Of a DNA stretch of 64,000 nucleotides, positions 1 through 64,000 are shown piece by piece. How positions within the stretch are numbered: position 1 is the stretch's first letter; the number at the start of each line of letters is the position of its first letter. A model generated the notes under the pieces. That model had not been told where the DNA came from, searched no databases, and saw nothing but the letters and a program-made list of their open reading frames with translations. Source of the DNA: Rhodocollybia butyracea. Lineage: Eukaryota > Basidiomycota > Agaricomycetes > Agaricales > Omphalotaceae. The DNA lies in assembly GCA_015501585.1 (NCBI GenBank), contig JADNRY010000056.1, positions 219,938-283,937 of the forward strand, read 5' to 3'. The position numbers were made by a program, and so were the translations under genes.

Positions 1-1253
1 GACCTTGCTGTTGGCCCCGACGATAAGGACAGCGATCTCAAGGACATAATCGCGGATGATCGTAGTGTAAACATTGCTTAGCGCCTCGAGCACAATCTCA
101 CCTGCGGGCTTCAACTGTCCATTAGAACTGGAACCGCCAACAGGGCGCTGAAGATGAGGATGACTGAACACCGCTCGGGCAAGTCGGAGAGGCTTATCAA
201 ATCCCACTGTGCAAACCAGGAACGGAAGGGCTTCCGTGAGCGCCACTGGATCCATAGGAATGTGGAACCACATAGCAATCGGGAGGGAAAGGAGCAGGGC
301 AAACACGGAGGAGATAAAAATTGCGGAAGGAAGCCAGAAGTTGGACCCGAGTCGGCGAGAGCGGTAGAACAACAAGAGGAAGGTGGTGTGCATGAGAATG
401 TATCCCGCCAAAATTAGTATGATGTCAAGAGAATCTGCTTTCTAGATATGGTAGAAGATTATGGAGTGATCTCGATTGCTTGTGGAGAATCAAATACCTT
501 TGCTAAATCCCAGAATCGTACGACTAAAGCACTAGCGGCGTATGCTACCCATTTGCTGCCCTTCATATCACCAATGGCCTCTACCTGTTTGGTTTCCACT
601 TCAAACGCGACATTATCGAAAATGGCAGATTTGATGAGCCGGTTAAACGCAGTGGTGAACTCTTCCTTAACACCAGGGATTAATGCAAGAGTCTGGTGGA
701 TGGCCCGAGGCTTTACTAGTTCATCGGTGAAGCAGGGTGCTTCGAGGTTGAGTGTGTCACCAGTTACAGGTCTAAAGCACGTCTTGTCGTACGCGAATCC
801 AGATAATGAAGTAGGTATTTGTTGGGTAAAATTGAGAACGGTTTCGGCCAGATTGGAATTCGTGAAATAAATTACAGAGTCTAGAGTCTAACGCTCTGGT
901 TAGCTTTGCGCGCTAGGAACTAGAAAAGAATCGTGTACCTCTTTATTCTGAAGAACTGAATCCAATGAATACTCTAGTGGGAAGAGCTCCACAGGGAGTA
1001 TAGATGCGTCCGCTGAATACTTGGCTTTTGCAAGGTGCCAAAAGTTATCTCGGACAGTGACCACTTCGTTGTTGCGTAGTAGAACATATGAAGGCCGTAA
1101 AATTGAGGAATAAGACGTTGCGAAGAATGCCGAGTGTTTTATGGAGGAAATGACATGAAAGTAGGCCAGAGTCACAGCTATGAAGAAGAAAACAATGGTC
1201 TCAATGGGCGAATAGGCAGCATGAATCACGAAAGGTTTGAATATAGCGCGCAT
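1..1253 (-). CDS. HMG1: HMG-CoA reductase, N-terminal membrane half (partial, runs off the left edge)
   Basis: Makes mevalonate from HMG-CoA, the committed step of sterol synthesis, in the ER membrane. Only the membrane/sterol-sensing part is here; the catalytic half lies beyond base 1. Three exons join in frame: 1253-939, 887-498 and 441 to the edge, with introns of 51 and 56 bp. Exon 1 starts MRAIFKPFVIHAAYSPIETI, the usual start of basidiomycete HMG-CoA reductases, followed by a first membrane helix. Exon 3 reads DSLDIILILAGYILMHTTF, a sterol-sensing-domain segment, then a further hydrophobic helix. The intervening loop (exon 2) is a soluble lumenal region ending in SKWVAYAASALVV. The start is the first Met of this conserved block. 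The recognition rests on family resemblance; the catalytic domain itself cannot be checked here. Confidence 0.92.
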
Positions 1254-3630
1254 TGTGGAAAGGTATTCGGCGTATAATTATAAGGCTAGTTTCGCAGTGG
1301 TCAATAACTGGGAAACAAAAGATAGGATTTAGTACTCACAAAGTGTTAGGTTTTTGTCTAAATGGCCACGCTTGAAGCTTGACTGTGGGGCCAGTTCAAG
1401 GGTATTAGATGGTACGACTTTTTTTTTATCCGGGCCCTTTTTCTGGTAATAAACAAGAGTGAAATGCCGGAACTGCCGTAAGTACGCTGTACAAGACGCC
1501 CAATTGTTCCGCAATCTCGGAGTCTCGGACATGGAAACTCTCAAGAGCGTTCGAAGATTTAGATTGGGCATGTATTGTGGATTTCCGGTCACTTAGTTTT
1601 ACCGAACTTCTTCGAATTCCTCAACATACTCGGTCTCATATTGAGGAGGACCGGAAGTATAGCAACAGGTTAACGCTGTACAGGCATGAGGCCATGCAGA
1701 TCTGATTATACTCCGGCGACAATGACTCGCCGATTCATTCCTAGTACCAGATTAATCTCATTCGACAGATAGTGCACAACGGCCGCACACGTCGCGATAA
1801 TCGTTCTTATCCATTTTAATCAGTTCATTCCAAGGTACCGGCCCATCTCATTACCACCTGCTCAGCATGGAGTTCCACAGCTATGGGCAGGTTGCATGGC
1901 GGTTGGTACTTGATGTACAGTAGACAGAATCGGAATTTGATTCAGTATATCCTCAGTACTCAGTAGCTCCAAGATAGTCGGAGAACTGCATTTCCGAATG
2001 GAGATGTCAGCAGGATACCCTGCGGTTACTCTTATCTTAGTTTTACCCCATTGTACTCGGTTTGTTACATCTTCGATACTACGTTTACTCTTTCTTGGTC
2101 ATGTTGAGTAGTCTTCCCATGCTCCCCTATGCTACCCCGACCAAAATTGTTCTTGAAGCTCAAACAAATAAAGGCCCATGGTGATCGTGAGAGGATTGAA
2201 GCACCTCAGGCCAACGCCTCTGTAGCATTTTACCTTCACCATTTCGTTGCAAAACCATGGTTCACAACTCGGAGTGACGTCTGTAAAACTACAGATAGAT
2301 AGGCGTCTTTAGCTTTAGCCACAACACCGCCATTTGGATGTATCTCCGTACGTATAAAGTTAGTCGGCTATCATTGAAGCAGATTGAAGCAAAGACATAC
2401 TAAGTACTAGCCACAAACAGACGACACGTCGCTGTTGACCAGCTCTACCCATTGAAATCCTAGCCTAGCTAGCTCGTCTTTTGCGAAGAGAATACTCGTT
2501 CACATATAAATTGAAATGCTGGACATTGAAAGTTGCTGGAATGGAGGGGGGTATCGGTCCGGCACAGATAGCTTCATCTGGCTTCATTGGACACTAACCA
2601 ACGACGAGTCAGCGTACCATACCCTTTCTAATTGCTTAAATTTACCACTAGTAGAGACGACAACACCTTTAGTCGTCGTATAATCCAACAAATCGTCTAT
2701 TCCGACAAAAGCGTTGATCTATCGATAAAACTTCCCCCCTCTCGGCATATGCGGCATATACGGTAACGCGACCATGGTGACATGAAAATACGAATGAACA
2801 TCCAACGCTATCATTCACTAAGAGAGCCAGCCGTTACGGTATCAGAATTTTCGAGGATATCGAGCCGATCGGATAAACGGTCCGGTCGAGGAAAGATTGA
2901 TAGAAAGATGCAGCTGCTTTTTTCAACGGCTAGCACAATATAGTGATGTTTGAGTCCGACAAAAGGGGCTGGTTTACCGAATCAAGCGCATCGTTAAGCT
3001 CGAGCATCGTTCTCCTCGCCGCTCGCGTGTAAACGATATTCGTCACGTCCGCGCCTTCCAAAACAGATAGAATCGCAATTGCTCTTCCGATCCCGATTAG
3101 TTCGAGCGAATTTCCCCCTACTTCCTTGACACAGGTTTCATTAGCGTAAACGTTGTCGACTGGTCTGAGATATTCTAGAAATTGATGCTGCCTTCCCGGT
3201 CGTCTACCAAGACGGTTCTGGGCGCCTTGACTTTAAAGTTCGGCTTCTAAATTTTGAAGTTCAGGCGATGCTGATAGATATTTAGCGAAGATTTCGGGGG
3301 GAGGGGTATTGGGAAGAAGACAGCAGAAAGCGATAACCTCGAGCGCAAGTAGAACACGGCAGAATCACGATCCAAGCAATGCATGTATGCCGTTGAGAGG
3401 TCCTATCGAGCGATAAATGTAGCTGGGGCCACCTTGTTGAATCTTTAGCGAATGAATCTTCAAAAGCTTCGAAAATTGCGTCGGCTGTCCTTCTCTGTCC
3501 TTCTTTCCATCAGCTCCAGTTTCCAGAAAAGCAATGGAGTTTTTCAAGATGTGTTTTTTGAGTAAGGTGGTCAAAGATTTACTTTTAGGCGAAAGCTCCA
3601 GGAAGTAGTAGGAGGTAGTAAGCTGGAATA
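1254..3630. other. Gene-free stretch upstream of HMG-CoA reductase
   Basis: No coding region I can support. Short ORFs on both strands (for example 1329-1592 minus and 3365-3574 minus) look like chance reading frames without family resemblance. The part next to 1253 should hold the HMG-CoA reductase promoter and 5' leader. Confidence 0.5.
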
Positions 3631-5283
3631 TTGGAGTGGAAGTTGAAAGAAGCGCTTGTTACACGCCTCGCGCGCTTATTCAATTTCTATGGATTCACCG
3701 TCATGAAAATACGCATAAATCTAAGCTCCGCGGAACAGGCTCATCTCAAAAACGAACTTCGCTTGGAATTTGGTCCATTCGTGGTTAGCCCAAAGCGAGC
3801 AGAAGAGCTCAAAGAAATACTGGCTTTGGCTGATAAAGATATCGAGGATCATGATTCTGAGGTGGCTCGCCTTCATAGGCAAATCATCGTTGTTCAGGCT
3901 GAAAAACAAAGAGTCGAGATTCAACGGGCCCAGCTATGCTCTTTGCTGTCTCCGATGCGGAAGCTGTCAAACGAGATCTTGCTATATATCTTCCAGTATG
4001 TGTGCGAAGAAAATCTCCTCCAGAGCTACCCATGGTCTTCACACTGGAAGCCTCCCACTGGACTCACATCTCCCGTGATCACTTACCTCCCTACAATGGT
4101 AATCAGTTCAGTATGCTCCCGTTGGCGTACAGTTGTACTGTCGTCACCTAGTTTGTGGGCTAACTTAGTGGTGGAGGTACACCCTGCTACGTCGGACGAA
4201 GCAGAGAACCTCACTGGTTTCATCGATACTGTAACTCGATATCTGGAGAGATCAGGTGATTGGCCGCTGAGGCTTGCACTAAGAACAAGGGGTTATCCTG
4301 GATCAGAGTTCCCTTCCCTCCTCTACCTGATACAGCATACTCGCCGTTGGAAAACTTTCACGTATCATGGGACTTACTCGCTTCCAAAGTGCAAGATACT
4401 GTCCGAGTTGCATTTTCCTTTACTCGCGGAGTTGGATATTCAAAGTACTTTCCACCGGTCGTCTGACATGGGTCGCTTCGAACATGTTCCAAAGCTCTGT
4501 ACACTTGCCACTTCAGAGTTGCCTACATTCAAGGCCTCGTACCATCAACTTCGGCATCTCAATCTTTGGGATAGTACATCAAAATTGGTCGATGTGCTAC
4601 ATAGATGCCCTTCACTCGAATCTCTTGGACTCCATGGAGTGTCGCAGACTATGAGCCAGATGTACATTCCACGTGGCGCAACATCACATCAATTGATATT
4701 GACGTTGGAGAGAATTCAGAGTCGTACCTGAAAACGGTGTTTTTATCAAACGACTTACCTTCCTTGAACATGGTCGTGTTGAATGATTATCATGATCCTT
4801 GGCCGACAGAGACTTTTATTTCATTAATATCTAGGTCCTCTTGTATGATCACCGTGTTCATCCTCCGCCGTATTTATCTCTCTGATTTGGACCTTATCGC
4901 TGTCCTTCGAGTTATGCCTTCTCTACTCCATCTCGAAATTGACGACGACGAATGGCACAGTCCAATCACTTCACGCCTCATCTCGAGCCTAACTCAGCAC
5001 CAATCCACTTCCATCTCCTTGGTTTCAAGCTACATAGTCTTCATATCGTTTCCCGGTTTGATGTTGGGGTATTTGACGACTCTGCATGGTCGAATCACGC
5101 TGGTTTAGACCTGGCTCGGGTCTTTCTGCAACAATGACCATGATGGGGAGGGAGTGCCTACGATCCGTTGTTCTCAAGTTTGAATGGCGAGAGGTTGATG
5201 CGGAAGTTTACAAACCCCTACGGGTTTTAGATAAGGAGGGTTTGCGAGTGGTAGTTGCGGGGACGAATGGAATTCAGGTTTAA
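3631..5283 (+). pseudogene. F-box domain protein, frame broken about three times
   Basis: F-box proteins are substrate adaptors of SCF ubiquitin ligases; Agaricomycetes carry very large families. The N-terminus has a coiled-coil stretch (RLHRQIIVVQAEKQRVEIQR) leading into an F-box-like block, LSNEILLYIFQYVCEE, then the typical VCSRWRTVVLSSPSLW. The C-terminus (5180-5283) reads LRSVVLKFEWREVDAEVYKP, which matches the usual end of this family. The frame changes near 4640 (into VADYEPDVHSTWRNITSIDI), again near 5040 and again near 5090, with no convincing introns at those points. The three frames together give one continuous protein of normal layout, so this is a recently broken gene or one damaged by sequencing indels. 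Leucine-rich-type repeats are not obvious. Confidence 0.72.
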
Positions 5284-5530
5284 TGTTTCTTCGCTTGTAA
5301 GTAATCACTACTTCTATGTCTGTCATTGTTCATTGTTTAAGCAAGTGGCCAGAGCACTTGTTAAATTACTCTTCTTCCAGATGACCATTATCTCACTTTG
5401 CCATACCCACTTTGCAGATACGTGTGGATCTCAGCTCTGAGGGGCTATTCTCATTGGGTAAATGAACTTTCCTCGAAGTTTGGACTGTTCTTAGTTACCC
5501 TAGAACGATCAGAAGAGGATCATCCTGACT

Positions 5531-6435
5531 TTGGCAGATGATACAGCCATCGGGGAACATGATGCCGAGGTGGGTTGCTTAATTGAAAGACAAAAACAAT
5601 CTTCTGGGAACGCATACCGCTATGCTTCTAATATACCTTGCTTGAGGTGGAAATCGCAGGAGCTGTTCTTGAACGAGCAGGTCGTCAAGCGTGCCTTCAC
5701 CTCGCAATCCTTTTCCTTGCGGCTTCCCGAACGAGCTGGACATATGCTGCTCTCAGGCTCAGCGACCACGACCGTCAAAAGTTTCTTGTCGCTGCCCCTT
5801 CCGAATACCTGTATGAAAGGGTACTTAGGATTATTGATGAAAATCGTGAGGTTGCGAGCCAAAGTCTCTACTGTATGTGCCTTGGCTCCTCAACTCCTGG
5901 AACCAGGGCTTTGGCCGCTCAAATCTTCGATCGTGATCATAGTACAGTCATCATGAAGGGGGGCACTTGGCAACTTCATTGCATGAAACCCCCGCCAAAG
6001 CGACCCAAACAAGACACGAAAACTCAATCTTGGACTAGAACCAACGACACCGATTACTTTTTCCATGTCGATGGCTCATTTGTAATCGACGGTCACTCTG
6101 AACCTGCATCGGAAAACTTAGAGCTGCCACCACGCATATCTTTCGCAAGGATGAAGATGTTTGCCTTCAAGAAGGTATATACTATGTGCCTGGAGATTCC
6201 CATATTCAAGAGTCCTTTTACATCGATCGTCCGGGTCATGCGCTTATCTTCCAAACGTCCTTCAAGGGGCCAGGTGTTGCCTGGCTCGTGCAACGTGGTA
6301 TTACCAAAATCACGTACGTCTATGTTATGCCTCCCTCTGTTGAACCCAATATCCCGTGTCAGTAATGTTCTTGATTTTGTTTATCATATGGTTTCAGCCC
6401 TCAGACAGGATTTTCTCCGATGTACCATGAGCTGA
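5531..6435 (+). pseudogene. Degenerate gene of unrecognised family
   Basis: I do not recognise the family with certainty. One frame from about 5730 to 6110 looks protein-like (SDHDRQKFLVAAPSEYLYER, then RTNDTDYFFHVDGSFVIDGH). The sense then moves to another frame from 6126 to 6364 (HIFRKDEDVCLQEGIYYVPG, then WLVQRGITKITYVYVMPPSV) ending at TAA. The two parts read as one protein with a frame shift around 6110-6130. No ATG-led intact reading frame spans it. It could be a member of one of the expanded effector-like Agaricomycete families (Crinkler-like proteins came to mind), but no diagnostic motif is visible. Confidence 0.4.
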
Positions 6436-6782
6436 TATATGTAAGAAGAATCAAGTGCAACGTAGTACGATACATGCATACTTATTCTAGTAACTGGATG
6501 GCTGCCCAATACCCGAACTCCAAACACGTTCTTCTCCCCTACACGTTAGCATAGCATCTGAGTAGGAAAAGTACCTTTTTACAACCATACCAGGTCCATG
6601 AACCGGCTTAGCTCTCAGAATTGCGACAGACTGGCAGTCGCAGCCTTGTTTGCCGTTATTTAGTCAAAGATGCTATGGACGAACTGATTTCACTACTTTG
6701 CTATGATGAAAGGATTGCACTAAGGTGAACCATTGAGTGATCTCCCCCCTCTGCACTCTGATATCCTTGCCCAATCATCTCT

Positions 6783-7175
6783 TCAGGCAGCCATTTGAGC
6801 AGCTATGGCAGGATCATCTAGCAAAGACCATACTTTGCGAATTTTCCCGTCCTCGAACTGGTAGAAAACATGTTCCGTGAACGAGATCTTCCTTCCATTG
6901 GACTCATGGCCTCGAAACACCTTCGCGGGAGTACAGTCAAAACTGATCCTGCTTGCGACGTGGTTGTCACTGACAATGACGTGATGAAGATCGAAATAAA
7001 GGTCAGGAATCCTCGCAATGTCGTCTGCGATGTAGTTTTGGTAGTCAGCCCTGGTCAAGGGCTTGCCGTTGTAAGTTAGTTCATCATGAACAAATTCTTC
7101 GAGATTATGGGTTTGTCTGTTGTTGAGATAGCCGATGTAGCGGCGATAATGAGCTTCGAGTGTAGCAGAGTCCAT
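6783..7175 (-). CDS. SnoaL-like / NTF2-fold protein
   Basis: Single-exon, 130 residues. The size and pattern fit the SnoaL-like branch of the NTF2-like superfamily (polyketide-cyclase-like or ester-cyclase-like small proteins): an N-terminal helix (LEAHYRRYIGYLNNRQ), a central FDLHHVIVSDNHVASRISFD strand pair, and a C-terminal ISFTEHVFYQFEDGKIRKVW strand typical of the fold. The substrate cannot be told. It lies head-to-head with the eL42 gene, 231 bp between start codons. The first ATG gives the standard family length. Confidence 0.78.
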   Translation of the reverse strand: MDSATLEAHYRRYIGYLNNRQTHNLEEFVHDELTYNGKPLTRADYQNYIADDIARIPDLYFDLHHVIVSDNHVASRISFDCTPAKVFRGHESNGRKISFTEHVFYQFEDGKIRKVWSLLDDPAIAAQMAA

Positions 7176-7256
7176 TGTCGTCGGCGGATGACTAGTCCCT
7201 GCACGACCTCGGCAACAGTTTAGTGTAGACTCTGGAGCAACTTTGGATCTTCCGGC

Positions 7257-7285
7257 TTTTTTTTTTTTTTTTTTTTTTTTTTTTT
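7257..7285. repeat. T(29) homopolymer flanked by a short direct repeat
   Basis: An uninterrupted run of 29 T lies in the shared upstream region of the SnoaL-like and eL42 genes. The octamer TTCCGGCT ends in the run on its left and TCCGGCTG follows on its right, so the tract sits between near-identical short repeats. Exact run length in an assembly is unreliable. Confidence 0.8.
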
Positions 7286-7406
7286 CCGGCTGGTCCGGGC
7301 GCTAGCCATCGCAAGCGCTCGGTCACATGTAGACTCCAAATCACGTGGATCACAAACTGTAACAGTCGCTTTCATCTTCTCCTCCTCGTAATCTCCCTAC
7401 CTCAAG

Positions 7407-8055
<649 letters not shown>

Positions 8056-8562
8056 ATACCTTGTTTTCTCGTCATGCCCTATATCATATCTGGTTGTAGC
8101 TCAATATGCCGCTATGTAGAAATAATATGCTCGCCGCCATTTCCTATCGAGACCCATTCACACGTGTCGTCCACCTAAGAGTTGACCATGCATATTCCTT
8201 CTCCAGATCATCAAAATAGCCGAAAGAACTACCCAACGCAAGGCATGGTGCTTCAATTGTCCCAGAATTTTGTAACTCCTTGAATCTGTTAGCAAGGCAT
8301 GGTCAGAGGTTATAGGTCTTCTAGTATTACTGGTGGCGGATCCGAAGTTTTCACCACGGATGGTATCATTGATGATAATGGTAGGAGGTATTTGGTAGAA
8401 GAAACGACTCGAAGAACTTGAGGTGGATAGCACCATCAACCAAGGTCATATCATCTGGAACATTCACAGAAGACATCTCAAGGGTGTCGGAGGAGATTTG
8501 CTCATACTCGAAACAAACCATAATAATAAGTACTTCATCTAAAATCAAGAACGACTACCGAC
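8056..8562. other. Convergent intergenic stretch between eL42 and Naa15
   Basis: Lies between two convergent gene ends. Minus-strand ORFs at 8158-8439 and 8366-8548 have no recognisable motif; I treat the segment as 3' untranslated DNA. Nothing else seen. Confidence 0.4.
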
Positions 8563-11500
8563 TTATACCGATCCCGTCGTCGTTCCAAGATCAGCTTCAT
8601 TTTCAGTTGGAGTAACAGCAGTCCCTCCAACGCTATCATTCGTCAATGCCCATGCTCGTAATTTCGCCGATTCCTCAGTCGTTTTAAATGCTGTGGAGAT
8701 TGTGAACTTTTCGTCAAAGGCTTTGTGCAACTCGTCAACGCGCGGCGATTTGATCTTGTTCAGGAAGGATGAGATTTCAAGCGCGGTCTGTGGAAAAGAG
8801 AGATAACTCAATACCCAGCGCCCAGCGTGGAAGAGAAAAAGGTAAACATACCTTGATATCCAATGCAACCTTATCGTTGAGCACTGTAAACACCACATCC
8901 TGGACTTCTTGTAATGAGGCTCCCATTAGGCGTGAAGCTTGTGCAGTAGCCAAGATGGCTGATGCAGACTCTGAGTGTTTTTGCAAATACTGCGAGTTGA
9001 ATGTCTCCAGAGAGACTCCCTCAGGTATAAGTCGGTTCAATGTTTCGAGAAACACTGGGCCGGCTGGAGGAGATATAGGTTCAGGCAGGTTAGATGCTGT
9101 ATGTAAGAATGATTGGTTAGAGACAACGCGGAACACAGTTTTTAAAAAAAACGTCTACCCGTATGTTTAGCATGTATGATTCGTACATGCAAGTCGGAAT
9201 TATCAGTATCCAATGCATGAGCACGAGACAGAGCTTGAGCTGCTTGCAAAAACTTGCCTGTGATGATACAATGTCTCAGAGATCTAGCACCAAACAAAGA
9301 ACGAGATCATTACCTCGGCGAATAGCAACATCATAAATCGCTATCCAGGCTTCAATATTCTTCTGAGCGAGCGTCGTCAATGGCTGCAGCAGCTTCGCAG
9401 CCCGTTCCAGTGGATCTGATGCGGCAAGGAGTTTCATCCCTTCTGGATCCTCATCTTTATAGAGTACTTCAAGACCTTTGTCTTCGTTGGTAGAAGTGGT
9501 AGTCCCTGCTGACGTGGCTGAAGAAGTTTGAGATCAAAGAGATAGAACAGCTTTGAAAATTTACATTTTTTCGCTGCATCCTCTTTCTCCTTCTGAGCCT
9601 TTTTAGCCTTTTTCTTCGCCTTTTTCTCTGCATCAGTCGCACCACCTAAGAAAAGACAGTGAGTGTTGAACAGCTCGAGTTTATCAAACAATATCTTGCG
9701 TTTACCATCAGGATTGTGGGTGGCTAGCTGAGGGTCATCGTAGATGTCAACGAATATCTAGGACGAGATTGAGATGAGGCTACACAGATAATGGAGGGTG
9801 TTACTCACTCGAGAGGCAGCCAGAGCAGCTTTGACGTAACCAGGATGTGACCGGAGATGATCCTCCCAATCTAACATGCTAGGGGTGTATAGATCAACAG
9901 TCAGGCTAGACACGACACTCGAGAAACTCACTTGAGATAAACATTGATAGTGAACTTGCGCAACGAGTATCCGTGAAAGTCATACTGGTCGTCTTCAAAG
10001 TCGTCAAAGATCTAGGCAAGCGTGAGTGTTCCAACATTGAACAAAAGAATTACACGACGTACTCTTTGAACAGAGGTGTACTTTTTCAGAGCCAAATTGT
10101 ATCTCCCTGCACGACGATGGGCTTCACCCTCTTCCAAGAGGTAGAATAACGATTGCATCTCCTCTAAATCGGCTCCGGGGCTTGGCGCGTCTTTCTACGA
10201 AGAAAACAGTCACAACCATATTTCGAGTATGCACGACCTATCATACACACCTTGGTGAACAATCCCAACAACGCACTTGCCTCATCTATCAGACCCGCCC
10301 TCATTCTATATTTTGCACTCTTCGTATTCAAAAACCTGTCCTGGCCATCCAGCAGACGTGCATCCTCCATCGCGCGAGAAGCTCCATAAATATCCCCTGC
10401 GCGTTTAAGCGTACGCGCTCGACAGGTGTAGAGCTCTGGTAATGTGGGCGTGTGCACTATAGCCAAGTCAAGAAGCTCGAGGGCTTTGGCATATTCGGAT
10501 AGATAAGAATAGTGTTGCGCGAGGAAGTACAGGGTCCAAAGGTACGTAGTGGGTTCTGTGGAAGGTGAGGGTGATGCGAGGGATGGGTCTGGAGTGGTGT
10601 CTTTGCGGATTGTCTCTACAATGTCTTGTAGAGCGTGGAGTTTTTCAGGGTCGGTGTATAGAGATTTCAAGTCAACGAAGAGGGAGGGTACGCCCTTCGT
10701 CAAGCCGGAGAAGATATATGGTTCAGCGAGTTCTTTGAACTCGGCTCCAGATGCTAGGGATAGGGATAATCGACGGGGAACACTGGCCTTTGGAAATTGG
10801 GTAGAGAAATCACGTAGGAAAGAAAGAGCTTCCGTAGGGTTGTCGTCTGTGCACGAGTGAGTATACCTAAAAAAAGAGATTTGCGCTACCCACCTATATT
10901 GAGGCTATGATTCGACAAATAGCCCTTGTAATACTCATAGCATTCTGGATTGTGTTCGATGAGAACTTTCCATGCATGTTCTGCTTCTTCCGATTTCAAC
11001 TGTGATAGAAGACGAGCTGAAAGTACTTAGCAACAAATACTCAAAGCAGCGATGGATTCAACACACCTCTGAATTCCATGATCGCAGTCTTGTCGACGAT
11101 TGCACGATCCTTGGCGCTAACGTCCAGCAACGCCAAAGCTTCAGCATGCTGGCCCAGTTCTTCTAAAACGCGAACATGGTACAGTAATGTTTCCGAGTGT
11201 TCCACATCGTAATGAGGGACATTCTAGGCAATTATGAGTAGAGAAAAAGATAATCTATGAAGATGGTCACCTTGAGGGTCTTTTCGTATTCCATCAGCAC
11301 GTTCTTTGTTTCTGCGAGATTCCCGTTCAAATGATACGCAACAGCCAAAGATATCCAGTGTTGCCTCATCGTCGGACGTAGCCTAAGAAGCATATATCTT
11401 GTCTCTACAAGACCATCATAGAGCCTCAATTGTGTTTGTAGCTGGGCCACATCCCGCAACAGGTTCAGATTATCCTAGTCTTGGAATCAGATATATATTC

Positions 11501-11933
11501 GCCCAAATACATATATTTTATCACGTACTTTATCGAACCGCAGAGCCTGTGTGTATGATTTGAGAGCATCTTCGTACTTTTTTTCTCCTTTTTGGATCAG
11601 TCCAAAGACATGCCAGACGATATGTGAAGTCAGATCCATCCTGATGCCTTTTCTGACCAGCTCGACGCCTTCTTCCCGTCTCCCCATATGTACAAGAACA
11701 AGCCCTTTCATGCATAGTGTCTCTGCGCAAGATTAAGATGGTATCCATAATACGAGATAGATACTCAACGTACCACCATGCTCAGGATGTTTCTTGAGAA
11801 TCTGGTCAGCAGTTTTGAGGCCTTTTTTGAGATTCTTTGTTTCGTACAGTGACAGGAGTTCTCTGAACAAAGTCGCTTCTTTAGGCGATAAGTGTCTATT
11901 GGATTCCTTCGAAGCCACGGGTTTCTTGGACAT
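8563..11933 (-). CDS. NAA15: NatA N-terminal acetyltransferase auxiliary subunit Naa15
   Basis: Scaffold of the NatA complex, which anchors the catalytic subunit Naa10 to the ribosome for co-translational N-terminal acetylation. Starts MSKKPVASKESNRHLSPKEA, followed by LFRELLSLYETKNLKKGLK and PEHGGTL, the standard Naa15 opening. Tetratricopeptide repeats follow: KGLVLVHMGRREEGVELVRK, IWHVFGLIQKGEKKYEDALK-type, then RPTMRQHWISLAVAYHLNGN. Near 9585-9650 lies the lysine-rich GATDAEKKAKKKAKKAQKEK characteristic of the family, and the C-terminal exon (stop at 8563) reads IKSPRVDELHKAFDEKFTIS. The gene is cut into a dozen or so exons by short introns; I did not set each boundary. It is head-to-head with the DUG3-like gene (318 bp between starts). 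Confidence 0.93.
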
Positions 11934-12251
11934 TCCGAAGGAAGTGATGCTGAAGGCAGAGAGAAAAGTTTGAAATTCGACGCGTGTAAGATAAGCGCCC
12001 GCACCTCGCTCCCCATTTTGTTCTCAAGTTCCTTGTAAGTAGAGGAAGTTCACTGTCTCATTGTCTCACTGCTACGCTACGAATCTCTTGGATGAAGAAG
12101 TTGACCAGGACTGTTAGGGCCCGTTTGCTGAGAAGTGTATATTGAGAATAGCCGCGTGGAATCTTGCGCCTTGCGTGCGCAATCTCTCGCCTTGCTCTCC
12201 TCTCGACTACCAGCAGTTTTCTTTTTTCTTTGACAAGGTGCACACCAAGTA

Positions 12252-13777
12252 ATGTGTCGTTTTGTCGTCTACAAAGGAACCTCACCGGTGGAACTATCGC
12301 ATGTATGACCTTGGTTAACACAAAACTTGTATCCTGATTCTATTTCTAGCTTCTTACACGGCCATGTCATTCTATCATCAATCAAGCTTTTGACTCGCGT
12401 CTTCGCGTTGACCGTCGCAGGCCCATGAACGGTGATGGCTTCGGTGTGGGTGAGCATGCACTGTCCTTGTTATTACTCGCCCCATGGTTAACGTACACAG
12501 GCTGGTACGACTCTGTTTACGACGAGGAATCCCACCAACCCTGCATATTTACCTCCGTGACCCCGGTATGCCATTATATTTGCATAATGCTCAAGCTATT
12601 CATTACCTCGCTAGGCTTGGAACAATGCGAACCTAGTCCGGCTAGCGGCCAAGATCAAGTCGCCTCTAGTCTTGTGCGTGAATCCATGCACAACGCCTCT
12701 TAACACACATTAATATTTTGAATCCCAGTGGCCATGTTCGAGCAACCACGACGGGTTCGCTTTCTCTGGACAACTGTCATCCTTTTGTTCATGGTCGACT
12801 GATGGTGAGCAAGCTGCATGACATGTCCAGTGCATAAATTGATTATTATAGTTTATGCATAATGGCGGAATCGCAGAGTTCCAGCTAATCAAAAGAGCTT
12901 TGCAAGCAGATCTGTCTGATGTTGCCTTCAATAAAGTACAGGGGAATACTGGTGAAGCAAGTTCTTTTATCACCTCGGGCTACGTTTCACATCTCCTCAG
13001 ACTCTGAATGGGCTTTCGCGGTGTTCTTGTCAAAGGTGAGTAACAGCAATACAAGGAACACAAAACTGGCCAACTCGTTATGCCTAGCTTCCTGATCCAG
13101 ACGCAAAATCTTTTACTACGGCCCAATTACGGGATGCAATGTTCGAAACGATTGCATCTCTGAACCACTATGCAGAAGAAATCGGTATCACCGAGGTAAC
13201 GTTTTCGTCTATGTTCATCTGCATCAAATCTGACAAAGTCTTCAGCCCAGTCTAATGAATTTTTGTGTCACGGACGGTGAAACGGTTATTGCCACCCGAT
13301 ACGTATCTTCCAAGGTAGATGAAGCCGCGTCGCTATGGTTCTCCTCGGGGACGACATTCCATGAATATGGTGACGTAGGAGGTCATTACAAGATGTCTAA
13401 AGCCGACAAACGAGAAAATATCATTATGGTGAGGTCCTTTCTTTCTCTAGCCCACTGATAATTGACTAACCCCCCTAACTTCTATGCGCAAAGATTGCAA
13501 GTGAGCCTCTCACATTTGAAAGAGGTATGCTCTTCACCTAAAATGCAGTTTCGTTACGCTGACGCTGCTCCTCATAGCTGACTGGATGGAAATCAAGACG
13601 AACAACATGGTCGTGGTTACACCAAAAATGAATCTTCTCCAGATACCCATTATCGACAAGTTCTATGTACCACCATCAGATCCAGCTTCTCTGACTCGTA
13701 CGATAGAGTTTGCGCGAGAGAAAGGGCTTTTAGTTCCTCGTAGTATCGAAATCATGGATGAGCCAGAGTCAGAGTGA
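12252..13777 (+). CDS. DUG3: Class II glutamine amidotransferase of the DUG3 type (glutathione degradation)
   Basis: Dug3 works with Dug2 in the yeast glutathione degradosome that cleaves the gamma-glutamyl bond; the family is cytosolic. Starts MCRFVVYKGTSPVELSH, so removal of Met exposes the N-terminal nucleophile Cys2. Early exons in frame: 12252-12302, 12350-12449, 12501-12565, 12615-12673, 12729-12804. They read CHSIINQAFDSRL, PMNGDGFGVG, PCIFTSVTP and AWNNANLVRLAAKIKSPLV, then TTTGSLSLDNCHPFVHGRLM and FMHNGGIAEF, the Ntn-hydrolase substrate loops. Later exons carry MNFCVTDGETVIATRYVSSK, YKMSKADKRENIIM, IASEPLTFER and MVVVTPKMNLLQIPI. The usual A before HVRA is G here. All parts are continuous in frame with about ten exons. 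Confidence 0.93.
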
Positions 13778-14445
13778 AAAAGTGTGATCTTTGCTGTGAA
13801 AGTTATTCGTTGTCTATCTTGCTACTACGTTATTTATGAGTTTTAATAAATATAATGTTCGATCGTTTGGAGCGGTGACCTTTACATTGAACCGCCATAA
13901 AGCATCCATACATACCCAATGCCATTAGTCTGCCTGTTATGGCTTTGGAATTCGTATTCTATTTGATAGGCTCTCCGGCCCCCTGTAGCAGCCTCTCGAA
14001 TTTAATTCTTTCGTCTAATAATGTTTCTTCCAAACATCCACTCTAACGACTCCATTTCGGTTGGGACCATCACATCTTATGTTAATCCGTTTCTGATTCA
14101 ACCCCTCAACTTGAGAACATATGTTAAGAATATATGATACATGTATTATTTCTGGGAAGACTCTGCCAAAGAGCTCTCGTATCGGAGGCGCAACAGGGCG
14201 CAATGCTAACTTCTGTTGATCCCGGGTTGGTCCATGGATCATTATGAAACGAAGATGTCTATGAAACGAAGATGTCGGTCCTCCGAGGGGGACTTTTCTT
14301 GTCTAGTGAGCTAATCATACTTAAAAGAGGGAAAGAAGGAGTCGATGAGGAAGAGCGCACAGCCTCAGCCTGGGGAAGATCAAAGTTTCACGAAGCTGTT
14401 GCGAAGTGGGGCGGTGAGGCGTCGGAGGTGAACTGAGGATTCAAT

Positions 14446-14500
14446 TTAGGCCTGAAGCAGTCCCCTCTAGGGGTTGATATTGTGAAACAAGAAACCTAGC
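14446..14500. repeat. Dispersed ~50-bp element, copy 1
   Basis: The stretch TTAGGCCTGAAGCAG, then CCCTCTAGGGG, then ACAAGAAACCT recurs at 44394-44450 in the same orientation with a handful of changes. Neither copy is in a recognised gene. Probably the remnant of a small mobile element. Confidence 0.6.
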
Positions 14501-14533
14501 AACATCACTAAATCCGGGGAAACCTTGCCAGGG

Positions 14534-14557
14534 ATTACACCTCTCACCAGGTGTAAT
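14534..14557. repeat. Perfect 9-bp inverted repeat, 6-nt loop
   Basis: ATTACACCT, six bases, then AGGTGTAAT. A third ATTACAC word lies 10 bases downstream. May be a protein-binding palindrome or part of a degenerate element. Confidence 0.55.
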
Positions 14558-16380
14558 AAAGATTACACAGTGGGGTAATGGATTATAATGCAGCTAGCGG
14601 TCGGATAAAATGATTTTCCTCTTATTATGAGTGATTATGGGCGGAACATAATGATTATACCGAGAATACTGACAGCGGTAATCCTGAGAGCAGCCTAAAA
14701 TTGATTGTCATTGCCCTGTAATTCTTCCTCCCAGATGATCTTGCTATATGAGATTCATATCCTCATTATGTCGTCCTTGTATCTCTCTCCAACGCTGAGG
14801 AATGACTTCTGGGTAATGTAATCATATGTATTTTCCTCGTCATGACATAGTAATATTCATAAAGTTTGAGTACTACTAAGGCTGGATTCCAAGAACTTCG
14901 CAACTCGAACTTGTTAACCTTTTTACTCGCGAAATGATTCACTTGCTTGAATCCTTCATTCTTCATAGTAGATTCACCTCTAGTAGCCTCCTTTCCGGTA
15001 AGTAAAAGTATCGCTTTCTTCGCCACAAGCATGCCGCCCTTTGATTAGAAACTCAAACCCAACTCAACCAACCCTTACGATCAAACGGTGAGCCGACCAT
15101 TAGGCTGTCACAGCCCGAAACCACCTAGAGCTCAAGCTCCTATGACTTTGACCTAGACGCAGTATGAGCATGGTCATGAATGATGAGCACGAGTAAGTTT
15201 AAGAGCTTCTGCACCATGATTATACGGTGCTATAAAATGCTACAGTCTTTTAGTACAATAAATGGTCGTTGTATCATACTCGGCTCCGCCTTACAGGGTA
15301 CAGTGCTCCACAGCAGGGACAACTCATCTTATATGCATCAAGATCTGCTTGTCAGTCGCTTGTACTAGCTGTACTCGTTGTAGCTTGTTGTTCCCTCTTG
15401 ACCCTCACGGGTAATAGCAACCGCGTCGATTATTACCCACACAAAATGGTATTTAAACTGGGTTAAATGCTTTTACGCGTTTACATCTTTCTTCCCCACT
15501 TTACTGTCAACGGTTCTAACTTCTGTCAAGTCAACTCAAGATACCCAAGCTCAGGTCATAACTCACCTCAAAATTTACTCGAAGCTCATTCCATCCTAGT
15601 CACGACTACAACCCAGACTGCTGAGCAATCCAATGCAGTTCCCTCAATGTTTTCTTTCGCTGCTCCAAGCCAATACGGCTCAAGGTTCTTCAAGTTGATT
15701 TCAAAATTCAAGCACTGCAGCCTCGTACTTTAGCCCTCTCGTTATGTCCCCATATACCTACTATAGTAGTAGTAATTAACTTATATGTATCGTTTGGAAT
15801 AAAATGTGTTACTGCTCAATTGAATTCATGGATGGTTACCAGTTAATAATGCGACGAAAGCGACCAGAAAAAGCTGCCTGCCAGCTCTAACCTGATAATT
15901 TGTTCAATCGCATATAAATATTCTCTCCCGTTACGATGCAGTATAAGTATTTTTACTCACTACAATGCAGACAGAAGGGTGATGCATGTATGGCAAATGA
16001 AGGACATAGTTATCATCTTTTGATAATATGACAGTAATCATTTTCGAATTTGGGCTAAGCGTTTAATGCATTATAATCAATTGTCAAATGCTTAGCACCA
16101 TTATCAGGACATTATCTCGGTTACGGCTGACCGCCAGTGAGTTCTCCAGATCATAATCAAATATGATAACTCTCGAGATTTAGTGATGAACGTCAACCTC
16201 TTAAGAGCTTGATTATCAGGCCCGACTAGAGCGGCTCTATTCACACTTGTCCCCTACCATGAAGACCTCGCTCATTAAGACCTCGCTTCAGACACTTTCC
16301 CTTTCCACTCTTTTCATCCCAAATAAACCCGAGATATATCTGAAGCATGAAGCATAGTCAGCGTAAATGCTCAGAGCACC

Positions 16381-16999
16381 TTGACAATTTTCGCTCTCCT
16401 GCCTGCGGACACCAGTGGCCTCATATTCCCTACTCCAGTTTCAGTATGGGTCGACCCTATTGGAACGGCGTCCGATGGCAGCGAAACAACATTCGTTTAT
16501 CACGAGATCGATAGTGGGGATGCTGGTTTGTTCGGTGGATTTGGAACTGGAACGACGAGTGTAACCACATATAGGTTGCGAATTCCCGTTAGGCTACATG
16601 TATCCTGAAATTTTTTTCTCGTTAGCCTTTACTATGATTGCGTCTGCTTCTGGATTCAGACAGCCCGATTTAGCTCTCACGAGTTTTGACTGTTCCTTGG
16701 AATCCCCCTCCACTGGAGGGTGTGTATACGCAGCCCTGGATGATGAAACTGGGACTTCGATAGACACGGTGACAGAGACAGGATTACAGGTCTCCTTCAT
16801 CGAGATTCCCATCTCTGCTCCGACTCAGACAGCTGGTAGTACCCCCAGCGAGTCTGGATCAGGCACTGGGTCCGCAACAGGTAGTGATAGCGCACATTCC
16901 ACGGGTAACCCCCAAAATGGAGCAGCTTCAATTTTGAGTCAGCTCAACCCGCGGCTCTTTGTATTTATTGGGTTGGTTGGATTTTCTTTGGTGTACTAG
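16381..16999 (+). CDS. GPI-anchor-like small surface/secreted protein (5' end unresolved)
   Basis: Two coding pieces, 16381 to about 16557 (TPVSVWVDPIGTASDGSETT) and about 16626-16999 (FTMIASASGFRQPDLALTSF). They join in frame if the donor GTGTAA at 16558 is used with an acceptor just before 16626. The product ends in a Ser/Gly/Thr-rich linker (SESGSGTGSATGSDSAHSTG) and a hydrophobic tail, LFVFIGLVGFSLVY, the layout of a GPI-anchor signal. This pattern (conserved short beta-rich domain with two Cys, Ser-rich linker, anchor signal) is common in cell-wall proteins of Agaricomycetes; function unknown. I could not find an ATG with a signal peptide in frame, so the 5' exon is either missed or lost. 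Confidence 0.55.
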
Positions 17000-17135
17000 A
17001 GCTTCCCGGTAATATTAATGGGTACCTGAACGCGTTGTCAGCCACTTTCTGTGTATTCATCGAGGTTGGATTTTCTTTGCCAGTATACTAGAGCTTCCCA
17101 GCGATATCAATAGCCTGTACCCGAACGTGTTGTCC
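16963..17135. repeat. Imperfect ~90-bp tandem duplication across the gene 3' end
   Basis: The words GGTTGGATTTTCTTTG and TACTAGAGCTTCCC, followed by an AACGxGTTGTC block, occur at 16974-17040 and again at 17066-17133. The first copy contains the end and stop codon of the GPI-anchor-like gene, the second is untranslated. Confidence 0.7.
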
Positions 17136-18057
17136 TCAAGTTAATCTCCCTAAATGGTAGTACACTTACCAAATTAAGTGAGCGTCTACTAGGAGAAGCG
17201 CTTCAGGAAAACATGCCCTTGGCAAGTCGCGACCGTGCTCAGAATTTAGAACAGGGAATTCTCGTTACTTGACTCAAGCTTCCGTTTACACCTAGTGGTG
17301 GTGTATACTTCGTCGAAATCCTAATCTCTCTCTTGCGTATAAGCCCAATCTTGGTTACACAGTGGGACATGTAACACTCACATTGGGATGTGTGTTCGAT
17401 ACACACCAATATTCTTGTTCCTACCTCTGTCATGGATGATTTGAGGTTCAAACGGACCCAAAGGTTGTAGGTACCATGTTTTGGGAGGCTGTACAACGCT
17501 GCTTAATTGCGAGCTTGTCCTCTTGTGGCAAACGACAGTGCAGGGGTATGGCAAAGCTGATTAGGTATGAGATGGACGGATATAGGTAAGAAATCGATGC
17601 CTAAGGTGTGATTCAGAATCCTGTGTGATAACCTCTACGCTAGCGGAATCTATATCTCCTAGTTTCAAGAATGAATGAAGGAAACTGGCCTGTACAAGAC
17701 GGAGTAGTCGCGGAAACTCATCGGCGTCGGAGACAAGCAGAGTCCGTATCGAAAATCTAGATAGCCTTTTCTAGATACCCTAATACTCGCCAGTAGGAAT
17801 TTTTGTTCTTTCTCTTCTTATAAATCTCCGAAAGACGCCCAGGCCGAGTCATGACTGAATACAAAATGTCAGTGCCGAGCTAGCTCTTTTGACCATCCTT
17901 TCACAATTCATGGTCAAATCTCGGATTAGTTATTGTAGTCTCACCAGCGGTGTCAAAGCTTTCGAGAGTTGAGATTCAATAATTTAAAGACTTGTTACAC
18001 CAGACTTACGATAAGTACTGCTAATAGATAAAGTGTGTTACGTCGATACGTGTCTGT
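17136..18057. other. Intergenic stretch, nothing recognised
   Basis: About 900 bases without a supported gene. One minus-strand ORF (17239-17496) is short and motif-free. The right part is the 3' flank of the dehydrogenase. Confidence 0.45.
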
Positions 18058-19403
18058 TCAAGGTTTAATGGCAATCTTCAAAGCCCCCCGGCTGTTCATC
18101 TTGTCCAAGGCGTCTTGGTAGTCGGCCAACTTGAATGTGTCTGTAACCATTCCTTTCACTCTCACCTTCCCAGAATCAAGGTAAGCAACCGCCCTCGGGA
18201 AACAGTATGTCTGGGAAAATGAGCCGATAATCTAAGTAAGGAGATTAAGATTGAAAGGAATGAAACAGAGCGATAAGAACTAACCCTAATCTCATCGCCA
18301 AAAATCTTGGACGGCGGCCAGTGAACAAGCGCTTTGTTCTCATAAACACCGTAGATCATCAACGTTCCTCCCCTCCTCACATAATTGATGCTCTCATTCG
18401 CGAGTTTCTCGACACCAGTCGCTTCTACGACAACGTCGAAGCCGTAAGGATTATCATCCTTAAGTTTCTTCCACTGTGCTTCCGGATTCTGTCTGTCGAG
18501 TTCGATGTACTCGTCACCCGCGTCGAGATCCTTGGCGATGTCCATCTTGATACCCTTGTTAGCGGCAATAACTACTCGCGAGGCGCCGTTGAGCTTGAGA
18601 AGCTGAGCGAGAATGAGACCCGTAGGTCCGGCACCCAAAAGCAAGACTTCAATTCCGACGGGAGGGTTGAGTTTATCGAGACCATGGATTGCGCAGGCAG
18701 CAGGCTCGAGAAGAGTAGCATCTTCATCAGACATGTTTTTGATTTTGTATAGCTTTCTTTGTGGGCTGAGAATCGAAGGTTAAAAAGGTTCATCTAAAAG
18801 TAAATACACCTACTAGACAATGTATTCGGCAAATCCACCTTGCACTGTCACACCGCGGGCGTTGAAATTCTCGCACATCAGAGATTGTCCACGTCTGCAG
18901 TAGAAACAGTTGTCGCACTATAGACAATTATAAGAAACGGATCGCGAGTTACTGAAATCGAAACCACATACAGTTAGTCCCACGTCAGCTGCACAGCGGT
19001 CGCCTTCTTCGAAACCCTTGACATTCTTACCCATCTGGACGACGGTGCCAACGGCTTCATGTCCAGGGATAAGTGGAAATTTGGAGATGAATTCGCCTGA
19101 ATGTTATTTAGATCTCGGTGTCGTTAAGGATGTAAGGACAGCAGCACCTTCGTGAATGTGACCATCAGTGCCGCAAACACCACAACAGGACACTTTACAG
19201 AGAGATTAGCCGGATAAATATCGCGTGAGGCGAATATGTGCTTGCCTTTCAAGAGAATATCATCGTCTCCGACTTTGGGGATCGGTACGTCCTTGATAGA
19301 GAAGTCTCTTGGCTGTATAGAACAATGAGATCTATGAGTTTTAAAAGACAAACATGCTACTTACCGCATTGTACCAGAGTGCTTTCATAGTTCCTTCAGG
19401 CAT
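18058..19403 (-). CDS. Zinc-dependent medium-chain alcohol/polyol dehydrogenase
   Basis: NAD(P)-dependent oxidation of an alcohol, most like the polyol (arabinitol/sorbitol) branch of the family; the substrate is inference. Starts [13 protein letters not shown]. Catalytic zinc region: [14 protein letters not shown] and [20 protein letters not shown]; structural zinc lobe with four cysteines: [15 protein letters not shown]. Nucleotide-binding loop [20 protein letters not shown] with GxGxxG. C-terminal exon [20 protein letters not shown] ending LKIAIKP with TGA at 18060-18058. Several short introns; pieces are continuous. All motif residues expected for activity are present. Upstream neighbour on the same strand is the Ile-tRNA synthetase; no functional link is evident. 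Confidence 0.9.
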
Positions 19404-20051
19404 GGTGATAATTGGAAAGATAAGTTACTTGGAGATGGAGATTTCGTTCAGACTTTATAGCGTCATGGGTTATCACGACGTCATAATTCATTTTGAATTC
19501 CGTTTTGGTGCCCCTTGATTCGGCCCGGTGCAAAACCTCTTATTTTTGGGCCGTTCCGAATACCGGCGCCCGATTGTCCTCATTGGGCCCTCCTTTCTAT
19601 AGTACTATAGCAGCTTATATAGCAGTCAAGCTTTCCAGTAAGTACCAAAGTATTGGCGGAAAAATTAACCGGCTCGCACATATGAAGACATATGACCGCA
19701 TAGAAATCTATGGAAATCAGCTCAAGATGAAATCAGAATTTTACGAACAGATAACTTGTGGAAGGTTAAGTAAAGTATCTCCACAACAGCCGTCCTTGCC
19801 GGAGCACTTTCCCGTATCGAGGGCAAAGGCCTCATGTCTGCACATGCACACCGCCACAGCAGCACAGGATAGATTTAACCAGATACTGAAATCCTCTCGC
19901 GGCTGCTACATTCTCCCCCCATATCACACAGCCCCATGCGCTCGTCCCATGGTTCTATTAGTGTTCTATCCCACATTCGGACACTCAATACATGAAAAGA
20001 GAAACTATTTATACTCGGAGCAGCGAATAAGAATGTTTTCTCAGTCGGAGG
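19404..20051. other. Intergenic stretch between dehydrogenase promoter and IleRS 3' end
   Basis: A plus-strand reading frame of 190 codons (19493-20065) is open but without motifs, and it overlaps the last bases of the IleRS gene; I consider it chance. The part near 19404 should contain the dehydrogenase promoter. Confidence 0.45.
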
Positions 20052-23000
20052 CTACGACAAGTTGATAACCTCTGCACATCTCGCACACGTCCTCTCTTCT
20101 TCAAGCCTAGTGAATGTCCAGCATCTAGGGCATTTTGCCGATAAAGCAGGCCGGACGCGTATCCCCAGCGCTATATCGATAGAAGAAAAGAATCAATTAG
20201 CTCACGAGTTGGGGACATCGTTCAAACATACCCGAATCGTTTCCAAGTTCCAACGACTCTGTATAAACCCACTCTAACTGTTCTGTCCCGCTCCCAAGAG
20301 AACCTTCGTCAATCAAGGACGCGTCGGATGTGATGAAAAGGGTTTTAAGGATTTGCTCTGCAAACGAGGATCAAGTCAATCGAAAGGAAATGGCAAAAAA
20401 CTCTCATACCTTCCCGTCTTAGCAACTCGACAAGAGGATAGTCCCACCCGTCATCGGGCACAAGAATGTCGACTTGTGCCTCCAGAGAGCTTTTAACCCG
20501 CCTATTATCAATGTTCAGATTCAGCAAGGAAAATCACAGTGAAACAAACATACTTGTCTCTTCTCGCTTCTTCTAGTAAACTGAGCACGGCTTTTCTTAC
20601 CTTGAGCAACGAATGCATGTCCTTTGCCACTCTCGAGTCTTCCCATTCTGGGTTCTATGGAACGGTGTAATTACTACAAAGTAACCGTGAAGGACAACTT
20701 GCCAGAGGTTTCCATGTATTTTCGAAGAAAGACTTGGTCTTTGAGCCTATATGGGACCTGTGTTCATGGATTTCCTCCGCCAAATGAGGCAGAATGGGTC
20801 CGATGATCGAGGTTGTAGTGTTTAAGATCTGGTAGAGCTGTTAGCGTATAGCTTTACTTCAGCCAGCAACTCAAGCAAACCTTGTCCAAAACCGTGACAA
20901 CTGCTCTTCTTTCATTACTGTGGACGGAATCGGCGTAGAGACAATCCTTGGTAATGTCGAAATACAACGAGGAAAGGGTAACGTTGGCAAAGTTTACCAG
21001 TGCAGTGGTCACTAAGTAGCATTGACATATTAGTTTCGCTAACTGGCCAGCTGAAAGTAGGAGCGCCATACCTTTCGCAAAATCGTATTCCTCATATCCT
21101 TTCAGCGCAGTGTTTTCCAACGTGTATAGTTCATGCATAACGAATCGCTCGATTAAACCCATCTCTTTCCTCTCAACTGGCCGGAGCTCTTGAATATTTC
21201 CGATATTTCCAAGCATGAATCTCGCGGAATTGCGGATTTTGCGGATAGCTTCGGCAGTTTGGGTCAGTGAGGTACGGCCAATGGACATGTCGTTCTTGTA
21301 TTCAACAGAGGCAACCCAGAGGCGGAGAAGATCTGCGCCGTAGGCAGGATCTTTGTTCTTGTCCTGTAAGTGAGAAAGTCACCAAGTGGGTCGAAATGAG
21401 GGGATGTTAAACACTTACTGCTCCCCCCAGAACAATCGTCAACGGGCTCACGATATTCCCTAGTGACTTGCTCATCTTTTTACCCTTTTCATCCAAGACC
21501 ATCCCATGTGTGATCAGCGTACCATAAGGGCTTTCAGGCTTGGAATCCTCGACCGAAGCAGACGCTACTGCGGTCAAAAGCTGACTCTGAAACCAGCCCC
21601 GATGTTGATCTGAACCCTCTAGGCAGACATCCGCCCGCTTTCCCCCAGCGGAGGAAGGAGGATCCAGCATAGACCATGAAGTCCCACTATCAAACCACAC
21701 ATCCATCGTATCCGTAGATTTCTGCCAGTCTCCTATCTGGTTTGAGGTCATTCCGGGAGGAATAAAATCCTCCACTGGTCCTTCCCACCAATGCTTGACA
21801 CCCTTTTCTTCCAATACACCTATGATATGATGGATCGATTGGCCGTCGAGCACAGCATCACCAGTTTTTGTGTTGATAAGTGCAGGGATGGGGACTCCCC
21901 AGACGCGCTGTCGGGATATACACCATTCAGAGCGGGATTGGACGAAGGATTCGAGACGATTGCGAGCTTGAGTAGCCGTTAGACGACTACTAGAAGAGGA
22001 CTGAAAAATGCGGGCATACATTGGTCTGGATAGAACTGAACATCCTCCAAAGCCTGCAAAGCATCGCCCTTGATTTGGTCAAGGTTAGCAAACCATTGCG
22101 ACGTGGCGCTATGGAAGGATTCAGTATCAAATCTAACCCAACATGGAAGGAAAACGCACGTAACGATAATGGGCTTATCAGTTTTCCAATCGTATGGATA
22201 GCGGTGCGTAAATCTCTTGATACAAACTAGCTTTCCCGCTTGCTTCAAAAGCTCAACAATGGCCCGAGAACCTTCTTCTAAAACAGGTTTACCGATGAGC
22301 TTTAGAGCCACAGCAGGTCCAACAGCGTCGGCAACCTTGTCAGAAAATAATCCTTCGTTGACGTGGCAAACCAAGGTAGCTGAGTCAAGATTCTCCGACG
22401 ACAAGTGACCATTAGAACGGAAGAGCTTATAATCTTCATCTCCGTGAGCAGGAGCACAGTGCACTAGTCCGGTGCCGGAATCTGAAGTGACATGCAAGGA
22501 CGACAGGATGCGCATCACGGGAAGCTCAGAGTCAAGTAAAGAAGAGAAGATAGGATGATATTGTAACCCGAATAATTTGGTGCCTACACAAAACCTAAGT
22601 CAAAAAGAACGTAGGAGTGAGCAGGGCAAAAGATACCTTGGAATTCGCTGATTATTTCTGTTGCCCCCAGAATATCTTGAAGAGCTTCGAGTCGACTTTG
22701 GGCAACCACCGCCAAAGATGAATCATCTAATCGACGAAGTAGCACATAAGTCATATCAGGATTTACTGCAATACCCTGTGACAGTTTCCCAGTCAGCGTT
22801 AATCCAATTGATAACACGAGGTTTATACCATGTTCGCAGTCAGTGTCCAAGGTGTTGTGGTCCAAACAAGCAGTCGAATAGGTGTCTGAGTTGCATCTTT
22901 CAGTAGTGATTCAGCAGACCGCATGTCTAAATCGAATGCGACATATACAGAATGAGATACATGGTTATCCTTATATACCAGCTCGGCTTCCGCCAAGGCA

Positions 23001-23893
23001 GAGCGAGACGAAGGCGAATAGTGAACAGGACGATACCGCCTATGAATGAGCCCTACATATCTCTATTAGTGCAAATTCGAAAAACACTATGACCCATCGG
23101 CAAACCTTTATTCACTATTTTTCAAAGATCCTTAATTGCCTTATCTCATAGCTGTGATCCAATGTGCGATACGTAGACTCGCTGCTGTCCCAGTTGGCCA
23201 TAATACCAAAGTTACGGAACTGTTCCTTCTGGGAGGCGATCTCCCGAATGGCTACGGCATGAGCAGCTTCGCGTATAATTGAGGGAGAAACGGTAGATGA
23301 ATCTTTCTTGGCGGATTTTAGAAAGAGCGTGGAGGCGAAGGGCTACACGTACCCCGAGCTCCTGTAGAGCTTTATTTTCAATGGGTAGACCATGACAGTC
23401 CCAACCCGAATATAACTGGAGAAAACGATATCTGTATTTCAGCTGTTCCAAAGCAAATCAAGAGACGTACTGTACTTTTCTTCCTTTCAACAACGCAAAA
23501 CGGTTGATTATATCCTTCAGAATCTTGTTCAAAGCATGTCCTACGCGATTTACCAGTCATGAAACGCGTCAAACACGAAATAAATTTGAGTTCACCGATA
23601 TGCAAATCTCCATTGGCATACGGCGGACCATCGTGAAATACGAATTCTGGTCCATTGACATTTTCACGCTAAAGTCTCCGGTCAAAAGAGAGTATGATTC
23701 GACTAGATAAGTCCAACCTGCCACTTATACAACTCTTCACAAGTCCGTGACTGGTACAAGGCTTCATTCTTGGTCGGTCTGGGCGAAGAGGAAATGCAGT
23801 CTTCGGAAGAGATAAAGTGTCTGAAAATGCCTTCGAATCTAGGGGTACAGTGCTGAAAGCCCGCGATAAACGAGCTACAGCATTTCTGAGCAT
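20052..23893 (-). CDS. ISM1: Isoleucyl-tRNA synthetase, mitochondrial
   Basis: Charges mitochondrial tRNA-Ile. N-terminal presequence-like [20 protein letters not shown]. Class I signature: [17 protein letters not shown] joined to the HALNKIL-type block gives the HIGH motif; [20 protein letters not shown] follows. Editing domain pieces ([19 protein letters not shown]), [18 protein letters not shown], and [17 protein letters not shown] (KMSKS). The last exon, reached through an intron with donor GTATGT near 20250, ends in a zinc finger, [20 protein letters not shown], as in bacterial-type IleRS. One defect: in exon 1 near 23780 the frame shifts by one base (FPLRP, then [20 protein letters not shown] in the next frame), apparently a C lost from a C run. 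The remainder is well preserved, so a sequence error is likelier than gene death. Confidence 0.92.
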
Positions 23894-23957
23894 GAAAAGT
23901 GGAATGAGAAAATTAGCGCCCAGTGTCTTCTTGTGTTCGAACCTTCATTGTTGCCGT
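23894..23957. promoter_or_regulatory. 64-bp shared upstream region of IleRS and dephospho-CoA kinase
   Basis: Only 64 bp separate the two divergent start codons proposed here. Both leaders and core promoters must overlap or extend into the opposite gene. No TATA box is evident. Depends on the inferred start at 23958. Confidence 0.5.
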
Positions 23958-24715
23958 ATGTTGGGTACTTTTGTCCCTCAGGTTATTGATCTTGACTTAT
24001 AATGCCCATTAGTTGTCGGTCTTACAGGCGGCATCGCTACTGGAAGTCCACAGTTTCCCAACTTCTCAAAGAGCGAAATGTCCCTATTATCGACGCCGAT
24101 GTTATTGCCCGCCAAGTTGTTGAGCCTGGCTCGTCAGGACTAGCAAAGATAGTCAAGACATTCGGAAAAGGTGTTCTTCTTCCCGACGGGTCCTTGGACC
24201 GCAAGGCCTTTGGCTCTATCATCTTCAGCGACGCACAGAAGCGAAAACAGCTCAACGCTATTGTACACCCAGCAGTCAGACGGGCAATGCTCTGGGGCGT
24301 AATCAAATGCTGGCTGAAAGGAGAGAGGTTTTGTGTACTGGATGTGCCGCTGCTCATTGAGGGCCCTTTGTGGAAGTTGGTATACAAAGTTGTGCTTGTA
24401 TATTGGTACGCATTTCATTGATACACCGATACTATATACCAATTTTCATTTAGCCCTTCAGACATTCAACTGCAACGACTTATGCTTCGTGATAACTCCT
24501 CGGTTGAAGATGCTTCTGCACGATTGAACTCTCAAATTCCCATTGACGACAAACTGGCTTATGCCGACGAGCGGATAGACAATTCCAAAGGCGTTGAAGA
24601 GCTTAGCAACAAGGTCGATGCGTTCGTCGCAAAACTCAGGACAGAAGCCGGCTGGAGTTGGCTTGTTAGCTGGCTGATACCGCCATATGGGTCGTCTCTG
24701 CCGCATGCATCCTAG
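23958..24715 (+). CDS. CAB5: Dephospho-CoA kinase (two apparent single-base frame breaks)
   Basis: Last step of coenzyme A synthesis: phosphorylates dephospho-CoA. The start ATG TTG G at 23958 joins across a 48-bp intron (23965-24012) to give MLVVGLTGGIATG, the family's opening. Inside the Walker A loop (about 24042) one A is missing: frame one ends GGIATG, the next frame continues KSTVSQLLKERNVPIIDADV. Further on: SSGLAKIVKTFGKGVLLPDG, LNAIVHPAVRRAM, CVLDVPLLIEGPLWKLV and, after an intron with donor GTACGC, PSDIQLQRLMLRDN. At the C-terminus the frame stops at 24715, but a one-base shift near 24690 would give a hydrophobic tail IWVVSAACILAWRAVWR ending at 24759, resembling fungal relatives with a membrane tail. 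Coordinates follow the visible stop. Confidence 0.88.
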
Positions 24716-24759
24716 CCTGGCGTGCCGTCTGGCGGTCGCAAAAGAGGAAGCAAAAGTGA

Positions 24760-25163
24760 ACCGGGACTGGTCATTTCTGTAGCACGATGTATCAGTATAC
24801 AGCTTGGAATCATTATCTCTGATACCTACGACAACCTCGAACCAAGCATGACGTAGGGAGCGGAAAAATTCTGGAATTGCTGCAAGAGCACCGGACGTCG
24901 TTTCTGTTTTTAACCTGATCCTTTCTCTCTGTTTCCCCGGCCCCTTTGCCTTCTTCCGCATGGTAACAAATCATTCAGCCATTCAGTGAGATAGTCAAGG
25001 ACGGTCCGAAGGAATGTTCAAGGCGGCCAGCTTGTTACCTGTGATTTCGACTGCACTTCAGTTTTACTCCGCTGTATCAAACACCGTCATAAGACGAACA
25101 TGATTCAAGGTACATAAGAGAGCACAAGTTCTCAGAATCCCATTGTTTGCCAACGGAACAAGT
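24760..25163. other. Intergenic stretch upstream of the GH16-like gene
   Basis: A minus-strand ORF (24458-24961) covers part of this and overlaps the kinase 3' end antisense; it has no recognised motif and I do not call it. The rest should hold the promoter of the gene at 25164. Confidence 0.4.
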
Positions 25164-26380
25164 ATGATTACTATCGGGTAGGCCGCCTTCTGTCATATCA
25201 CACTCTTCTAACGGTCTTCCAGATATGTCGCCCTTTTGGCTGCTGCCTCTATCACTAGGAGTCCCTTAGTTCAAGCCGCAACCACAGTCATCCCGTCAAA
25301 CTCCTTATCCTCATACACCACTTTGGAGCAGTTCTGGGCGTATCTCTATCCTTGGGGCTCTGACCACAATGGGAGTGAGTGTTCGAGTCGTGTTCGAGTC
25401 GATTCTTCCTGGTACGCTGTATCAATGGATTATACACAGGCGCCCGAATGGTTGGAAACTCAAGCTATCACGAGAATATTGCAATCGCATCTTCCACCCT
25501 CTCGTTAATTGCTACACCTACATCTGGAGCCGTTCCTCCTACGAGTACAGCAAACCCGAATCCCGCCATTCACTATGCAAGGTGAGAATTAAATCTACTC
25601 GATACTCATCTTCGGCCTGTTATAATTAACGTTCAATAGTGGAACCATTCATGCCCTGGAACAAATAACCGTCACTAGCGAGAACTCGTACACTATTTCA
25701 GGAGATTTTAGTGCCCCCACAACATTTGGTAAGTTCCACCGATACCCTTTCGAGTGACGCTAAGAAACCAAAAAAAAATGTCCAGGACTTGGCCTGCATT
25801 TGGTAAGCCAATTCCCGCTGTCTAATTCACTGCGTTGACGTTTTTCGATAGGCTTACGGTACACAAATTATTGACCCATTCTGATCTTCGTCGCTTATAT
25901 GCATCTTAGGCAGTAGTAGGATGGCCTCCAGAAGCCGATCTCGGGGAATGGAAAGGAACCACCAATACTTGGTTCAACACTTTCAACACTTCCACAGTGG
26001 TGGTCTCTGACCTTGTCCCTTGGCCCTCGGACCTGTCCTTCCACACCCTGATGGCAGTTCTTACTGCCGAGTCAAACAACAAAGACGTACGCATTGATTT
26101 TTACATGGACGGCGAGTTGAAAACCACGCAATTTGGTTCTGGGTTCGTCGGTGCTGCGCTCTGGCTGTAAGTCGCGCCTCTTTTTTCGTCGTAAAAGCTA
26201 TACTTACGGATTCATTATCATAGGATCATTGACCTTCAGGTCTGTTTCTTGCCGTGACCCCCCAATCTTGTAATTGCTGACTTATCCGTACAGATGGAAG
26301 GCAGCTCCGGGAGTCCAGGACCTACGGGAACGACTACTTATAAGATTCGCAACGTTGAAGTTACAAGGTCTGGAGATTAA
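25164..26380 (+). CDS. Secreted GH16-like (concanavalin A-like lectin/glucanase) protein
   Basis: Predicted beta-glucan or galactan-active secreted enzyme of the GH16-like fold. A signal peptide, MITIGYVALLAAASITRSPL, is made by joining ATGATTACTATCGG to the exon after 25222. Later exons give ARMVGNSSYHENIAIASSTL, a linker, NPAIHYASGTIHALEQITVT, SGDFSAPTTFG, then TWPAFWLTAVVGWPPEADLG with the motif E-A-D-L-G-E in the place of the GH16 ExDxxE catalytic signature. It continues GTTNTWFNTFNTSTVVVSDL, VRIDFYMDGELKTTQFGSGF and YKIRNVEVTRSGD before TAA at 26378-26380. About seven exons. Enzyme activity is inference from the motif. Confidence 0.82.
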
Positions 26381-26667
26381 TATGCATACATACTGCAGGA
26401 TGAAGCAATACGTAACGTTTTTCAGAGTTTCCCAGTTGATCAGTAATTTTCGGTCATTTATTGAGTATGCTACTATTGAGTCTTTTGAGGCGAAATCATA
26501 AACTTAAATCGGTTCGGAGATGATAATAGGAGGTAATTCGTGTTTTGTCTGTGTGTTTTGTCTCGTGTTTTGCATGTTTGCTGTCTGATGGAGCGTACAC
26601 AGCCACATCATCCAGGTGCCACGTATTTTTATAGCGCTCACCTTTTTCTTTCGACCAAAACATCGTT

Positions 26668-27857
26668 ATGACTTCTCGTATTAGTATTGCTCGACCGCAA
26701 TCCTCCAACTATAATCCAGACCCTCATGGTCTCTCGAATTCACGGTCGTCGACAGGCTACCGCTCTGCCAATCCTGATGATCCCCTAGAAAAGCTCCGTG
26801 CTTTCAGCAAGCAGGTTGAAGACGCCGTCGAGATATACGCACAACCCTTGAGGCCCCATTTGCCGGCAATTGGTCGCTTTATGATTGTTGTGACGTTTTT
26901 GGAAGATGCAGTGAGAATTCTCTCTCAATGGTCCGACCAAATTTGGTATCTTCAGCAGTGCGTATATTTTGTATGCAGACACCGCCTTTAGTGCTGATGT
27001 TTTCTTGTAAATAGACATAGACATTTTCCTTGGGGACTTTCACATCTCTTTCTCCTCATAAACGTCGTTGTGAGTAGACTTTGTTTACGCGCTTTACTCG
27101 CACGAAAATCCCTTCATTTGTACTTCAGTCTGTCTTCTAGTTTATACTGAAATCTCGTGGCTCTAGGTTATGCTCGGTGCTTCTGGTTGTGTGATTCTCA
27201 AACGCTACACTGAATATTCAGTGGCGGGATTGCTCGGCGTCGTCGTCATTCAAGGCTTCGGTTACGGTCTTATTTTCGATCTTACCTTCTTCCTTCGCAA
27301 TCTCAGTGTCATCGGTGGTCTGTTTATGGTATTCAGCGATTCTATGATGACGCGCAAAAAGCTCTTTGCCGGACTACCAACCTTGAGCGAGACCGACCGA
27401 AGAAAATAGTTCGTATTGTCAGGATTCTCTTTACCTATAGGTTGCTGATCTATGCTCTAGTTTCCTTCTCGCTGGTCGTGTTCTCCTGATCTTCCTTTTC
27501 TTAGGATTCATCATCCAAGGAACATGGACTATCGCTCGTGTCTTCGTGTCCATTGTTGGTCTCGCCGCATGTGTTATGGTCGCCGTTGGCTTCAAAGCCA
27601 AGTGGTCAGCAGCCTTCTTGGTTTTCGTTCTCAGCATCTTCAACGTCTTTGCCAATAATTGGTGGTCCGTTCCTTCTGCGCATCCACAGCGTGATTTTTT
27701 GAAATATGACTTTTTCCAAACATTATGTGAGTCCATTTCCTCATGAATCCAAATTAGCTTGTTCACTGGTATTGCAGCCATCGTGGGTGGTTTAATTCTA
27801 CTTGTCAACATGGGACCCGGAGGCCTCTCGGTAGACGAGAAGAAGAAGAACTACTAG
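26668..27857 (+). CDS. ERV29: SURF4/Erv29-type ER cargo receptor
   Basis: Multi-pass membrane protein that loads soluble cargo into COPII vesicles at the ER. Starts MTSRISIARPQSSNYNPDPH; conserved block LEKLRAFSKQVEDAVEIYAQ, then RPHLPAIGRFMIVVTFLEDA, membrane helices, VLGASGC-type exon (VMLGASGCVILKRYTEYSVA), QGTWTIARVFVSIVGLAACV, and HPQRDFLKYDFFQTL joined to SIVGGLILLVNMGPGGLSVD. Ends EKKKNY, so the last four residues KKNY fit the KKxx ER-retrieval signal. Six or so exons with short introns, all in frame; normal family length. Confidence 0.95.
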
Positions 27858-27949
27858 ATGACGCGCATTTGCTCAAGCCTTTTCAGACTGTTCGTGGAGA
27901 TGAATCGTCGCGATGGCTGTCATGCTGTTTACAAGAGTTGATTTACGAT

Positions 27950-30900
27950 GAACCTCGCTAATGGATATTAAGGCTAGAGCAACCATAATTTGTGTTCGCG
28001 CTGTGCACCAAAATTTTTATTTCTACTAGCTTTGTATTTCCATGTAGTGTGGGGTGGTCTAAATCTATTTATTCCAAAGTCACTAATAGACAACTCTATG
28101 GTCACGAATTAGGCTTTAACGAAGAAAGGAACTCGTCTACACTACCCATATACGTTGCCCACTCGGACCATCTGTGGAACGGGTAAGTACGCGACGAAGC
28201 ACAGCAGGAGAAGTCTTACCCATCTCCGACAGGAGGAGCTTGCAAGTTACCTACATTTATGCGTCAGTCAACGAACATGATTTCCAGCGCTTGGCGACTC
28301 ACTGGAGTGTCCTGAAAACATTCCAGACGCAATACTAGAGCTTGTATTACTATATAAATCGACCTCCGGACTGGCATTGTTTTCGAACCAGTTCAAACAC
28401 ATGGTCATTACTCAGAGGTACAGGCAGCCGCCCAAGATCCTCTGTATGAAGGGGCAGTCCAAACAAACTATTGTAATCGAGGCATAACTTGATCATGGGC
28501 CGTTGAACTCATTGGCGGGTCAAGAAACTCAGCTTGAGCTGCAGTCTGTGCAGGAGGGTATGAGAAGAGGAAGATTGCTGTGGTAACAAGAAAGAAGGTA
28601 GTGCACTGTTGCTTTGAGAAGCGGGATAGTGCATCTCTGTACGAACTGGGAACAAAAAACCCATTAGATTCGTCAGATTCACTTGCATGCACAGCAGTCG
28701 GTGTCATCGTGTGACGATTCTCGCCCTGGTCCTCCCTTTCGCGTTTTTTGGTCCTTGATCCCAAATTAGAACCAAACTGAACCTCCACTGGCTGAGCAGC
28801 TACTATCTCGATCAGAATATCACTGTTGAAGAACGATTAATTGGGAGACATTGTTCGCGTAAAATCAAAATCAAAAAGGAACATACCGCATTCTTCCTGC
28901 AATCTGATACCTCTTTTCGTATATGCCCAAGATCCTCAGACACCGATACACATCTTCCATCTCTCTCCTCGGATCCATCACCATCCCAAGGCGCTTTCCC
29001 AGCCCACAGGTTCAAAAGAATCATGATCGCAGAGTCGAATATAACCTGGGAAGAGTGACCCATGGGGCTTGGATAATTGTGGGCGTCAGAACTAAAGAGG
29101 CTAGATGCCGAGGGGGGCAAGGGATTAGAAACGAGATCTTTTCTTCTCGAATGGAGATCCAAGACATGTAAAAGCCGAGCGCGCTGCGTTGGCGCATACG
29201 GCGAGAGAAGAATATGACATTCCTGAATAACGTCGCGGTCGTTCTGAGGCCTGCTTTGACCCTGGCTGAATAAAGAGCCTGTGAGGACAAGGTCAGTAAG
29301 CAGTTGCGAGAGAAAAACATCTTTCTTTACCTGTGAACGATCATCTGTATAAAGTAGTATGTGCAGTACAAGGAAGCTGATACTTCAAACAGTAAAGGAT
29401 CTTCCCTGTTAGGGTCCCATCTTACTTGAAGTCTGTCAATCGGGTTTGAAGGAAAGTGATCTCTACGTACGACGATCAGGAACATTATCCACCCATTCGT
29501 TCAGAGCAGAATCCAACTCTTTAACGACTCTTTCATCCCACGATGCTGAAAGGCTAGCTGAATCTCCCACCTCCGGTGGTTTCTTAACGGAATACTAAAA
29601 ATAACAACTATTGGTCAAAAGACTGACGGAAAGAAAGCAAAACTCACCAGATTTTTTTAGCGCGAACGAGAGAATATCCAACAGCTTAAGTTCCGCAATC
29701 CAAAATCCTACCCACGATGGCCTTCCAGGAGGTTGTTTGAATGCTTGTTCGGGATCAGGATGCTCCCCAATACTCGTCGTCGCATTCACTAGGCAAGTCG
29801 AGATCGTAGCTAAACAATCCGATAAAACAATGTCAGCACGTCGGAGGGGAGGATTCAGAATACTCACTCGGCCCGATCTGTAGCCCTCGGCCTTCCCAAA
29901 AAAGCACTCGCAAACACGTCAAGGCATAGCAACGACCAAAATGCTCTCTTCCATAGCTCTTTCTTGACACTGGCTTTGTGCCGAGGAAATGGCGTCGGTG
30001 AGCACCAACGACCTGAGCGTGTCGGATGCCGACGGAAATGAGGGGCCAGCATTGGCTTGGTGAAGGACGTTGTTGAGAGGAACATGACGACGTTCTGTGA
30101 ATCGAGAGGTGTAAGTCTTATGGTCGAGATTGAAACAGCCAGAATAAAGATTTACACAGATTATCTGAACTACATATAACGCGTTTTGTGGTGTTAGTTC
30201 TTGTAATGGAGTGATTTGATTGATATATTTCCATCCTATGGAGTCGAATCGGTTCAAAAGACGATGTATATTGTGAGGATGTATACTTGCCGATACTGTG
30301 GCTTCGCTCCTGTGCAGTGAGATTCGCACCTTCCTCGAGTGTCCTCTCGTCAGACGAAAACCTTGCTCCTAAGGCGCAGACCGACAAAACAAGTTCACCG
30401 AAAGCTCGTTCCCGTTCGTGCAGTCCGGTGTCTATACCGCGCTGAAATGTCGGCTGATGAAGGACAGGCATTAAACCGGAGCGTTTCTGGAAGTGTATCT
30501 CAACGAGAGATGCGAGGAGGTCGGGTGGGGGAAATATCAGCTTCGATGTGGGTTCCAGTTGGGTTGGTAGGTGCTGCCACTGGAGAAATGTGGGTTTACT
30601 AGGAGTAAGGAGAGAGTAGGAATACATACCGGGTAGATATTCCAGAATTCAGCTCTCTTCATCCCGCGTATATGCATATTTGGAGTGTCAAACCCACCAG
30701 TCCCTTCTCCATTCATAATGTCTCTCTCGATCTCGAACCTGAAAGGTGGTGTCTTCGGGCGGCTTGTAGACATACCAGCGTCGTCGTCATATTCTTCCTT
30801 GATTTTCAAGGCGGTTTTCATCAAGGCTACCTGACTAGAATTTCCATAAAAGCTAACGCTTGCACCGATCTGGAGATTCCTGACGATGTCTGTAATGTCT

Positions 30901-32513
30901 GCTTCGTTGGAATTAGGCTCGTACAGTTTGTTTTGGGAAGGGACAGGCGGAGATCCGGGACGAGAGGGATAGAGGGTTAAACTTGGGTTGTGGTTGGAAT
31001 TGGGAGAAGAGTTTCCACTGGGTAACCTATTCGAAAAATGGGAGTAAGAGGGAGATCTGGATACTGAGCTAGTGTTCTGGCTAGTATTTAGCAAAGCCTT
31101 TTCCAGCGACCTCGCATATCTTGCGATTTCTTTGAGCGTGCGATTGAGGAGGGTCTTATCGGCTATCGGTGCTTGGTATGACGGTAAGTCTAAGATGGTG
31201 GATATCTGGGATTTTGCAAACGCGAACTTGTCGTCCAGTCTTAGATCGGGTGCGGTCTCCGTCGATGTGACAGCGGTGCTAGTCATATTAATGAAGGTAG
31301 TTTTGTTTTTCTAAACAAGAGATTGAATCTCTTTGGACCAGTTCGAAGAAGACTGCTATACCTTCTTGGTACTATGGGTGCATTCAGAGTTCTATATAGC
31401 ATGGGTCAAAACTTATGTGCTACGATATAGTTCATCGAAAACCTTACGAAGGCTTTGCAGTTTGTACAAATGTTGTCTGGCATCTTTGAGCTATCACCTG
31501 GATGTCAATGAGCTATGGAACTTGAAACCCGAACAAACATATCCACATCGAACTGGGTGAAACAAGGCAGCGTTAGATCAACTTGAGCAACATGGATTGT
31601 TCTCACTCTTTCGCTACGAGAGACGCAGATTATATGATTGAAGCAGGATATGAAGAATAATGTACGAACCTGTTTGCACATATCACAAGCACCGTGCAAA
31701 CGTCTCTTCTTGAACCCTCCGGGAGGTTCATCGTATAGCTTTGGTTCAAGTGAAGTGCCTTCCATTGATGATTTTCGCTTTAGTTGTGTTAGTATTTATA
31801 CAATCCGGGTAGCGAGGAGAAGCGAATAGTTCCATCAGTTGTTAGCGTAAATCCTGATCCATGTCGATGGGCGTTAGATGACGCGCTTCCTGAGCGTCTC
31901 CTGACGGCGACTTTCTTCTTACCACTCGACTTTTATCAGCTTTTATCCGAGTCGCAAAATAGTCTTACGCGTTCAGTACCGGTATCAAGACTAGGGTATA
32001 TACTCAACCTTGTGGATTTGCAATAGTCCTAGCCCCGTCCATAGCGGTTTCCCAGGTGCATCGGTAGACCTCAGACTAACGACCTCAACGGAATTTGCAA
32101 ACACCACATCTTATCACTGTTTCTCATTTTACTTCCAAAGACGTATTAGAAAAACGCCTCAATGTGAACGAATTGAATGAAAGGAATATTTCGAGAAGAA
32201 AAAAAGGACTATAGCTAGCACAAGAAGTTTTTATTTAAGCACCGGAAGGCTGTTGACGTCTTTGAGAAAACTGTACGAGGCGGTGAGCAATAACGAGGAA
32301 ATGTTCAGTGAAAGAGAAACAACAGGACCAACTTGGTCAAAAGGGTGTGGTTGCGCAGTTCCTCCTTACCGAGCTCACAAACTCATCAGAAGGCTGCAAA
32401 TGGCGCTGCATCGCAGTAGATTAAGGTACTTGTTCGGAGAAAAGATTTTTGCATCCAGACACGGTCACAGTGACTTCTTTCACGCGACAGTATATACCAA
32501 CTTCCCGCGATTT
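27950..32513. repeat. Tandem segmental duplication, unit A (~4.56 kb)
   Basis: The sequence beginning CTCGCTAATGGATATTAAGG at about 27952 recurs from about 32516, and similarity continues through the whole unit including the transcription factor and its upstream region. Unit A ends (32475-32513) with CACGCGACAGTATATACCAA, a copy of the last codons and 3' flank of the oxidoreductase gene that is complete only behind unit B. Confidence 0.9.
28216..31765 (-). pseudogene. Zn2Cys6 fungal transcription factor, copy A (C-terminus broken)
   Basis: Nuclear regulator of the Zn2Cys6 plus fungal-specific transcription factor domain type. Exon 1 (31765-31670) ends KKRRLHGACDMCKQ; a 7-nt microexon (31607-31613) and exons near 31490-31440 and 31400-31370 give RKSDSSKMPDNICTNCKAF and NSECTHSTKK, so five of six cluster cysteines are visible and the third is replaced. 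The regulatory part follows: KTLLNRTLKEIARYARSLEK, LIFPPPDLLASLVEIHFQKR, ELVLSVCALGARFSSDERT, ELWKRAFWSLLCLDVFASAF, EHPDPEQAFKQPPGRPSWVG. Compared with copy B, an ~11-bp loss near 28640 and an added base near 28485 shift the frame, and the last exon has a TGA near 28275. End taken at the TTA matching the copy B stop. Confidence 0.82.
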
Positions 32514-35500
32514 ACCTCGCTAATGGATATTAAGGCTATTGCAACAATAATTTGTGTCCACGCTGTGCACCAAAATTCTTATTTCTACTAGCTTTGTATT
32601 TCCATGTAATGTCGGGGGAGGTCTAAATCTATTTATTCCAATGACTAATGGACAACTTCACAGTCACGGAGTATGCTTTACCGAAGAAAGGAACTCGTCG
32701 ACACTAGCCATATATGTTGCCCACTCGGACCATCTGTGAAACGGGTAAGTAAGCGACGAAGCGTAACAGGAAGCGCCTTACCCATCTCCAACAGGAGGAG
32801 CTTGCAGTAGACCTGTTCGCATTTTTCGCATCAGTAAACGGAGATGATTTTCCCCGCTTGTTGACTCACTGGAGTGCCCTGAAGATGTTGCAGATGTAAT
32901 ACCTGAGCTTGATCCACCTGAGGTCCAATATGGATCGACCTCCGGACTGGGATTATTTTCGAACCAGTTCAAGACATGGTCATTGCTCAGAGGTACTGGC
33001 AGCCGCCCAAGATCCTCCGTACGAAGGGGTAGTCCAAACAAACTATTGTAATCGAGCATTACTTGATCATTGGCCGTTGAACCCATTGGTGGGTCAAAGA
33101 ACTCAGCTTCAGCTGCAGTCTGCGCTGAAGGGTACGATGAAGATGGTGGAATGGAAGGTGATAAGAAAGAAGGGAGTGCACTGTTGCTTTGAGAAGCGGG
33201 ATAGCGCATCTCTGTATCCTCTCTATCGCGAACTGGGAACAAAAACGCGTTGGCTTCGTCAGATTCACTTGCATGTGCAGTAACCGATGTCGTCGTATGA
33301 CGATTCTCGCCCTGGTCCTCCCTTTCGCGTTTTTTGGATCCTGAGCCCAAATTAAAACCGAACTGAGCCTCCATTGGCTGAGCCGCTATTATCTCGGTCA
33401 AAATATCACTGTTGGAGCAAACCATTGAGAAAATAGGATCAAAATTAGAAAGAAACATACCGCATTCTTCCCGCACTCTGATACCTCTTTTCGTAGATCC
33501 CCAAGATCCTCAAACACCGATAAACATCTTCATCTCCCTCCTCGGATCCATCGTCATCCCGAGGCGTTTGCCAGCCCACAGGTTCAAAAAGGATCATGAT
33601 CGCAGAGTCGAATATGACCTGAGGAGAGTGACCCATGGGGCTTGGATAATTGTGGGCGTCGGAGCTAAAAAGACTAGATGAGGGGGCAAGGGATTAGAAA
33701 CGAGATCTTTTCTTCTCGAATGTAGATCTAAGACATGCAAAGCCGAGCGTGCTGCATTGGCGCATACGGCGAGAGAAGAATATGACATTCCTGAATAACG
33801 TCGTGGTCGTTCTGAGGCCTGCTTTGACTCTGGGTGAATAAAGAGCCTGCGAGGTAAAGTTAGTGAGCAGCTACGAAGAAAAGTGTCCTTTTTGCATCAC
33901 CTGTGAACGATCATTTGGATAAAGTAGTATGTGCAGTACAAGGAGGCTGATGCTTCGAACAGCAAGGGGTCTTCCCTATTAGGATCCCACCTTACTTGAA
34001 GTCCGTCAATCGGGGTTTGAAGGAAAGTGATCTCTACGTACGATGATCAGGAACATTATCCACCCATTCGTTCAGAGCAGAATCCAACTCTTTAACAACT
34101 CTTTCATCCCACGATGCTGAAAGGCTAGCTGAATCTCCCACCTCCGGTGGCTTCTTAACGGAATACTAAAAGAGCGAGATATGATTAAAAGACTGATGGA
34201 AGGAAAGCAAAACTCACCAGGTTCTTTAGTGCGAACGAGAGAACATCCAATAGCTTGAGTTCCTCGATCCAAAATCTTACCCACGATGGCCTTCCAGGAG
34301 GTTGTTTGAATGCCTGCTCGGGATCAGGATGCTCCCAATACTCGTCGTCGCACTCACTGGGCAAGTCAAGATCGTAGCTAAACGACCCGATGAGACAGTG
34401 TCAGTACGTCATATAAGAGGATTCAGTGCGCAACTACTCACTCGGCCCGATCTGTAGCCCTTGGTCTTCCCAAAAACGCACTCGCAAACACGTCGAGGCA
34501 CAGCAACGACCAGAATGCTCTCTTCCATAGCTCCTTCTTGACGCTGGGCTTTGTGCCGAGGAAATGGCGTCGGTGGGCACCGACGACCTGAACGTGCCGG
34601 ATGCCAATGGAAATGAGGGGCCAGCATTGGCTTGGTGAGGACGTTGTTGAGAGAAACATGACAACGTTCTGTGAATTAAGAAATTAAGCAAGTCTTATGG
34701 TCGAACCAGAATAAAGATTTACACAGATTATCTGAACCACATATAACGCGTTTTGTGGCGTTAGTTCTTGCAACGGATTGATTTGATTGAGATATTTCCA
34801 TCCTATGGAGCCGAATCAGTTCGAAAGGCTGTGTACATGTATTGTGAGGATGGATACTTGCCGATACTGTGGCTTCGCTCCTGTGCAGTGAGATTCGCAC
34901 CTTCCTCGGATACCCTCTCATCAGACGAAAACCTTGCTCCTGAGGCGCAGACCGACAAAACAAGTTCACCGAAAGCTCGATCCCGTTCGTGCAGTCCGGC
35001 GTCTAGACCGCGCTGGAATGTCGGCTGATGAAGGATAGGCATTAAACCGGAGCGTTTCTGGAAGTGTGTCTCAACGAGAGATGCCAGGAGGTCGGGTGGG
35101 GGAAATATCAACCTCGATGTGGGTTCCAGTTGGGGTGGTAGGTGCTGCCACTGGGGAAAATTGGGTTTAGTAGGAGTAGAGAGGGAATAGAAAATACATA
35201 CTGGGTAGATTTTCCAGAATTCAGCTCTCTTCTTTCCGCGTATATGCATATTTGGAGTGTCAAACCCATGAGTCCCTTCTCCGTTCATGATGTCTCTCTC
35301 GAGCTCGAAACTCATAGGTGGCGTCTTCGTGCGGCTGGTAAACACACCAGCGTCGTCGTCGTATTCTTCTTTGATTTTCAAGGCGGTTTTCATCAAGGCC
35401 ACTTGACTAGAATTTCCGTAAAAGCTGTCAGTGCTTGCACCGATCTCGATATTCTTGACGAGGTCTGCAATGTCAGCTTCGTTGGGATTGGGTTCGCACA

Positions 35501-36979
35501 GTTGGATTTGGGAAGAGGGCGCCGGAGATCCGGCATGAGTGGGATAGAGGGTTAAGCTTGGGTTGTGGTTGGAATTGGGCAAAGAGTTTTCGCTGGGTAG
35601 TCTATTGGGCGGTGATGAACGGGAATGGGAGGGAAAAGAAGATCTGGATAGAGAGCTGGTGCTCTGACCAACATTTAGCAAAGCCTTTTCCAACGACCTC
35701 GCATATGCTGCGATTTCCCTAAGCGTGCGATTGAGGAGGGTCTTATCGGCTACCGGTGCTTGGTATGACGGTAAGTCTAAGATGGCGGATATCTGGGATT
35801 TTGCAAACGTGAATTTGTCGTCCAGTCCTAGATCGGGTGCGGTCTCCGTCGATGTGACAGCGGTGCTAGTCATACTGATGAAGGTAGTTTTGTTTATCTA
35901 AACAAGGATTGAATCTCTTTGGACCGGTTCGAGGAAAATCGCTGTACCTTCTTGGTACTATGAGTGCATTCAGAGTTCTATATAGCATGGGTCAAGAATT
36001 ATGCGCTACGATAAAATTCATCGACGACCTTACGAAGGCTTTGCAGTTTGTACAAATGTTGTCTGGCATCTTTGAGCTATCACCTGGATGTCAATGAGCT
36101 ATGGAACTTGAAACCCGAACAAACATATCCACATCGAACTGGGTGAAACAAGGCAGCGTTAGATCAACTTGAGCAACACGGATTGTTCTCACTCTTTCGC
36201 TACAAGAAACACAGATTAATTGAAGCAGGATATGGAGAATAATGTACGAACCTGCTTGCACATATCACAAGCACCGTGCAAACGTCTCTTCTTGAACCCT
36301 CCGGGAGGTTCATCGTATAGCTTTGGTTCAAGTGAAGTGCTTTCCATTGATGATTTTCGCTTTACTTGTGCTAGTATTTATACAATCCGGGTAGCGAGGA
36401 GAAGATAAGAATAGTTCCATGTAAATCCTGATCCATCATGTCGATGAGCGCTAGATGACGCGCGTTTCCTGACGGCAGACTTTCTTCTTACAATCATGAT
36501 ATCCCTCGACTTTTATCCGAGTCGCAAAATGGTCTTACGCGTCCAGTACTGGTATCAAGACTAGGGTATATACTCAACCTTGTGGAGTTGCAATAACCCT
36601 AGCCCCGTCTGTAGCGGCCAAATAACGGTTTCCCAGGTGCATCGGTAGACCTCGGAGACTAACGACCTCAACGGAATTTCATCTTATCACTGTTTCTTGA
36701 GTGATTTCCAAATACATATCGCTCAATGTGAACGAATTGAATGAAAGGAACATTTTGAGAAGAAAAAGGACTATAGTTAGCACAAGAGAAAATTGCATGA
36801 GGCGGTGAGCAATAACAAAATGTTCAGTGAAAGAGAAACAACGGGGCCGGAAGGGGGTGGTTGCAAAGTTCCTCCTTACCGAGCTCACGAACTTATCAGA
36901 TAGATGGCTGTAAGTGGCGCTGTATCGCATTAGATTAAGGTACTCTTTCATAATCGAGACGCGCTTACAGTGACTTCTT

Positions 36980-37008
<29 letters not shown>
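32514..37008. repeat. Tandem segmental duplication, unit B (~4.5 kb)
   Basis: Second unit of the duplication. Its right end lies inside the last nine codons of the oxidoreductase (REKLVYTVA), which continue without break into that gene, so this unit has the ancestral right flank. Confidence 0.9.
32778..36347 (-). CDS. Zn2Cys6 fungal transcription factor, copy B (apparently intact)
   Basis: Paralogue of copy A with the C-terminus intact. Starts MESTSLEPKLYDEPPGGFKK, then RRLHGACDMCKQ; the same 7-nt microexon lies at 36193-36199 and gives RKSDSSKMPDN, followed by ICTNCKAF and NSECTHSTKK. The large exon at 35873-34803 carries ADKTLLNRTLREIAAYARSL and a Ser/Pro-rich stretch, then LIFPPPDLLASLVETHFQKR and GLMPILHQPTFQRGLDAGLH of the fungal regulatory domain. 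Downstream exons hold VKKELWKRAFWSLLCLDVFA and PDPEQAFKQPPGRPSWV. The last exon (33476-32778) ends LRLLMRKMRTGLLQAPPVGD and a stop. The third cluster Cys is missing in the best splice model. Targets unknown. Confidence 0.85.
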
Positions 37009-38254
<1,246 letters not shown>

Positions 38255-39175
38255 TGTGTGAGATTCTGAGAGATGAGAAAAGCACAATGGGCTTGGTTTT
38301 TATAAGGACCAAGATTACAAGGTCCTTACCAAGCAGCGCAACACTTGTGCAGTCCTTCTTACCGAGGTGAACCAAACTTTGTAAGGCGATTTAACTTGAG
38401 TACGTTGATTTGTGTTGAGCGCATCGCGCCTTACCAATCCAACTTACCAAGCGGTGTTTTGCCAAGCAGCGCCTCACGACCTCAGCGGCGCATCATACGT
38501 TTTGCCCATCGTGCAGGCCTCGCTAGTCCTCACAACCTTACCAACCAGTAGATCGTACATTTTGCCTTAAGTTTGGCTCACGTTGCCATTGCCGCCTAAT
38601 GCAAATCTCGATTGCACTCATGTGAGTTGAGGTGACTACCGAAGAGGACCAAATACTTCCCCTCGTTTCTCGTGCGATCCATCCTACGAATTTCTTCGAG
38701 GATCTCGGGATCGTTATTCCTCCCAACATACCGGAACCACTCGTCTATATTCCATCTGGGCCCAAAATTGTTGAAAAAAATGATCACTTTCCTGCTTAGG
38801 AGTTATTCGTCCAGTCAGCGCCGTATTTTTCAGCTGAAACGAAATTAGCAGGGGGAACGGTGCACCGAAAGGGAAAATAAAAATAAAGCGCACAAACAAA
38901 GGATGGTGAAGGGAACGGCCAGGGTGCGAACTATGCTGCTGCAATGGGAAGAAAGCCAAAACGTTGTTGACGAATTAAAGGCCAAAATGTCACCGAGGAG
39001 TACTAACTGTACCAAGCCTCGAGAACGAGGAGTTTGCTCTGTCACATTGGTTGAGGAAGTTGTTGTTGACTCGGATGAGGAGCGAATAGTGTGGCGTCGC
39101 CGTTGATGCGATACACGCCCAAAGATGAGTCAATCATAATCACGTGCCTTTTGATTCTCTTAAACGTCGACCGCG
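38255..39175. other. Divergent intergenic region upstream of oxidoreductase and PDS5
   Basis: Contains several repeats of the word CCTTACCAA and CAAGCAGCGC between 38325 and 38545. Short ORFs on both strands (minus 38596-38787, minus 38714-38959, plus 38903-39106) are acceptable in composition but carry no motif; a small gene cannot be excluded. Confidence 0.4.
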
Positions 39176-42100
39176 ATGGTCGCACAAACTCGACATACAG
39201 GTCAGCCGTCCCCAAAGAAATTGTCTTTTCGCGAAAAAATCGTCACAAAAGGCCAATCCAATGACGCACTGCTAAAAAAGCTCAAAACTTTACACTCGGA
39301 ACTCGCCGAGCTAGACCAGGAGTTTGTCGACGTGAACTCCCTTTCCAATGTTCGCAAAGAACTCGTCAGCAATTCCATCATGCTACACAAGGATCGCGGC
39401 GTAAAAGCTTACGCAGCTTGCTGTATCGCCGATATCCTCAGATTGTACGCGCCAGATGCCCCCTACACCCAGGCCGAGCTACGGGACATATTCCAGTTCT
39501 TCTTTAAACAACTCAGCAACAACCTCAAAGCCTCAGACGTCACCTATTATAACCAGTACTTCCACCTCCTTGAGTCTCTTTCCACTGTCAAGAGTGTCGT
39601 TTTGGTCTGCGATCTTCCAAATGCGGACGACCTCATGCTCGGCATATTTCGCGACCTGTTTGCCCTCGTTCGACGCGATTTACCAAAGAAAATAGAGACT
39701 TTTATGGCCGAAATAATGGTCGCGATAATAGACGAGTCGGCTTCTTTGTCCCCAGAAATGCTTGAGATAATAATGGCCCAGTTTATGGATAAAAGTGCGG
39801 TGCGTAACAACGAAATGTACTCCACTCTATCCGACCTTAACAATCTGTTCCTAGGGTATCGAACAGCCCGCGTATCGTCTCGCCGTAATTGTCTGCAATC
39901 AAACGGCAGACAAACTTCAACGCAACGTAGCCCTCTATTTTACAGACATCATAACATCCAATTCTCAAGAGGAAGATTTCGACGAGATCCGCACCGCACA
40001 CGATCTTATCAAACGTTTACATACGTCCTGTCCTAATCTTCTACCTTCGGTTATCCCTCAGCTAGAAGAAGAACTTCACGCTGATACAACTACTTTGCGC
40101 GCCATTGCCACCCAGGTCCTCGGAGAAATGTTCTCCGATAAAAGTGGCGGAGACCTCGCCAAGAATCATCCCTCGACTTGGAATGCATGGTTAGGCCGTA
40201 AAGTAGACAAGTCGCCTGCTGTTCGCTTGAAATTTGTGGAATCATCAAAAGGGCTCTATTCTGGCTCTCCGGAAATGGTAGAGGCTATCGAAGGTGCGCT
40301 AGGCACCTTTTTCCCTGTATCGTAACTGATCCAACCTTAGCGGCATTCGGCGCAAAACTATTGGATCCTGACGAAAAGATTCGCGCCGCAGTTTGTAAAG
40401 TATATTCTCAACTCGATTACGAGACAGCCATCCACCATGTTTCTGAAGCCCAGTTGAAAGCCGTTGCTGGACGAGTAGCCGATAAGAAAGTACGCTTGGT
40501 CCCCTTCCGCGGTCCTTATCATACTCAATAGTTTCTAGCCTAGCGTCCGTTCTGAAGCTGCCAACAGTTTAGCCAAACTTTATAACCTTGCATATCCCGA
40601 AATGTGAGAGCTTTCTTCCATGTGAAAAATGATTTCACTGACCCTGTTATTCCAGAGAAAACAACGACGTTGTAGCAATCGCAAAGTTTTCTTGGATACC
40701 GGAGGAGCTCCTTCTCACTTCAGGGAACATTTCGGATAGTCGGTGGGCAGCAGCACTTTTGCTTGATAATTTTTTCCTGACGGTGGTATGCAGAGCTGTG
40801 ATTGAACAGGTTGTATCCGACCATATCTTACCCCTTCCTGTATATTCTCCCAATCCGCAGAATGGAAAGGCAGTCGAAGTGGACGAACTGGCTTGGACAG
40901 ATCGTCTGATAAGCGTCATGCGTTTTTTGAGTGAAAAAGGTGTAAATGCTCTAATCACTCTTTCGAACCTGAAACCGATGTAAGTGGCTGCACGATTTTG
41001 CTATTGTGATCGGAGCTCATGTTTATCAGTCGCCCTACTGCCATACAATACTTCATTGACGTCTGTGTTGAGTATAATGTATGTCTTTCATTCATAGCTT
41101 CTTTCTGTAGTATCAACGTCTTCCACAGGGCGGTGTCATTGACAAAAATGAAGAGCTGGTGATACAAAAACTCACAAGAATAATGGAGGTCATATCAGGT
41201 TTGTTCTCCGCCAATGATCATTCGTGTGAGCTAACGGTCGAATAGTCAGCTTCCCGGATTCTGCCAAAATGAAAGAGGATCTCAATGCGTTTGCAAAAGC
41301 CAACGAACCTCGTCTGTACAAGTTACTGCGAACATGTTTAGACGTCGATACCGATCTAAAAGCCTTGGTGAAGGCACAGGTGAGTATCTATGACAGTTCG
41401 AACAGCTCCTCTGACTAACCTCAATCATAGCACGATTTTCTCCGCCGCCTAGAGCAAACATCCTCATCTCTAACTTCCTCAATGACCGCCCTTCTCCAGC
41501 GTGGCTCTCTCCATATCATCAATACCTCATCCATCCCCTCCCTCATAAAACGTGTGCAACGAGCCCAAGGGACCGCCATAACTAAAACCAATCTCGCTGC
41601 GAACCATGCACAAATCATACTCTCGAACGCAGCCAAGTTCTGCCCGGGGTTGTTTAAGCCGCATGTAGATGACTTGATCACCGCTATTGAGGACGGGCAG
41701 AACGATAAGACTGTAGCAGTTGGGTTGCGAGCTTTGGCAAGTGTAGTCAAGTTGGACCCTGCTTTGATGCCCATGGAAAGGTATGTTTCATCTGTCTCAG
41801 TGTTCGTATTTTGCTGACTCCTCAAACCTGCATAGTTCTACGGTGGAAGTCGTTCGAACCCATGCCTTGGGGTCTAATCCCCGGCATTCCAAGTTTGCGG
41901 CACGAACATTTGCTTTTTGCGAAGAGAAAACCGATATCTGCACTGCGATCGTCGAGGTTTGTGTATCTCAAAGAAAAAGTCCTCATGATGTGTGCCAACC
42001 CTTCAACAGACCATCGCTGATAATCTGAAGGATGCTCCAGAAGACCAGTTAGTAGCGCATCTCGTTTCGCTCGCTCAGTTTGCTCGTTTTGTGCCCGATG

Positions 42101-44040
42101 CTTTTGAGCAGAAGAGCGATGTGATAACGGTATTTCTGCTTAAAAGGCTTCTTATGGTTCCGAACTTGCCTCCCGTAAGTTGATCAGCCCGCTTGCAAGG
42201 ATATTTGAATGAATATCCATCCCACAGCTTGATATAGAAGACGATGGCGAAGAGTGGGCGGAAGATGATGAAATATCTAATAATTTAAAAGCAAGGATCG
42301 TTGCATTGAAGGTTCTACGATACCGGACAATATCTCATGCCAACTCGAAAAATGCGGTAGACATTTCGACGCCTGTATTCAGAATGCTGGCTACCATACT
42401 CGATCATGGTGGTTCGTTATCTGGAAATGATGCTGTTGAAGAAGAGTAGGGCCCAGTTGTGTTTCGTATGTGTTATTGCTGATAGGTTCTACTTTTCTAG
42501 CCGTAAAGCTCTGTCTCGAGTTAGGCTACAAGCCGCAGTATCTCTGTTGTATCTTTCCACAGTCCCTGCGTACGCTGACGCAATAGCTCCGAAGTTTGTG
42601 AGACTGGCGTTGACAGTCCAGGTGTGTTCATTTCAGTTATCGTTTACTAGGCTTTCTAATATAGTACATCGTAGGACACATGTTTCAACGTGCGGATAAC
42701 CTTCCTGCAAAAGCTTATGCCAATGTTGTATATGCGCAAACTACCTCCAAAATACCATGTAATATTATTCCTGACCGCGCATGATCCAGAAGAGGATATT
42801 AAACAAATGGTATGCGGATGTTCTAGACATCGTTGGAATATCCGATAACCTTGTGCGTGCGTAGGCTTCAGTGGCAGTCAATGCCCTTATTCGAAAGTTA
42901 TCTCCAGGTGAGTTTCTGAGAATTTCGGTGTATCGCAAACATTGCTGATCATTGTTTTGGTAGAAATGAGGACACAGAACCTCGAACTCATTTTCATCCG
43001 ACTTCTTCACCTCCTCGCACATCATCCCGACTTTGCTACTTCTCAGACTGAGCTTCAAGATATTGCCAAGTAAGCGTCTCAATTCGCACTGGAGGGTAAC
43101 CCATTAAATTTCTGCCCTTGCAGATATGTACAATTATACCTTGAACTAGTCGGATCTGGAGAAACAATTTCTCTGTTGTATCATTTGGCGGGTAAAGGAA
43201 AAACTGTGCGGGATCCAGAGTCGCAGGCGCATAGTGAGGTGGGTGATTTGTGGTCCTTAAGTTGTATTCTATTTCTCATAATCCGAGGCTAGAACCTATA
43301 TGCCATGTGTGAGATGGCCCAGGAGCTTATAAAGCTTCGCGCACACAATAACAACTGGACCATTCCTACGTATCCCGGGAAAGTGAAGCTTCCTCCAGAT
43401 ATACTTCGTCCTCAGCCGAATGCGGAGATTGCGAACAAGGCGAGTGGAGAGTTTCTTGAAAGGGAACTCGATGCTGATGGAATATGAAATAATGTAGATA
43501 TCAAAACAAACTTTTTTACCCTCAGATGCACCTTTATGGCTTGCGGAAGTCACGTCGTCGGCACCCAAGGTTGGATTTTTTTCCTCTTCAAAAAACTGCA
43601 TATTTTTAACGACCTGGCTTAGGAAAAGAAGGAACGGAGACCGCCTGTTAAGCGGAAGGCAGCCACAACGAACGGTCATTCCAAGTGAGTAGAATTTTCT
43701 TTTTCGCTGTGATCGAAGACTCATCATATATCCAGGAGATCGCGCAAAAAGAGAAAGCATGCCGATTCAAGTGATGGAGAGCAATTCGATCATACTGATG
43801 CAACGGACGTGGAGATGTCGGACGCTCCACTTGTGCATACGTCCGATGTGGATGAAGGTGAGGAGTCGAATGGAGAAGAACAACTTGGTCGGGGTGCCCG
43901 CAGTAAAGCAAAGGTATGTGTCTCATATCTCGATACTCTCTGATTTGGATCTGACCTATGCGTGCTACGCTACTTAGGCCAGAGCCAGGAGAAAGTCGAG
44001 AACTTCGAAAAAGGCTAGCTCGCCCTCTTCCGAAGGTTGA
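39176..44040 (+). CDS. PDS5: Sister chromatid cohesion protein Pds5
   Basis: HEAT-repeat regulator of cohesin; it stabilises and, with Wapl, releases cohesin on chromosomes. Starts MVAQTRHTGQPSPKKLSFRE; then DALLKKLKTLHSELAELDQE and LVSNSIMLHKDRGVKAYAAC, CCIADILRLYAPDAPYTQAE, the most conserved Pds5 block. Exon 1 ends at MDKSA (donor GTGCGT near 39799) and joins GIEQPAYRLAVIVCNQTADK. Other exons: LLDPDEKIRAAVCKVYSQLD, FSWIPEELLLTSGNISDSRW-type, DDLITAIEDGQNDKTVAVGL, RVRLQAAVSLLYLSTVPAYA, and a basic C-terminal tail ARARRKSRTSKKASSPSSEG. Around fifteen exons; where the frame seems to stop (TAG near 42448) a donor GTAGGG restores it. C-terminal Lys/Ser-rich tail as in other Pds5 proteins. Confidence 0.95.
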
Positions 44041-44393
44041 TTGGTGCTTCATTATTGAGAACGATTTGCGACGATTCTAACACTTTTATGTACTAACGAG
44101 ATTTTGACGTCTACTTTACTTATTTGTTGGACACGGTTTCCACTCTGGTCACATTTATGTCTCTGTCTGCCTTGCGCGTATTTACTGTATCTAAGGAGGC
44201 GCTATTCTACATATTGTTGTATCACCCCATAATGATTTTTCGTATGCAAAGATTTAACAAGTTCAAGCAAGTGGTATCAGGTTTATTAGTGAACGACTTT
44301 TCTTCACTAACTACAAGACGGCTAGCCAGGCTAGGTATCAAAAATTTTAGAGTTCTCTAGAGACCATGTACATTGCATCGCAGTTTCTTCAAA

Positions 44394-44450
44394 GTTAGGC
44401 CTAAAGCAGTTCCCTCTAGGGGATGACGTTCAAAATCAAGAAACCTCGCT
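44394..44450. repeat. Dispersed ~50-bp element, copy 2
   Basis: Matches 14446-14500: TTAGGCCTAAAGCAG, CCCTCTAGGGG, TCAAGAAACCT. Same orientation. Confidence 0.6.
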
Positions 44451-45043
44451 AGAGGTTCCACCTACTTTGGGCCAAGTCACTACTTCCAAGTGAGCATGTG
44501 CTTCAGAAGGAAATAGCACAGACGGGGCCCTAATCATGTCGTATCTGCTGTTGGTAGAGTGTCCTCAGTAAACGGATTTTTCAGCCGTAAGTGTGGGAAC
44601 ATTGAGGATTAGACTCAAACCAATTCGACGCGCATTCCGAGAGCTCCTGGACGGGCAACTGAATTTGTGTCGTTACTAAATTGAGGCAAAGGTAACAGGT
44701 GAGCTAGAGTGCCTTTGAACTTGGTACATGTTACTGTACAAATCTCGGTGTAAGCTGAATCTTGAGTGAAAGCTGGAGCCATCAAGTTGATTATGCGCTT
44801 CGTACAACACTGGTACTCCTTTCAAATATACTCCCTACGCATGTGGACTTTCCTCACACAAGTATACCGAGAAAAGTGAAATTGACGCGATACCGACCTT
44901 GATTTTTGTGTCTCAAGGTCAATTGGATCAGAAGGATACATTCCCCTGCATTCCCCTTCCTTCAAGCATGTACTAATAACAAAACGTACTTATGGGATAC
45001 ATTTGCAACTTTCTATCAATGGGTAATTGAAGCCAAGAAAATT

Positions 45044-45694
45044 TCATGGCAATATAGGATACCTGAGAATGAGCTTGACGATATTCTTCCCTGTTGCACT
45101 CCTGATAGTCGCCGTTTCTGCTCGGTCCTTGCGGTATATAAACACCGAACATGTACCCTCACACACTGCGGGACCCACAAAGGTTAAATAACGCTGTCTG
45201 GACACGGAGCCGCATTTCCTGGGATACTGCCCGGACGGGATATACATGAGGTACTCCTCCCTCAGCTCCAGTTGTTTTTTGATTCCCAGTTGTTCTTTGA
45301 GTCCAGAGAATAGTGTCCGAATGTTATCTTTAATTCTAATCCAATCGGCAGGTTTTACGCCTGTTGAGCAGCTAAAAGTGGGGGCCACAGAAAAGCCTGC
45401 GGCCAGTGCCTCTGCTGGGGTTAATGGAACCCCTGCTGGGGTCGATTCAACCTCTGCTGGGGTTACTGCTGGGGTTACTTCAGCTCGTCGGGAAAGACTG
45501 AGCGGCTGATCGAGAGAACGAGCTGATATTTGACTGTCATGAAAAACCTACAACGAATTAGATGCTATGACAAAACAATGATAACAATGATTTAACACAC
45601 TCACAGGTTGCGGGGCAGCATTCACGAAAACGCTGAGAGCAAGGCAAGACATTAACGCGAGCCTATCCCAGGTGAGGTTTGTGGTAAATAGCAT
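45044..45694 (-). CDS. Small secreted protein with Kex2-type pro-region, paralogue 1
   Basis: 197 residues in two exons (45694-45605 and 45547-45044, 57-bp intron). Signal peptide MLFTTNLTWDRLALMSCLAL with cleavage likely after the NAA before PQP. The second exon opens VFHDSQISARSLDQPLSLSR R, a likely Kex2 site (SRR before AEV). A short tandem repeat TPAVTPAEV/TPAGV/TPAEA follows. The mature part has four cysteines, including RKCGSVSRQRYLTFVGPAVC and EGTC. Paralogue 2 (52836-53367) shares the leader, intron site, pro-region and flanks. No known family recognised. Secretion is predicted; function is not. Confidence 0.75.
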
Positions 45695-47299
45695 GGTAGT
45701 GTGAACGATTTAGAATCACGTCGAAGTACAGTCGAAGTACAGCGTATACGGTCGAGACGGGGATGCTCGAAGAGAGGGAATGGGATGAGAGAGGGCGGAC
45801 TCGGGGATTTGAACAGCAAAGAAGATAGCTTGACCAGCAAGATGAAGGAAAAATTGCCAGGACATGGTAGGGTTTTATACGTCGGAAAGATGTGCTCAGG
45901 CTCTGAGGAGTCTCATCAGATAACCAAGGTCACCACTGATACAGAATTTTCAATTTTGAGTGACTTTTGAGTGTTGTCAGTGTGTTGTCCTGTGTTGTCC
46001 CAGGTTGTCCCTAATTCACTTCTAGTAGAATCGTAAATATTAAGCGAGCTCAGCCTGAGAGCAGTGCGCTGTCTGCAGTAGATGGAAGCCTATGGAAGCT
46101 GATGGAAACTGTGAGCTTGATGAACATTTGGCGCACTGGTTCATATCGATCGTCCTGTTTCATATAAACTTCGAAGGTCTGAAGCAGTCTGAAGCTCCGA
46201 AGGCTCCCGAAGGACATAGGGAAATCAGGGGAAATCTTGCTTCGTTGAGGGAAATCAGTGTGGGACTTGGACTAATGGTGATATTTCTGACAGCGCCGAG
46301 TGCTGCGTTTGATGTGCTATATCCTCCTATATCGGGGTTGTTTGCGTCGTGCTTGTGTCTAGTGGACTTGGACATCGCTGGCTGCTGGGCCTCGGACCTG
46401 ATAGGAAGGATTTTGCCAAACGATCCAGTTAAGCATCCATGCTTCAAATGAGCGCAGCGAGTACAGTTCAAATGCAGTTGCCGGTTAGTGGAAGGGTAGG
46501 GAAGGGTTTGAAGACCACAACCACAACACATCAAATGCAGTTCAAAGGCCTGTACCTGCCTGTACGCAGAGCCTTCGTATCAGACAAACACTCTAGCTTG
46601 GCGCCAGCAGTTGCAAATACTTTGTCACGGTGGGGATATTGTCGTGACGCGTCTTTTTCGTAAATCCTCTGGCAGTGGGCACGCAATCCTACGCAATTAC
46701 TGTTATTCACTCATGCAGAAGCCTTCTCGTACGACTCACTGGCACTAGTTAGAAGGTTGTCTTGAGGTGCAGCGTGACTTTGTGCAGACTAAAGCTTGCC
46801 AAGTGGAAGATATCGATAAGCTCGCGTGGGTACCTCAGAGTACCTCAGCTTATCGATGTAACCTGGAATCCCGTTTGGGAACAGTCGGCCTTGGCAAGAC
46901 TGGTGTACTCACGGTTCTGTCATCTACTTTCTGTCATTGCCCGCCCAACGAAGGGGTCCCGGAGACTACGTAGAACTCACATTAATCATTCTCCGACGAG
47001 AGTCTTCACCAGATTGCAGATTTCATTATTATTGAAAAGTACAATAAATAAAAGTTTAAGCGCGTGTTGCCGAACATCCGAACAACTTCATCTTTGCCGT
47101 CGACCCGTTCGTCTCCGATCTGCTTGTTGGCTTCATTAATCGATTGGCACATTTAGCAAGTTTCCTGAAGGCCTCAAGCATGTTCTTACCGACCAAATTC
47201 TACTGTAGAATGCATGGGCGGTCCTCTAGTTACAAATAGCGTGTTCAACACGACTAGGCGCAACTGCACCTCTCTCGCTTTCGACGCCCCAGTTTGTTT
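45695..47299. other. Intergenic stretch with simple repeats
   Basis: No supported gene. The left 300 bases are homologous to the 5' flank of paralogue 2. Short direct repeats of TGTTGTCC occur at 45973-46005 and of GATGGAAGC near 46080. A perfect 11-bp inverted repeat (ATCGATAAGCT at 46812, AGCTTATCGAT at 46847) encloses a GTACCTCAG direct repeat. ORFs at 46092-46451 and 46762-47139 have no motifs. Confidence 0.45.
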
Positions 47300-47617
47300 G
47301 TTGATCTTTGAGCACAAGAGCAATGTGATAACGGTGACTTGCCTCCTGTAAGTTGATCAGCCCGTTTGTATTTGACTGAACAATCCATTCCATAGCTCGA
47401 TGTAGAAGACGATGGCGAAGGGTGGGCGGAAGATACCCAATAATTTGAAAGCAAGGATCGTTGCATTAAAGGTTCTACGATACCGGACAATATCTCGGAA
47501 AACGTGGTAGACATTTCGACGCCTGTATTCAGAATGCTGGCTACCATACTCGATCATGGAGGTTCTTTATCTGGAAATGATGCTGTTGAAGAAGAGGAAA
47601 GGGCCCAGTTGTAGTAA
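47300..47617 (+). pseudogene. Partial duplicate of PDS5 (internal fragment with intron retained)
   Basis: Matches 42098-42462 of PDS5 at high identity, including the intron that begins GTAAGTTGATCAGCCCG and its acceptor, so it was copied as DNA and not from mRNA. Compared with the parent it has lost about 35 bp near 47332 (around TTTCTGCTTAAAAGG), a dozen bases around ATGATGAAATATC and about 15 more near 47490. The donor used by the parent at GAGTAGGGCC is replaced by GAGGAAAGGGCC, and the frame stops at TTGTAG. Not functional as a gene. Confidence 0.88.
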
Positions 47618-48284
47618 GTAGTACATATAAACAACCCAAATATCGAAAGCCTAACGATAGATACAAACCCAGAACCCTAGGCCTTCATGTACAGTCCAAG
47701 TCCATCCGTAAAAACAGTAACCTAGCATGCTCGAACTCCTCATCTCAATCAAATCTGATGCATACTTGGGCACATCCCACCACACGTACAATCCAACCCT
47801 TCATCCTCCTTCTGGACCAGCGGGATGGTGGGTGGTGGGTGGTAGCGATAGTGGTATAGTAGGGGTATCGTTGATAGAATGGATCGAAAGTAAAAGTTGG
47901 CGGTGTTGAAACGTTGAAGCATGGCCATGAACATGACGGTTGCCCATAGGAAGAAGTATGGTGGCCACGGCGTTGACACCGTTTCTTACGAGGCGTCTGG
48001 TTTGAGGATGGTTCCACGGAATTCCAATTCCGAAAGCATACCACATGTACATCGCTGGGCGAAAAAGCGTTTTGGGTTTTGGATACCAACGAGATATGCA
48101 GAAGGTTAGCCGAAGATGAAACACGATGACTGGATTATGTAGCCCATGAGAGTTGGGAAGCTTATCCCGGTCCGCCGTTGGTCCGGACTCCGCTCACCAA
48201 AGAAATCTGAATCTTCAAACGACTGATATCTTACTTCAATACATGAACACATACAGTAAGGAGCAACTATCATCCTACATAACA
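47618..48284. other. Stretch with an unexplained minus-strand reading frame cluster
   Basis: Overlapping minus-strand frames at 47745-48124 (for example YAFGIGIPWNHPQTRRLVRN and PLVQKEDEGLDCTCGGMCPS) look somewhat protein-like but switch frame. No family recognised; it could be the decayed end of a gene. Nothing else seen. Confidence 0.3.
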
Positions 48285-49645
48285 TTACTGTTGTGGCTCG
48301 GGCTTGACCCCTCCTCTGGATGATTCACCCCCCTGTCGCTGGCGGTCGACGCCGGGAGGAGGGGATTCAGCTTTCGGTCGCTTGACGTTGCGATGAGGGG
48401 ATCCATCTCCATCATTTGGTCGCTTGACGCCGATGTTGGGAGGGAGTCCAGCTTCGTGCATCGTTCCTTCTGCGATAGGTGGATTCGGATACACCAGCTG
48501 TCCTTCCCTGTACAGTGCACCCTTTGGTACAGCACCATCCGGCAGTAGGTTTTCTTTAAACGGTGGGTTGTCCAGTTTGCCTGTATATTCCACGTCGGAA
48601 ATGCCTCCTTCCGCCGTTGCTTCTTTCAGCCGGAATGCGAATGAGACGTCCTTTGTCCCTGGTGTCATTTCTATAGCAGGATGCGGCGGATGAAATCCAT
48701 ACACTTCTGGATCATACATAACGCCCGTGATGTCGAAGACTTCAACTTTGGGCAACGCGCGCGCCAGAAGCATCTGTGCCAGGCGTGCTATCTCCTTTGC
48801 CTGCTTTTCTTTGTCCCCGTAATCTAGCATTACCTTCTGATGAAAGATAAAATCTCTGATCCAATGCCCAGTATAGATGGGATTATACCGAGGATTCAAC
48901 ACCGCAAGAGTACCCCCGGGCATCACTGAGTTCGGTAATGCAGGAAAAATCCTGTTAAACTCCTGGCGCTGGGGCTGCCCCGGCGTGGCCACGGATCGTT
49001 CCTTGTACAGCATACCGTGGTTCTCTGGCGTCCTAAAGTCCTCCTCCTCTCGAACTATATCTCCCACTGGGTTTGACAGGACACCTATATACTTCGTATT
49101 GGGGTCGTTGGACAACTTGAACTCGAAATGGACGATCATTTCCGACACTGTACGAGAGACACCATCTCTTTTGAAATAAGCGTCCCAAGACTTCGCGACT
49201 GTCTGGTAGGTAGGTAATATAACTTCATGGGGCAAAACCCCCGCTTCTCGCGCCTTCTTTAGAAGGTTGTCCACGTGGTTCCATACATACCCTTTCTCTC
49301 TATATCTTGTCCACATTTGGGTATTTGTCGGAAGTACCCAAGTGAGAAAGGCAAATTCTTTAACCTTAAGCTGGGCTCGTCTATGTATCGCGTGAACGTC
49401 ACCCCAAGCACTCAGGCTATTGAAACCCAGACCGCGAGCCTCCACTGACGCAATTTCGGTGGCTCTCGAGCTCAAGCCAGGCTCGGAACGCCGTTGTATT
49501 AGGGTATCGCGATTGACCTATATCGAAATTAAGCCCTTGGTACGCATTGGAGTGAAACCAGTTTGTTACTCACGGCGATAGGTGTTGCCCATATGCAACT
49601 GAAAGAGGCGAGAAGAACGGAAGCGTAGGGGATCGTGAAGAGCAT
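48285..49645 (-). CDS. Secreted protein of unknown family, 434 residues, basic repeat tail
   Basis: Two exons: 49645-49574 and 49517-48285, joined in frame across a 56-bp intron. Exon 1 is a clear signal peptide, MLFTIPYASVLLASFSCIWA, cleaved near TPIA. A pro-like region VNRDTLIQRRSEPGLSSRAT comes next. The body (WTRYREKGYVWNHVDNLLKK, PNTKYIGVLSNPVGDIVREE, YNPIYTGHWIRDFIFHQKVM, VEVFDITGVMYDPEVYGFHP) is not a family I recognise and has few cysteines. The tail holds about four degenerate units around VKRP/VKPE with basic and Pro/Ser-rich spacers (NVKRPKAESPPPG), which could act as nuclear-import signals if the protein entered a cell; that is speculation. A decayed copy lies at 59055-60123. Confidence 0.75.
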
Positions 49646-50105
49646 TCCAGTGGTGTGCGAGAGGGAGTAGAAGTGTGCGAGAGGGAGTAGAAGTGTGCGA
49701 AAGGGAGTAAAAAGGCGCGAGAGGGAGCTGTGATGATGACGCCAGAAAGGAGTGATGTTGTGCGAGAGGGAGAAGTGATGGTGAACTTGTGCAAGAGGGA
49801 GAAGTGATGGTGAACTTGTGCAAGAGGGACTTGTGATGACGAAGTTGTGTGGGAGGGAGCTGTGATGATGGAGTATGCGAGAGGAAGCAGTGATGATAAA
49901 GTTGTGTGAGAACGAGAGGAAAACTCGAAAGAACAGTGTTGAATCGGTATTTCAGTGTCTACTCTGCCCAGCAGAGTGACTTGACCTTCCAGAAGTGAGG
50001 GGGCACTTGAACAAGTCAAGCGATCTTTATAACGTGGCCTCCAAAAACATCATCCACAATCCACTGCCTTTTACTCGGATTTGTTATTCCTATTGATTCG
50101 CGCCA
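48548..50105. repeat. Segmental duplication, source copy
   Basis: From TTTAAACGGTGGGTTGTCC through the gene's 5' region to CTATTGATTCGCGCC, this segment is repeated at 59055-60526. The source copy includes the gene's 5' minisatellite but the duplicate lacks the last ~85 codons. Confidence 0.92.
49650..49915. repeat. Minisatellite upstream of the 434-residue gene
   Basis: Degenerate tandem units of about 20-27 bp built on GTGCGAGAGGGAG followed by TAGAAGT, AAGTGATGGTGAACTT or CTGTGATGATG. A shorter version precedes the duplicate gene at 60128-60345. It lies just upstream of the start codon, so it may be in the promoter or leader. Confidence 0.8.
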
Positions 50106-50395
50106 AGCTTGGGTAGACGGTTTTGAGCTGTTTAGTAGTTTGGAGAGGTTTTGAGAGGTTTTGAGTCTGTTTGGCGCAAAGATCTTTGAAATGGTGCCGA
50201 GCAAGCGCAAGCCCCTGCAAGCCCCCCCGGGGGGCCTGAGAATGGAGTTCAAGATCGGATATTTTCGCCATTGTAGGATCCCTTACTTGGCCCTGGAACC
50301 TTCATACCGAACATGCTGCCGCTGCTTCTCGTGCAGAGCTGGCTTCCTTGGAAGACGACGACTTACAGGAGAAGACAGAATATGGTCCCAGGTCT

Positions 50396-51172
50396 ATGCC
50401 TGACGACGTTGAAGGCCAAAATGCAATGAGGATCCTGTGGGAGGAATGGTTTTACCGACTGTCGATGGAATGCTATGAAACTGAGCGAGGGGCATATGCG
50501 AATCTGTCACATCTCCAAGGATCCGTAATCCCAAAGTTCATTGGTTCTGGTCATCTCGAACTCCCAGAACGCGCAATCGATGTTCCTCTCATTATCCTCG
50601 AATATATCCCTGACAGTGTTTCTCTTCGTGATGTCCCGCTGTCTGTCGTTCGAGCCATCAATACCATGGCCTCACCTCAGTCTATCTTCAACTCTGTTAA
50701 CCATAATAGATCCCCGGACACTCCTTTATCTGTCCTTAAAGCTGCCAACATTAATGTAGACGCTGTCGCTGTTGAAGATGACTTCTCTGAATCCTCCAAT
50801 GTCAAGACAGATGTTAGAGCCAGCGACGCTCCTTTCTCCGTCCTAAAAGCTGTTGACACTAATGTAGACCCCGTCGCTGTTGAGGATGACTCGCCTGATC
50901 CCAAGGTCAAGACAGGTGTTCCGTGGTTAGATGTGTTTCTCGAGGGCGTAGACAGTCTTGTTGAGCATGGTGTCATCCACGGTGACTTGCAACACAGAAA
51001 TGTGCTGCTCAAGTCTTGCCCACAACAGGCGGTGTTGATCGATTTTGGGTGTGCGCTGCTCAAGCAAGACGCGGGAGACAGCTGGGAAGTTCAATGTAGC
51101 CAATGGGATGATAATTGGTTGATACGATATTGGTTGAAGGACAAAGGCTTCGAGCTGGCTGGTATCGATTAG
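50396..51172 (+). CDS. Protein kinase-like protein with internal repeats
   Basis: Resembles the small, divergent kinase-like genes of Agaricomycetes. The open frame begins about 50240 (WNLHTEHAAAASRAELASLE precedes) and the first ATG in frame is at 50396 (MPDDVEGQNAMRILWEEWFY); an upstream exon, with acceptor near 50277, is likely. LSHLQGSVIPKFIGSGHLEL and VPLIILEYIPDSVSLRDVPL mark the hinge; LVEHGVIHGDLQHRNVLL and VLIDFGCALLKQ give catalytic HxDxxxxN (with G for R) and DFG. Between hinge and catalytic loop are three degenerate repeats of a ~39-residue unit (PLSVLKAANINVDAVAVEDD, PFSVLKAVDTNVDPVAVEDD). The N-lobe lysine and glycine loop are not evident. Confidence 0.75.
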   Translation: MPDDVEGQNAMRILWEEWFYRLSMECYETERGAYANLSHLQGSVIPKFIGSGHLELPERAIDVPLIILEYIPDSVSLRDVPLSVVRAINTMASPQSIFNSVNHNRSPDTPLSVLKAANINVDAVAVEDDFSESSNVKTDVRASDAPFSVLKAVDTNVDPVAVEDDSPDPKVKTGVPWLDVFLEGVDSLVEHGVIHGDLQHRNVLLKSCPQQAVLIDFGCALLKQDAGDSWEVQCSQWDDNWLIRYWLKDKGFELAGID

Positions 51173-51397
51173 AGACTTTTGTGTCGTTGTGTTTTTAGTT
51201 TTACGCAAAAGCACCCTTCTATTTCCGATTCACAAGATAGTAACGGTTAATTTCTCTAGTCTGGTAATACTGATGGGGGGGAAGGCATTGTAAATAGTTG
51301 GGTTGGCATCACCTTCCTTCCTCTGTTTGAACGGCTCTGATGTCCTTGAGTTTCGCGTGAGTCTCCCCGAAATGTGCTTACAGCGAATTTAATCGGG

Positions 51398-51492
51398 TGA
51401 TAGTACCGATGGCCTATCTCTGACAGAAAATCACTCTTCAGAGGGACTAGTGGACGTTTACTGCTCCCCTCGATAGGCTAGTGACACTATCA
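51398..51492. repeat. 95-bp imperfect inverted repeat between convergent genes
   Basis: TGATAGT, seven bases, GCCTATC on the left match GATAGGC, seven bases, ACTATCA on the right. May be a terminator hairpin or tiny element. Confidence 0.45.
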
Positions 51493-51500
51493 TATCTCTT

Positions 51501-52001
51501 CTACCACCATCTCAAACTTCCTCCCCCAGAGAAAACATGAAGCATACTCATTACTCGCTTCTGTGCTCCGCTTTGTGACTGCTGTCTCAATCGTCTCCGC
51601 CAAACCCCCTCATCTAAGACTTCCCTCAGCACTTTTGTCACCCATGTCCGACACGTTATCTCGTTCTTCCGATTCTCATCGACGGTTGGGTATCCCATTC
51701 CTCGAAACGTCGCAGCACACACATCGTGAAATCTCAAAACGTGCTTTGGATGGTAGGCGCGGATTTTGAAATATCCTAGGATGACTCCTTGGCCTCTACT
51801 AGTAGCAGAGGCGGAGTATGTCTCGGTAACATATCCTTCCTCGCCCTTGATATCCCGGGGATCTAGCGCTGTCCACTGGTGCGATGTCGCTTCCCCTTTG
51901 TCATCGATAAGCACGAATGCCCAGTGGAATTTACCCTCGGAGGGAAGTGGAGTGGTGCAGATGTATAGGGATGAGGGGGAGAAAAATGCTGGTGAGGACA
52001 T
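51501..52001 (-). CDS. Agaricomycete orphan protein of unknown function, 166 residues
   Basis: Single exon. MSSPAFFSPSSLYICTTPLP leads to FHWAFVLIDDKGEATSHQWT, a strand pair seen in many uncharacterised mushroom proteins, then VILGYFKIRAYHPKHVLRFH and ENRKNEITCRTWVTKVLREV with a conserved C-R-T-W. No signal peptide or membrane segment. The H-W and C-R-T-W pairs recall papain-like folds, but no catalytic set can be assigned. Confidence 0.72.
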   Translation of the reverse strand: MSSPAFFSPSSLYICTTPLPSEGKFHWAFVLIDDKGEATSHQWTALDPRDIKGEEGYVTETYSASATSRGQGVILGYFKIRAYHPKHVLRFHDVCAATFRGMGYPTVDENRKNEITCRTWVTKVLREVLDEGVWRRRLRQQSQSGAQKRVMSMLHVFSGGGSLRWW

Positions 52002-52835
52002 GATTTGCGCTGGAGGTCACTGAAAGAGGATACTAAAAGCTTATCGGGACATCAGATTTAGATGTCAGTTCAAATCCCACGTTTGTGGACAAGATATATG
52101 AGCTCGTACCGTGGGTCGCTCTCTCTCAAACTATCCTACTCTGGCGCACAACCCTCTCAGGCTAGAGCTCTATCCCTGACTGCCTACAGCATATACCCAT
52201 GTTATGTAACAAGCTCAAGTTCTTCTAACACGAGGATCACATGCCATATAGGGCGATGCTTTCAAGGCAATTTATGATTACTTGACAGTACCTGTTGCCA
52301 AACCTCTGCATAATCAATCGATGGTCAGTGGCCTCATATCTTGGTTTCGTGGGCTCGAAAATGGTCGAAAGCATCTCTCACACTTGTACTGTTAATTCGA
52401 TCTCTTTTGTTACTCGTTGATCTCAATCAGTCAGGCTCCTAGGTCAGGTCGTCGTAAGGGAATATTCGACATCGGGTTATCGAGGCGGTGAGGAAGATTT
52501 CTTTGGGATGATGCTTGCAAGAGAGCATCATCGAATATTTTCACCTCGCAAGCTAGTGAGGTATCCTGATTTTTGTAAGCGGACAAACGTTGGGTATTGG
52601 AGGCTGTTAGGAACCCGTCTGACGCGCATTGAACTCCATCGTTCGATTGTGCTGGTCGTTTCGTCGAATTAATCTCCTAAAAAAAGAGTGTGCTTTCCAA
52701 GAACTTTGCACATGAAAGTGGTTACTGTATAAACTTTGGTGTAAGGTGAATCCTGAATGAAACCTGAAGGCCTTCGATTACGCGCCTCGTACAGCAGTAT
52801 TCCTTCCAATATTCAATCTACAGAGTGAATATATA

Positions 52836-53367
52836 CTATGCTGCCGGTGGATAGAGTCGAACGTTATGCGCATTGTAAATAATCCCCGTCTGTACCGGGT
52901 CATAGGGATTATTCGCAATGACCGAACATTTTTCCCCGCACTTGGGGGCCGTGAAGGTGAAATGAAGCTGCGTGTTGGAGCCGCCATAGCAGTTGATATC
53001 GGGATATCCATGCGGGAATCGAATGTCGTAATCTCCGTATTCTTGCACCAGATGTGGAAGGGCATCAATCAACAGATCCTCAATGCCAGTTTTCATGAGG
53101 TCCCACTGGGGAGGTGGCGTCGGTTTTTCCGGATGGAATGTGACTACAAGCCCGATATTCGCTCGTCGTGAAAGGCTGCGCGGTTGATTGGGAGAATGAG
53201 CTACTACTTGACTGTTAGGAAAAACCTACAAGAATTGTACACGACAAAACGGTATAAAGGCTCTTTAATACACTCACAGGTTGTGGGGTAACATTTACCG
53301 AAAAGCTGAGAACAAGACAAGACATTAATGCGACCCTTTTCCAGCTGAAGTTTTCGGTAAATAGCAT
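52836..53367 (-). CDS. Small secreted protein with Kex2-type pro-region, paralogue 2
   Basis: About 159 residues, two exons with a ~55-bp intron at the same site as in paralogue 1. Signal peptide MLFTENFSWKRVALMSCLVL; exon 2 opens VFPNSQVVAHSPNQPRSLSR R, a Kex2-type site, before ANIGLVVTFHPEKPTPPP. The mature part includes YDIRFPHGYPDINCYGGSNT and LHFTFTAPKCGEKCSV; three cysteines align with paralogue 1 (C, then C-x3-C-S-V). The TPA repeat of paralogue 1 is absent. 3' flanks of both genes share CTTCGTACA/CCTCGTACAGCA-type sequence, so the block was duplicated with flanks. Confidence 0.75.
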
Positions 53368-55924
53368 AGTGGTGCCGACGATTAGAAGCACGTCAAAGGA
53401 GTACAGCGTACGCGTAAATAGTTGAGAACAGGGATGCTCGAATAAAGGCAGTAAGATGAGAAGAGGGCGCACTCGGAGTCTTGACCAGCAAAGGAGTTAC
53501 TTAGCTTGACCAGCAAGCTGAGGAAAAAACTGCCAGTAAATACTAACAATACATCATGGGGTTTTATACGTCGTATTTTGCCAAGCATTGCCGACATTCG
53601 GAGGCTTCCACCGCACCTGTGGAGCTGTGAGCTTTATTCTTTGCCGACACGGCCAAACCTTAAAAAGCACTCAGTTAGGCTCGTGAACCAGCCGTTCTCC
53701 GATATTTCAAATATGAAATCACATGCTGCTACCGCTATTAAGATAGGCGACATCAGGAACGGGCACTATTACTAAGCAGTGACAGTCACGTGTCACGCGT
53801 TACGTGACGCGCCAAAATGGATTCTTGGGGAAAAAAATTCCCGCTACCTCTAGGTAGTGGGTATTAGGGCAAATGATTAAAAAAGCAAATGCGGTAGATT
53901 TCACGATCTGTGCACGATCAGGCACATTTAATTTAAGTCACGTTTTGAGTCTTTTAAGGTAGTCCGGCATTCGGCAAGACCGATCAATTGCTAGAATCTT
54001 CGGCATGATCAAATATGACTTTCGGCTTTGGTGGACGCTATCCTACTATACGCATATGATTCTGGTTTCAATCTGCGAGACTGACCTAGCACAACACATC
54101 ATGCAGATTTATTGTCAAGAGTAAAAAAAAAACTACTCGCAGGTCTGTATTCAAACCGTTCATGCATGAGTACAGATTAATGGGTTGCTAATGGGTTGGT
54201 AAGTAAGCACAGATGAGTGACTCAGAGGGAACTGAGTGAAGATTATATGTGCATTGAGCTCCATAGAGCTTTGAACTCCCCAGCTGGCTCTGGTCCCATA
54301 TATACTCTCTATCCCCGACATATCTAATTAATGGACTTCAAATCATCAACTCGAGCTAAAGGTTACTCAAGACCTTCAAGACTGGTTCCACAGGGAGTCT
54401 GCTAAAACCTCTACATGGATCAGTATTTCTTCTTCGTGATAACCCGTGAAGCAGCTTATCTTAGGATAGAATTAGCAGAAGTAGAAGGCTGGCTGATGAG
54501 AATGCTAGCTTTCATGCTTCCGGCCTTCATCGCATCCAGCACACTATGTAATTCATGTTTACTTCCTCTTTTCATCTCAAATCTCTGTACTCTGAAGTCA
54601 GTCTTATGCTGCTTTATATTGTAGCACTACATCCAAAAGAATCGGTCTTACACTGTTTACATTGTTCTGTTCAAAACTTGGCCAACCTCTCTATCCTTAC
54701 AAATGATAAACACACACACCAGCACAGCAGATATCGCCAAGCTATCGCAGCCACTGAGAAAATATTGCTGGAATTGAGAATAAAACCCGACCACAAATTA
54801 AACTCTCCAACAATACATGTTACATGAAAACTTACGAGGGCTCCGTTGGAAAGACCCAATTATTAAAATGGTTTCAGGAGTGCCTGGCTCAAAGTCGAGT
54901 TAGCAAAGGAAATTTAGCAGAGACTCTGCAGCTGATTTAGTCGCTGCCTCACTTGCCTTGATATCCACCTAGTCATCTCAGACATCTCGGCCTAGCTAAC
55001 AGAAATGCACTTTACCTTCCCACACATGCTCTTTGAGCAGTTTACATCTATACTCTGCAGCTCTATGCTCCTCCGAGCACTCTACTGTAAGGATCTAGGC
55101 GGAATCCTTCGAGCGTGGGTTACGAACCTGGAAACCAAAGTGCGGATATGCTCTGTACTTCTGTCGTTCAGCCGAACTGGGAAAGTTGGTTTGAGATGTG
55201 AAAGGATGTGAGTGTAGAACGGTTCCGAAGTGCCTATGGGATGTAAGACTCGTGTCGGGATCGTCCAAGGGACTAATGTAGGGACGGCAGGTCTGTACAG
55301 GCGATAGAATGAACTTGGTGAGTAAGCCTAAGAGTAGATGAGTTTCCGACTCGAAGGGTAGGACCCACTAAGTGCAAGCGGCTTTGATAGCGATATGAGC
55401 AGAAGCGGAAGGTCAAGCGGTAGCTGACCTGATGCGGCGCAAACAGAGCGGAACCAAATAGATGATAGTAAATTGCAGAGGTTGTGAAAACGATGGAGTG
55501 AAGAAACAGAGTTAAAGAAACAGATAAAGCGAGAAACCGGAACACACAAGAGCACATGAGTCAAGGGGTTAAGCAATATTTCCAATCTACTGTACTTGAC
55601 ATGGTATGGAACTATATAAAGGGTACTTGAGGACCGGAGTAGCGATAGGTAATAATCTGAGAGTAGAAAAGACAAGAATAGCCAAAAGAAGTACAAGGGA
55701 TGAAAGACAACAATGAACATAAGCGGAAGCGGCGGGATGAGCATAAAGCATATGTATGATTGTAAGAATGATGGAGAATGGATCGATGGGATCATAGAAA
55801 GTGTACAGTGAAGGAAAAAGTAAAATGGAAGCAAAGTGGAAGTGTATCGGAACCGGAAATGCGGCGGAAGTGGGTTATGTAATGGTAAGCGGGAAACATT
55901 GGCAGTCTGTATATGCCTAGGGCA
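53368..55924. other. Gene-poor AT-rich stretch
   Basis: The left 300 bases are the 5' flank shared with paralogue 1. Beyond 53.8 kb no supported gene. A 200-codon minus-strand frame at 55328-55930 is low-complexity and lies on a purine-rich strand, so I do not call it. A fragment of the 55.9-kb minisatellite appears at 55020-55085. Confidence 0.5.
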
Positions 55925-56400
55925 TGACATCTACACCTACGCTCTTTTGAGTACTTTTACATCTACACTCCTTCGAGCATTTACATTGACAATCTTTCAA
56001 ACATTCTACACCTATGCTTTTTCGGGCACCTTACATCTACCCTCCTTCAAGCATTTCACATTTATACTTTTTCAAGGACTTTATATCTATGCTCCTTCAA
56101 ACATTTATGCTGATTCAAGAACTCCACATTTACCCTTTTTGTGCACCCTACATCTACATTCTTTTGAGCACTTGACATCTACGCTCCTAGCATTTCACAT
56201 TTACACTCTTTACACCTATGCTCTTTTGAGCACTTGAGCATCTATGCTCCTTTGAGCAATTCACATTTGCACTCCTAGCATCTCACATTTATGCTCTTTT
56301 GAGTACTTTACATAAATATACGTATGACCCTTGAGCACTCTACTTCTACACCATGACTTTTCTGAACACTTCTATGCTCTCTTAACTTGGAGTCCACCAC
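55925..56400. repeat. Minisatellite, ~30-bp degenerate unit
   Basis: About fifteen units built on ACATCTACACTC, CTTTTGAGCACTT and variants (for example CTACGCTCTTTTGAGTACTT and ACATTTATGCTCTTTTGAG). Confidence 0.85.
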
Positions 56401-57674
56401 TAAGCTCCCAGAGCATGCTACATACACAGGGCCCCGGAAACTCCCCCCAATTGTTGTCTGGAATAGCGTATTTTAGGTCAAATACTTTAGGCCGCTGCGC
56501 CAGCGCCAAACCAAATTTTTTGGACTATATGGAGCTCAAGGAAGCATGTTAATGCTGAACACTGAGCGCAGCAATTAATACGCACAAAAACCAACCTCCA
56601 TTATTATTTATATCATCATCATTAGATTATGCTCTTCTCACAAGATGAACTAGATCCAGCTTGCAGTGAAAGCCAGTATCAGGGAAAGTGATATCCGCAA
56701 AATTGACTTCAATGTACTTCAAGTTACTCAAGGGGAGAGATGGCTCCATAGGAGCATACAGATTTTTGGTTTCATGTGACCGTCCCTGTCCGAAATAACT
56801 TTAGGGTAGTTGGCCAGACAACGATTGGGGAGGGGGGTGGGATTTTCCAGGGCCCTACATACACTCATCATGTTTGCTTTGCAGGTCACTTTTGTGCCTC
56901 ATCATGCCAGGACCCAATGGCCTCAAGTCCTCAATTGATTTTATTAGACATCCCGCATCGACCAAGCATCGACAGCGCTATTGAACCTTCTTTACCAACT
57001 TACAGAATTAATATATATCCTTTGATCACTCGCCTCACTCCAGTCACAAGGTGTTGCCCAAAATGCTGTTTGGATTTGGATACCACAGCATGCACTATCA
57101 GGCAGCATTCCATATTTACTGGATGGTCAGTGAGCCTTGAGGTGATTGAACCAGTCACTGCACTTCAGGGCAGACCCTCGCATGATCTCCTTTTGTCTCA
57201 GTAAAACAGTAGAGAAGAAAAACAATAGAAAAAGTATTATTAATACTCATCCGCCATTCCCTGAGTCCTATGGGGTTGCTAGGCATTTCCCCTCATTCTG
57301 CCCATTGTCCTACCTGATAAGGGTGTTGAAAATACTGCGGTACCATCTCACACTTATGCGTCCAGCATACACTTGCTTTGACATTACCATACTCAAATCT
57401 GCTTCTTAGTTTATCACTTCTCTTCCGCTCAGCTTACATATGCTCCTTATAAGGGAGCTTGAGTCATATACTGCCCTTGATTGTTTCCTTCACAATCGAG
57501 GTGCAATATTTCCTATTTTACCTATATACTCCATACTGACTTGTAGTAGAATAACTCTCTCTGACAGATTATGAGACTTGAGCCCTAGACAAGCTTAAAA
57601 GAAAATTTTCCATTCAGAAATTTTCACTCTATTATCTCACAGAAGAGTCTACTACAATTCCCTATGGTTGTACA
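56401..57674. other. Gene-poor stretch before the copia remnant
   Basis: One 142-codon plus-strand frame (56776-57204) has cysteines (RCCPKCCLDLDT) but no family I know. May be element debris. No LTR edge found. Confidence 0.4.
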
Positions 57675-59052
57675 ATGTCCTTCTCTAGTGTTATTCCCAA
57701 TCCTCCCAAGTTTTGGACTCAGAGACGCTGGTTGGCGCTGACTCATGGCAATCTTTCAAAACTTGTGTTGAGCTTGTTGTGAAATCCCAAGGACTCATAG
57801 GATACCTCAGTGGATTGATTGCACAAGCGCAATCTAACCCTACTCCCGCTACTATTACTGTCACTGATGCTAATGGAAACACAACCAGTTCAGCACTGGC
57901 CCACCTGCCTCCTACTCCCACCTACAGCTCCAATCCATCTGTCAAGGAGTGTGGTATGAGAGATCAAGCCGTTGTTGACAGAGTCATAGTATCCAATACC
58001 CAAGATCCTGTTGGTGTCAGCATCGATGCAGCAAAATCTGCTTCAGAGATATGGGCTGCATTAACCACACACTTCGAAGATAAAGACAAGAAGCTTTGTA
58101 CTCACCAGTTTGATCCATCTGTTGGGAGATGAAGGACTATGAAGCCAATCTCCATAAACTCTGCAAATGCCTTGTTGACTTAAACAGCAAGATCGAGGAC
58201 ACCCAATTCCAACAAATCATTATCAACTCTGTACTGTTGGATTGGAAATTGGACAAGTTGGATAGGAAGGATAAAGAGTATCAAAAAGCAAAAGCGCTCC
58301 TGGCCAACGAGATAGACCCTGAGCTCACCTTGGAGAAAGCAAAATCATTGTTGCTGCGGCCACCCAGACTACTTCCACTACCCCTTGTAAACTGTGCACA
58401 AATCCCAACTGCCCTTGTAAAGTTGGCCATACCGTAACAAATTGCTGGGTGAAAGGGGGAGGAGCTGAAGGCAAGGCACCACCATCCTATATCAGAAAGT
58501 ATGGGGGACTATGTGAGGCCATTAACCATTCTGGGTTGGAGACTCACCTCCTAGATCCCAACAATCACTCACATGATGGTGCATCTGCTCATGCTGTCAG
58601 TGCTTCCAACTCTAATCTGTCGCCTAATAGACAAAGTAATATTATTCTAGAAGGCAGCAGAGAGACATTGTACAGTAGTGGAGTAGATACACCATCTGTA
58701 GATTCACTTAGTTGCTGTTGCTGCAAAGCCCTCGTTCTGCTGTACTCACCTGTGCCCAAAGTAAAGACTTTCCTTGACTCAGGAGCCTCCAAGCATATCT
58801 GGAGATCCAGGGATGACTTCACTTGGTTGCTTGAGCTTGAAGATACACATGGGGAGGGTGCTTCTGTCAGTTTTGAGATTCTAGGAATAGGGGATGTGGA
58901 ATTCACTTCAAAGACCAGAGGCAAAGTCAGGATGTCCAGACTCACAAATGTTCACTATGCGCCATCAGTGCAGTTTAACATTATACTATTGATACCTACC
59001 CTGGATTGAAAAGGATTTAGTGGGACATGGGGCAACAATGTTTTCATGGTTT
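57675..59052 (+). mobile_element. Ty1/copia retrotransposon remnant: gag, zinc knuckle, protease
   Basis: Gag opens MSFSSVIPNPPK at 57675, shifts frame in a T run, then SETLVGADSWQSFKTCVELV. Frame breaks near 58130 (GAGATGAAGG) and near 58352. The zinc-knuckle region is CKLCTNPNCPCKVGHTVTNC followed by WVKGGGAEGKAPP, usual in copia gag of mushrooms. The protease is VKTFLDSGASKHIWRSRDDF with the D-S-G-A active site. An in-frame TGA follows at TLD. Sequence ends abruptly at about 59052 where the duplicated secreted-gene copy begins; integrase and reverse transcriptase are absent. Confidence 0.85.
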
Positions 59053-59054
59053 GC

Positions 59055-60123
59055 TCCTTTAAACGGTGGGTTGTCCAGGTTGCCTGTATATTTTTCATGT
59101 CGGAAATGCCTCCTTCTGCCAGAATTCAAATGAGACATCCTTTGTCTCTGGTGTCATTCCTATAGCAGGATGCGGCGGATGAAATTCATACACTTCTGGA
59201 TCATACATAACGCCCGTGATGTCGAAGACTTCAACTTTGGGCAACACATGTGCCAGAAGCATCTGTGTCAGGCGTGCTATCTCCTTTGCCTGCTTTTTTT
59301 TGTCCCCGTAATCTAGCATTACCTTCTGATGAAAGATAAAGTCTCTGATCCAATGCCCAGTATAGATGGGATTATACTGAGGATTCAACACCGCAAGAGT
59401 ACCCCTGGGCATCACTGAGTTTGGTAATGCAGGAAAAATCCTGTTAAACTCCTGGCGCTGGGGCTGCCCCAGCGTGACCATGGATTGTTCCTTGTACAGC
59501 ATACCGTGGTTCTCTGGTGTCCTAAAGTCCTCCTCCTCTCAAACTATATCTCCCACTGGGTTTGACAGGACACCTATATACTTTGTATTGAGGTTGTTGG
59601 ACAACTTGAACTCGAAATGGACGATCATTTCTGACAATGTACGAGAGACACCATCTCTTTTGAAATAAGCATCCCAAGACTTTGCAACTGTCTGGTAGGT
59701 AGGTAATATAACTTCATGGGGCAAAACCCCCGCTTCTCGCACCTTGTTTAGGAGGTTGTCCACATGGTTCCATACATACCCTTTCTCTCTATATCTTGTC
59801 CACATTTGGGTATTTGTCGGAAGTACCCAAGTGAGAAAGGCAAATTCTTCAACCCTAGGCTGGGCTCATCTATGTATCAGGTGAACGTCACCCCAAGCAC
59901 TCAGGCTATTGAATCCCAGACCGCGAGCCTCCACTGATGCAATTTCCGTCACTCTCGAACTCAAGTTAGGCTCAGAACACTGTTGTATTAGGGTATCACA
60001 ATTGACCTATATCAAAATTAAGCCCTTGGTAACCAGTTTGTTACTCACGGCAATAGGTGTTGCCCATATGCAACTGAAAGAGACAAGAAGAAGAATGGAA
60101 GCATAGGAGATAGTGAAGAGCAT
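59055..60123 (-). pseudogene. Decayed, truncated copy of the 434-residue secreted gene
   Basis: Same layout as 48285-49645, including signal peptide (MLFTISYASI) and intron. Lacks the last ~85 codons including the basic repeat tail. A TGA replaces CGA at 59539 (VGDIV then stop), GATGxAxT-type missense changes are frequent, and part of the region SDVEYTG is shifted. Differences from the source are mainly C-to-T and G-to-A at CpG. Confidence 0.9.
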
Positions 60124-60526
60124 TCCAGTGGTGTGTGAGAAGGAGTAGGAGTGTGCAAGAAGGAGCAGAAGTGTGTGAGGGGAGTAGAAGTGTGCGAGAG
60201 AGGAAGCAGTGACAGGAAGGAGTGATGTCATGCGAGAGGGAGAAGTGATGGTGAACTTGTGCAAGAGGATTTGTGATGACAAAGTTGTGCGAGGAGCTGT
60301 GATGATGCAAAAGGAAGCAGTGATGATAAAGTTGTGAGAAAATGAGAGAAGAACAATGCTGAATTGGTATTTCAGTGTCTACTCTGCCTGGCGGAGTAAT
60401 TTGACTTTCTGGAAGTGAGGGGGCACTTGAACAAGTCAAGCAATCTTTTATAACGTGGCCTCCAAAAACATCATCCACAATCCACTGCCTTTTACTCGGA
60501 TTTGTTATTCCTATTGATTCGCGCCT
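59055..60526. repeat. Segmental duplication, decayed copy
   Basis: Copy of 48548-50105 with shortened minisatellite. Left edge abuts the copia remnant; right edge is at CTATTGATTCGCGCC. Confidence 0.92.
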
Positions 60527-61106
60527 AGGTTCGGAGTCAAGCCCCTGTGGCTCCGGCCCGGAACGGGTAATCCTTCACAAGAAGGGGGTTGCGGCAAAGT
60601 GTCATGAAAACCAGGAGTCAATCTTACATCGATATCGATTTCATTTTTGCACTAAATCCCTTACTGTAAGAGACAGAACTTGACTTTAGAAGCTACTCTA
60701 AGCAACTGTCTACCATAGATAATATTTAAGTTGGTTTATCTCAATGATATTTAGCAAGTAAGTTGTGTCACTGCAGAAAATCAAGCCTCATAAGAATCAA
60801 CACAGTTTAAATGGTTAAAATGCTTTGATTAAATAATGGGCTGGCATGGGCACTCACCATGGCCTAATCTAACTTTCTGTCCACTTAAAATATTTATTTG
60901 AGTCTTGTGGAAGTATTAAAGTCCTGTAGGAGTTGGCCTGCTTGAAATCATAAACATTGTCACATAGTGTGACAATTGCATCACGCCTGGCCACAGAAAG
61001 GGGTGCGTTGCACTGCTTGTCCCAAATACTCATGGCAGACCCAGAAAAAATTGTATTTGACAACTCTGTATGGGAGGACATATGGAAAGCCAAGTTTGCC
61101 CCAGAA
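60527..61106. other. Stretch left of the LTR element
   Basis: A frame at 60957-61106 (MADPEKIVFDNSVWEDIWKA) is protein-like and is cut by the LTR element. No known family. The remainder shows nothing. Confidence 0.4.
61102..61106. repeat. Target-site duplication, left (CAGAA)
   Basis: CAGAA directly precedes the 5' LTR and is repeated at 62583-62587 after the 3' LTR. Confidence 0.85.
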
Positions 61107-61258
61107 TGTAATGCCTACGGCACGTTCATTACCGTTAGCGCCGATATTACATAATTAGTTCACTCTTATCCTCATACCACATACTCGTTTTGGTCTATTT
61201 CTCTAATAGAACGAGATCTTGCTCATGGTCTGAGGCATTAAGAGTCAGGGCTCTTACA
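61107..61258 (+). repeat. 5' LTR, 152 bp
   Basis: Six substitutions relative to the 3' LTR, each a CpG transition; no length difference. Confidence 0.9.
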
Positions 61259-61301
61259 CTTTTTTGAGCAACCTTGTCCTGAATAGGACTATTACAGCAA
61301 T

Positions 61302-62336
61302 ATGACCACACAACAGCACAACTCAAGCCATGACTCTGTCATGGCTCTGGCTTACTCTTTTCTTTCTCAAATCCTTTCCATGTTCCCTCATGATCCTCTC
61401 TCACACATCTCTGGGATCCTGGACTTCTCCTCCCAGGGAATTCAACAGCTGCTAGTCAACTTTAAGCAGCTCTGGGAACAACATGGTCTTTCAGTGGCTG
61501 GTAGGAATTTGGCAGAGGCAGTGGTGCAGGATTCTACATTAAGATGTTGCTGGGCAGTGAAGGAAGAAGGTTTCCAGGCAGAGGTCTGTTTTCAGATGAT
61601 AGAGTCTATTAAGAGACTGGGAGAAGAGTTTGGGATGGAACTGTCCAAATCTCAAACATCACCTCCTGCTCTGAGTTCTCCATCACCTTTGACCACTCCT
61701 ACTGCCTCATCATCAACTCCCACACTTGCTTCGAATGCGTCAGACACGTTGAAATCATCTCCACATGCTCTGACATTGGTTTCACCATCCAACCCCACTC
61801 CCCCTTCACTTCAACTCCAACCAACCTCAGAGTTTGCACGGGAGGTGGCTGAACTGCGGAAAGCAGGCCAGAAACTTGAAGTATTCATGGATGAACATGT
61901 CATGGGGCTTGAACACACAGCTGAAGCACCGCCAGCTCCTGTTCATCTCTCAAACACTCCAACCGAGTGTACACCTGTGCCTTATGTTGCCCCTGTGACT
62001 GCCGTTCCACCAACAGGCCTTCATAAACGTGTCAAACACAACATGTATGGTGCGTTTGGTTTGCTCTTGCTTCGTTCAAGTCATTGCCCATCCCAATCTG
62101 GTACACTCATGCCATCACCTTCACCCACTGAAACTCCCCATCACCATATTTGTGCTCCCAATCAATGCTCCCATTCATGGCGCTGGAGATCTACTGTCTC
62201 CACTGTGCCACCACCATCTCAATCTGGACTTAGTGTCAGCATCCAGAGAATTCAGCGATTTTCACAGGACACTTTCTCTTCTTCTGCGCTTATGGAAATT
62301 GCCAACATAATACATCATACATTACCTATTAGATGA
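61302..62336 (+). CDS. Single ORF of the LTR element (gag-like by position), 344 residues
   Basis: Starts 44 bp after the 5' LTR. The N-terminal ~110 residues are helical (LAYSFLSQILSMFPHDPLSH, QGIQQLLVNFKQLWEQHGLS). A Ser/Thr/Pro-rich linker follows (about 125-185), then a short coiled-coil-like helix (FAREVAELRKAGQKLEVFMD). The C-terminal third is Pro/Ser/His-rich with a few Cys, without CCHC knuckle. No similarity recognised to known gag families. The role as a particle protein is inferred only from position and domain layout. Confidence 0.65.
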   Translation: MTTQQHNSSHDSVMALAYSFLSQILSMFPHDPLSHISGILDFSSQGIQQLLVNFKQLWEQHGLSVAGRNLAEAVVQDSTLRCCWAVKEEGFQAEVCFQMIESIKRLGEEFGMELSKSQTSPPALSSPSPLTTPTASSSTPTLASNASDTLKSSPHALTLVSPSNPTPPSLQLQPTSEFAREVAELRKAGQKLEVFMDEHVMGLEHTAEAPPAPVHLSNTPTECTPVPYVAPVTAVPPTGLHKRVKHNMYGAFGLLLLRSSHCPSQSGTLMPSPSPTETPHHHICAPNQCSHSWRWRSTVSTVPPPSQSGLSVSIQRIQRFSQDTFSSSALMEIANIIHHTLPIR

Positions 62337-62430
62337 CTGTATGTTTCTCTTTGTTATGTTTTCCCTTTTCCATCTTTCTCTTTTGTTTTTTTTGGGTAAG
62401 ATGGACCTGTGGGGTCAATCTAGGGGCATG

Positions 62431-62582
62431 TGTAACGCCTACGGCACGTTCATTACCATTAGCACCAATATTACATAATTAGTTCACTCTTATCCTCGTA
62501 CCACATACTCGTTTTGGTCTATTTCTCTAATAGAACAAGATCTTGCTCATGGTCTGAGGCATTAAGAGTCAGGGCTCTTACA
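62431..62582 (+). repeat. 3' LTR, 152 bp
   Basis: Pair of 61107-61258. Flanked on the right by CAGAA. Confidence 0.9.
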
Positions 62583-63600
62583 CAGAATGAGGACCTTCCC
62601 CTCAAAAAAATATCATATTGGAAGAAGCTTCATCTTTTATTCTCCCTTATGGTTTTTCTCAACCTCAGTATTGCAAATTTTATTGATTTCCTCTTCACTA
62701 GTGCTTCCTCCGTCCGACAGAAGGCAGGAAAATATCTGGAATATTGTCCTCATGAACCCGCCAATTTGCACCAGCTAAGCTTTGGAGTCTCTGGTATAAG
62801 AATTCCAAAGCTTGCACCCATCTACACACTATTGTTCAACAATGTGCATCTGAAATTGTACTCAACAAGTGTAATAGCATTGTTAGCAACCCTTCTTTGA
62901 AGGTCCAAGTCAAGGGACTTACTGCTTCTTCTATCCACTCACTCCTAGCACCCCGTATGCTGTACAAAAAATACTGTGGTCTAGCTCCATTCACTACTGG
63001 GGTACTACATGTATTCACAGCATCGCCCAATCATTACCAGAGGCGAAAGCAGACCAAGGAGACAGAGATGGATTCAGATGTTGAGATGGAGGACTTACCA
63101 TCGCCAGAAGAGACTCTTGGTCTTGGAGATACTTTTATAGCTCCCAAAGAGGGTGAAACTGAGATGCCTACAATGAACACCAGTGAAGCTGTAAGTATCC
63201 ATACATTTTGACTGATATGATACTCATAATTGTTCAGGCTATCACCCTAGTCATTGCAATGCTAGCATTTCTTCAAAACCAGGCCAACAACTTACTCCCC
63301 CTCTTGCTTGGTTTATTCTTCATGATCAATGGTACCAGTACTCGTGTCATGACTATGCTTCATGAAGTTGGTCTCATTGTCTCAACATATACTGTTGAAC
63401 GGCTAAAAGAACAGTTAACATCGTCAGCAACTGAGTTTGCAATTGAACTTATCGCTAGTCCCCACCTCTGGTATATCAACATTTATCTTTGGAAATGGGA
63501 CCAATGACTCACAAACAAGAATGGAATGCCCCATGCAACTAACAGTGCTGTAGTTGGTATTGATGCTAGAGATGTCCACAAGTCCAGGTCTTTACAGGTA
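62583..63600 (+). pseudogene. DUF6589-type protein remnant
   Basis: DUF6589 proteins are multi-copy, element-associated proteins of Agaricomycetes with no known function. One frame (62583-62900) carries NEDLPLKKISYWKKLHLLFS and PHEPANLHQLSFGVSGIRIP. Another (62897-63200) gives EMDSDVEMEDLPSPEETLG and joins by an intron near 63190 to AITLVIAMLAFLQNQANNLL, PLLLGLFFMINGTSTRVMTM, LHEVGLIVSTYTVERLKEQL, the family's core. The expected FDNINIF block is reduced to WYINIYLWKWDQ with a stop at 63507, and HATNSAVVGIDARD follows out to 63570. Frame breaks and the LTR element insertion show it is dead. Confidence 0.72.
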
Positions 63601-63609
63601 CTTGCAGGT

Positions 63610-64000
63610 AAGATCTGTGGGAAAACCTGCAAGTATGTGAACCATGGATCCCAGGATCCGTTTCCCATGGGTCCGGCGCAGGTCACAGGTCAGACTTTGG
63701 AGAATTTCAGCTGACTTGCAGGTACTTGCGGGTATTTTTATGACTTGTACAAGCAATGTAAACCCATACATTTGTTAATTAGTGCTCAAAATTTATAGTA
63801 CAAGCAACAATATTTGTATGAAATAATAGTAGACAGTTATAGTACAATGTTTTATAAATGGTATGTATCATAAAAACAGGTAAGTACTTTATTAATGATT
63901 ATTAGTACACTCTTTGGCATAAATACACAAATACCTGCAGGTACTTGCGAACTTGCAGGTAATTTACCTGTGAGTCAAAGATCCATTTCCCACAGATCTT
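63610..64000. mobile_element. Candidate small terminal-inverted-repeat element (MITE)
   Basis: AAGATCTGTGGGAAA at 63610-63624 is exactly repeated in inverse as TTTCCCACAGATCTT at 63986-64000, the last bases of the window. The interior has many copies of ACCTGCAAGT/ACTTGCAGGT in both orientations near both ends, the subterminal pattern of hAT-type elements. It codes for nothing. It lies at the edge, so the right flank and any target duplication cannot be seen. Confidence 0.65.

Follow-up and report, generated by a model that had tools for sequence, protein, structure and literature searches.

A polymerase-less LTR element family of Rhodocollybia butyracea with a putative self-primer and a conserved orphan protein

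Introduction

What is the one protein that an LTR element has to encode for itself if all else can be borrowed? LTR elements that encode no enzymes are usually read as empty passengers, and the locus described here makes the question testable, as two lineages without a polymerase (pol) have long kept one and the same protein. The locus lies in a 64,000-nucleotide stretch of DNA, hereafter the window, from the forest-litter decomposer Rhodocollybia butyracea, whose strain AH 40177 is covered in an Agaricales genome paper (PMC8480192). In the open-access literature searched, we found no description of such a fungal element or of a self-primed TRIM.

Results

A complete LTR element with a single ORF

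A preliminary description made from the sequence alone had recorded two LTRs, a CAGAA target duplication and a 344-codon ORF without a polymerase domain, and our analysis confirms each of these. Positions 61107-62582 of the window form a complete non-autonomous LTR element of 1,476 bp, bounded by 152-bp LTRs that are 96% identical and differ at six positions, all by transitions. The 1,172-bp interior is taken up mostly by the ORF and holds no protease, reverse transcriptase or integrase domain. Its features are as follows (window coordinates, strand, feature, basis).

61102-61106, no strand: left target-site duplication CAGAA, 5 bp (sequence; empty paralogous sites)
61107-61258, +: 5' LTR, 152 bp, TGTAA...TTACA (sequence comparison)
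61211-61215, +: LTR segment ACGAG, outer part of the proposed self-primer, pairing with 61273-61277 (alignment)
61219-61225, +: LTR segment TTGCTCA, inner part of the proposed self-primer, pairing with 61265-61271 (covariation with the leader in lineages A, B and C)
61265-61271, +: leader segment TGAGCAA, proposed self-primer binding site, 6 nt from the LTR (covariation)
61273-61277, +: leader segment CTTGT, outer partner of 61211-61215 (alignment)
61274-61300, +: conserved 5' leader TTGTCCTGAATAGGACTATTACAGCAA, ending one base upstream of the ORF (108 genome places at up to three mismatches)
61277-61280 and 61285-61288, +: leader hairpin TCCT/AGGA (stem letters the same in 12 of 12 aligned A, B and C rows)
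61302-62336, +: ORF of 344 codons plus stop, orphan protein (ORF list; relatives; selection)
61320-61652, +: predicted helical N-terminal domain, residues 7-117, lowest dN/dS (model; dN/dS)
61653-62015, +: fast-evolving Pro/Ser/Thr-rich linker with a low-confidence helix at residues 176-203 (approximate boundaries)
62145-62174, +: invariant HxCx4CxH, residues 282-291, in the conserved basic C-terminal tail (four-protein alignment)
62403-62430, +: conserved GGACCTGTGGGGTCAATCT and polypurine tract (AGGGGCATG) adjoining the 3' LTR (sequence comparison)
62431-62582, +: 3' LTR, 152 bp (sequence comparison)
62583-62587, no strand: right target-site duplication CAGAA, 5 bp (sequence; empty paralogous sites)

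When the flanks were joined without the element, the resulting 241-base query matched three other genome places over 240 of its 241 bases at 81-82% identity. Because these three empty sites match from end to end, the window element must have inserted into a target that itself belongs to a small repeated family. In all, nine places match the joined flanks, a number that includes the two flanks of the window element. No Rfam hit fell in the LTRs of the window element; three sub-threshold hits elsewhere in 60900-62800, outside both LTRs, were taken as chance. The window also contains host genes for a PDS5-like cohesin protein (39176-40036, +) and a protein with a fungal transcription factor domain (34803-35873, -), as well as an F-box-like protein below the Pfam cut-off (3631-4731, +).

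The element belongs to a large and recently mobile family

We then considered how widely the element occurs. The first 27 LTR bases were found at 241 places in the 95.6-Mb R. butyracea genome at up to three mismatches (126 forward and 115 reverse; none for a reversed control), and the leader TTGTCCTGNATAGGACTATTACAGCAA at 108 places under the same tolerance. A six-frame genome search with the ORF gave at least 127 matches (117 of 193 candidates scored), all of them by identity of the window element's own type, lineage A, or of a second type, lineage B; by hand count, 42 of the matches listed span codons 1-344 without a stop. Sequence reading covered about 300 kb of the genome, mostly the copies closest to the window's. 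It yielded 38 distinct A copies, these being the fetched loci readable beyond 1 kb of ORF, and since they were drawn from the best matches to the window copy, intact copies are over-represented among them.

A script test detected both LTRs in 35 of the 38. Identical 5-bp flanks surround 30 of these 35, with 29 different sequences among the 30, so that the genome holds the many full-length copies with different duplications by which the preliminary description had proposed to recognize a family. LTRs are identical within the copy in 7/35, and 80 of the 85 LTR-LTR differences among A copies are transitions. Judged from its sequences, the A family is recently active and decays by transitions.

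The ORF is truncated or frameshifted in 9 of the 38 copies (a crude end test had flagged 11, two of which, L018 and L023, are full-length with a changed end). One copy, L053, has identical LTRs and a perfect duplication, yet a 13-base deletion in the ORF tail. Copies with a broken ORF thus move as well, which means that a moving copy does not have to encode the protein itself. The protein can probably act in trans, or else is not always needed.

Some copies depart from the simple plan. At C872:279014-281800 (L003, L015 and L049) the order is LTR-interior-LTR-LTR-interior-LTR in tandem; in the middle, an LTR piece ending at position 134 is followed by a full LTR, and the ORF of the first interior is cut off. 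At C1130:15454-17114, C428:567944-569279, C820, C952, C510 and C654, about 0.6-1 kb of extra sequence separates the leader from the first ORF codon that was matched, representing either nested insertions or a longer form of the element.

Two further lineages share the plan or its beginning

In lineage B the LTRs measure about 153 bp and the ORF about 383 codons, and the copy at C773 is flanked by the 5-bp duplication CCTCC. Its protein is 42-58% identical to that of A over matched stretches and about 42% identical overall (tblastn). An internal stop is absent from three and present in four of the seven B copies first read; two further copies (L082 and L083) are decayed, and C1277 is a B copy known from its start. 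Lineage C (C301, C1082 and C1138) has its own LTR and leader and an ORF that is broken where read. It is known from its 5' end, in one copy over fewer than 300 bases beyond the leader start, and there it has the same LTR-leader-ORF start as A and B. Searching with the C LTR and leader returned the three known C copies and three further LTR pieces. Two C-type LTR pieces at C630:29405-29516 and 43504-43615 (+) lie 14.1 kb apart on the same strand, neither followed by a C leader; they belong either to a larger element with C-type LTRs or to two solo LTRs.

The LTR and the leader pair and change together

How is reverse transcription of such an element primed? Directly after the 5' LTR, the window sequence lacks a TGG-type site to which the 3' end of a tRNA would pair. 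What we found there is a pairing between LTR and leader that is new here, being absent from the preliminary description. In A, the LTR segment TTGCTCA is complementary to the leader segment TGAGCAA; in B, the LTR segment ATAGCTTA pairs with the leader segment TAAGCTAT at the same aligned place; and in C, ATTGCTTA in the LTR pairs with TAAGCAAT in the leader. Before the C LTR was read, it was predicted to carry TTGCTT upstream of ATGG, and it reads ATTGCTTATGG in all three C copies.

Seven pairs hold in all of A, B and C, and two of them covary, a result reached by none of 2000 shuffles of the LTR columns; seven pairs without covariation were reached by one of the 2000 (gap-free columns, one copy per lineage, partial C LTR). 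In an alignment of 12 rows, 11 of them distinct, 92% of the cells of an eight-pair inner helix are paired, against 21.6-33.0% when the two sides are slid by up to three columns, and none of 500 shuffles equals the helix for cells paired, cells changed on both sides or covariation score. Two other measures do not exceed the shuffles, namely pairs changed on both sides (276/500) and further pair types (499/500). In A, a C-C mismatch stands in place of one of the eight inner pairs. The conserved ACGAG/CTTGT could lengthen the helix by a 5-bp outer part, which does not enter the helix statistics, and variant copies (ATGAG or ACAAG) would, by our reading, keep this pairing through wobble or A-U. 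Folding of single sequences recovers the inner pairing in A and B, at z scores that are not exceptional (-0.15 and -1.79, respectively).

This covariation, drawn from no more than three lineages, points to self-primed reverse transcription as in Tf1/sushi. In Tf1, the first 11 bases of the RNA pair with the primer site, which defines self-priming (PMC7175516). The Tcn1 clade and TAR-type copia elements (TAR/Houba) have likewise been proposed to prime themselves (PMC6317226), while a study of a spikemoss Tcn1-clade element reports evidence for neither tRNA priming nor self-priming (PMC2864245). Because some copia lineages are among those for which self-priming is proposed, the helper could belong to the copia as well as to the Ty3/gypsy superfamily.

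A copia-type element primed by a half-tRNA would explain the leader in another way, through pairing with the anticodon arm of tRNA-Leu. Precedent comes from the fungal Helenus elements, most families of which are described as having primer sites complementary to the tRNA anticodon loop, together with 5-bp duplications (PMC10886601), and by our own reading the A, B and C leaders have complements that would fit CTCAA or CTTAA loops. One of three genome hits to a matching arm, C1227:123133-123149, is of exactly hairpin length; however, the arm pattern has as many hits, three, in the reversed control, and C1227 is not among the tRNA search matches listed (63 of 4704 candidates scored). B and C would moreover have one anticodon in common but different stems, and a half-tRNA leaves the joint change of LTR segment and leader in A, B and C unexplained. 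We consider half-tRNA priming improbable and retain self-priming as the preferred reading.

The ORF encodes an orphan protein with a helical domain and a basic tail

The ORF protein has nothing above chance in Pfam, NCBIfam or PDB. The preliminary description had looked to gag-family profiles to place it, and they do not: there is no Pfam gag match at E values up to 10. A search of about 5.8 billion database proteins, with 7348 and 7991 candidates scored, gave four matches: the R. butyracea gene models P0002 and P0004, and two proteins from JGI metagenomes at 93% (P0001) and 43% (P0003) identity. In one of the gene models, P0002 (BDP27DRAFT_1422111, 588 aa), the element ORF runs on into an unrelated stretch; the ORF has thereby entered the gene annotation of the genome, perhaps by exon joining.

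An alignment of four proteins shows a common block at the N-terminus and a conserved tail that includes H282-C284-C289-H291 of the window protein, with a variable Pro/Ser/Thr linker between the two. This tail is basic (net charge +6, +14 and +9 and pI 10.3, 11.9 and 10.0 in the window protein, P0003 and P0004), and its HxCx4CxH motif may bind zinc. The N-terminal domain of the window protein is acidic, with a net charge of -6. AlphaFold models of the window protein and P0003, tentative given input alignments of four rows each, agree on helices at about 7-26, 44-61, 63-89 and 93-118. These helix blocks have pLDDT of about 65-88, with a dip near 30-40, and nearly all remaining sequence falls below 50, a linker helix at 176-203 being predicted at low confidence. 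The capsid fold of a retroviral-type Gag and a four-helix bromodomain fold were both considered for the predicted N-terminal bundle; Foldseek returned no significant match for it, only common helical bundles. A CCHC zinc knuckle (CX2CX4HX4C) is absent from the window protein, which has the invariant HxCx4CxH instead; CCHC is itself noted in only some fungal gypsy gags (PMC2864245). The preliminary account of a helical N-terminus, a Pro/Ser linker and a further helix without a zinc knuckle was therefore broadly right, with the HxCx4CxH motif to be added.

What kind of protein is this? The preliminary description had offered a new gag type or a captured host protein. The first is the likeliest reading, the Gag function being putative; the second is without support so far. 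A host protein carried as cargo would fit the lack of similarity to known gag families, but the six-frame search (117/193 candidates scored) lists no match in the species' own genome apart from A and B, and the database hits are element-type proteins only, which makes capture very unlikely.

A more ordinary possibility is that the element is a decayed relative of a gag-pol element, its ORF a fast-evolving standard gag whose autonomous, pol-bearing parent exists or existed, so that only the deletion is new. Fungal gag is reported to be hard to identify with sequence profiles (PMC3248453), an Arabidopsis TR-GAG element is described as closely resembling a potentially autonomous relative (PMC8704663), the R. 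butyracea genome is rich in reverse transcriptases, and lineage C, with fewer than 300 bases past the LTR known, could be longer. Against this, A and B, 42-48% identical in protein, have the same pol-less plan; just four database proteins match, in a search whose length limit a fused gag-pol would exceed; and the six-frame ORF search lists only the two types. We judge this explanation unlikely. The boldest reading, itself rather unlikely, is a dedicated packaging protein unrelated to retroviral-type Gag, with a four-helix domain and an HCCH-type basic tail, long carried by a self-primed enzyme-less LTR element. If true, this would be an RNA element that keeps its own particle or RNA chaperone and borrows only the polymerase.

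The protein is conserved between lineages and drifts within one

We next compared A with B, for which we took L073, a copy that matches P0004 exactly. Measured in the coding frame, dN/dS comes to 0.39. For the two other forward frames it is 0.96 and 1.2, and for the reverse frames 1.0, 0.46 and 1.24, where 0.46 belongs to the frame whose third positions coincide with the coding ones. Differences at the three codon positions number 127, 102 and 176 of 340, and dN/dS for the N-terminal domain, linker and tail is 0.21, 0.64 and 0.35. Overall, dS between the two lineages is about 1.15, which places silent sites near saturation. With about 405 differences, of which 2-3.5% would make a stop, roughly 10-14 stops are expected by a rough estimate, and both frames are open. 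The coding-frame dN/dS and the missing stops together imply that the source lineages of both A and B have retained the protein.

Within A, N:S is about 0.7 of neutral. The contrast between singletons and shared variants that we had expected there was not found (0.72 vs 0.70, Fisher p 0.73; the count excludes carriers gapped within the codon and any column that has three or more alleles). Recent selection within A is thus weak or absent, and individual copies are not policed. Given the near-neutral drift of recent copies, little can be concluded from one copy with an intact ORF. The preliminary description had taken the intact ORF as a sign of recent activity or selection: both are borne out, the former by the copies with identical LTRs and the latter by the A-B comparison, but not by the single ORF from which they had been argued.

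The C-terminal part of the ORF has fewer silent A-B differences than the other regions (pS 0.46 vs 0.67 and 0.63). An overlapping open frame of 93 codons (window 62029-62310) lies over the same part, and RNA constraint or an overlapping frame is a possible explanation of the two.

Candidate helpers and a proposed mechanism

An element without enzymes raises the question of who moves it. RVT_1 has at least 151 genome matches (150 of 513 candidates scored), many of them in long open frames, and these are possible helpers. The larger autonomous element with a matching LTR that the preliminary description had suggested looking for did not emerge: neither a pol-bearing relative nor a helper with matching LTR or leader is among the matches listed in the LTR, leader, ORF, B junction and C searches. 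The polypurine-LTR junction of B gave eight hits, six known B copies and the two decayed ones. A leader start with a non-G base gave 14: nine already known B copies, the further B copy C1277, the C copies C301, C1082 and C1138, and C787. By eye, no listed RVT_1 match lies between same-strand LTR starts up to 20 kb apart (100 of 241 LTR starts, 150/513 candidates).

The LTRs, the 5-bp duplications, the many copies, the pol-less plan of A and B, the coding selection between them and the LTR-leader covariation can be read directly from the DNA. Upon these we propose, with moderate confidence, a self-primed, TR-GAG-like element that is moved by pol acting in trans and carries an orphan protein with a predicted Gag-like role. 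Transcription would start in the LTR, with the RNA probably beginning near ACGAG/TTGCTCA. The 5' end of the RNA would loop back to pair with the leader immediately beyond the LTR; once cleaved, it would prime the minus strand, as in Tf1/sushi. Reverse transcriptase and integrase would be provided in trans by a Ty3/gypsy helper, probably Tf1/sushi- or Tcn1-like. The ORF protein would act in Gag-like packaging, its helical N-terminal domain serving assembly and its basic HxCx4CxH tail RNA binding, and would be kept because the source lineages need it, while each new copy may decay freely. The same features could also be assigned otherwise, to an accessory, non-structural protein (for example a chromatin-binding or anti-silencing one that helps in trans) and a helix for RNA packaging or dimerisation, not priming; this we regard as quite improbable.

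Discussion

The self-primed, TR-GAG-like element proposed here resembles several known systems in part. Like the plant TR-GAGs, it has two LTRs, one ORF and no pol, and TR-GAGs have been shown to move without enzymes of their own (PMC8704663). The element treated in that study is described as having a recognisable GAG and a similar autonomous relative (PMC8704663), neither of which we found for the R. butyracea ORF, whose element is fungal, 1.48 kb long and bears a self-priming signature. It would thus work like a TR-GAG and may be one, although no GAG domain is recognisable in it, fungal gags being hard to recognise, and no autonomous relative was among the matches listed.

With TRIMs and Helenus, the element has in common short LTRs, 5-bp duplications and an inferred dependence on an autonomous helper (PMC10886601). 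TRIMs are defined there as shorter than 1000 bp and without mobilisation proteins (PMC10886601), whereas the R. butyracea element measures 1,476 bp and has a conserved ORF; on length and ORF, it is not a strict TRIM. Helenus (TRIMp3) LTRs are further described as holding tRNA-like sequence and using tRNA primers (PMC10886601). For the window copy, neither the Rfam search of 60900-62800 (E up to 10) nor ARAGORN, run over the window, detected a tRNA, and by this trait the element is not a Helenus either.

For priming, the parallel lies in self-primed Ty3/gypsy elements, the Tf1/sushi group and Tcn1-like chromoviruses: there too, the leader immediately behind the LTR is described as complementary to a 5' RNA segment that stems from the LTR (PMC7175516, PMC6317226, PMC2864245). 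Those elements encode gag-pol, and Tf1 uses the first 11 bases of its RNA, whereas the R. butyracea element has no pol and its proposed helix consists of 7-8 inner and 5 outer base pairs. Because it lacks pol, the element cannot be placed in the Tf1/sushi clade despite its priming signature.

Bivalve TRIMs without a primer binding site are likewise small and free of a conventional primer site, and self-priming is mentioned for them as an analogy (PMC6934838). That report could propose no mechanism, and its main text uses neither "ORF" nor "open reading frame" (PMC6934838), whereas the pairing described here covaries in three lineages. Such a covarying helix predicts a self-primed helper, gives a handle for searching at the RNA level and would extend self-priming to a miniature, pol-less element.
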